Part shown: in pieces, positions 1 to 38,310 of the stretch
How the letters are laid out: each line of letters starts with the position of its first letter
Position numbering within the stretch: position 1 is the first letter of the stretch
The notes under the pieces: generated by a model
What the model was told of the DNA's origin: nothing
The model's database searches: none
The model's input: only the letters and a program-made list of their open reading frames with translations
Origin: Candidatus Hydrogenedentota bacterium
GTDB taxonomy: Bacteria > Hydrogenedentota > Hydrogenedentia > Hydrogenedentales > SLHB01
DNA length: 38,310 bases
Direction of reading: 5' to 3'
Assembly (NCBI GenBank): GCA_016215105.1
Contig: JACRLJ010000064.1
Span: 1-38,310, forward strand
Position numbers and translations under genes: made by a program

Positions 1-2
1 AC

Positions 3-575
3 CATAGCCCAGCAGAACTGACCACCATCGACGCGGGAACGCGCGTTGCCCGCTTCCTCGTGCAGGAATTCATCGGCCAGTTCTACAAGCCCTTCGAGAG
101 GACCGACTGGTGGCCGGGCACGCTGATTTCCACCGGCTTGGTCGTGGGCGCCTGGGGCTACTTTATCTGGAGCGGTAGCATAGCCACCATCTGGCCTATG
201 TTCGGCACCGCGAACCAACTGCTGGCTGCCGTCGCCCTCACCGTCGCTACGTCGGCGCTCATCAATTGCGGCAAGGTCAGATATGTCTGGACCACCCTTG
301 TCCCGCTTATCTTCGTGACGATCACCACACTCTACGCCGGCTGGCGGAACATCTTCGACAATTTTCTGCCCCTTTCGAAGCAGCCCGGTAAGGCCTTTCT
401 TGGCAACATCAACATGATTCTGACCGGCGTCATCATGGCCTGCGCTATTATCGTCTTGATCGAGTGCGGCCGCCGCGCCTACCGCGTGCTCGCGCAAGGC
501 CGCTACACCCGCGCCGGAAAAACCGCGACCGCGCTTAACGCGCCATTCGCGCCGCCCGAATATGGCGAAGCGTAG
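3..575 (+). CDS. cstA: Carbon starvation protein CstA, C-terminal part (5' end outside window)
   Basis: The reading frame is already open at base 3 and continues upstream of the window, so this is only the C-terminal end (about 190 residues) of a CstA-family peptide/pyruvate transporter of the inner membrane. The visible segment begins with the family signature TTIDAGTRVARFLVQEF, followed by transmembrane helices and the conserved WPMFGTANQLLAAVAL stretch typical of the end of CstA. An internal GTG at base 60 is not the real start. The stop codon lies 14 bases inside the following sulfatase gene, which implies the two are cotranscribed and perhaps translationally coupled. CstA is classically induced on carbon limitation and imports peptides or pyruvate; the exact substrate here cannot be read from this fragment. 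Confidence 0.9.
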   Translation, partial: HSPAELTTIDAGTRVARFLVQEFIGQFYKPFERTDWWPGTLISTGLVVGAWGYFIWSGSIATIWPMFGTANQLLAAVALTVATSALINCGKVRYVWTTLVPLIFVTITTLYAGWRNIFDNFLPLSKQPGKAFLGNINMILTGVIMACAIIVLIECGRRAYRVLAQGRYTRAGKTATALNAPFAPPEYGEA

Positions 576-2262
576 CCGCCGGGACTTCATCAAACACATT
601 GGCGCCGCCGCCGGCGCCCTGACCGCGATCCCTGGATGCGCCCACTCTACCGCGCATACGGCGGTTTCCACCCGCCGCCCCAACGTCGTCCTGGTCCTCA
701 CCGACGACCAAGGGTACGGCGATATGGCCTGTCACGGAAACCCATATCTCAAGACGCCCAACATAGATCGCCTGTACGGGGAAAGCGCGCGCTTCACACA
801 ATTCCACGTCAGCCCGGTGTGTACCCCGACTCGCGCATGCCTCATGACCGGACGCTACAACTACCGCACCGGCGCCATCGACACCTATCGCGGTCGCGCC
901 ATGATGCATCCTGACGAGGTGACCATCGCGGAAATGCTCAAAGGCGGCGGATACGCGACCGGCATTTTCGGCAAATGGCACTTGGGCGACAACTATCCCT
1001 TGCGCGCCATGGACCAGGGCTTCGACGAATCGCTCGTGCATCGCGGCGGCGGCCTGCTCCAACCCTCCAGCCCCCCGGGCGACAGTTATTTCGCCCCCAT
1101 CGTCTGGCGAAACGGTAAGCAGGAGCAGCTTCAGGCATACTGCACCGACGCGTTCACTAACGCCGCCATGGACTTCATCGAGCGGCACAAGACGACGCCG
1201 TTCTTCGTCTACCTCGCCACCAACGCGCCGCACGCGCCCTTGTTCGTGGACGACCGCTATGTCGCGCCCTATCTCACTATGGGCCTCGACGAGCGCACCG
1301 CCAAAGCCTATGGCATGGTCACGAATTTCGACGAGAATCTCGGGCGCCTGCTCACCAAACTCGACCAACTGGGCATCGCCGACGACACCATCGTCATTTA
1401 TATGACGGATAACGGTCCTGACAGCATGCGATACAACGCGGGCATGCGCGGCAAGAAAGGCGACGCCTATGAAGGGGGCATACGCGTGCCGTTCTTCGTC
1501 CGGTGGCCGGGGAAGATTCAGGCCGGACGCGACATCGATAGGATTGCCGCGCACATTGACCTCACCCCAGCGCTGCTCGACCTCTGCGGAGTCCCCGGGC
1601 CGCAAGCAGTTCATCTTGATGGCAAGAGCATTGCCCCGTTATTGCGCGGCGCCGCGCACAACTGGCCCGACCGAGCCCTGTTCTCCCAATGGCATCGCGG
1701 TGACGCCCCGGAACCGCACCGCAACGCCGCCGTGCGCACGCAGCAATACAAACTCGTCAACGGCAAGGAACTCTATGATCTGTCCACCGACCCGGCGGAA
1801 AACCTCGACATTGCCGCCAACCAACCCGAGATCGTGAATCGCCTCCGCGCGGCGTATGACGATTGGTTCAAGGACGTCAGCTCTACACGCGGGTACGAGC
1901 CTCCGAAGATCCTGCTTGGCGCGCCGCAGGAGAATCCGTCCGTCCTCACGCGTCAAGACTGGCGCGGCGCGGAAGGCTGGTCGGACAGCAAACTGGATCA
2001 GGGCGTAGGCTACTGGGAGGTGCAGTTTGCCACGGCGGGCCTCTACGACTTTCTCGTCGACATTCCGCCACAAGACGAACCCGCCACGGTCTGGGTGGAC
2101 TTCAACGGCGCCAGATTCAGCCAACCCGTCGAGGCCAAAGCCGAGAGTTGCCGAATTACCGGTCAGCGCATGGATACCGACACGGGCCGCGTCCAAGCCT
2201 GGGTTGAACACGGAAACTTCCGCCAAGGCGCCCGCTTCCTCACCGTCGAGCGCAAGAGCTGA
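562..2262 (+). CDS. Tat-exported type I sulfatase
   Basis: A 566-residue arylsulfatase-type hydrolase that would remove sulfate esters from polysaccharides or other compounds outside the cytoplasm. The N-terminus carries a twin-arginine signal (RRDFIK) followed by IPGC, so it may be anchored as a lipoprotein. The metal-binding Asp48-Asp49 follow the first beta strand. CTPTR at residues 87-91 is the C-x-P-x-R signature in which Cys87 is converted to formylglycine, and GKWHLGD supplies further active-site residues. The roughly 120 residues after position 440 are outside the core fold and resemble the C-terminal extension seen in many planctomycete-type sulfatases. The ATG overlaps cstA by 14 bases. 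The substrate is unknown; neighbouring glycosidases argue for a sulfated glycan. Confidence 0.93.
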   Translation: MAKRSRRDFIKHIGAAAGALTAIPGCAHSTAHTAVSTRRPNVVLVLTDDQGYGDMACHGNPYLKTPNIDRLYGESARFTQFHVSPVCTPTRACLMTGRYNYRTGAIDTYRGRAMMHPDEVTIAEMLKGGGYATGIFGKWHLGDNYPLRAMDQGFDESLVHRGGGLLQPSSPPGDSYFAPIVWRNGKQEQLQAYCTDAFTNAAMDFIERHKTTPFFVYLATNAPHAPLFVDDRYVAPYLTMGLDERTAKAYGMVTNFDENLGRLLTKLDQLGIADDTIVIYMTDNGPDSMRYNAGMRGKKGDAYEGGIRVPFFVRWPGKIQAGRDIDRIAAHIDLTPALLDLCGVPGPQAVHLDGKSIAPLLRGAAHNWPDRALFSQWHRGDAPEPHRNAAVRTQQYKLVNGKELYDLSTDPAENLDIAANQPEIVNRLRAAYDDWFKDVSSTRGYEPPKILLGAPQENPSVLTRQDWRGAEGWSDSKLDQGVGYWEVQFATAGLYDFLVDIPPQDEPATVWVDFNGARFSQPVEAKAESCRITGQRMDTDTGRVQAWVEHGNFRQGARFLTVERKS

Positions 2263-2294
2263 AGGCGCAATACAATGGGGCGATAGCGCGCCCA

Positions 2295-2327
2295 AGTACG
2301 CCCGCGCTCGATGAGCGCGGACTCCGC
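2295..2327. repeat. Palindromic dispersed repeat, copy 1 (perfect hairpin 2302-2320)
   Basis: CCGCGCTC and GAGCGCGG pair over a GAT loop, giving a perfect 8-bp stem between the convergent sulfatase and symporter genes. The surrounding bases (AGTACGC before it, CTCCGC after it) recur around a similar imperfect hairpin at 3798-3834. There is no T-run, so a bidirectional terminator is possible but not shown. Confidence 0.55.
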
Positions 2328-2331
2328 AACA

Positions 2332-3696
2332 CTACGCCTCTACCCGCTGCGCCATTCTCAAAAACATCGGCGCAGCCAGACAGGCCAAGAATGATCCTGA
2401 CGACGACAACAAGACCGTGTAGGTCCACGGTACGGGTATCTTGAACATCCAATCGCAGATTGTCGTAACCGCGAATCCCGCCACCAATCCCCACGCGACC
2501 CCGCCGCCGCTCATCCGCCGCGGAAAGAACGTGAACACGGTGAACACCCCGATCAATCCTCCGTTGACGTAATTCATCGAGCCCATGCACAACGCCAGGA
2601 AATCGGAATGGCGCTTTTCCAGCAACATGAACAACAACGCAAACACCACCATAATCACCAGCGACATCGCTGACCAGTTGCGGCCCGGCCTCGTGGAATT
2701 CGTCAGCGATTTCCATATCGCCCCGGTGGAGTGAATCGTGGAATCCAGCGACGACATCGCGGCGGCGGCAAGGAGCACCAGGAAAACGCCCTTCAACAAC
2801 GGCGTGTTGCTATGCAGCACGAAGTCTGCCAACGGAGACTTTGCATTCAGCTCCGCGTCCGTCGCAAACTGAAGCAAGTAGCCCACCGTCAGATAGAGGC
2901 CGATCAACATCGCGGCGCCGAAACCGGAAAGAATCAGCGACCGCTGCGCGTTGCGGAAACTCTTGGTCGACAGGATACGCAGCAATAGATCCTGATCCGC
3001 CCCGTGCGAGCCGATTGAAAGCACCACACCCCCGAGAAATAGCGCCGGCGAAAACGTGTACCGTGCGGGACTCCAATCCACGAGGGCCGGCGCGCGCAGC
3101 GCGCCCGCGGGCACGTGGCCCAGGAGATAGAAACACAAGTAAATGCCGGTGCCCACCAGCAGCGCGCTCTGGATTTGGTCCATGGCCACCACCGCCTTCA
3201 GTCCCCCCGTAAGGCTGTACGCCGCGACGCAACACGCCACGATTCCAATCCACATCGCCGTCGGCCCGCCCAGCAGTTGGTGCAGCGCATAGCCCCCGAT
3301 GAAGTACCGCACTCCCCCCGAAATGTATTTCGCCAGCAAGTATGCGCTTTCGAGTACACGGTGGTTCGCGCTCATCGTCTGATAGATGGTCAACCGCGAC
3401 GACTCGTAGAGCGCGCGGAGATAGAAGAGCGCCACGATGGTGCGTCCCGCGATGTAGCCTAGCAGCAGCCACACCAAGACGTATCCGCCCGCCAGCCCCG
3501 CCGCGGGAAACACCACGGTGGTCGCCACGGAAGTCTCGGAGGAAACCACCGACAACAGCGCTTGAACCGTACTGATGCTCTTGGACGCGAAGAAGTATTC
3601 GGTGTCACCCGGCCGGCTCCGAACGGTAAGGGTTATGCCCACCACCGCGCCCAGATACAAAATGACCGGGGTAAGAAAAATGACCTGCTCCACCAT
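2332..3696 (-). CDS. Sodium:solute symporter (SSS family)
   Basis: A 454-residue polytopic inner-membrane protein with about 12-13 hydrophobic helices, expected to import a small organic solute driven by sodium. The N-terminal helix, the TEYFFASKSIS segment, and the serine/threonine-rich SVVSSETSVATTVV helix match the SSS fold, in which paired hydroxyl residues form the sodium site. The ATG at 3696 is preceded by a GGAAAGAG-like ribosome-binding site. It is the last gene of the minus-strand run that starts at 9613, 160 bases after the GH42 gene, so the likely cargo is a sugar or sugar acid released by those enzymes; this is inferred from position only. A second hairpin repeat lies just upstream. 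Confidence 0.88.
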   Translation of the reverse strand: MVEQVIFLTPVILYLGAVVGITLTVRSRPGDTEYFFASKSISTVQALLSVVSSETSVATTVVFPAAGLAGGYVLVWLLLGYIAGRTIVALFYLRALYESSRLTIYQTMSANHRVLESAYLLAKYISGGVRYFIGGYALHQLLGGPTAMWIGIVACCVAAYSLTGGLKAVVAMDQIQSALLVGTGIYLCFYLLGHVPAGALRAPALVDWSPARYTFSPALFLGGVVLSIGSHGADQDLLLRILSTKSFRNAQRSLILSGFGAAMLIGLYLTVGYLLQFATDAELNAKSPLADFVLHSNTPLLKGVFLVLLAAAAMSSLDSTIHSTGAIWKSLTNSTRPGRNWSAMSLVIMVVFALLFMLLEKRHSDFLALCMGSMNYVNGGLIGVFTVFTFFPRRMSGGGVAWGLVAGFAVTTICDWMFKIPVPWTYTVLLSSSGSFLACLAAPMFLRMAQRVEA

Positions 3697-3797
3697 GTGC
3701 TCTTTCCGCGCCTACGCGCCACGACTCCGACAAGGGCCGCATTATGCGCCAGACGGCATACGCAGGGTCAAGCGCCCACGCCAGGCCGATTCGTCCG

Positions 3798-3834
3798 AGT
3801 ACGCTCGCGCTCGCTGAGAGCGGGCAGCCTCCGC
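3798..3834. repeat. Palindromic dispersed repeat, copy 2
   Basis: Same order of short blocks as at 2295-2327: AGTACGC, CGCGCTCG, TGAG, GCGG, CTCCGC. The stem CGCGCTC/GAGCGGG has one mismatch. The two copies flank the symporter gene on both sides. Confidence 0.5.
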
Positions 3835-3857
3835 GCCACAGCCCAACCATCGGCCCA

Positions 3858-5912
3858 CTACCCCCGCGTCAACACCGTCGAGCCATACCCCGCCAAAGGA
3901 AACGCCCCTGTCACCGCCGCGCCCGTATCCATATCGGTAAACCGGCCGGAACCGAGGTCGATCGTATGGGCATCGCGCGTGAAGTTCAGCAGGAAGACGA
4001 ATTCGCGCCGGCCGTCGGTGCGCACCTGGGCCGTTACGCCCGTGGGCAGTGGCCCGTGAATGATCCTGCGCACGCCAAGCCGTTCGACGAGGCGGCCATA
4101 AAAGTCCGTATGAAACCGGTCGTCGTTGCGGGACGCGATGTAATACGCCTGGCCGCGTCCGAACGTGTTCACGGTCACCGCGGGCGAGCCCGCGTAGAAT
4201 TCACCTTGGTATGTCGCGAGAACGTCCGCGCCCTCGGTATGGATGATATCGCAGAAGATGCGCGCGTCGTACGCGCCGGACAAACCGGCGGACAGACCCT
4301 CGACCGCCGCAACGGTGTTGGTCTCGTCGTCGTACAGTACGTCGATTTCTTCCGACCAGATACCGAGCATCGCCCGCAAGGGCCCAGGAAAGCCCCCGAG
4401 GAAGCAGAGGTCCGATTCGTCCGCGATACCACTCAGATACGTGAACACCGCGGTCCCGCCGTCCGCCACAAAACGTTCGAGCCGTTCCGCCACACCGGGT
4501 CGAACCATGTACAACATCGGCGCGACAATAAGCCTGTACGGACTGAAGTCACAGTCCATGTTGATGACGTCCACAGGAACTCCCGCGAGCCAGAATGCCC
4601 CGTAGTGGTTCACGCAGGTCTCGAAGTATTCCTTTTTCTGATTGCGCGGGCCGAGCGTCGCGTCAATTGCCCACCGGTTCTCCCAGTCATATACCATTGC
4701 AACCTCCGGCTTGACCGTGGTTCCAATGACGCCGTCCAGTTTCGACAAAATACGCCCAACATCCGCCACCTCGCGGAACACGCGCGTGTGTTCGTGGCCG
4801 CAATGATCGACCACCGCCCCGTGAAACTTCTCGCAGCCGCCCCGGCTCTTTCGCCACTGAAAATACTGCACGGTGTCCGACCCGTGCGCCACCGACTGCA
4901 GGGCCTCGACGCGATGCAGTCCCGGCCGCTTCAACTTGTTCACCGGCTTCCAGTTTTGCACGCTCGGCGAACACTCCATCTGCATGAACGGTTTGCCGCC
5001 CTTGATGCAGCGGTTGAGGTCGTGAGTGAACGAAGTCATCTGCGCAAACCTCCAATCGCCGTCGCGATCATGGTAGGGCGGGTAGCTGTCCCACGAGACA
5101 ACGTCCACCGCGTCCGCGAATTTCCAGTAGTTCAAGCCGGTGTACGTCCCCATGAAATTAGTCGTGATTGGTATATCGGGTGTGAGTTCGCGCAAGGGCG
5201 CGCTCTCCGCCTTGAAGAAGCCGAGCATCTGGTCGCTAATGAACCGCTTCCAGTCAATCGTCAGACCGTGAATGCTCGGGTCGCCGGGCCGAATCTGGTC
5301 CCACTTCGTGAACGTATGACTCCAGAACCGCGTCCACCATTTCCGGTTCAGTTCGCCTAAATCGTTGTTGTAACGCGCGCGCAACCATGTGCGAAACGCC
5401 TCGAGACACAGGTCGCAATAGCATTCGCCGCCGTTGTATTCGTTCGACACGTGCCACACGAGCAGCGCGGGATGGCTCCTGTAACGCCGCGCCAACTCGG
5501 TGTTGATGCGGACGCACTGGGCGCGGTACGCGGGCGAAGTCCGGCAATGGTTGTGGCGGTCACCATGCGGCTCGCGAACGCCATCGGCGCGCACCCTGCA
5601 CGACTCCGGATACTTCACGCTGATCCACGCCGGCTTGGAACCGGACGGCGTAGCCAACACCGCATAGGCGCCTTTCTTCGCTAACTTGTCCAGAACGGCG
5701 TCCATCCACTCGAAGGTGAATCGCCCTTCCTCCGGTTCCAACGACGCCCAACTGAAGATGCCCACACTCATCGTATTGCATCCAGCCAGCTTCATCAGCC
5801 GAATGTCTTCATCCCACACCTCCGGCGTGTCGATCCACTGATCGGGATTGTAATCGCCGCCGTGCATGAAATGGGGAAACTTGGGATTGATTGGCGGAAA
5901 ACGGTCTGGCAT
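3858..5912 (-). CDS. Glycoside hydrolase family 42 beta-galactosidase-like enzyme
   Basis: A 684-residue GH42-type retaining glycosidase, probably acting on beta-galactosides or related sugars. Numbering from the TTG three codons upstream, HVSNEYN places the acid/base at Glu161 and QMECSP places the nucleophile at Glu316. Cys126 and the CYCDLC cluster (167, 169, 172) match the structural zinc site of the family. After the TIM barrel come a trimerisation-type domain and a short beta-sandwich tail, as usual. I chose the ATG at 5912 because AAGGAG lies 9 bases upstream; the TTG at 5921 would sit right against it. No signal peptide is visible, so it probably acts on imported or periplasmic oligosaccharides in the cytoplasm. 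It lies in the minus-strand glycan run between the UroD-like gene and the symporter. Confidence 0.93.
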   Translation of the reverse strand: MPDRFPPINPKFPHFMHGGDYNPDQWIDTPEVWDEDIRLMKLAGCNTMSVGIFSWASLEPEEGRFTFEWMDAVLDKLAKKGAYAVLATPSGSKPAWISVKYPESCRVRADGVREPHGDRHNHCRTSPAYRAQCVRINTELARRYRSHPALLVWHVSNEYNGGECYCDLCLEAFRTWLRARYNNDLGELNRKWWTRFWSHTFTKWDQIRPGDPSIHGLTIDWKRFISDQMLGFFKAESAPLRELTPDIPITTNFMGTYTGLNYWKFADAVDVVSWDSYPPYHDRDGDWRFAQMTSFTHDLNRCIKGGKPFMQMECSPSVQNWKPVNKLKRPGLHRVEALQSVAHGSDTVQYFQWRKSRGGCEKFHGAVVDHCGHEHTRVFREVADVGRILSKLDGVIGTTVKPEVAMVYDWENRWAIDATLGPRNQKKEYFETCVNHYGAFWLAGVPVDVINMDCDFSPYRLIVAPMLYMVRPGVAERLERFVADGGTAVFTYLSGIADESDLCFLGGFPGPLRAMLGIWSEEIDVLYDDETNTVAAVEGLSAGLSGAYDARIFCDIIHTEGADVLATYQGEFYAGSPAVTVNTFGRGQAYYIASRNDDRFHTDFYGRLVERLGVRRIIHGPLPTGVTAQVRTDGRREFVFLLNFTRDAHTIDLGSGRFTDMDTGAAVTGAFPLAGYGSTVLTRG

Positions 5913-6014
5913 AGCTAACAACTCCTTATGCTAACTCGAGAAAGTGACTGCTGGGAGAGCGTCCGTCAAGAGGGCGACTGCCGGGACGACGCGGTAGACC
6001 TCCGTTGGCCGCCC

Positions 6015-7115
6015 TTAATACACGCACTCCTTCGCGGCGTCCGCGAACGCCTGCACGCACGCGGGATCGCCGTGAAAGAAATGGTCCGAAGGCGCGATGA
6101 TGTAACCGGCGTGATCGCGCGTGGCCTCAAAGCACTCCAACACCAATCGCCGCGCGCGCTCGGGCGTGCCGCTCTCGAATCCGGCGTTCTGATCGAATCC
6201 GCCGATAAAGAACAGCTTGCCGCCCACGCGCCGCGACGCTTCACGCAGATTGCAGTCGCCGCCCATCTCCGGCGGTGTCATCGTCTCGAGACCGTCCGCG
6301 CCATTCGCCGCAACGAGATCAAGCATACGCATGACCCCGCCGCATAGGTGATACACAATCTTGACACCCGCCTCGCGCAGGACCGCGTGCTGGCGTTGAT
6401 CGTACGGCAGACAAAACTCCGCAAACAGATCCGGACTGATCACTGTATTGGAGCCCGCGCCGCCACCCGTCTCGACCATGTCCGCGGGAGTGCCCTTCCA
6501 CATTTCCAGGACGCGCAGGGTCTTCTGCAGCATCTGCTCGAGCGCGTGATGCACGAAATCCGGTTTCTCGTACATCAACAAGATCGCCTCTTTCGTGTCC
6601 ATCAGAATGCACAGACTCTGCCACGGACTCCCCTGTCCGAAACTGTAGGGATGACTGCGAATGATACCTCTATCCCCCAGCCGGTCGCGCGTCTCGCGCA
6701 ATTTCGTGAAATCAATGCCGGACGGGACAGGAACGAACTCATTCCACAACTCGAAATCCCGCTCATTCTTGATCAGCGGCTCCGTTTCCCACGGCGTGAT
6801 CTCGTTCCACTGCCCCGCGTGGCGCAGCATCCCCTTGGGCGTTGTAATGGTTTCTTCCCAATGACGGTCCCCCTCTGCGTCAACGCCCAAGTCCCGGCGT
6901 TCGACCACCCACTTGGCCCTGTCCCGCTCGTTGTAGATGTAATCCGGCGAAACGTAGATCGCATAGTCCATCCCGAACCGCTCGTACGCCTGCCACCAAT
7001 CCATCCCGCCCAGGTAATGCTTCAGGTAGTAGTCCATCCACCCATGGACCTGACACGGCAACCGATCCGGCCGCCCATTGCCCAGCGCAATCATCATTCG
7101 TTCACGTGATGTCAT
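6015..7115 (-). CDS. Uroporphyrinogen decarboxylase-like (UroD/MtaA superfamily) protein
   Basis: A 366-residue protein of the UroD superfamily, whose members include true haem enzymes and zinc-dependent corrinoid methyltransferases. YHLCGG places His256 and Cys258 in the H-x-C pair that binds zinc in MtaA-like methyltransferases. The usual third cysteine near the C-terminus is absent: the matching region reads APSDHFFHGDP, leaving Asp344 or His345 as possible substitutes. It lacks the arginine-rich N-terminal pattern of haem-pathway UroD and lies among glycan genes, so a haem role is unlikely. Such UroD-like genes are frequent next to sugar-catabolic genes in PVC-type bacteria, but I know of no established reaction. 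The ATG at 7115 has a weak GGATG site upstream. Confidence 0.8.
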   Translation of the reverse strand: MTSRERMMIALGNGRPDRLPCQVHGWMDYYLKHYLGGMDWWQAYERFGMDYAIYVSPDYIYNERDRAKWVVERRDLGVDAEGDRHWEETITTPKGMLRHAGQWNEITPWETEPLIKNERDFELWNEFVPVPSGIDFTKLRETRDRLGDRGIIRSHPYSFGQGSPWQSLCILMDTKEAILLMYEKPDFVHHALEQMLQKTLRVLEMWKGTPADMVETGGGAGSNTVISPDLFAEFCLPYDQRQHAVLREAGVKIVYHLCGGVMRMLDLVAANGADGLETMTPPEMGGDCNLREASRRVGGKLFFIGGFDQNAGFESGTPERARRLVLECFEATRDHAGYIIAPSDHFFHGDPACVQAFADAAKECVY

Positions 7116-7164
7116 CGAAGCATCCTAACCCCGAAACGCCGCCATCCCGGCGCCCATAGCGCCC

Positions 7165-8406
7165 CTACGCAAGCCGCTCCCCCAGCCAGGCAAACGCCCG
7201 CTCCTGCATCTCGACATTAAACTCATGCGGCCCGTCAAAAAACACCCCCTGATAATGATCCGATTGCCCCGCCTTCGCGTAAATCCGCTCGACTTTCTGG
7301 ACTGCGTCCTGCTGCGCCTTCAACGAATAGAGCCCGTCCTTCAACCCGTTAATCGTCATCAGGTATCCCGGTAGATGCAGACCCGCCAAGTCCGGCCACG
7401 CCAAGTCGTTGTAGAGTCCCGGCACCAGCTTCGTGAAGCCTATGCTGTTTCGGACGTTGTTCCGCGCCATCTGCGAATACTCGCCCATCCAGCACACCGC
7501 CACCGCAGCCTTGATTTGCTCGTGCGCGGCCCCCAGGAAAATCGACCGCACCGATCCCAGGCTCAGCCCTATACACCCCACGCGCTGCGGGTCGACCTCT
7601 GGGCGGCTCAGCAGATAGTCCGCCACCCGCATGTCGCTGCGCACGTTAATGCCCGCCCACGTCGTTCCACACGTCATCGCGGTGCGCTCAATCAGTTCCT
7701 CGTGCGCCCACGACCGCGCGTTGAACTCCAGGATATCCTGTTTGGTCACGTCCAGCGTGCGCTTTTTGATGCGCTCCGGGTCGGCCTCGAAGTACATCCC
7801 GCGCTCGCCCCAATGCAGCGCGTCCGCCGCAATCACCACGAAACCACGCCGCGCCAGCTCATCGGCGATACTGCGGCCTCCATAGCACTTCTTGTACTCC
7901 GTCAGCGCGGGATGTTCCGGCGCCACTTCGACGATCTTTTCCTTTCCCCAGAAGTAGAACCCGCCGTGATCATGTAACGCCACCATCGCCGGCGCCGGCT
8001 TCTTCAATCCTTTCGGTGCCAACACATACGCCGGGATACGCGCCCCGGGAACGATGCTGATCAGTACCCGCTCCCGCGTGTAGGTCCCGCAATCCGCCCG
8101 CTCCACCACTTCCGGATTCGGATCGCACTTGGCCGGCTCATAGTGCAAGTGCCCGAGCAGCGTCGCGCGGGCCTTCGTCACCCAAGCCGCCACGTCGTGG
8201 TACTCGTCATTGAGAAAACTCATCGCCGGCTGACACCGCGTGTTAATCTCCTCAAACAAGGGCCAGTGCGTCCCAATCTGAGGGTTCGGAGCATCCTGTG
8301 CGCCGGGCAAAGGGGACATAATCGCGTGTTCCTCCGCATACGTCGTTCGGGTCATGGCGGCGGCCGCGCCCGTGGTCACCACCTTCATAAAGTCTCTGCG
8401 TTTCAT
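7165..8406 (-). CDS. Exported alpha/beta hydrolase (acetyl-xylan-esterase/dienelactone-hydrolase type)
   Basis: A 413-residue alpha/beta hydrolase with a twin-arginine-type N-terminus (KRRDFMK then an alanine-rich stretch), so it is expected in the periplasm or at the cell surface. The fold markers are the oxyanion strand HDHGG (145-149), the nucleophile elbow GLSLGS with Ser282, Asp357 in GLKDG, and His394 in DGPHEF, a complete catalytic triad. It would most plausibly remove acetyl or other acyl groups from a polysaccharide before or while the glycosidases act. It starts 22 bases after the sialidase-like gene ends and precedes the UroD-like gene by 49 bases, consistent with one operon. Peptidase or polyester hydrolase activity cannot be excluded. 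Confidence 0.85.
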   Translation of the reverse strand: MKRRDFMKVVTTGAAAAMTRTTYAEEHAIMSPLPGAQDAPNPQIGTHWPLFEEINTRCQPAMSFLNDEYHDVAAWVTKARATLLGHLHYEPAKCDPNPEVVERADCGTYTRERVLISIVPGARIPAYVLAPKGLKKPAPAMVALHDHGGFYFWGKEKIVEVAPEHPALTEYKKCYGGRSIADELARRGFVVIAADALHWGERGMYFEADPERIKKRTLDVTKQDILEFNARSWAHEELIERTAMTCGTTWAGINVRSDMRVADYLLSRPEVDPQRVGCIGLSLGSVRSIFLGAAHEQIKAAVAVCWMGEYSQMARNNVRNSIGFTKLVPGLYNDLAWPDLAGLHLPGYLMTINGLKDGLYSLKAQQDAVQKVERIYAKAGQSDHYQGVFFDGPHEFNVEMQERAFAWLGERLA

Positions 8407-8428
8407 GCGCCGCCTGTTACGCGCTCAT

Positions 8429-9613
8429 TCACTTCGCGTTCCCTTCCATGATCCACGTCTCATTGAATCGTGCGTGCTTGATGGTTTCGCCTTCCTTGGG
8501 CGAGTACGTGTACGAGCAATGAATCAGCCCGTCCTTCGCCTGAATCACGCACGGATACGACGCCGCGCATTCTTCGCCATGTTTCTCGATGTTGCGCTTC
8601 CACTTCCACGTCGCCCCTTCGTCGTCCGAAAGCCACACCGACATCTGATTGCGCCCGCCGCGCGGCCCGCCGCTGGTATCGTTGCAGACCATCACCCAAT
8701 GCCCGTTCTTCAGCGCGATACAGTCCACGCTCGAATCCGGATTCGGGATATCGGTCAACTCCACGTGCGACCACGTCATTCCGCCGTCTTTCGACACCGC
8801 CTTCGGAACGCGCCGCGCCGCCCCGCGATCGCGCATGTACGCCACGATGTCCCCGTCCTTCTTCTTCACCAGACAGGCCTGCACGTTCAGATTCAGAATT
8901 GGCTGACTGTACGACCACGTCTTGCCCCAGTCCTCCGTTGCCGCCACCATTGAACACGCAAACTCATCCGAATACAGCGGCAGCAACATTCGCTTGTCCG
9001 ACGTCATGAGCGGATGAATGCGCGTCATCCATCCCTGCCGTTGCGCCAGCTTCTTCGGCGCAGCATTCTTCGCGTCCTCGAGCCATGTCAGGTACTTCTT
9101 GTGCGTTTCCGCGTTGCCTTCGTAATCCTTCGGATACTTCGCCACGTCGTCCAGGAACAGCTTCTCGAGATCTTTCGGACGTGTGTGAATGACATCCTGC
9201 CAATCCCACTGCGGCGCGCCGGCCCCGTTGTACTTCGCCGCCGTCCGGTACTTCACGATATACGTGTTGTACGTGTTGTCCTGGCTGCAAATCCAAAATA
9301 GCCACAACGTCTTGCGCGGGTCCACGAACAACACCGGATTCTGATCCGGCAAGTCCTGCGAGTCCGCCATCAAGAACGGCTTCGTCCAATTGTGCTGCCG
9401 CTTTTTCAATCGCGCCCCGTTGATCACCAGCGTGTCGTCCCCTTTCTCGCCATTGCCGTAGAACCACGCTGCAATCAATTCCCCTTTCGGCGTCTCCACC
9501 AGACTCGACCCGTGGGAATGCTTCGGCTCCGGCGGGAAAATCATTTCCGCTTCAAACAACGGCGCCTGCGCCGCGCTTAGCGCGGCTATCGAACATACGA
9601 TCAAACTGATCAT
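8429..9613 (-). CDS. Secreted sialidase-like (BNR/Asp-box) protein
   Basis: A 394-residue six-bladed-propeller protein of the sialidase superfamily with an N-terminal secretion signal (cleavage likely after ALSAAQA). Three Asp-box motifs of the form S/T-x-D-x-G-x-T-W are visible: ATEDWGKTW, SKDGGMTW and SDDEGATW. The tyrosine and arginine residues needed for true sialidase catalysis could not be placed with certainty, so it may be an exo-sialidase or another propeller-type glycan hydrolase or lyase. The ATG at 9613 has GAGAGGG upstream. It is the first gene of the minus-strand run and lies divergent from the pectate-lyase-like gene across 159 bases, so both could share a regulator. Confidence 0.82.
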   Translation of the reverse strand: MISLIVCSIAALSAAQAPLFEAEMIFPPEPKHSHGSSLVETPKGELIAAWFYGNGEKGDDTLVINGARLKKRQHNWTKPFLMADSQDLPDQNPVLFVDPRKTLWLFWICSQDNTYNTYIVKYRTAAKYNGAGAPQWDWQDVIHTRPKDLEKLFLDDVAKYPKDYEGNAETHKKYLTWLEDAKNAAPKKLAQRQGWMTRIHPLMTSDKRMLLPLYSDEFACSMVAATEDWGKTWSYSQPILNLNVQACLVKKKDGDIVAYMRDRGAARRVPKAVSKDGGMTWSHVELTDIPNPDSSVDCIALKNGHWVMVCNDTSGGPRGGRNQMSVWLSDDEGATWKWKRNIEKHGEECAASYPCVIQAKDGLIHCSYTYSPKEGETIKHARFNETWIMEGNAK

Positions 9614-9772
9614 GTGACAAACCCTCTCTCATGCGTTTGCGCGCGTTCACGCGCCTCTCAAAACTCCCGGCGCTCCATTGTAAACAATCCCTCCGCCGGG
9701 GACCATAGCGCGGCGCTTGGTGTGGTACCATTGTGCTGCCCAAGTTATGCGGGCTTCCGAACTGGAGCAGAT

Positions 9773-11872
9773 ATGTCACGAACAATCGCTTCTTTCATTC
9801 TCTCGTGCGCCCTTGTCCAAACCGTCGTGGCGTCCGAGCCAGCCGGCGTATCCAAACGCTTTCCGGCGTTTCCCGAGGCCGAGGGCGCCGGCGCCTATAC
9901 GCCGGGAGGACGCGGCGGCAGAGTCCTCCTGGTCACCACCCTCGACGACTACAACCCCAAAACCGAAAAGCCCATCCCCGGCTCGCTCCGGGCCGCGGTA
10001 GACACCAAAGGTCCGCGCACTATCGTCATCAACGTCGCCGGTTACATTGACCTCAAAGCCGCGCTCGTGATCAGCGAGCCCCACGTGACCATTGCCGGCC
10101 AGAAGGCGCCCGGCGACGGTGTCTGCTTGCGCTACGAGCATCTCGACATCAAGACCCACGACGTTATTATCCGCTATTTGCGCGTTCGTCCCGGCGACAC
10201 GGTCAAGAAGGAACTCGATGGGATCAGTTGCAGCGGACAGAACGTCATTCTCGATCATTGTTCTGTCAGCTTCGGCATTGATGAGACGCTATCCACCAAC
10301 GGCGACGCCGGCAACGTCACGGTACAATGGTGTTACATTACCGAGAGTCTCAATTCGTCGGTGCATCACAAAGGATCCCACGGGTACGGCTCGCTGATTA
10401 GCGGTGTTGAACCCATCACGTATCACCACGACCTCTATGCCTTCCACCGCAGCCGCAACCCGCGCCCCGGCATCGGGCTGCTCGATTTCCGGAACAACGT
10501 CATCTACGGCTGGGGGGACGTCGCGGGATACTGCGGCAACGACCCGCTTCGGCTGAACTACGTCGCCAACTACCTGCGGCCCGGCACCTACTCCAAAGAC
10601 AAGGTATACGCCTTCCGGCCCGGAGGACTACTTCCCAGAATCCATATTGCGGACAGCGTCTTCTACGGCCTTCCGGACAAGACCAAGAACAATGCTCTGC
10701 TCATCAAGGCGCCGGATAGCGTGCCCGCGGATGACGTGTCGGGCAAAGGCAAGCCACTTACCGGCGAGGCCGCGGAAGAGGCCATCCGTAGCATACGCGT
10801 GATGGCTGCATTTCCCACTGAGACCGTGAAGACGGATACGGCTGAGATCGCCTTGGATCGCGTCCTGAAGGAAGGCGGCGCGACACTTCCCGCGCGCGAC
10901 GCATACGACACCCGTGTCGCGGACCTCGTGCGCAACGCCGGAGGCCGTATCATAAATAGCCAGGATGAGGTCGGTGGCTGGCCGGAACTCAAGCAAGGAA
11001 CAGCTCCCGCCGACACGGATGGCGATGGCATGCCCGACGCGTGGGAAAAGCGGAACGGCCTAGACCCCAACGACGCATCGGACGTCACCCGCGACTGCAA
11101 CGGCGACGGATTCACCAACATCGAGAAATACCTCAACGACCTTGATCCCAAGAAGCCATTCGCTTGGATTTACCCGCCAGAGGTGTCACGAGAAGGCGGG
11201 GCCGTGTTACCGGGCCCCGTGAAGGTCCTCATTGCCAGCGCAACACCGAACGCTGAAATCAACTACACGCTTGACGGCAGCGAGCCCACCGCAGCGTCAA
11301 AAACCTACGACGCGCCATTCGAACTCACGCAGACCGCCATGGTCCGCGCCAAGGCCTTCCTCAACGGCGCCGCAAGTCATGTCCGTAACGAGTTGATGGA
11401 AGTCTTCACGCTTCACGATGCGACGCCACCCGCCAACACCGCCCAGGGACTTGACTACGCCTATTACGAGAACGGCAAGTGGAGAGGCTTCCCCGATTGG
11501 TCCCCGCTAAAGCCCCTCAAGACCGGAGTCGCGGAAACTGTCGGCATTGGCCCGTCTGACCGCGAATTCGGTTACGGCCTCAAGTTCACGGGGTACGTTC
11601 GTGTAGCCGCGGATGGTATCTACACTTTCTACAGCCGCAGCAACGAACTGAGCCGACTGGCCGTTGATGACGTGGAACTTGTGGTCACGCAAAGCCGCAA
11701 ACGCGAGCTGTCCGGCCGGATCGCCTTGAAGGCCGGACTTCACAAAATCGACGCGTCCTGCTATTTCGGAACCGAAGGATCGCAGCGCACATTTGAGATA
11801 TCGTTTGAAGGCCCCCAGCTCCCGAAACAAGTTATTCCTGCGAAGGCCTATTTCCACGTTATCCCGAAGTAG
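9773..11872 (+). CDS. Secreted pectate-lyase-like right-handed beta-helix protein with CHB_HEX and PA14-like domains
   Basis: A 699-residue secreted protein. I start it at the ATG at 9773, which follows GGAGCAG and opens a clear signal peptide (residues 1-20); the frame is open further upstream but nothing there resembles a leader. Residues 30-300 match the pectate lyase/PL1-like beta-helix: FPEAEGAGAYTPGGRGG at the start, then LDHCSVSFGIDETLS and FHRSRNPRPG, which probably hold calcium ligands and the catalytic arginine. Residues about 413-455 form a calcium-binding DTDGDGMPD-type repeat, about 480-545 a CHB_HEX beta-sandwich (YTLDGSEPT), and about 560-690 a PA14-like carbohydrate-binding domain. 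It should cleave or bind a uronic-acid polysaccharide outside the cell. It diverges from the sialidase-like gene. Confidence 0.88.
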   Translation: MSRTIASFILSCALVQTVVASEPAGVSKRFPAFPEAEGAGAYTPGGRGGRVLLVTTLDDYNPKTEKPIPGSLRAAVDTKGPRTIVINVAGYIDLKAALVISEPHVTIAGQKAPGDGVCLRYEHLDIKTHDVIIRYLRVRPGDTVKKELDGISCSGQNVILDHCSVSFGIDETLSTNGDAGNVTVQWCYITESLNSSVHHKGSHGYGSLISGVEPITYHHDLYAFHRSRNPRPGIGLLDFRNNVIYGWGDVAGYCGNDPLRLNYVANYLRPGTYSKDKVYAFRPGGLLPRIHIADSVFYGLPDKTKNNALLIKAPDSVPADDVSGKGKPLTGEAAEEAIRSIRVMAAFPTETVKTDTAEIALDRVLKEGGATLPARDAYDTRVADLVRNAGGRIINSQDEVGGWPELKQGTAPADTDGDGMPDAWEKRNGLDPNDASDVTRDCNGDGFTNIEKYLNDLDPKKPFAWIYPPEVSREGGAVLPGPVKVLIASATPNAEINYTLDGSEPTAASKTYDAPFELTQTAMVRAKAFLNGAASHVRNELMEVFTLHDATPPANTAQGLDYAYYENGKWRGFPDWSPLKPLKTGVAETVGIGPSDREFGYGLKFTGYVRVAADGIYTFYSRSNELSRLAVDDVELVVTQSRKRELSGRIALKAGLHKIDASCYFGTEGSQRTFEISFEGPQLPKQVIPAKAYFHVIPK

Positions 11873-11921
11873 GGGCGCCGGCCCGCCTACTCTCGCGTCG
11901 AGCTTGGGCTTTGGGGATCCG

Positions 11922-11943
11922 GCCAGAAAGCCGGCTTTCTGGC
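11922..11943. repeat. Solo inverted-repeat copy of the GGCCAGAAAGC element
   Basis: GCCAGAAAGCC is followed directly by GGCTTTCTGGC, a perfect 22-bp palindrome, and then by GGCGCCTCCAG. It looks like the two ends of the roughly 92-bp element at 19562, 27564 and 34376 joined together with the middle missing. It sits between the pectate-lyase-like and sigma-factor genes. Confidence 0.65.
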
Positions 11944-12054
11944 GGCGCCTCCAGGGGCGCGCGTAGCGGCTCCGATTGTACACATTCCGTTCCTGCGGCG
12001 ATATTGGAGTGGATGCTCAGCAACGAGTACCCTTCACAGGGCGGAGGACATCAC

Positions 12055-14139
12055 ATGCCACAGGAAGATTTGGCGCTGCTGGAACGGTGGACCGAACAGC
12101 GGGACGGCGAGGCGTTCAGCGGACTGGTGTCGCGTTACAGCGGGGTGGTGTTTGGCGCCTGCAAACGCATTTTTGGCAATCGTCCGGATGCGGAAGACGC
12201 GGCGCAGGAATGTTTCGAGGCGTTGGCGGCAGCGGGGACGAAGCCGGGTCCGTATCTGGGAGCTTGGCTGCACCGGGTGGCGACGTATCACGCGTTGAGC
12301 CGACTGCGGGCTGACGAGCGGCGGAAACGCCGCGAGCAGGCTTTTGCGGAAGGGGCGGAGCGTCCGGCGGAGGTGGAGTGGAAAGACATCTATGAGTACG
12401 TGGATGAAGCGATCAACGAGTTGCCGGAACGGTTTCGCGTTCCGCTGGTAAGGCATTTCCTGGAGGGGCAGACTCAGGAAGCGGTAGGCGCGGCCCTGGG
12501 GGTTTCGCGGCGGGTAGTCAGTTACCGTATCACGCAAGGCGTTGAACGGCTCCGCACGTCATTGAAGCGAAAGGGGATCTATCACCTTGGAGGGCTCTCG
12601 CTGGCGGCGCTGCTAGAGGCGAATGCGGCGGAAGCCGCGCCCGCGACGCTTCTCGCGAAACTCGGCAAGGTCGCGTTGGTGGGGCCGGGAACCTCGGCGC
12701 CGATTGCGGCGGCGTCGGCGGTGCAGAAGGCCGCTGCGTCGGGGACGAGTTTCGCGGTGATTAAGATTGCCGCAGCGGCGGTCGCCGCGCTGATGCTCTA
12801 CGGCGCGGGGTATGCGGGGTGGAAGTACGTGCCGCGTTCGCAGCCGGCTCCTGCGGTCACCGTCTCGAACGTCAAGGCGGAGGACACTGCGGCGCCAGCC
12901 GCAGCGCCCGGTCAGTCCATACCGTCGGCAGCGCCGGCAGCGTCTCCCGCGCCTTCGCAGGCGGTACCGGGGGCGGCGGCTGCGAATGGGGCGAGCGGGC
13001 TAGTCGGGCCGTCGCGGGAAGCCCTCGAAAAGGGGCACGTCGTCAAACGAATATCACGCGAGGACGTCGAGAAGGCGCTGGAAACGGAAGTAGCGTTGTC
13101 GATGAGAGACGTTCATATTGGGGAGGTACTCAGCTTCCTTCAATCCAACTTCAGCGTAAACGTAATCCTGGACGACGAAGTGGTTGTTCCACGACGCGAG
13201 GATAGAATGGATTCCGCGCCGCAAAACGACACGATCACGTTACAGAAGGCGCCAGTGTATGTGACCGATGGGGCAATAACGTCGATCGGCATGAACGACA
13301 CATCCCTGGCGGAAATCCTGCGTACGGTATGTGATCCGCTGGGTCTCGACTATGTCGTGCGTGGCAAGTACATCTGGGTGAGTTCGCCAGCGCTCATCGC
13401 GGCGGAAAAACTGACGGACTCTCGCCCTTCGGAGGTTTCGGACGCGATGGAAGCCGTGCTCGAGAGTCATGCCTCAGTCCATATGAGCGATGTCCACCTA
13501 TCGTTTCTCCTTGACTTCCTCCAGAGCCAATACGACGCCAACCTTGTATTGGACTACCGCGTAGTATCCACTTGGGCGACGGATGGCGTTGCTTCATATC
13601 AGGAAGCAGTTGTGGATCCAAAATCACCGTATGTAACCGATGGAAGAATGCCCTATATCAGCCTGCAGAAAGTACCGTTGCGCGACGTGATTGACATCGC
13701 GTCTCGTCAACTCAATCTGGCCTATTCCGTGGAAGATGGTTTTGTCTGGATCAGCACGCTGGACCGGATCCGGCGACGACCGTTCCAGCCGCCCGATCTC
13801 ACCCAGGCCTCCCCGGCGCTGGTCGAGGCGCTGATTACGCCGATGACAATCGAATCGAAGAGTGAATCGCTAGTGGAAGCGCTGCGTGTTATCAAACAAC
13901 TCCAGCCGGTCGAGTTTGTGTTGGACACGGAAAGTGTCGGAACGCTCGGCGCGAAGGCTTGCAGCGTGGACCTCAAGGATGTGCCGCTGAGTACGGTGTT
14001 AAGCGTGGTCCTGCGCCGCTACGACCTGGATTACGTGGCGGCGGAACAGAATATCATTGTAACCTCTAGCGCAAAGGCGCACGGGAAAGATGTGAAACGG
14101 GGATCGTTGACGCCTGTGCCCGCAGTGGCCAGCAAGTGA
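12055..14139 (+). CDS. ECF sigma factor fused to a transmembrane anchor and three secretin/STN-like domains
   Basis: A 694-residue protein starting at the ATG at 12055, which has GGAGG 7 bases upstream. Residues about 9-95 are sigma region 2 (RPDAEDAAQECFEALAA, then the LGAWLHRVATYHALSRLR helix) and about 115-172 region 4 (LPERFRVPLVRHF and the TQEAVGAALGVSRRVVS recognition helix). Residues 232-252 form one membrane helix, followed by a roughly 75-residue Ala/Pro linker. Then come three repeats (about 340-444, 465-568, 588-672), each shaped like a secretin/TonB short N-terminal (STN) module: a V-H-x-x-x-V/L-x-F-L-Q helix, a VILDDEV or LVLDYRV strand, a YVTDG hinge in the first two, and an ending like YIWVSS. 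The layout equals a FecI sigma joined to a FecR-like receptor. Signal, partner and regulon are unknown. It is a single gene with no separate anti-sigma next to it. Confidence 0.85.
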   Translation: MPQEDLALLERWTEQRDGEAFSGLVSRYSGVVFGACKRIFGNRPDAEDAAQECFEALAAAGTKPGPYLGAWLHRVATYHALSRLRADERRKRREQAFAEGAERPAEVEWKDIYEYVDEAINELPERFRVPLVRHFLEGQTQEAVGAALGVSRRVVSYRITQGVERLRTSLKRKGIYHLGGLSLAALLEANAAEAAPATLLAKLGKVALVGPGTSAPIAAASAVQKAAASGTSFAVIKIAAAAVAALMLYGAGYAGWKYVPRSQPAPAVTVSNVKAEDTAAPAAAPGQSIPSAAPAASPAPSQAVPGAAAANGASGLVGPSREALEKGHVVKRISREDVEKALETEVALSMRDVHIGEVLSFLQSNFSVNVILDDEVVVPRREDRMDSAPQNDTITLQKAPVYVTDGAITSIGMNDTSLAEILRTVCDPLGLDYVVRGKYIWVSSPALIAAEKLTDSRPSEVSDAMEAVLESHASVHMSDVHLSFLLDFLQSQYDANLVLDYRVVSTWATDGVASYQEAVVDPKSPYVTDGRMPYISLQKVPLRDVIDIASRQLNLAYSVEDGFVWISTLDRIRRRPFQPPDLTQASPALVEALITPMTIESKSESLVEALRVIKQLQPVEFVLDTESVGTLGAKACSVDLKDVPLSTVLSVVLRRYDLDYVAAEQNIIVTSSAKAHGKDVKRGSLTPVPAVASK

Positions 14140-14191
14140 ATCCAAGTTCGGCTGCCCTTCGAGGAGGCCAGCACGCCGTGTCGGTCGCGCA

Positions 14192-15256
14192 TCAGCGTTG
14201 GGCCGGGAACCAGGACTTGGTTGCTGTGCAGACTTTGCATACGGAGAGCATGACAGGGACTTCGACGAGGACGCCGACTACAGTGGCCAGCGCGGCGCCG
14301 GAGCCGGGGCCGTAGAGGGCGATGGCGGTGGCGACGGCGAGTTCGAAGAAGTTGGAAGCGCCGATGAGCGCGCCGGGGGCGGCGACGGCGTAGGGAATTT
14401 TGAAGACGCGCATCATACCGTAGGCGAGCGAGGCGTTGAAGTAGACCTGGATGAGGATGGGGATCGCGATCAGGACGACGTGCAGGGCGCGTCCGGTGAT
14501 GTTGTCCGCCTGGAACGCGAAGATGAAGACCAGGGTGGCCAGGAGGGCCATTACGGTGACCGGGTGAAAGAAGCCGAGGAATCGCTCGGTGAACCAGGCC
14601 TCGCCTTTCTTGCGGATGAGCACGCTACGGCTGACGGAGCCGAGGACTAAGGGTATCACGACGAAAATAATGACGGAATACAGGAGCACCTTGAACGGGA
14701 CTTCGAGTCCCGCGGCGCCCGAGACGAGAAAGCGCACGATGGGGGCGAAGGTGACCAGCATGACGAGGTCGTTCACGGCGACCTGCACGAGCGTGTAGGC
14801 GGGGTCGCCGTCGGAGAGATAGGACCATACGAAGACCATGGCGGTACAGGGGGCCGCGGCAAGGATGATCACACCGGCCAGATACTGGTTGGCCATTTCG
14901 ACGCCGAGCAGGGGCAGGAAAAGTCCTTTGAAGAAGACCCAGCCGAGCAGGGCCATAGAGAAGGGTTTCACGAGCCAGTTGACGACGAGGGTGACGGCGA
15001 GTCCTCCGGGGCGTTTGCCGACGCCGCGAATGGCCATGAAATCAATCTTGAGCATCATGGGATAGATCATCAACCAAATCAGAACGGCGATGGGGATGTT
15101 GATGTGGCTTCCGGAGCCGAATTCCCAGCCCCGGAGCGTATCGGTAAAGGCGGGTAGCAGTTTGCCGAGGGCGACTCCCGCGACCATGCAGAGCGCGACC
15201 CACAACGATAGGTAGCGCTCGAAGACGTTCATCCGTTTTTCCGGTTTGGCGCTCAT
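14192..15256 (-). CDS. acr3: Arsenite efflux permease ACR3
   Basis: A 354-residue inner-membrane arsenite carrier of the ACR3 (bile/arsenite/riboflavin) superfamily with ten hydrophobic helices. The family's essential cysteine is present as Cys137 in AAAPCTAMVFVWSYL, and the late motif GASNFFELAVATAIAL is intact. It exports As(III) made by ArsC. The ATG at 15256 has AGGAG upstream. It is the last gene of arsR-arsC-arsM-acr3, 114 bases after arsM, with a strong hairpin in that gap. ArsB is excluded by the ACR3-specific sequence and ten-helix length. Confidence 0.95.
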   Translation of the reverse strand: MSAKPEKRMNVFERYLSLWVALCMVAGVALGKLLPAFTDTLRGWEFGSGSHINIPIAVLIWLMIYPMMLKIDFMAIRGVGKRPGGLAVTLVVNWLVKPFSMALLGWVFFKGLFLPLLGVEMANQYLAGVIILAAAPCTAMVFVWSYLSDGDPAYTLVQVAVNDLVMLVTFAPIVRFLVSGAAGLEVPFKVLLYSVIIFVVIPLVLGSVSRSVLIRKKGEAWFTERFLGFFHPVTVMALLATLVFIFAFQADNITGRALHVVLIAIPILIQVYFNASLAYGMMRVFKIPYAVAAPGALIGASNFFELAVATAIALYGPGSGAALATVVGVLVEVPVMLSVCKVCTATKSWFPAQR

Positions 15257-15276
15257 GAGTTCGTTCTCCTGTGAAC

Positions 15277-15306
15277 CTTCTTTCTTTTCGCGTGAAAAGA
15301 AAGAAG
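15277..15306 (-). other. Perfect 13-bp hairpin in the arsM-acr3 gap
   Basis: CTTCTTTCTTTTC and GAAAAGAAAGAAG pair perfectly around a 4-base loop. In the operon mRNA it would fold just upstream of the acr3 ribosome-binding site. It could stabilise or attenuate the message; there is no U-run after it. Confidence 0.6.
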
Positions 15307-15370
15307 CAAAGAAAAGCGGCTAGTGGGACCCTGACCAGATTCAAACAACTGCCGGGTTCAGGATCACGAA

Positions 15371-16225
15371 TTACCGCTTTCGTGCGCTGACGTACAGGCT
15401 GGTGACAAAATCACTGGGCTTGGTTCCTTTGGGCAGAAGTTGGGCGATGCGTTGGTAGAGCGGGTCCTGCCAGTCGGTCATAGCGTCGATGTAGGCGTGC
15501 TTGGATTCGAGCACGATGGCGGTCAGGCCGGCCTCCTTGGCCATGCGCTCCGTGTCGGAGACGAGGACGGCTCCGGCGATACAGCCAATGAGCGATTCGA
15601 CCATGTCGACGATTTCTTTGGGCAGGGGACGTACGAGGGCGAGGTCGGATACGGCGACGCGTCCGCCGGGTTTGAGCGCGCGATGGATTTCGCGCCAGAC
15701 CTGGGGCTTGTCGGGAGAAAGATTGATGACGCAGTTCGAGATGATGACGTCCACACTGTTGTCGGCGACGGGCAGATGTTCGATTTCGCCGAGCCGGAAT
15801 TCGACGTTGTCCAGGCCGGTGCGCTCGCGGTAGGTTCCGAGGCCGCGGCGGGCTTTGGCGAGCATTTCGGCGGTCATGTCCACGCCGATGGCGCGCCCGG
15901 TCGGGCCGACGTTCTTGCCCGCGAGGAAGACATCGAAACCGCCGCCGCTACCGAGGTCGAGGACGACTTCGCCCGGTTTGAGTTCGGCCAGCGCGGTTGG
16001 GTTCCCGCAGGACAGGCCCATGTTGGCGCCGTCGGGCAGCGTGGCGAGATCGGCTTCGTCGTAGCCGAGACGTTCGGCCAGCGCTTCGCCCGAGCCGGAC
16101 CCGCAGCACGACGACGCGCCGCCGCCGCAGCAAGAGGCGCCGGTTTCCTCCGCGATACGGCCATAGCCTTCGCGTACCGTTTGACGAATGAGTTCAGGAT
16201 CTTTGGGATCGGTAGTCAATGCCAT
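15371..16225 (-). CDS. arsM: Arsenite S-adenosylmethionine methyltransferase ArsM
   Basis: A 284-residue SAM-dependent enzyme that methylates As(III) to methylated, partly volatile products. The SAM site is [10 protein letters not shown] (89-98). The three arsenic-binding cysteines of the family are present: Cys73 (GLSCGNPTA), Cys165 (SNCVINL) and Cys215 (IGCIAGA). The N-terminus also has two Cys-Cys pairs (32-33, 40-41) typical of bacterial ArsM. I use the ATG at 16225, which has AAGGA 9 bases upstream, rather than the TTG two codons earlier. It lies 44 bases after arsC in the ars operon, so the cell both methylates and exports arsenic. Confidence 0.95.
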
Positions 16226-16269
16226 GGACAACTATCCTTTCTGCCGCGCGAACGACGCGCGGTATTGGT

Positions 16270-16698
16270 TCAGGGGCCTTGCGGCAAACGTACAGGCAAT
16301 TGCTCGACAAATGCGCGAATCTCATCGCGCACGCGCCGGTAATGGTTCAATGCTTCTTCCTCCGTGGCGGCGCTGCGCGCCAAGGCCGGCGGATCATCAA
16401 ACGGGATGTGGACCGCCCGCGCTTTGCCGGGGAAGATGGGGCAGCGCTCCTGGACGTTACCGCACACCGTAACGACGTAATCGAAATCAATGTGTTTGAG
16501 TTCATTCACGTGCTTCGAGCTCTGGCTGGAGATATCCACGCCGGCTTCGGCCATAACCTTCACGGCGTTCGGATTCAGGCCGTGGGTTTCGACGCCCGCC
16601 GAATACGGCTCGATGACGCCTGATTTCAAATGGCGCGCCCAGCCCTCGGCCATCTGGCTGCGGCAGGAGTTGCCCGTGCATAGGAAGAGTATCTTCAT
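16270..16698 (-). CDS. arsC: Arsenate reductase ArsC (thioredoxin-coupled, LMW-phosphatase fold)
   Basis: A 142-residue arsenate reductase of the low-molecular-weight tyrosine-phosphatase type. The N-terminal P-loop is CTGNSCR (Cys7 to Arg13), and Cys79 and Cys86 in VTVCGNVQERCP are the resolving cysteines that form the redox relay with thioredoxin. It reduces As(V) to As(III) for ArsM and ACR3. The ATG at 16698 overlaps the arsR stop in an ATGA junction, indicating translational coupling. An upstream in-frame extension to 16869 lies inside arsR and is not part of the gene. Confidence 0.95.
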   Translation of the reverse strand: MKILFLCTGNSCRSQMAEGWARHLKSGVIEPYSAGVETHGLNPNAVKVMAEAGVDISSQSSKHVNELKHIDFDYVVTVCGNVQERCPIFPGKARAVHIPFDDPPALARSAATEEEALNHYRRVRDEIRAFVEQLPVRLPQGP

Positions 16699-17069
16699 CG
16701 GCAGCACTGTTTGCGGCATAGTGCCTCTGGGTCCATTTCCAGAACCTGGGCCATCCGCTCCCGGTCCTGCCGGACCTTCGTGTCGTCGGCCAGGCAGCGC
16801 CGCGCCCAGTCGAGAGCCTGCGCCACGATGGGCGAGTCGCAGTTCTGGGGATGACGGTAGAAGATCCACCGGCCTTCCTTGCGGCTTTCGACGAGGCGGG
16901 CGTGGCGGAGGATGGACATGTGTTTGGAGACGGTGGACGGGGCGAGTCCGACCATTTCGATAAGCTGGCAGACGCAGACTTCGCGTCCTTCGAGGGCCAT
17001 GAGAAGCCGGACGCGGGTTTCATCGGCCAGGGCCTTGGCGGCTTCCATAAACGCGATCACGAGATGCAT
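16695..17069 (-). CDS. arsR: Arsenic-responsive repressor ArsR
   Basis: A 124-residue SmtB/ArsR winged-helix repressor. EVCVCQL places Cys32 and Cys34 on the DNA-recognition helix, the classic As(III)/Sb(III) site, followed by the STVSKHMSILRHARLV helix-turn-helix. A C-terminal CRKQCCR cluster adds three further cysteines (118, 122, 123) that could join metal binding. The ATG at 17069 is chosen because the open frame beyond it runs through the operator and the -35 box. The gene is first in the ars operon and its product should bind the palindrome at 17072-17095, blocking the promoter until arsenite binds. Confidence 0.93.
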   Translation of the reverse strand: MHLVIAFMEAAKALADETRVRLLMALEGREVCVCQLIEMVGLAPSTVSKHMSILRHARLVESRKEGRWIFYRHPQNCDSPIVAQALDWARRCLADDTKVRQDRERMAQVLEMDPEALCRKQCCR

Positions 17070-17071
17070 CC

Positions 17072-17095
17072 ATATTTCGTCATATGACGAAATAT
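17072..17095. promoter_or_regulatory. ArsR operator, 24-bp perfect palindrome
   Basis: Half-site ATATTTCGTCAT is followed directly by its exact reverse complement. It overlaps the -10 box and likely start point of the ars promoter and ends 2 bases before the arsR ATG. Assignment to ArsR is by position and symmetry. Confidence 0.85.
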
Positions 17096-17120
17096 ACTTT
17101 ATCCGCCCTCTACGTGTCAA
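17091..17120 (-). promoter_or_regulatory. Sigma-70-type promoter of the ars operon
   Basis: On the minus strand, a perfect TTGACA (17120-17115) is followed after 18 bases by TATATT (17096-17091). Transcription would begin inside the operator, leaving a leader of roughly 15 bases before the arsR ATG. Confidence 0.75.
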
Positions 17121-17154
17121 CCCCGGCCGAAACCACGAGCGGCATAATTATGAT

Positions 17155-17183
17155 TTACTTCTAACGGTTAGATAGCATATTAT
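17155..17183 (+). promoter_or_regulatory. Possible promoter of the PD40 lipoprotein gene
   Basis: TTACTT (17155-17160), a 17-base spacer holding the palindrome CTAACGGTTAG, and TATTAT (17178-17183) lie in an AT-rich patch divergent from the ars promoter. The -35 match is poor. Confidence 0.35.
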
Positions 17184-17220
17184 ATTAGTATAAGCGTTAA
17201 GCTGAATGGAGGTGATTCCC

Positions 17221-18528
17221 ATGAGGAAAGCGACTGTATCACGTTGCGGCTTCCTGGCGCTGCTGCTGGGCTTGTGCGGGCTGTGCGGTTGTCACTCGCC
17301 GGGAAAGAACGCGGAACAGGCGGCGCTCGTGGCGTGCTTTCTGCCCATCGACGCCGTGGGGATAGCGCTGGCGCCGGTCGGGCTTGCGGCGAAGGCGTAT
17401 GAGCGTGCCGACGGCGCGCAGGGGGCGGTGTTCGCTCCGAATGGCGAACACATTGCGTTTGCGTACCGGCGCGGCGCGCATCGGCGCTTGTACCTTGTCG
17501 GCGCGGACGGGTCGGAGTGCCGCAGCGTAACGTCCGGGTCCCGGTTCGACTTTGCGCCGGTGTTTTCACCGGACGGGTCGATGCTGGCCTTTTGCTCGAA
17601 GGCTGGCGCCACCGGTAAGCCGGCCCTGTTCGTGGCAGACGCAGACGGCGGCGGGTTACGGCAACTCACGGCGGCCGGCATGTCCGTCTGGGGACCGCAA
17701 TTCTCGCCAGACGGCAAGCGCATCGTCTTCATTCGCACGGGCAAGCAAGCGACGGACACGCGTTGCGGCGCCTTGTGTGTGACCAATGTAGACGGCACGG
17801 GATTTCAACAACTCACGAACGATCCTATGCCGGATCTTCTGCCGAGTTGGCGTGATGACCACAACCTGATCTTCTGGCGCGCCCATTGGTACGGTCATAG
17901 TTCCCCGATCGCCTCGTCGGACTGGCATCGATTCAATCTGTGGTCAATCTGTGACGACGGTTCGGAGGCCAAGCAACTGACGAACGAGTGCTACTACCGT
18001 CTGGAGCAGGCGTCATTATCCAAAGATGGCGTCACGCTTAGTTTCTTCGGATCGAATTCCTGCAACGACATGCACGTGTTGTCGTTAGATAGCCCCTCGT
18101 TGACTCGGAAGGTGATTCCGCGGGGAGATCGTTACTATTCGTCCGGAGACGGGCGGCGCCGCTACGAGTACGTGGACGATCCGGCGTTCTCAAACGACGG
18201 GAAGTTTGCCGCGTTTGCGTTATGGGGCTACATCAGCAAGGAGCGCGGGCTGGTGGGGGAACTTCACGTGGTTAACATGTCGAGCGGGGACGCGGTGACC
18301 GTTCTGGAGCTGTCTGGCTCGCGAATCATCGCGCCGGTCTTTTCAAATGATGGCCGGAGAATTGTGTTTTGTGTTGACCCCAAGCCGAACGCTTCGCGGA
18401 AGGTGTCTCAGCTGTGGATTGTGAACCGCGATGGGACTGAGGCGCGGCAGATTCAATTCACGCTTCCAGATAGTCCGAAGACGCCGCACAAACAGTCCGG
18501 CGAAGGGATCCCTCAAGCGGGGAAATAG
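17221..18528 (+). CDS. PD40/TolB-like beta-propeller lipoprotein
   Basis: A 435-residue lipoprotein with a hydrophobic leader ending in a lipobox (LCGC), so it should be anchored in the membrane facing the periplasm. At least six PD40 repeats of the F-S/A-P/N-D/N-G type are visible, among them FAPNGEHIAF, FSPDGSMLAF, FSPDGKRIVF, FSNDGKFAAF and FSNDGRRIVF, which together form a TolB-like propeller. TolB's own N-terminal domain is absent, so this is not TolB itself. The ATG at 17221 has GGAGG 8 bases upstream; the ATG at 17206 lies before that site. Function is unknown; such propellers usually bind proteins or sugars. It is monocistronic, divergent from arsR and convergent with the methyltransferase. 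Confidence 0.8.
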   Translation: MRKATVSRCGFLALLLGLCGLCGCHSPGKNAEQAALVACFLPIDAVGIALAPVGLAAKAYERADGAQGAVFAPNGEHIAFAYRRGAHRRLYLVGADGSECRSVTSGSRFDFAPVFSPDGSMLAFCSKAGATGKPALFVADADGGGLRQLTAAGMSVWGPQFSPDGKRIVFIRTGKQATDTRCGALCVTNVDGTGFQQLTNDPMPDLLPSWRDDHNLIFWRAHWYGHSSPIASSDWHRFNLWSICDDGSEAKQLTNECYYRLEQASLSKDGVTLSFFGSNSCNDMHVLSLDSPSLTRKVIPRGDRYYSSGDGRRRYEYVDDPAFSNDGKFAAFALWGYISKERGLVGELHVVNMSSGDAVTVLELSGSRIIAPVFSNDGRRIVFCVDPKPNASRKVSQLWIVNRDGTEARQIQFTLPDSPKTPHKQSGEGIPQAGK

Positions 18529-18545
18529 CGGGAAGGCGCGCCGCG

Positions 18546-19280
18546 CTACGGCTTTCGGGCGACGACGAAGATGGAGAGTCCTGCGGGCAAGGTCGACCAG
18601 CGCAGCATTTGGCGTTCCACGGCGAGGGCGAGGCCGCACACGCGGTTCTCGAAAGCGCCGGGTTCGTCGGCGAGGTCCGAGGCGCCGGGCGAGAAGAATT
18701 TGCGCCAGAGACGGACGCAGATGGCGGGGGGCAGGAGCGCGGTGTTCCAGTAGGTGGCGTGGAGAACGTCGAAGGATGCGGCTTCGACAAATTGCACGGT
18801 TTGGGCGCGGGTATACCGGCGCGTGTTGTGTACGGCGGCGTCGTGCGAGGAACACAGCCATTGATACGCCGCAACGTTAAGAAGGAAGACGCCGCCGGGT
18901 CTTAGCGCGCGGTATATCTCGCGGAGCGGCGGGACCTCGCCGGGCACGTTAATGTGTCCCAACATGTTGCACGAGATCGCCACATCAAAGCTGCCGGCGC
19001 CGAAAGGGAGGTCGATGGCGGACGCGGCGGCGAGTTGGGACAGACCGCGTTTCCGGCACCACCGGAGGGCTTCGATAGTGAAATCTATCCCCGCGGCGGC
19101 GGCGTGCGGAGCGAAATGCCGCAAGTTGGCTCCGGTCCCGCATCCGACATCGAGCAGGCGGAGATCCGGCCTTGCTGGGACGTACTCGCGCCATGCGGCG
19201 CTGAGTATTTCACGCAGACCGACATACCACCAGTGAAGGTCTTCGACGCGGTACATGGTTTCAAATTCTTTGACTTCCAC
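18546..19280 (-). CDS. Class I SAM-dependent methyltransferase
   Basis: A 244-residue methyltransferase of the UbiE/type-11 kind. Motif I is LLDVGCGTG (42-50), with IDLPFGAGSFDVAISCNMLGH and LREIYRALRPGG following in the expected order. The N-terminal MYRVEDLHWWYVGLR segment is typical of enzymes in surface-polysaccharide and lipid-glycan gene sets. I place the start at the GTG at 19280, with AAGGA 11 bases upstream; the open frame continues to 19406 but that part overlaps a repeat hairpin and looks non-coding. The substrate is not known. The next gene on the same strand, a membrane glycosyltransferase, suggests a role in a glycan or glycolipid, though some 480 bases of repeats separate them. 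Confidence 0.8.
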   Translation of the reverse strand: MEVKEFETMYRVEDLHWWYVGLREILSAAWREYVPARPDLRLLDVGCGTGANLRHFAPHAAAAGIDFTIEALRWCRKRGLSQLAAASAIDLPFGAGSFDVAISCNMLGHINVPGEVPPLREIYRALRPGGVFLLNVAAYQWLCSSHDAAVHNTRRYTRAQTVQFVEAASFDVLHATYWNTALLPPAICVRLWRKFFSPGASDLADEPGAFENRVCGLALAVERQMLRWSTLPAGLSIFVVARKP

Positions 19281-19401
19281 GCGGTCTATTGTCCTTGAGT
19301 TTGCATCGTTGTTAACTTCGTCCGGTTGGATCAAGTGGCATTCGGAATAGGGATAGATTTCTTTCGCCCTTCCAGGGCTGACGGTAACGCTTGGTCTCGA
19401 T

Positions 19402-19421
19402 CCCACGGTTCACACCGTGGG
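19402..19421. repeat. CCCACGGT hairpin
   Basis: CCCACGGT, a TCAC loop, and ACCGTGGG form a perfect 8-bp stem. From memory, similar phrases recur between genes in planctomycete-like genomes; only one copy is seen here. Confidence 0.5.
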
Positions 19422-19430
19422 CTACCCTCT

Positions 19431-19509
19431 TGCGCCCCTAACCGGGGCTGAATGCGCATCCGGGACCAGCGTATGAATTGGCCCAATTGTGAATCACTAC
19501 ACTCGTTCG
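19431..19509. repeat. 79-bp direct repeat, copy 1
   Basis: Begins with TGCGCC, then CTAACCGGGGCTGAATGCGC, and ends near GAATCACTACACTCG. About 65 of 79 positions agree with the copy at 19690-19768 in a hand alignment. Confidence 0.7.
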
Positions 19510-19561
19510 ACGCGATGTCTACCATGCTGGGAATCCTGCCAGAAAGTCGGTCTCTTGACGC

Positions 19562-19653
19562 GGCGCGGCCAGAAAGCATCTGTAAGTTGTTCAATGCTAG
19601 CGCTGGCTCGTGCTGAGTCTTACTATGCGGAGGCGTTCTGGCCGCGCCTCTGG
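19562..19653. repeat. 92-bp inverted-repeat element, copy B
   Basis: Starts with GGCGCGGCCAGAAAGC and ends with GTTCTGGCCGCGCC plus TCTGG. The interior carries ATCTGTAAGTTGTTCAA, nearly identical to the copy at 34376. Non-coding; too short for a transposase, so MITE- or REP-like. Confidence 0.7.
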
Positions 19654-19689
19654 CGGAGAATCGGTGCGACAAAACGCGCGGACCTCCTA

Positions 19690-19768
19690 TGCGCCGCTAA
19701 CCGGGGCTGAATGCGCATCCGGAACCAGTGTATATGTTGGCCTAATGGTGAGTCACTATACTAGAATG
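19690..19768. repeat. 79-bp direct repeat, copy 2
   Basis: Matches 19431-19509, including the 20-base block CTAACCGGGGCTGAATGCGC. Its last bases include the stop codon of the glycosyltransferase gene on the other strand. Confidence 0.7.
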
Positions 19769-21608
19769 ATAGTATCGTTGTCAGTTTTTCTTGCTTCGCA
19801 GGCGGGGCAAGCGCGCGATGAAACGCGCGGACCTCGCATTGGCGCCACCCGATCCAGGCGAAGTACGGTTCCCGGAGGATGACTTCGTATCCGGGCCGCG
19901 GTTCGAAGACTCCGATGACGTATTCGTTGTCCATGACCCAATATCCCCCGGCGCCGGCGCTGGAGTCGAAGAAATTGCGCGTATGGTGGAGCCGCATGAA
20001 CTCATCGCTGGTGTACATTCCATTGTACTCGAAGCCGCCGTCGATTTTGTCGGGAGGGACTTGAAGTTTTTCCTGGAGTTCGCGGATCACGGCCCAGCGG
20101 GCCTGGTTCCATCCGAGGTAATCGTGGAGGCTTGCCACGCTGAAGACGTACATCAGCGCGCCTCCGAGGACGGCGGCGCCGATGGCGCGGGTGGAGTAAC
20201 ACCGCAACGCCGCTTGCCCGAGCAACAAAGCCAAGGGCACGACGGCGGCGACGAAGTAGCGGTCGAATGCTTTGGGCAGCCATGGGTTCCACGGGCACGC
20301 GAGCATGGCTGCACCCCAGAGCAAGAGGAAGAGTTTCTGGCGGCTGTGAGCCGCCGCGCGGTCATCGAGCCGCGAGGCGCGCACGGCGTCCAGCGCGGTG
20401 TCGACGGCGCAGAGGACCAGAAGGCCGGCGGTTAGCACCGCGGCGATCATGATGGGCCACCAAGCGGTTACGATGCGCACGGGCATCCAGGAATACCCCA
20501 AGTAGGAATCGCTCAGGGTCATGGGGCCCACCCCGAGGTCGAAGAGCATGTTGCCGATCCCGAGTTCCGGAAGGCGGCGCGGACCGTCCGACCAGAGGAG
20601 TGCGGTAATCGCCAGGCACGTGAACACCAGGGCGGCCAGCCTTCCGGTGTTCCATCGCCCGTGTCTGCATAGCATTGCTCCGAGAGCGGCGGGCGCCAAG
20701 GGCGCGAAGAAGAAGCCGAGATAGCAGACGGCGGTGGCGGCGTAGCGGAACGTGTAGAGCACTCGCAGCGCCCAGGAGGCGGGAACCGGACCAGCGGGGA
20801 TTACCAGTCCGGGTTCTTTCGTGATTTGGAGGTATAGAAGGATGACGGCCCCTGCGGTCCAGACTCCGAAGAAGGTTGCGAGCATGGGTCCGGTGACGCG
20901 GTAGCGGCGTTGGACGATCGATAGGGCTGCAACCGCGCCGCAGGCCGCGGGAATCATCACGCCGAACTGGCGCGTGAGACACGAGAGGACTCCGAATACG
21001 CTGCCCCAGAAGACAAGCGCGACGGTGGGTTTGCCGAGCGCGCGGAGGTAGAAGAGTCCTGAAAGCGCGGCAAAGGCCAAGAACGGCACATCACTCATGA
21101 AGGTGTAGGAGAGGCTGAGCACCAAAGGCGAGACGAAGACCAAGGCCCCGCACAGTATGGCGGGCCCGCGGGTCAAGCCTAAGGCCAACGCGGAACGGGC
21201 GGCGGCCCACATTCCGGCATAGCTCAACACGAGAGTGGAGACCCGCAGCGTGGTGAAACCAAAGCCGAACAGTTTGCAGAACAAGGCCCCCCAGAGGACT
21301 TGCGCGATGGTCGAGGCCGCGGCGAAAGGGTGGCCCGAGGTATTTCCCATTTCCAGCAGCAATTGAACGGATTTCGTGTAGACCCAATCGTCGTTCAGAG
21401 GAAAGTCGCCCCTGGGAGAGACGACCGACACCGTGAGCAGTACAATGGCGAGCAGCGGCAGGGCGATGGATTCGTGAACCGCGTATCTCCAGCCGCGGGC
21501 GCCGAGTCCGGTGCGACCTGTCGGAGAAGCACGCCGATCCGGATCCAGCGATGAAGGATCGGCAGGCCCTGGGTGAGGCCCCGCCGACGCGCGCGTGGGG
21601 TCGTTCAC
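19761..21608 (-). CDS. ArnT/PMT-like polytopic membrane glycosyltransferase
   Basis: A 615-residue integral membrane protein with about ten hydrophobic helices and the glycosyltransferase-C layout of the ArnT/PMT_2 family, which move sugars from polyprenyl-phosphate donors to proteins or lipids on the periplasmic side. The first loop carries DFPLNDDWVY with Asp73-Asp74, the acidic pair expected for catalysis, and the C-terminal part forms a soluble domain ending at the cell envelope. The GTG at 21608 is the only start right after an in-frame stop, but it has no clear ribosome-binding site, so the first 40 low-complexity residues are uncertain. Its stop codon lies within a dispersed repeat. 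Donor and acceptor are unknown. Confidence 0.78.
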   Translation of the reverse strand: MNDPTRASAGPHPGPADPSSLDPDRRASPTGRTGLGARGWRYAVHESIALPLLAIVLLTVSVVSPRGDFPLNDDWVYTKSVQLLLEMGNTSGHPFAAASTIAQVLWGALFCKLFGFGFTTLRVSTLVLSYAGMWAAARSALALGLTRGPAILCGALVFVSPLVLSLSYTFMSDVPFLAFAALSGLFYLRALGKPTVALVFWGSVFGVLSCLTRQFGVMIPAACGAVAALSIVQRRYRVTGPMLATFFGVWTAGAVILLYLQITKEPGLVIPAGPVPASWALRVLYTFRYAATAVCYLGFFFAPLAPAALGAMLCRHGRWNTGRLAALVFTCLAITALLWSDGPRRLPELGIGNMLFDLGVGPMTLSDSYLGYSWMPVRIVTAWWPIMIAAVLTAGLLVLCAVDTALDAVRASRLDDRAAAHSRQKLFLLLWGAAMLACPWNPWLPKAFDRYFVAAVVPLALLLGQAALRCYSTRAIGAAVLGGALMYVFSVASLHDYLGWNQARWAVIRELQEKLQVPPDKIDGGFEYNGMYTSDEFMRLHHTRNFFDSSAGAGGYWVMDNEYVIGVFEPRPGYEVILREPYFAWIGWRQCEVRAFHRALAPPAKQEKLTTILSF

Positions 21609-21700
21609 TTAAGCATCCATGGTGTTCTGGATCGGGTTCATGTCGCGGCAATCATACTATGAATCGAGGCGCTAGATAGTCAAGGCAGGCCCATCGCGGT

Positions 21701-21729
21701 TTGCTTCCGTGCCCCTGCGCTGCTATGAT
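21701..21729 (+). promoter_or_regulatory. Possible promoter toward recO
   Basis: TTGCTT (21701-21706) and TATGAT (21724-21729) are separated by 17 bases. The start would lie some 300 bases before the recO start codon. Confidence 0.4.
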
Positions 21730-21801
21730 TACGACTGGATAGGCGTACCTGCCCCGCTCCGTGAGGAGTCTGCTCCCGTTGGGTATGAAAGGCTGGGGCT
21801 C

Positions 21802-21827
21802 TGGCCAGTAAGCCGGTCACTTGGCGC
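21802..21827. repeat. Degenerate solo copy of the GGCCAGAAAGC palindrome
   Basis: TGGCCAGTAAGCCGG followed by TCACTTGGCGCG resembles the joined-end copy at 11922-11943 but with several substitutions. Confidence 0.4.
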
Positions 21828-21967
21828 GTCTTTTCGAGTCCTGGCCGCGGTCCTTTCGCGGGGGCACGGCGTACGGCGAATCCATGGTGATCCGGCGGCG
21901 GTTTCGGAGTGATGCTTCCCGAATTCCCCAAGGCGGTTTAGCCGCAACGACGCAGTCTAGAGTGTGA

Positions 21968-22020
21968 CTTCTTTGCCAGCGCCATCTGCGTAAATGACAT
22001 GGAAGGCGCTGACAAAGAAG
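21968..22020 (+). other. Large inverted repeat in the recO leader
   Basis: CTTCTTTGCCAGCGCC (21968-21983) pairs at 15 of 16 positions with GGCGCTGACAAAGAAG (22005-22020) around a 21-base loop. It ends 24 bases before the chosen recO start codon, so it would fold in the mRNA leader. Confidence 0.65.
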
Positions 22021-22044
22021 CTGCCCGACGCGCGGGAGTTGTGT

Positions 22045-22785
22045 GTGCCACAAGAGACCAGTGAGGCGATAGTACTGCGGGGGGTGGATTTCAGCGAGAC
22101 CAGCCGCATTGTCACGTTTCTGAGTCCGGCGCGGGGCCGACTGGCCTGCATGGCGCGGGGCGTGAAGCGGCCCAAGAATCAACTTGCGGCCATGTTGGAT
22201 ACGTTCAACCGGTTGGAGGTGACGTATTACTGGAAGGACGGCCGGTCAATACAGCCGTTGAGCGAGGCGGTGTTGCTGGACGGCTTCGACGCGATTAAGC
22301 GCGATCTCGAGAAGTCGGCGTTTGCCGCGTTTCCGATGGAAGTCGCGGGCAAGACGGCGCACGAGAACGAGCCGTCGCAAAGTCTATATGACACGCTTGT
22401 TCACGGATTGCGGTCGTTGAGTGATTGGACCGGAGATGTGCGGACGCACGCGTGCTGGCAGGTTCTGCAGCTCTTGTCTGAGGCCGGGTTCGAGCCACGT
22501 CTGGACGTTTGCGCCGATTGCGGCGCGCCGGCCGGTTTGACTCCTGGTTTTGCGTACCGGGGCGGAGTGACGTGTTCGCAGTGTTCCTCGGACCGGCGCC
22601 TTACGACCGGCGGCCTTGAGGCGCTTCGGGCGATGCAGGGCAGCCGCGAGTGTTGCCCGGACGCGCCGGGCGATGAGGCGTACGAGGTGGTGTGGCGTTA
22701 CGCCGCTCATCAACTGATGACGGAGTTTCAGAGCGCGCGTGTAATACACCAGCTATTCGATTCCCGCGCCAATGGCAGGACATGA
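22045..22785 (+). CDS. recO: DNA recombination/repair mediator RecO
   Basis: A 246-residue RecO, which with RecR helps load RecA on SSB-coated single-stranded DNA and anneals strands. The N-terminal OB-fold (TSEAIVLRGVDFSETSRIVTFLSPARG) and the helical domain match the family, and Cys156, Cys159, Cys177 and Cys180 (CADC and CSQC) form the zinc finger present in most RecO proteins. I start it at the GTG at 22045, with GGGAG 6 bases upstream; the ATG at 21994 would add 17 residues that overlap the arm of a strong hairpin. It is followed by lepA after 115 bases, a common housekeeping neighbourhood. Confidence 0.93.
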   Translation: MPQETSEAIVLRGVDFSETSRIVTFLSPARGRLACMARGVKRPKNQLAAMLDTFNRLEVTYYWKDGRSIQPLSEAVLLDGFDAIKRDLEKSAFAAFPMEVAGKTAHENEPSQSLYDTLVHGLRSLSDWTGDVRTHACWQVLQLLSEAGFEPRLDVCADCGAPAGLTPGFAYRGGVTCSQCSSDRRLTTGGLEALRAMQGSRECCPDAPGDEAYEVVWRYAAHQLMTEFQSARVIHQLFDSRANGRT

Positions 22786-22900
22786 ATCCCGTCCGCAGGA
22801 CCGTAGCGCGATGACGCGTCTGCATACGTCGTCAGCGAGACGCCGGCGCCAAACGTAAGTGTAACGGACAAAACCTAGAGCAGGACGAAAAGAAGAACGT

Positions 22901-24751
22901 ATGGCGGTACCGAACGAACGCATTCGCAATTTCTGCATTATTGCGCACGTAGACCATGGCAAATCGACTTTGGCGGATCGCATCCTTCAATTGACGGGCG
23001 CGGTGGACGCGCGCAATCTCAAGGAACAGACGCTCGACACGATGGACCTGGAACGCGAGCGCGGCATCACGATCAAGGCGGTCGCGGTGCGGCTGACCTA
23101 CAAGGCGGACGACGGCCAAGAGTACGCGCTGCACCTGATTGACACGCCCGGTCACGTGGACTTTTCATACGAGGTTTCTCGGAGTCTGGCGGCATGCGAA
23201 GGCGCGCTGTTGCTGGTGGACGCGGCGCAAGGCGTCGAGGCGCAAACCCTGGCCAATGCGTACAAGGCGATTGACCAGAATCTCGAAATCATCCCGGTCA
23301 TAAACAAGATCGATCTTCCGAGCGCGGACATTGACAACGTCCGTCGCCAAATCGAAGAGATCCTGGGCTTGGACGGCGCCACGGCGGTGTTGGCGAGCGC
23401 GAAGGAAGGGATCGGCACGCGCGACGTGCTCGAAGCCGTCATCAAGCGGATTCCGCATCCGAAAGGGGATCGGCAGATCTCGCCGCGCGCGTTGATCTTT
23501 GACGCCAAGTACGATTCCTATCGCGGCGTGGTGGTGTACGTGCGCGTCATGGATGGCCGGATATCGCGGGGCATGAAAGTGCAGATGATGTCCAACGGCC
23601 TGAAATACGAAGTGGCCGAGCTGGGATTCTTTTGCCCGGCGATCACGCCCGCGGACGCGCTCGAGGCCGGCGAAGTGGGCTATCTTATCTGCAATATCCG
23701 GAGCTTGAAGGACACGAAGATTGGCGATACGGTGACGGACGCCTTGAAGCCGGCGGAACGTCCGCTACCCGGATATGAGGAAGTGCAGCCGGTGGTGTTC
23801 TGCGGGATGTATCCCGCCGCCGCGAATGATTATCAGGAGTTGCGCGACGCGTTGGAGCGTCTGCAACTGAACGACGCCTCCTTTACGTATCAGGCGGACA
23901 GTTCGGACGCGCTGGGGCTGGGATTTCGCTTGGGGTTCCTGGGGCTGTTGCACATGGAAATCGTGCAGGAGCGGCTCGAGCGCGAATTCGATCTGACGTT
24001 GGTGACGACTGTGCCCAACGTGGCGTACCATCTGGTGCGGATGTCGGGAGAGAGTTTCTCGATTGAAAACGCGTCGAAGATGCCGCCGCCGGGTGAGATC
24101 GACCGCATTGAAGAACCGTACATTGAGGCGGACATCATGTGTCCGACCGAGTACTTGAGCGCGGTAATCGACTTGTGCAAGAAGAAGCGCGGGATTCACG
24201 TCCGCGTGGACTACATTGATTCGCGGCGCTGCATGGCGGTGTATCAACTGCCGCTGGCCGAGATCGTGTTGGATTTCTATGACAAGTTGAAGACGTATAC
24301 CCGCGGGTACGGCTCGATGGAATACCGCTTGATCGGGTTCCGCGAAGGCGATCTGGTGCGTTTGGATATCATGTTGAACGGCGAAATCGTGGATGCGTTG
24401 TCGTCGATCGTGCATCGCGAGCGGGCGGTGTGGGTAGGCCGGACCTTGGCGGTGAAACTGCGCGGGCTGATTCCTCGGCAGCAGTACGAGGTGGCGATTC
24501 AGGCGGCGATCGGCGCAAAGATCATCGTGCGCGAGACGGTCAAGCCTTTGCGCAAGAACGTGACGGCGAAGTGCTACGGCGGCGACATTACGCGCAAACG
24601 GAAGCTGCTGGAGAAACAGAAAGAAGGCAAGAAGCGAATGAAACAGGTTTGCTGCGGGTCAACGAAGAGTCGGAATAGGCCGTGTCGCAGGAAGAAACGA
24701 AACCCTCAGACGCTTCACGAGCGCTCGCGGCGATGCTGTTGTCGCCGCTGA
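22901..24751 (+). CDS. lepA: Elongation factor 4 (LepA) with damaged C-terminus
   Basis: A translational GTPase that acts on stalled or mis-translocated ribosomes. The G domain is complete ([20 protein letters not shown]), followed by domains II, III, V and the LepA-specific C-terminal domain up to [18 protein letters not shown] and KKRMKQV. The family normally continues with about 12 residues (GNVEIPQEAFLA-like) and a short tail. Here those are missing and the frame changes: the present frame reads a cysteine-rich unrelated tail to 24751, overlapping lepB by 70 bases. In the neighbouring frame, [10 protein letters not shown] ends at a stop at 24676-24678, 3 bases before lepB, which looks like the native tail. 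A small deletion of 3n+1 or 3n+2 bases, or an assembly error at about 24646, explains this. Confidence 0.93.
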
Positions 24752-26013
24752 CGTTCGTTTTCGGCCCACTTACGCGGGACAACGCAATTGGTTGGGTGAA
24801 GATCGTCCTGGTGGTCCTCGGCATCCAATGGATTTGGTTTCAGCCGTTTGCTGTTCCGTCCGGTTCGATGGAACCGACGATTCATGGCGACGAACATTTT
24901 TTTGTTGGCGACCGGGTCGCGGTAAACAAGCATCGCTACGGCATACGCGTTCCGTTTACGAACAAGTTGATCTATCGCGGGGCCGATCCCCAGCGCTGGG
25001 ACATTGTCGTCTTCAATAATCCGGACAAGAACGCCAAGCACGGCATCTTGGTCAAGCGGCTGGTGGGACTTCCCGGCGAGCGCATCCACATCCGCGGCGG
25101 CAAGGTGTATGTGAACGGGAAGGCGCTCGAACTGCCTGCTGATATGCCACCGGTTCAGTACACCAGCGGCGACATGACCGATCCCGAGGAGGTCAAACGG
25201 AAGCTGGATCGGATGAATCTTTCCCCGGCCGACCGGCGCGCATACGAGGCCGAGATCATGCGCGTATCGGTTGCGAATTCGGGTCTGGCTCAATTCAAGT
25301 ACGGTGTGCTGCTCGAGGACGAGTATTCGGTCGTGCCTCCGGACCACTACCTGATGCTGGGAGACAATAGCGCAAACAGCGGCGATGGGCGTGTCTTCGG
25401 GTGGGTTCCACGCGAGAACTTAATAGGCCCGGTGTTTTGCATTTGGTGGCCGTTTAGTCATGGCCGCGATTTTACGGGATTCACGAAAACGTGGTGGGGC
25501 AAACCGCTGCTCTACGGAATCCCGGCGCTGTTCATCCTGTATGAGATTCTGTCTGCAAGCTTCGTGCGGTCCTGGCGCGTTTCTCATGCGGGTCCGGGCG
25601 AGTTGTTTCAGAAAGGCGACCATGTGGTCGTGAACCAGGCGGCGTTTGGCGTGCGTTTGCCGCTGTTGGGGGCGCGCGTAACGCAGGGACGACCTCCGCG
25701 GCGCAACGAACTGGTATTCTACGTTGCTCCCGGCCCCGATGGTTCGGAGCAATTGTGCATGGGCCACGTGTTCGGGTTTCCTGGGGACTCTGTTACGGCG
25801 GACGCCGGCGGCGATGGAAGAGGGAGCGGGGCGAGTGTGGTACCCGCGGGACACTACTTCATCCGTCAGTCGTCTGCTGGCCGCGAAACAGCAAAGCCTG
25901 CCTGCGTCGCGCACGGGGACCTGGCCGGCAGCGTGATGGCGGTGTGGTGGCCGGTGAGCCGCGCGCGGTCGTTCGCGGCGCCAGACGACGGTGATGGCGG
26001 CCGGGCATCGTGA
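24682..26013 (+). CDS. lepB: Signal peptidase I with a second, inactive peptidase-like domain (copy 1)
   Basis: A 443-residue membrane serine protease that removes signal peptides from exported proteins. An N-terminal helix (about 38-56) is followed by the Ser-Lys dyad: Ser62 in PSGSMEPT and Lys125 in [11 protein letters not shown], with box [12 protein letters not shown] at 227-237. A second membrane helix (about 273-293) leads into residues 305-430, which repeat the fold: [19 protein letters not shown] mirrors [17 protein letters not shown], but the lysine position is Gly361 and no serine nucleophile is left. Usual bacterial enzymes have one such domain and 200-350 residues. The GTG start lies 3 bases after the presumed native lepA stop. 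The next gene is a paralogue with the same architecture. Confidence 0.88.
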
Positions 26014-26047
26014 TTGATCGTGGCATGGCGAGCAACGTGAGCGAGTA

Positions 26048-27376
26048 ATGGCCAAGAAGAATTCAAAGACCGGCGGCAGAGCGGATAAACCGAACCGGAA
26101 GCCGGGCACGGGCGTATCGCCTGAACGCTCCGCGTTCCTGGGCGCCGTGTCGTGGTTCGTCGGGGATCTTTCCCGGCAAAACGCGATTGATTGGACGAAG
26201 AATATCGGAATCGCGCTGGCCGTCGCGTTCATGATTCGCTGGCCGCTGGCGGAGCCGTACAAGATCCCGTCGCAGTCCATGTATCCGACACTAAACGGCG
26301 TTGACCGATTTCTGAGGGGAGACCGGGTATTCGTCAACAAATACGTGTACGGCGTGCGCGTTCCTTTCATGAACAAGCGGCTTTGGCGCGGAGCGGACCC
26401 TCAGCGGTGGGACATCGTGGTATTCCAGTCGCCGGATCCGGAGGCGCAGCACCCGACCTTGATCAAGCGCATCGTTGGCCTGCCGGGCGAACGCATTCAT
26501 ATCGCCCACGGCAAGGTGTACGTCAACGGCGAGGCCCTCGAGCTTCCGCCGAACATGCCGCCCGCATACTATACGTCGCCGGGTCCGGGGCAGCGTGACA
26601 TGGTGTACGGCGTCCTTGAAGACGAGACGCATGCCGTGGTTCCCAAGGAGCACTACCTGATGCTCGGGGACAACAGCGGCAATAGCCGCGACGGCAGGTA
26701 TTTTGGCTGGGTTCCGAATGAGAATATTGTCGGCAAGGCATTTTGCATTTGGTGGCCGATTCCCCGTTGCCGCGACTTCACGGGATTTACGCGCACGTGG
26801 TGGTGGAGGACGATAGCATCGGTCTTGGGTATTCTTCTAATTGTTAGGCTGTTCTACGGGCGTTCATGGTGCCTGCGGCATCCAGTTCTGGGCGATACGA
26901 TCGGCGCCGGTGAACACCTATACATCCACCGCGCGGCCCTGGGTATTCCCACTCCCTTTACACGCAGGCGAATGACGCCCGGACGCAAGCTCGTTCGCGG
27001 CGAAATCGTCGTCTATCACGGCCCCCCGAATCCAGTGACCGGCGAACACACCTTTGCCGGACGCGTCGCGGGCCTGCCGGGCGAACGTGTCTACCTCGAC
27101 AACGGGAAATTGACCACCAACGGCGCGCCGCTCCCGGCTTCTGATCCCTTGGCCGAGCGCACCTTCAGCACGGACGGTGCGGCGGGGACCTACGGGCGTT
27201 CAAAAGGCAAAGAGTACTCCGAGGTCCCCGACGGCCACTATTTCGTCCTATGCGATGACGCCAGCGGCTATCCCGACAGCCGCACGCTGGGATGGATTCC
27301 GCGCCGCGACGTCATCGGCGTGGCCACGGCGGTCTGGTGGCCGTTGAGTCGGCTCCGTAGAATCACGGCGTGTTAG
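26048..27376 (+). CDS. Signal peptidase I with a second, inactive peptidase-like domain (copy 2)
   Basis: A 442-residue paralogue of the preceding gene, 34 bases downstream, with a lysine-rich cytoplasmic N-terminus. The catalytic pair is Ser77 (PSQSMYPT) and Lys140 (LIKRIVGLPGE), box E is GDNSGNSRDGR, and membrane helices lie at about 52-68 and 253-270. Residues 285-435 again repeat the fold; the second domain keeps GRVAGLPGERVYL, HYFVLCDD and GWIPRRDVIG but has Gly338 in place of the lysine. The shared Lys-to-Gly change in both genes suggests the domain was duplicated first and the gene afterwards. Two enzymes could divide substrates or act together; this cannot be told from sequence alone. 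Confidence 0.87.
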   Translation: MAKKNSKTGGRADKPNRKPGTGVSPERSAFLGAVSWFVGDLSRQNAIDWTKNIGIALAVAFMIRWPLAEPYKIPSQSMYPTLNGVDRFLRGDRVFVNKYVYGVRVPFMNKRLWRGADPQRWDIVVFQSPDPEAQHPTLIKRIVGLPGERIHIAHGKVYVNGEALELPPNMPPAYYTSPGPGQRDMVYGVLEDETHAVVPKEHYLMLGDNSGNSRDGRYFGWVPNENIVGKAFCIWWPIPRCRDFTGFTRTWWWRTIASVLGILLIVRLFYGRSWCLRHPVLGDTIGAGEHLYIHRAALGIPTPFTRRRMTPGRKLVRGEIVVYHGPPNPVTGEHTFAGRVAGLPGERVYLDNGKLTTNGAPLPASDPLAERTFSTDGAAGTYGRSKGKEYSEVPDGHYFVLCDDASGYPDSRTLGWIPRRDVIGVATAVWWPLSRLRRITAC

Positions 27377-27432
27377 TGTAGTGGGTCGGACTGAAGGCGT
27401 CTTGTGCTTGGACGCGAACGCCGCGAAAAGCA

Positions 27433-27476
27433 GGGACAGACACGCTTTTCAAACTGCCGAAAAGCGAGTCAGTCCC
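27433..27476. repeat. REP-like hairpin (GGGACAGAC type)
   Basis: GGGACAGACACGCTTTTC pairs with GAAAAGCGAGTCAGTCCC at 16 of 18 positions around AAACTGCC. From memory such GGGACAGAC palindromes accompany REP-associated transposases; no such gene is in the window. Confidence 0.6.
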
Positions 27477-27563
27477 CGTTTTTCGCTTGACCCGGTGTTC
27501 ATTTGAGGCGCTTCAATTCTGATTCACTACACCAGAACTCCGGCCCGAGGCGGCATCTGAAGC

Positions 27564-27655
27564 GGCGCGGCCAGAAAGCGGCTTTTCGTTGTCTAACTCG
27601 AATACTTGTTCTCGCGGAGGTACGCTAAATGGAGGCTTTCTAGCCGCGCCTTTAG
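27564..27655. repeat. 92-bp inverted-repeat element, copy C, overlapping the start of hemW
   Basis: Begins GGCGCGGCCAGAAAGC and ends GGAGGCTTTCTAGCCGCGCC then TTTAG, the same length as the copy at 19562. Its right arm encodes the residues just before the HemW radical-SAM motif. Upstream, GATTCACTACACCAGAAC resembles the end of the 79-bp repeat. Confidence 0.7.
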
Positions 27656-28728
27656 CAGTCTACATCCATATCCCGTACTGCCGCACGATTTGTCCGTACT
27701 GCGACTTTGTGCGGCGGCCATTGCCGAACGGCGCCGTTCCAGTTCCTTTCGTTGACGCGGTGTGTTCGGAGATCGAGAATTGCGAGGGGCCAGATGCGGC
27801 GGAGACGGTATTCTTTGGCGGGGGGACGCCGTCACTCGTGGCGCCGGAATCGCTCGAGGAGATTTTCGCGGCCCTGCATAGCCGCTTCACCTTCACGAAT
27901 CCGGAAATCACCATTGAAGCCAATCCGGACGATGTGGACGCGGCGTTGGCCTCCGCATGGCGTAGCATTGGCGTGAATCGCATTAGTCTGGGCGTACAAA
28001 GTTTCAACGACGCCGCGCTACACTATCTCGGCAGGCGGCACGATGCGGCGCGCGCGCATCGGGCGTGCGAGATTGTGCGCGAGCGCTTCGAGAACTGGAG
28101 CCTCGATCTCATATTCGGCGCGCCGCCCGTTAGCGCGTGGGAAGAAACGCTGCGCACGTGTGTGGAGCTGGCGCCGCCGCATGTTTCCGCGTATGGGCTG
28201 ACCTACGAGGAAGGCACACCGTTTGGCAAGCGCAAGAGTGAGGCGGTAGACGAAGAGACTTCGCTGACCATGTACCGGCAAGCGCGCGCGGCGCTGACGG
28301 ACTATGCGCGATACGAGATATCGAATTTTGCGCGGCCGGGGTGCGAATGCCGGCACAACCTGGTCTACTGGCGCAACGAGGAGTATGCGGGGTTTGGGCC
28401 GGGGGCGTATTCGTACGTGAATCGCGTCCGCGCGCGCAACGCCACCAAGACCGACGAGTATCTGAGTGCGCCGGGAAAGAAGGACGAGACGCTGCATCTC
28501 AGTGATCGGGAAATCCGCGTCGAAACGGTAATTCAGTACCTGCGTTTACGCGCGGGGTTGCGGAATCGGGCGTACCTGGAGCGGTTCGGAAATACGGTGC
28601 GTGAGGACTTTGGGGTGGTCATTGATGGGCTGATTCGACGGGGGTTGATCGCCGAAGATGGGGATGGTATCCGGCCTACGGAGTTGGGGTTTGAGCTCAA
28701 CAACGAAATTGGGTTAGCGCTGGTGTAG
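27589..28728 (+). CDS. hemW: Haem chaperone HemW (radical SAM, formerly oxygen-independent coproporphyrinogen oxidase-like)
   Basis: A radical-SAM protein that delivers haem to membrane respiratory proteins. It begins in essence at YIHIPYCRTICPYCDF, whose Cys31, Cys35 and Cys38 bind the iron-sulfur cluster; FFGGGTPS and the EANPDD strand follow, and the C-terminal HemW domain is complete to the last residues. The coproporphyrinogen-oxidase-specific N-terminal residues are absent, in favour of HemW. The start is unclear: family members begin 3-6 residues before YIHIP, but here that stretch lies in the arm of a dispersed repeat and the only in-frame start codon is a TTG at 27589 inside the element, with no ribosome-binding site. 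It follows the lepB pair on the same strand. Confidence 0.88.
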   Translation: MSNSNTCSRGGTLNGGFLAAPLAVYIHIPYCRTICPYCDFVRRPLPNGAVPVPFVDAVCSEIENCEGPDAAETVFFGGGTPSLVAPESLEEIFAALHSRFTFTNPEITIEANPDDVDAALASAWRSIGVNRISLGVQSFNDAALHYLGRRHDAARAHRACEIVRERFENWSLDLIFGAPPVSAWEETLRTCVELAPPHVSAYGLTYEEGTPFGKRKSEAVDEETSLTMYRQARAALTDYARYEISNFARPGCECRHNLVYWRNEEYAGFGPGAYSYVNRVRARNATKTDEYLSAPGKKDETLHLSDREIRVETVIQYLRLRAGLRNRAYLERFGNTVREDFGVVIDGLIRRGLIAEDGDGIRPTELGFELNNEIGLALV

Positions 28729-28753
28729 TTGGGCGGACCAGCGCTCGCGCCTG

Positions 28754-29623
28754 CTACTGATGTCCGTTCGCATGACTGGGACGTAACGCAAACCGCCAAC
28801 CGATTGCCGGCTTGGGGTCATTCGATGAGTATCGCGTCACGATGACCTCCGACCTTCCCTTCTTCGCAGCGTTGACCGTGGCCGTGATGAATTGATCGCT
28901 AGGTTCGACCAGATAGAGTTCCAGACCCTCGTACACGCCGCTTTCCTCGCCCACGTCGATTGTCGCTAAGTCCCCGTTTCCGAGGCTGGCAATTCGCGCG
29001 TCAATTGGGGAAGTGAGCAGGTATTTTCGGAATTCCGGTGGCACGTTCGGCAGTCCATCTACCTTCGCGTACTCATCGTGATACCGCAAGAGGTGTTTGC
29101 CGAAGGTCCGCCGGCGTGGCTCCTCACTGCTGTTCACGTCGTTGCAGAACTTGATCATGTCTTTTGGTAGAATGAGGTACTTTCTTGCGCCCCAGGAAAC
29201 GGGTATGAATTCGTTCGCGATCAATTGGAAACCCGTCGGCCCCGGTAGATCTCCGCCCTCAAGAGTCAGACGAATGCGGCCGTTGCGGTACGCCACCGGT
29301 CCGTAAATCTCATACTGCAGACCCAAACACCCGTACACTTGAAAAGCAAAACCGGTCTCCGGCGCCAGGGCGAAAGAGCCGCCGTTGCCGTTACGGTACT
29401 CGCCCGCCCACTGGTGGCTCTGGAGCGCGGCGAATTCGGATCGTATGCTGGCCAGCCGCTGGCCGGCGTCGCTTGACTTCTTGCAGCCATTTGCCGGGTC
29501 ATCTCCGGCTTGCCCGGACGGGCAAATAGCGCAGGCGCTTGAACTTACGCTATCACCAGATAGAAAGAGGCATATCGCGACGCACGCGCAGAATATGACG
29601 GGTACGAGGAAATTCAGTTTCAT
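28754..29623 (-). CDS. Secreted protein of unknown function
   Basis: A 289-residue protein I do not recognise by name. The ATG at 29623 opens a signal peptide with a cysteine-containing end, so it is exported and could be a lipoprotein; the frame extends 15 codons further upstream without a leader-like sequence. The mature part contains HQWAGEYRNGNGGSFALAPETGFAFQVYGCLG, written here as two blocks (HQWAGEYRNGNGGSFA and LAPETGFAFQVYGCLG), a pattern I recall from uncharacterised xanthomonad-type proteins with WAGEY-x(n)-LAP motifs. Its base composition is less GC-rich than the neighbours and it is a lone minus-strand gene, convergent with hemW (25-base gap), which fits recent acquisition. No catalytic motif is visible. 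Confidence 0.7.
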   Translation of the reverse strand: MKLNFLVPVIFCACVAICLFLSGDSVSSSACAICPSGQAGDDPANGCKKSSDAGQRLASIRSEFAALQSHQWAGEYRNGNGGSFALAPETGFAFQVYGCLGLQYEIYGPVAYRNGRIRLTLEGGDLPGPTGFQLIANEFIPVSWGARKYLILPKDMIKFCNDVNSSEEPRRRTFGKHLLRYHDEYAKVDGLPNVPPEFRKYLLTSPIDARIASLGNGDLATIDVGEESGVYEGLELYLVEPSDQFITATVNAAKKGRSEVIVTRYSSNDPKPAIGWRFALRPSHANGHQ

Positions 29624-29765
29624 ATCCGAGCCTATTTCGATGGATACTCCGTAGGAGAAGTATATCATGTATGGCCGAACATCCTTGAAAATTGCCTTGT
29701 CTGGATAGCAGATTTCAAGGATCGTGAACGGTTGTGCGCTAACTTAGGGGGTGAACGCGGCTTGA

Positions 29766-29811
29766 GCCGGTTTGGGCGGATTGCTCTGGAAGTAGCCGGC
29801 CCAAACCCGGC
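29766..29811. repeat. Bulged GC hairpin
   Basis: GCCGGTTTGGGC pairs with GCCCAAACCCGGC with a one-base bulge over a 21-base loop. REP-like; role unknown. Confidence 0.45.
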
Positions 29812-29873
29812 GCAACCGAATTTGGGGTCACTTTCCGTAGTTCCTATGAGCAAGAAGGCGGGTTTAGCGAGCG

Positions 29874-29882
29874 TGGTATAAT
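29874..29882 (+). promoter_or_regulatory. Extended -10 promoter element of the nfeD operon
   Basis: TGGTATAAT is a perfect extended -10 sequence; no good -35 is present. The start would leave a leader of about 165 bases that contains the 29917-29936 hairpin. Confidence 0.4.
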
Positions 29883-29916
29883 GAGGTCGCTAAACAGGAC
29901 GCAGTGCGAATGCCCC

Positions 29917-29936
29917 GGCGGCTGAGGACAGCCGCC
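29917..29936. repeat. GGCGGCTG hairpin with dispersed TGAGGACAGCCGCCCT core
   Basis: GGCGGCTG, AGGA loop, CAGCCGCC forms a perfect 8-bp stem. The 16 bases TGAGGACAGCCGCCCT (29923-29938) recur exactly at 34335-34350, the other end of the operon. Confidence 0.55.
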
Positions 29937-30055
29937 CTGCCGTTCGCCCCGACCTGGGTTTTGTTGGGGGCTCTTGGTAGAAGTTTGAGGGCGCCGGTGT
30001 GGTGTATACTTGAGGGTGGCTAGGCGGAGGCAGGCTTGGGGAAAGGATCAACACG

Positions 30056-31645
30056 ATGGCACGCGGTGTATTGGTCTGCACAATGATGTTGTTGGCGATG
30101 GGGGCGTTTGCGCAGCCGTCGAGTGAACCCGCTGTTCCGGCGAAGGACTTCGTCGTCATTTGTCCCGTGGAAGGCCTGATTGACGATGGCGTCACGGTGT
30201 TTGTGAAACGGGCGATACGCGAGGCCTATGGGGCGAAAGCGATCATCTTTGTGGTGGACACCTTTGGGGGCAAGGTGGATTCGGCCATCGAGATCTCGAA
30301 CGCCATCCTCAACGCCCCGTGCAAGACGATCGCGTACATCAAAGGCAAGGGCGCGATCTCGGCGGGCGCGTTAATCAGCTTCTCGTGCAACACCATGGTC
30401 ATGGAGCCCGGATCGGCCATTGGCGCCGCAACTCCCGTGATAGCGGGGCCCCAAGGCATGGAGCCGACGAGCGAGAAAGAGGTCTCGTTTATGCGCGCGA
30501 AGATGCGGGCCTTGGCAGAACGCAACGGCCACAATCCCGATATTGCGCAGGCCATGGTGGACAAGGACATCGGCTTGCGCGGTGTGATGCAAGGCGGGAA
30601 GTGGGTCGTCTATGCGGAGAACAAGGATCGCGCCGTGTCCACGCCGCCGGCGGGCGCCGTTAAGGACATCGTCGAGACGATACTCAAGGCCGTTAAGGAA
30701 GCCGGGGGGGTGGATTTGCCGGATGTGAAGCCGAAGCCGGCGCCAGAGGCCGCGCCCGCGGATCAGACGCCCGCCAAGGCGCCGGACGGAAGTGAGGTGG
30801 TTCTACCTGTCGGTAAGCTGCTTACGATGACACCCAATGAAGCGGTGAAGTACGGTGTTATTTCGACGACCGTGGTCAACCTCGAGCAGGTTATGGGCGT
30901 GTTTGATGTGCCGAACGCCGAAAAGCATGTGCTTGCAATGAGCTGGAACGAACTTATTTTCCGTTTTCTGACGAATCCCTTGGTCTCGGGCATCTTGCTG
31001 ATGCTCGGGGTGGGAGGGATCTACTTCGAGATGAAGGCGCCTGGCCACACGCTGCCGGGCGTAGTCGGCGTGGTGTGCCTGGCCATCTTCTTCGGTTCCT
31101 ACGCGCTGATCGGCTTGGCTGACTGGTTCGACGTCATTTTGGTCGTCGTGGGCGTAGTACTCATCCTCGTGGAGATCTTCGTGGTTCCCGGCGTGACCTT
31201 TCTTGGCGGGGCCGGGTTGGTGTGCATCATACTGGGGTTGTACCTTGCGTTGACCGGCGCCTTCATCCCGGAATTTGCGTGGGACTACGCGCGGCTCCAG
31301 AATGCGATGGTGACCGCTATGGTGGCCGGAGTTGCATTGTCGGCGTTAGTCTATCTGTCGTGGAAGTATTTGCCTCGCACGCCGCTCTTCCAGGGTATTT
31401 TGATGACGTATACGCAGGGGCCCGCGAAGGGGTATGTCGTGCAGACCGAGGAACAGCGGGCCATCGCGGAGGGGCTGGTGGGCGTCGCGACGAGCAAGCT
31501 GCGTCCGGCGGGCCGGGGCCGCTTTGGCGATACCACCTATGATGTGGTGAGCAATTCCGAGTATATTGAACCCGGCGAACCCATCGTCATCGTTCAGGCC
31601 GACGGGAACCGCTACGTAGTGGATCGATACAAGGGAGCGAAATGA
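30056..31645 (+). CDS. nfeD: Long NfeD protein (ClpP-like membrane serine protease plus NfeD domain)
   Basis: A 529-residue membrane protease of the NfeD1b/STOPP class. After a signal peptide (1-19), residues 30-215 form a ClpP-like domain: VDTFGGKVDSAIEIS and KGKGAISAGALIS with the nucleophile Ser102, and the general-base lysine about 40 residues on (Lys141 or Lys148). An Ala/Pro linker at 222-245 follows, then five membrane helices (about 302-438) and a C-terminal OB-fold NfeD domain (465-525). In archaea and bacteria these proteases cut the C-terminus of the partner flotillin/stomatin, and floA lies three genes downstream. The ATG has AAGGA upstream; the stop overlaps the next gene in an ATGA junction. 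Confidence 0.92.
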   Translation: MARGVLVCTMMLLAMGAFAQPSSEPAVPAKDFVVICPVEGLIDDGVTVFVKRAIREAYGAKAIIFVVDTFGGKVDSAIEISNAILNAPCKTIAYIKGKGAISAGALISFSCNTMVMEPGSAIGAATPVIAGPQGMEPTSEKEVSFMRAKMRALAERNGHNPDIAQAMVDKDIGLRGVMQGGKWVVYAENKDRAVSTPPAGAVKDIVETILKAVKEAGGVDLPDVKPKPAPEAAPADQTPAKAPDGSEVVLPVGKLLTMTPNEAVKYGVISTTVVNLEQVMGVFDVPNAEKHVLAMSWNELIFRFLTNPLVSGILLMLGVGGIYFEMKAPGHTLPGVVGVVCLAIFFGSYALIGLADWFDVILVVVGVVLILVEIFVVPGVTFLGGAGLVCIILGLYLALTGAFIPEFAWDYARLQNAMVTAMVAGVALSALVYLSWKYLPRTPLFQGILMTYTQGPAKGYVVQTEEQRAIAEGLVGVATSKLRPAGRGRFGDTTYDVVSNSEYIEPGEPIVIVQADGNRYVVDRYKGAK

Positions 31646-31947
31646 TGGATCTGCGGATCTCGTTGATCAAGATGTTGAAGCGGCTGCTCGAGGACATGCA
31701 AGTCGTTCAGCAGCAGGGCGCGGGGTATTATAGTTGCTCGTCCGTCGCCAAGCGGTATAACAAGCTCTTGGAGCAGGCGCGCACGCTGTTTCCGGAAGCC
31801 CACGGGTTGATTAGCACCTTCGACGCAGCGCCCGAAGCCGATCCGAAAGATCCCGGTGACAAAATGAAGCTGATGCAAGACATGCGAATCGAGATCGCGC
31901 AGCTTATCTCGTTGTTGGAGTCGAGCGCGGAGGCGGGCACATCGTGA
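31642..31947 (+). CDS. Small conserved-looking helical protein of the nfeD operon
   Basis: A 101-residue protein of unknown function, translationally coupled at both ends: its ATG overlaps the nfeD stop (ATGA) and its stop overlaps the next start (GTGA). It has no membrane segment or signal peptide. The predicted structure is mainly helical, with two amphipathic helices (about 3-25 and 72-95) around a Cys-containing YYSCSSVAKRYNKLLEQAR segment, suggesting a small soluble adaptor acting on the cytoplasmic side of the two NfeD proteins. The codon overlaps make it very likely a real gene. Confidence 0.75.
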   Translation: MMDLRISLIKMLKRLLEDMQVVQQQGAGYYSCSSVAKRYNKLLEQARTLFPEAHGLISTFDAAPEADPKDPGDKMKLMQDMRIEIAQLISLLESSAEAGTS

Positions 31948-32429
31948 TCCAGACTATCGTGATACTTTTCATTGCGGGAATGGCGCTTATTTTCGCCGAG
32001 TTCTTCGTGCCGGGATTGATCTGCGGCGTGATCGGCGCGCTGATGGTGATCTCGAGCGCCGCATTGGGCTGCTACCACTATCCCGACCACGTCTACTTGA
32101 TCCTGTTTGTCGAGTTCCTTGGCGCGGCGTTTACGGTGGGGCTGGGCATATACTTGTTCCCGAGATCGATTGCCGGCAGGGTCATGATACTTACCGATAG
32201 TCAGCAGAAAAACGCGGGTTGGGTGGCCGCCGAGTCTGATACTTCGCTCGTTGGCGCGCAGGGCGAGGTCTATACGGCGCTGAGGCCCGCGGGCAGCATC
32301 GTTGTCCACGACAAGCGGCTCGACGCGGTATCCGACGGCACCTTCATCGATAAGGGCGCCGCGGTACGCGTGATCGAGGTCCAGGGCAGCCGTGTAGTGG
32401 TTGAGAAAGTGACCGCAGAAGAACGTTAG
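31944..32429 (+). CDS. Short NfeD protein
   Basis: A 161-residue membrane protein of the short NfeD kind. Several hydrophobic helices occupy residues 1-75 (ending LGIYLFPRS) and the OB-fold NfeD domain lies at about 95-158, with [36 protein letters not shown] as the typical strands. It lacks the protease domain. Such proteins partner with flotillins (the YuaF/YqeZ relationship in Bacillus), and floA is the next gene. The GTG at 31944 overlaps the preceding stop by 4 bases. Confidence 0.9.
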
Positions 32430-32455
32430 GTTCCGTTGCGATAGCGGGGTTGCCT

Positions 32456-32479
32456 GCGCAGCGGGCGAGCCCGCTGCGC
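32456..32479 (+). terminator. GC-rich hairpin between short nfeD and floA
   Basis: GCGCAGCGGGC and GCCCGCTGCGC form an almost loop-less stem of 10-11 bp, followed by TGTTTCGTTTC, 27 bases after the nfeD stop. It could act as a partial terminator or an mRNA-stabilising hairpin, since the downstream gene has its own ribosome-binding site. Confidence 0.5.
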
Positions 32480-32517
32480 TGTTTCGTTTCAGTACAGTCC
32501 AGAAAGGATGGCGCGAC

Positions 32518-33531
32518 ATGAATCCCTTGTTGATTGTCGTTGTAGTGGTAGTGGGTGTTATCGGGTTGGTATTTTTCACGGTACTGATCACGTTCTTCCA
32601 GTTGTACATTCGGGCATTGGCGTCGGGGGCTTCCGTGGGGCTGATGAGCCTCGTCGGTATGAAACTGCGCAGAGTGAACGCGGGTGTCATCGTGGACAGC
32701 CGGATTATGGCGGTAAAGTCGGGACTGAATATTTCGACGAACGAGCTCGAGACGCACTATCTCGCGGGCGGTAACGTGGTGCATGTCGTACAGGCGCTAA
32801 TTGCGGCGAACAAGGCGAATATCCCGTTGAGTTTTCAGCAGGCGACAGCGATTGACCTGGCAGGCCGCGACATTCTGGCCGCGGTACGGACCTCGGTAAA
32901 TCCGAAAGTGATCGATTGCCCGGATCCGACGAAAGGCTCAGCAACCGTGGCCGCTGTGGCCATGGACGGGATTCAGCTCAAGGCCAAAGCGCGGGTGACG
33001 GTACGCACGAATATTCGTACCCTGGTAGGCGGCGCGACGGAAGAGACGATTATTGCGCGCGTGGGTGAAGGCATCGTGACGACCATCGGTTCGGCGGAGT
33101 CTCACAAGCGCGTGCTGGAAAACCCGGATTCGATATCGAAAGTGGTATTGGCGCGCGGCTTGGACGCGGGCACGGCGTTCGAGATTCTCTCGATCGATAT
33201 TGCGGATGTGGATGTTGGCGAGAACATCGGCGCGCAGTTGCAGATCAAGCAGGCCGAGGCCGACAAGCAGATCGCGCAAGCGCGCGCGGAGGAACGCCGC
33301 GCGATGGCGATGGCGCGTGAACAGGAAATGCGCGCGCAAGTTGTGGAAATGCGCGCGCGCGTCGTGGAGGCTGAGGCTGAAGTGCCCCGGGCGATGGCCG
33401 AGGCGTTCCGCAGCGGAAATCTCGGGATTATGGACTATTACCGGATGAAGAATGTGATGGCTGACACCGATATGCGCACGTCCATATCGAAGATGGACGG
33501 TGGCGAGGAACAGCAGCCCGTAAAGAAATAG
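32518..33531 (+). CDS. floA: Flotillin-like protein FloA
   Basis: A 337-residue flotillin-like scaffold of functional membrane microdomains. Residues 4-28 form the membrane hairpin/helix, followed by the SPFH core ([20 protein letters not shown] through [18 protein letters not shown]) and a long Glu/Ala-rich coiled coil with [23 protein letters not shown]-type heptads at about 262-305; the family length is matched. FloA (YqfA) gathers membrane proteins including NfeD proteases and signalling kinases. The ATG has AAAGGA upstream. It follows the NfeD genes, as in Bacillus yqeZ-yqfA, and precedes a proline-rich membrane protein. Confidence 0.93.
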
Positions 33532-33565
33532 ATCCGCGTTCGAGACAGGACGAGAAGGTTTTACG

Positions 33566-34231
33566 ATGGACAATATCGCACAGATTATCTTCTTGGTGAT
33601 TATTCTGGGCATCGGCGCGGTCATCAAGCGCATTAGTGAAAAGAGCCAGGAAGAGGAAAGAAAGAAGAGTCCGCCGCGTACGACGCGCGCCGAGGATCTG
33701 CCCGAAGCGACGCGGCGCATGATTTACGGGACGCCTGAAGTTCCCATGGCGCGTCCGGCGCGTCCCGCCGTATTCGAAGAGGACCGCGAGGGCATCAACG
33801 ACGAGGGTGAAGAGGCGCCGCGTGGCCGCGCGCAGAAGACGCCGGATGTGCTCGTGTTGCTTCAACAGATGGCGCAACAAGCGCAGGGCGCGGCGCCAGT
33901 GTCTCGGACACCAGCTCCTGTTGCGCGCCCCGTGCCTGCGCGTCCCGCGGGCCAGCCTCCGATGCGCCGGGTCCCTGTGGAGCAGGCTCCTTTGCGCCCC
34001 GCCGCTCCCCAGCGGCAAACACCTCCGCCCAGGCAGCAGCCCAAGCAACGTCCAATGCCTGCGCAGGCGGTCCCGCCCAAGGCCGTCGTTCCGCCGCCGG
34101 CCGCGAAGGCTGCCGCGCCACGCCGCGAACGCAAGGCCGCGCCACTGCGGGCCATTCTGCGCGACTTGGACGATGTTCGGCGCGGGATCGTGCTCGCGGA
34201 GGTTCTGGGGACGCCGAAAGGATTGCTGTAA
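33566..34231 (+). CDS. Proline-rich single-pass membrane protein of the floA operon
   Basis: A 221-residue protein with one N-terminal membrane helix (about 6-20), a charged stretch, a long Ala/Pro/Gln-rich segment (about 90-195), and a conserved-looking C-terminus: LRAILRDLDDVRRGIVLAEVLGTPKGLL, given here as LRAILRDLDDVRRG and IVLAEVLGTPKGLL. I recall planctomycete-type proteins after floA that share this layout and a helical LRRAIVLSEILGPP-like end, but no function is established. It starts 34 bases after floA. The disordered middle and the short conserved tail would suit a tether or adaptor for the microdomain. Confidence 0.75.
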   Translation: MDNIAQIIFLVIILGIGAVIKRISEKSQEEERKKSPPRTTRAEDLPEATRRMIYGTPEVPMARPARPAVFEEDREGINDEGEEAPRGRAQKTPDVLVLLQQMAQQAQGAAPVSRTPAPVARPVPARPAGQPPMRRVPVEQAPLRPAAPQRQTPPPRQQPKQRPMPAQAVPPKAVVPPPAAKAAAPRRERKAAPLRAILRDLDDVRRGIVLAEVLGTPKGLL

Positions 34232-34620
34232 GGGCTACGACTGGGCCGCAAGAGTTGGTTCTGATAGCCCTCGGTGGCCGCGCTCCTAAGGCGGGGCTTG
34301 CGCGGGGGCCGATCTACGCGTCCCGACCGGCGAATGAGGACAGCCGCCCTCCCGGTTTCGGCGCCTTTGCCTAGGAGTTCGGCCAGAAAGCATCTGCAAG
34401 TTGTTTAACACCATCGCTCGATTTTGTCGGGTCTTGGTAAAAGGAGGCTTTCTGGCCGCGCCTCTAGTGTTCTTTTCACGAACAGTTCCGTCCCTGGGCG
34501 CTTGGCTCAGAATTTAAGCGTTGGAAGTCGTGTCTCTGGCAGAACATAGGTTCCTCTTGGGGGCTTTTCTCATTCCACCTGCTATGTCGGTGCTTGATGA
34601 ATATGGTAGACTTCCTGTCT
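34232..34620. other. Repeat-bearing intergenic region upstream of the XPB gene
   Basis: About 390 bases without a credible gene. It carries the TGAGGACAGCCGCCCT block (34335-34350) and a full copy of the 92-bp element (34376-34466). No clear promoter was found. Confidence 0.5.
34376..34466. repeat. 92-bp inverted-repeat element, copy D
   Basis: CGGCCAGAAAGC at the left and GGAGGCTTTCTGGCCGCGCC at the right, with ATCTGCAAGTTGTTTAA inside, as in the copy at 19562. The extreme left end is shortened (no GGCG). Confidence 0.65.
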
Positions 34621-36306
34621 ATGACAACACTTGAAGCCAATGTGAAACCGGTGATTGTGCAGTCGGACCGGTCTATTTTGCTGGAGACCGACGGTCCGAA
34701 TTTCGAGGCGGCGCGCGACAGCCTGGCCTCGTTTGCGGAATTGGTCAAGTCGCCGGAACACATTCACACCTATCGCATTACTCCCCTGTCCCTTTGGAAC
34801 GCGGCGGCCGCCGGTATGACCGCTCAGCAAATCGTGGACTTGCTCTTTCAGTACAGCAAGTACGAAGTTCCGCAGAACATTATTGTAGACGTGCATGACA
34901 ACGTTGCGCGCTACGGCAAGCTCAAGTTGTTCAAGCGCGAAGACGGCACGCTCGTTCTCTACGCCGATGATCCGGTGTTCATCATGGAACTGCTCGGGCA
35001 GAGGGCGTTGCAGCCGTTCGTCACCGGGTCGCCCGACGGGAAGCACATCTTCGTCAAACCCAACGAACGCGGCAACGTCAAGTGCGCACTGATCAAGATT
35101 GGATATCCCGTCGAAGACTTGGCGGGATACGTGGACGGAGCGCCGCTCCAGCTTTCGTTGCGCGAGTCCGCGTTGACCGGCCGGGCCTTTGGACTACGCA
35201 AGTACCAGCGAGAAGCGGTGGACGCGTTCTACCTCAACGGGTCGAATCAGGGCGGCAGCGGTGTGGTTGTGCTGCCCTGCGGCGCGGGAAAGACCGTGGT
35301 GGGGATCGGCGCGGTGCATAAGCTGCAGACGCAGACGCTGGTGCTGACGACGAACACCGTGGCGTTGCGCCAGTGGAAGAACGAGTTGCTCGACAAGACC
35401 ACCCTAACCGACGAGCAGATTGGCGAATATAGCGGCGACTCGAAAGAGATTCGTCCAGTGACTATCGCTACGTATCAGGTCCTGACGTATCGGAAAGCGA
35501 AGGACAGCCCGTTTGTTCACTTCAGTCTGTTCGACGAAGCGAATTGGGGGTTGATTATCTACGACGAGGTGCATTTGCTGCCGGCTCCGGTTTTCCGGGC
35601 GACGGCGTCCTTGCAGGCGCGGAGGCGCATGGGGCTGACGGCGACGCTGGTGCGCGAGGACGCGCGCGAAGACGACGTGTTCAGCCTGATTGGGCCGAAA
35701 AAGTACGACGTGCCGTGGAAGGTGCTGGAGAAGCAGGGTTGGATTGCGCAGGCGGTGTGCGGCGAGATTCGGGCGCCGCTGCCTCCGGAGGAACGGTACC
35801 GCTACGCGATATCGGACAAGCGCGGGAAGTTTCGGGTCGCATCGACCAATCCGGTCAAAGACGCGATCTGCGAACGCCTGATCGCGAAGCACAAAGACGA
35901 CAACATCCTGATCATCGGCCAGTACTTGGATCAGCTGAAAATATTGGCAAAGCGGTTCAAGGCGCCGATCATCACGGGCCGGACGGCGAATCGGGAGCGC
36001 GAGGAGTTGTACGGCGCGTTCCGCGAGGGCAAGGTGAAGCTGCTGATCGTGTCGAAGGTTGCGAATTTTGCCATTGATCTGCCCGACGCTAACGTGGCCA
36101 TTCAGGTGTCCGGGACATTTGGGTCACGCCAGGAGGAGGCGCAGCGTCTGGGCCGCATCCTGCGTCCGAAAAGCGAAGGCACGGTTGCGCGGTTCTATTC
36201 GCTCGTGTCTCGGGACACGTGCGACCAGGACTACAGCGTGAAGCGGCAGTTGTTTCTCACCGAGCAAGGCTACCGCTACGAGATTCTCAACGCCGAGGAT
36301 GTGTGA
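34621..36306 (+). CDS. XPB/Ssl2-like DNA helicase
   Basis: A 561-residue superfamily-2 helicase of the bacterial XPB type. The N-terminal domain (PVIVQSDRSILLE; HTYRITPLSLWNAAAAG) aligns from its first residues with mycobacterial XPB, so the ATG at 34621 is chosen over the TTG and ATGs up to 9 codons upstream. Motif I is CGAGKT (220-225), motif II DEVH (314-317), motif III GLTATLVRED, and motif VI QEEAQRLGRILRPK; the RED residues of the XPB-specific motif are present. XPB unwinds DNA 3'-5' in repair. The stop is followed within 3 bases by the start of an AddB-like gene, suggesting a joint role in DNA processing. Confidence 0.93.
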   Translation: MTTLEANVKPVIVQSDRSILLETDGPNFEAARDSLASFAELVKSPEHIHTYRITPLSLWNAAAAGMTAQQIVDLLFQYSKYEVPQNIIVDVHDNVARYGKLKLFKREDGTLVLYADDPVFIMELLGQRALQPFVTGSPDGKHIFVKPNERGNVKCALIKIGYPVEDLAGYVDGAPLQLSLRESALTGRAFGLRKYQREAVDAFYLNGSNQGGSGVVVLPCGAGKTVVGIGAVHKLQTQTLVLTTNTVALRQWKNELLDKTTLTDEQIGEYSGDSKEIRPVTIATYQVLTYRKAKDSPFVHFSLFDEANWGLIIYDEVHLLPAPVFRATASLQARRRMGLTATLVREDAREDDVFSLIGPKKYDVPWKVLEKQGWIAQAVCGEIRAPLPPEERYRYAISDKRGKFRVASTNPVKDAICERLIAKHKDDNILIIGQYLDQLKILAKRFKAPIITGRTANREREELYGAFREGKVKLLIVSKVANFAIDLPDANVAIQVSGTFGSRQEEAQRLGRILRPKSEGTVARFYSLVSRDTCDQDYSVKRQLFLTEQGYRYEILNAEDV

Positions 36307-36308
36307 GC

Positions 36309-38310
36309 GTGGCGCGTGTGCGCCTCATCTGCGGTGGACAACGCTCGGAGCGGGCGCATACGCTCGACGCGTTGATGTGGGAACACTGGGACCACGGCGT
36401 CTTTCTCCTTCCTACCCGCCGGGCTGCGGCGCGCCGATCCGAGGCGCTCATCCTCGAGGGAGACCGGGCGGGCGCGTGGGGGCGAAAAGTAACGACGTTC
36501 GAAGAATTCCTTAGGGGGCTCCTGCAATCCGAACACAGCGCCGCCGAGGGGATTGACGAGTGTGAGCGGCGCCTGCTGCTCGAACGCGTCGTAAACCGGC
36601 TGCGTTCACAAGGCGCGTTCGGCGCCATGGGGGAGGCCGCCGTCAGCGACGGATTCCTCTCGCATATGCTCCGGGTTATTTCCGATCTGAAACAAGCCGC
36701 GATAGAACCGTCGGAATTCAGGGCGGGCGCAGGGAGGCGGAAGAATGCGGCGCCGCTGGATGCGGTAGTGGCAGCGGTCTACGAGGCCTATCAGGCCGCA
36801 CTACTGGCGGTCAACGCGTACGACACCCAGGGTTTGTATTGGGAATCGCGTCTGCTGTGTGAACGCGGGCGGCCGCGCGCCTTGGCAAATGTCCGCGTCC
36901 TGCTGCTGGACGGCTTCGACGACTTTACGCCGTCCGAATTCCGGTTGCTGGTGTCGCTCGCGCCCTATCTCGATGAGTTAGTGGTGGGCCTGAACTGCGA
37001 TCCCGAACGGCCAAGCCGGCGGGACCTGGACGCCATCCCTCTGGATACGATGAACAGGCTTCGCGAGGAGTTTGAGGCCGAACTGATAACGCTGGGGGAG
37101 CCCGAGCCGGCCTCGTATACGGAATTTGCCGCCAGCCACTTGTTTTGGCGCGATAGGCCGCCTTCACCCACGAGTCTCGCGGCGAATCTGGAGATTCAGC
37201 CGTGTTTAGGCGCCTTGCATGAAGTTGAGACTATAGGGCGGCGCATCAAGGCGTTGCTGCTGGACGGAACGCCGGCGGCGGAAATCGCGATAGTGTACCG
37301 TGACGCAGCGCCGGTGATGGGCACGCTGCGATCGGTGTTCTCGGAGTTCGGAATACCTTTGGTGGTCCATGAACAACCCAGGTTGTGCGAATCGGCGGTG
37401 GGCACGTACGGGCTGAGTTTACTGGAGGCGATTGAAGGCTGGAAGCGCGAGGACGTGGTTGGCGTCTTGACTTCGTCGTGGTTTAATTGTCCGGAGGAGG
37501 TTTCGCGCGAGTCCCTGGACGCGGTTCCCTTGATCTCTCGCGCCGCTGGAATTGTCGAGGGGTACAGCGAATGGGAGTCCCGCCTTACGCGTCTGGCGGC
37601 GGCGCTCGAACGAGAGAGTGATCCGTCGCTGAAGGACCTTCGACGACGCGCGCCCGGCGCGGCAGGAATCACCCTCGGCGTCCTGGCGTGTCTCAAGGCG
37701 CTCAAGGAGATCTCGGATGGCCTTGGGGACTCGGCTACGCCCGATGCGTTTGCGAAGCGGCTCGACGAGGTCTTCGATAAGACGCGCATTGCGGAGACGC
37801 TCGAACGCGCGGTACCCGAGATCAATCGTGACGCGGAACGCAACGCCTTGTCAGCGCTGCGTGGCGTTCTCGGGATGGTCAACGAGTGGTATTCGCAGGA
37901 TGATCGGCCCGAGGCGATTCCGCGCGCGGAATTCGTGACGCGGCTGCGTCAACTGCTGAGGACGGTCTCATATGCGTATCCCAATCCGCCCGAGGGCGTG
38001 TCGTGCATTTCGGCGGCAGCGCTGCGCGGATTGCGTTTCGAGTATGTGTTCTTTGGCGGGGTCAACGAAGGGGATGTTCCCAAGCCGGCCGCGGTGAATG
38101 CGATCTATTCGGACGATGACATCGAGGATTTGCGCGAGGCCGGAATCAAGATCGAGGGGCGGCGCCGGCAGAGTCAGCGTGAGATTCGCCTGTTTCAGCA
38201 CGTTTTCGAGGCGGTTCGGCGGCGGTTGTGCCTGACGTGGCGCACGGCCGGCCGCGGCGGGTCGGCGGCGCTTGCCAGCCCGTCTCTGGCCGATGCGCTG
38301 GCACTGTTCC
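36309..38310 (+). CDS. AddB-like helicase-nuclease subunit, N-terminal part (3' end outside window)
   Basis: The frame is open from 36309 to the window end (667 codons). It matches AddB-type proteins, the inactivated superfamily-1 helicase subunit of AddAB double-strand-break enzymes: LLLDGFDDFTPSEFRLL, the EIAIVYRD segment, and the late motif ALRGLRFEYVFFGGVNEGD-like block (ISAAALRGLRFEYVFFGGV). At the N-terminus RLICGGQRSERAHTLD sits where the P-loop should be, but GKT is replaced, so ATP binding there is doubtful. The PD-(D/E)XK nuclease and FeS cysteines, normally C-terminal, lie beyond the window. I start at the GTG at 36309, with GAGGA 9 bases upstream; GTG at 36303 would overlap the XPB stop. 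No AddA is visible. Confidence 0.85.
   Translation, partial: MARVRLICGGQRSERAHTLDALMWEHWDHGVFLLPTRRAAARRSEALILEGDRAGAWGRKVTTFEEFLRGLLQSEHSAAEGIDECERRLLLERVVNRLRSQGAFGAMGEAAVSDGFLSHMLRVISDLKQAAIEPSEFRAGAGRRKNAAPLDAVVAAVYEAYQAALLAVNAYDTQGLYWESRLLCERGRPRALANVRVLLLDGFDDFTPSEFRLLVSLAPYLDELVVGLNCDPERPSRRDLDAIPLDTMNRLREEFEAELITLGEPEPASYTEFAASHLFWRDRPPSPTSLAANLEIQPCLGALHEVETIGRRIKALLLDGTPAAEIAIVYRDAAPVMGTLRSVFSEFGIPLVVHEQPRLCESAVGTYGLSLLEAIEGWKREDVVGVLTSSWFNCPEEVSRESLDAVPLISRAAGIVEGYSEWESRLTRLAAALERESDPSLKDLRRRAPGAAGITLGVLACLKALKEISDGLGDSATPDAFAKRLDEVFDKTRIAETLERAVPEINRDAERNALSALRGVLGMVNEWYSQDDRPEAIPRAEFVTRLRQLLRTVSYAYPNPPEGVSCISAAALRGLRFEYVFFGGVNEGDVPKPAAVNAIYSDDDIEDLREAGIKIEGRRRQSQREIRLFQHVFEAVRRRLCLTWRTAGRGGSAALASPSLADALALF

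Follow-up and report, generated by a model that had tools for sequence, protein, structure and literature searches.

An anchored ECF sigma factor with three STN modules

The window analyzed here is the whole of a 38,310-nucleotide stretch, contig 52 of a 6.7-Mb draft genome (171 contigs) of an uncultured Candidatus Hydrogenedentota bacterium. It carries at positions 12055 to 14139 (forward strand) a complete gene for a 694-residue protein, P0001, in which a sigma factor, a membrane helix, and three STN modules follow one another, as established from the open reading frame translation, Pfam, and an AlphaFold2 model built with 25 sequences. The gene is real and intact, and a Shine-Dalgarno-like GGAGG (12043 to 12047, forward strand) lies 7 nt 5′ of its ATG. 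An earlier note made from the sequence had described the gene with these coordinates as a fusion of sigma regions 2 and 4 with a periplasmic STN sensor, and the domain order given by Pfam, family profiles, and the model bears this out.

Sigma-70 region 2 spans residues 24 to 89 (12124 to 12321; PF04542 Sigma70_r2, E value 2.6e-8), with Foldseek matches to solved ECF sigma factors, and region 4 spans residues 119 to 167 (12409 to 12555; PF04545 Sigma70_r4, E value 7.1e-9; pLDDT ∼90). These are the only sigma regions above the Pfam cut-offs; TIGR02937 (sigma70-ECF) matches at 1.5e-19, and the sigma part is modeled with a pLDDT of ∼95. Compared with solved structures, the whole model retrieves ECF sigma factors with E values down to 1e-8 and the N0 domain of PilQ at 4e-3. 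Two conserved cysteines, Cys 36 and Cys 53, are both within region 2. No anti-sigma domain is recognized in P0001 by Pfam: PF04773 (FecR) is absent, FecR_C matches weakly (18.8 bits against a cut-off of 24.4; E value 0.0017), and the zinc-finger anti-sigma domain of ECF52, ECF48, and ECF53 gives no match.

Hydropathy reveals a single hydrophobic segment at residues 233 to 251 (the earlier note had it at 232 to 252), and the model places the transmembrane helix at residues 234 to 257 (12754 to 12825; hydropathy 2.03), a position that is constant in 109 of the 110 members of the P0001 sigma clade. It is followed by the proline/alanine-rich linker that the note had also remarked on (residues 258 to 334; 12826 to 13056), which is predicted to be periplasmic and is disordered in the model (pLDDT below 50 over residues 259 to 332). 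The sigma factor is probably cytoplasmic and the STN modules periplasmic; charge counts on either side of the helix do not reveal a positive-inside bias. Between region 4 and the membrane is an alanine-rich element (residues 173 to 210; 12571 to 12684) with the pattern ..G....L..LL..N.AEAAP..L...LGK.AL.G, which is conserved across the 110 family members at a mean information content of 1.5 bits over residues 173 to 206, equal to that of the linker between sigma regions 2 and 4, even though these proteins carry various sensors. Because P0001 lacks an anti-sigma domain, this segment is the best candidate for a built-in brake or latch.

The outer region contains three STN/N0-like modules, at residues 340 to 452 (13072 to 13410; pLDDT ∼88), 468 to 577 (13456 to 13785; pLDDT ∼87), and 587 to 674 (13813 to 14076; pLDDT ∼72), all on the forward strand. 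Pfam alone detects only the third (PF07660, residues 637 to 670; E value 2e-8, 34.3 bits against a curated cut-off of 28.4), and modules 1 and 2 are recognized by family profiles and the model. A full module here consists of two halves with an insert between them that varies and in most cases terminates in (V/A)TDG; the VTDG motif is present in modules 1 and 2 and missing from module 3. Half-module profiles A and B, built from relatives with P0001 itself in the seed, alternate as A-B-A-B-A-B (340 to 379/402 to 452, 468 to 506/526 to 577, and 591 to 630/638 to 674), and the same alternation is seen in five relatives outside the seed (L085, L083, L086, L088, and L117), with zero matches in a shuffled database. 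The AlphaFold2 model has a beta-alpha-beta/beta-alpha-beta-beta arrangement three times over, and a Foldseek search with the outer region alone returns the PilQ N0 domain (E value 3e-3, probability 1.00) together with LspD, EscC, FpvA, PupA, and a FecR-like anti-sigma factor. These E values are modest (3e-3 to 0.2) and some phage baseplate proteins match at similar values, so the assignment rests on sequence and structure jointly; taken together, the Foldseek matches indicate an N0/STN fold for the outer modules, and the three repeats proposed earlier for residues 340 to 672 are upheld by Pfam (for the third), family profiles, AlphaFold2, and Foldseek.

Exchange of outer sensors and the distribution of the STN cassette

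The sigma-plus-anchor half of P0001 has more than 100 relatives; a named search retrieves Candidatus Hydrogenedentota records almost exclusively, plus a few from Armatimonadota, Planctomycetota, and Kiritimatiellaeota. Seven close paralogues of this half (38 to 50% identity) are encoded in the same genome; their outer parts vary, and tandem CarboxypepD_reg sandwiches predominate among them. Among ∼135 distinct sigma proteins scored by profile, 80 have CarboxypepD_reg alone and 10 have STN, one of these having both; other outer sensors include the carbohydrate-type F5/8 type C fold. The sister of P0001 in the sigma tree is L118, with a support of 99/85 and a sigma part that is 63% identical, and since this nearest sigma carries CarboxypepD_reg, the sensor was swapped. 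The STN label requires five changes on the sigma tree, at least four of them forced by well-supported branches, which together with the L118 sister relationship shows that outer sensors are exchanged on a constant sigma-plus-anchor chassis. With up to ∼15 copies per genome, the family is large enough to be a main signaling route of the phylum. In bacterium Co_bin.47 (L188/L189), at least five sigma-anchor-sensor genes stand in a row over ∼20 kb, a tandem expansion.

Homologues with the domain order of P0001, which the earlier note had proposed to look for, are found: there are 10 STN-sigma fusions in nine Hydrogenedentota genomes, and they fall into two sigma clades. The P0001 clade includes P0001, L054, and L117, which has two in tandem, one also carrying CarboxypepD_reg; a distant clade includes L078, L082, L089, L083, L074, and L085. 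The closest three-module region to that of P0001 by BLAST is in L078 (34% over 336 amino acids), whose sigma belongs to the other clade. For the collection scan a closer set was used, since the nine STN-sigmas aligned together proved too divergent. L078 (7923 to 10310) and L082 (5742 to 8135) end in a 50-amino-acid tail, WYNTGDMFERYELKTISPEEGRCVLRE, which by eye resembles GspC-HR/PilP domains, known to bind secretin N0 domains, although a Pfam search at 0.01 gave no such match.

The STN cassette is also found on a second type of output. Fourteen BlaR1-type M56 peptidases are trailed by STN modules, and a BlaI-like repressor gene lies upstream of most of those inspected, Pfam-confirmed for three of them and for one gene on contig 103 of the P0001 genome. 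Hydrogenedentota loci of this kind (L084, L086, L087, L088, L226, and L228 to L237) code for membrane proteases with two to five STN modules, arranged as in BlaR1/BlaI systems except that a secretin-type sensor replaces the penicillin-binding one. On contig 103 (18.8 to 24.0 kb; L043:3811-9043), a BlaI-like gene and an M56 gene accompany a frame of 1,382 amino acids that contains CarboxypepD_reg and STN modules; the M56 frame overlaps this STN frame, perhaps because of a frameshift. Altogether, 11 M56 matches occur in the genome. Both the large family with exchangeable sensors and the cassettes common to BlaR1-type proteases had been missed in the earlier note. The genome's secretin (contig 37) carries the same STN module, and the cassette is present in 22 of 68 Hydrogenedentota genomes at an E value of 1e-12. 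The STN-region tree is poorly resolved; in its sole firm informative group, M56 proteins and sigmas from a single family have a cassette in common.

Because the secretin of the phylum bears this cassette too, the switches could be monitoring a secretion or pilus machine. The corresponding proposal, that the cassette is specific to Hydrogenedentota, acts as an exchangeable sensor in the periplasm for two or more unrelated outputs, and lets the switches respond to such a machine and not to an external nutrient, is a speculative one that we consider unlikely as a whole; if true, anchored sigmas and BlaR1-type proteases alike would watch the phylum's own secretion or pilus machine.

Planctomycetota ECF sigma factors with C-terminal extensions have a homologous sigma and helix. 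In this phylum, 38 of 149 genomes match the sigma-plus-helix half at an E value of 1e-15, with 30 to 47% identity and with a helix near residue 235, the same place as in P0001, in 24 of 25 inspected proteins; the outer parts are WD40, PQQ/BamB, redoxin, DUF3108, or CarboxypepD_reg. An STN cassette of the P0001 type, however, was found in none of the 149 genomes at 1e-8, a count that reflects BLAST sensitivity alone and has no positive control. ECF57 proteins combine a WD40 extension with a cysteine pair linking sigma regions 2 and 4, whereas P0001 has no WD40 domain and both of its conserved cysteines are in region 2.

A promoter-like site of the family in front of the sigma gene

A predicted ECF-like promoter site of the family lies at 11974 to 12016 (forward strand) and is the only strong site in the window. 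Its blocks are TTGTACACATT (11976 to 11986), GCGGCGATATT (11995 to 12005), and GTGGA (12009 to 12013), the last starting 46 nt before the ATG. The family motif approximates TTGCCAAATT, about 9 to 12 nt, GCGGCGTC(T/A)TT, a few nucleotides, and GTAGAA, with a CCAAATT-like and a GCGTC-like block, and is mostly located 25 to 50 nt 5′ of the start codon. The second block is similar to the −10 element of the CGTC type in ECF promoters. A reading of GTAGAAT alone as a housekeeping −10 element was considered and rejected, as it seldom stands before other genes (9 of 494 against 20 of 134) and extends into the two-block ECF-like motif.

The promoter model was evaluated by five-fold cross-validation, in which clusters of similar upstream regions were kept together, against 642 control upstream regions. 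Among held-out family genes, 76% score above the 95% control level and 41% above the 99% level; P0001, when held out, ranks at 0.6%, above 99.4% of the controls. Its site scores 25 bits, with the next best in the 38-kb window at ∼10, and after training without P0001 and its closest kin it scores 23.2 bits, with the next best at 10.5. In 1.7 Mb of fetched sequence there are 82 sites above 15 bits, at least 61 of which precede sigma genes; the remaining 21 have no automatic tie to a sigma gene, but several do belong to sigma genes with a missed start. With up to three mismatches allowed, the strict form of the P0001 site has a single occurrence in the whole genome.

Since no other copy of the promoter is present in the window, and the genome contains the strict form of the P0001 copy just once, the likely target is P0001 itself, and P0001 probably switches on its own gene, with its sigma domain recognizing the site at 11974 to 12016. 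Self-activation by each family member is the simplest reading of the shared promoter, although another regulator may recognize it. No regulon gene besides the sigma gene itself was found with the promoter model.

Proposed signaling by the anchored sigma factor

P0001 is a sigma factor with fused membrane and sensor parts, and such fusions are already known as a kind; our literature search found no paper on such proteins in Hydrogenedentota. The interest lies in an STN sensor on a sigma that lacks an anti-sigma domain, in the swapping of sensors, in the cassette common to BlaR1-type proteases, and in the self-directed promoter. P0001 would resemble the FecI-FecR-FecA system in that a periplasmic part with STN controls an ECF sigma from across the inner membrane, but FecI, FecR, and FecA are three separate proteins and P0001 is one, with no receptor adjacent. 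The BlaR1/BlaI-type systems of its Hydrogenedentota relatives use the same STN modules as outer sensor, yet their output is an M56 metalloprotease and a BlaI-like repressor in place of a sigma factor. A domain otherwise familiar from secretins and TonB receptors serves here as the sensor of two distinct outputs. SCO4117 of Streptomyces coelicolor (ECF52) likewise joins an ECF sigma, a membrane helix, a proline-rich outer linker, and an outer sensor, in its case a carbohydrate-binding domain (PMC8999054); it differs from P0001 in outer domain and phylum, and in having the ECF52-type zinc-finger anti-sigma domain.

The closest parallel in layout is IutY of Pseudomonas putida, an ECF243 sigma/anti-sigma hybrid that also combines a cytosolic ECF sigma, one helix, and a periplasmic domain in one polypeptide, and whose sigma is freed by sequential Prc and RseP cleavage (PMC9249621, PMC8999054). 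The periplasmic ends of IutY-related FecR-type proteins such as PupR and FoxR contain an STN subdomain, and in Pseudomonas the STN-STN contact between receptor and FoxR shields FoxR from proteolysis (PMC11637429). In contrast to IutY, P0001 has no FecR anti-sigma domain, has three STN modules and not one, and has no neighboring receptor; its sigma belongs to the Hydrogenedentota/Planctomycetota-type family, whereas that of IutY is of the FecI type. The P0001 genome also encodes one S41 (Prc-type) protease and an RseP-type M50 protease (HELGH), of which ∼550 amino acids precede an assembly gap. Prc and RseP are near-universal, and their presence is therefore weak evidence for release. The order proposed for P0001, with the sigma inside and the C terminus outside, is that of RseA and IutY, which are RseP substrates.

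We favor, at a probability of roughly 60%, the reading that P0001 is a self-contained, membrane-anchored ECF sigma factor acting as a one-component switch, with periplasmic STN sensing, proteolytic release by Prc- and RseP-type enzymes, and transcription of its own gene. The N-terminal sigma would be tethered in the cytoplasm by its one helix and kept inactive through anchoring, perhaps aided by the conserved segment at residues 173 to 210. The three STN modules would detect a signal when a partner or ligand binds to them, whereupon the periplasmic stalk would become exposed to a Prc-type protease, an RseP-type site-2 protease would cut the helix, and the freed sigma would transcribe its own gene, in positive feedback, and a small regulon. 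The earlier note had argued that release needs proteolysis or a conformational change across the membrane, and the proteases in the genome are consistent with this. P0001 would then exemplify transmembrane sigma signaling without a separate anti-sigma factor.

Alternatively, the sigma may work while tethered, with STN binding altering its dimer state or the segment at 173 to 210 and RNA polymerase being recruited at the membrane without cleavage. Regulators of the ToxR/CadC type act membrane-bound, and this reading fits with the conserved 34- to 40-amino-acid element that is present between region 4 and the helix with every sensor type, with the missing anti-sigma domain, and with a self-directed promoter, which suits a local regulator. 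We nonetheless regard it as rather unlikely, as IutY, the best-studied sigma of the same layout, is freed by proteolysis (PMC9249621), and the long disordered proline/alanine stalk suits protease access. A further proposal concerns the input only and is compatible with either mode of release: the STN modules could attach to the STN/N0 domain of an outer-membrane protein whose gene is unlinked, either the contig 37 secretin or a TonB receptor, with the sigma reporting the state of the complex. STN domains do bind each other, as FoxR and FoxA do (PMC11637429), and the P0001 modules and the secretin of this genome have sequence in common, the TDG motif included. But no secretin, GspC, or TonB gene was recognized by eye beside the STN-sigma genes examined, the occurrence of these modules on M56 proteases as well speaks for a general sensor, and the STN tree has too much depth for coevolution to be read from it; such docking is unlikely on balance.

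The earlier note had gone further and offered the neighboring sulfatase/sialidase-like/pectate-lyase locus as a plausible target and the polysaccharide as a plausible signal. A lyase-like gene does lie directly upstream of P0001 on the same strand, and carbohydrate-type folds such as F5/8 type C are among the sensors that its relatives carry. No family promoter precedes the genes at 562, 9773, and 9613, however, whose scores of −2.3, 5.7, and −0.7 are at chance level, and the motif stands only before the sigma gene; moreover, neighborhoods are not conserved, and no conserved neighbor genes are seen around the STN-sigma relatives examined. A polysaccharide-responsive regulon at this locus is thus very improbable, and whereas the fusion, the need for release, and the lack of an adjacent anti-sigma or receptor gene (there is no FecR-type anti-sigma or TonB receptor among the window's main open reading frames) hold up from that interpretation, the target does not. 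That the protein is an artifact, through chimeric assembly in a 171-contig draft or a decayed sigma drifting with an STN protein, is hardly credible given ten sigma-STN proteins in nine genomes and two sigma clades, an intact long frame, a confidently modeled sigma part, and a promoter site in front.

The window has several other gene groups that we record here. An SBF-family permease resembling ACR3-type arsenite pumps lies beside a methyltransferase at 14192 to 16231 (reverse strand), perhaps an arsenic detoxification pair. On the forward strand, two tandem signal peptidase S26 genes (24682 to 27376) lie directly 3′ of lepA, and NfeD-type proteins are followed by a flotillin-like FloA at 30056 to 33531.
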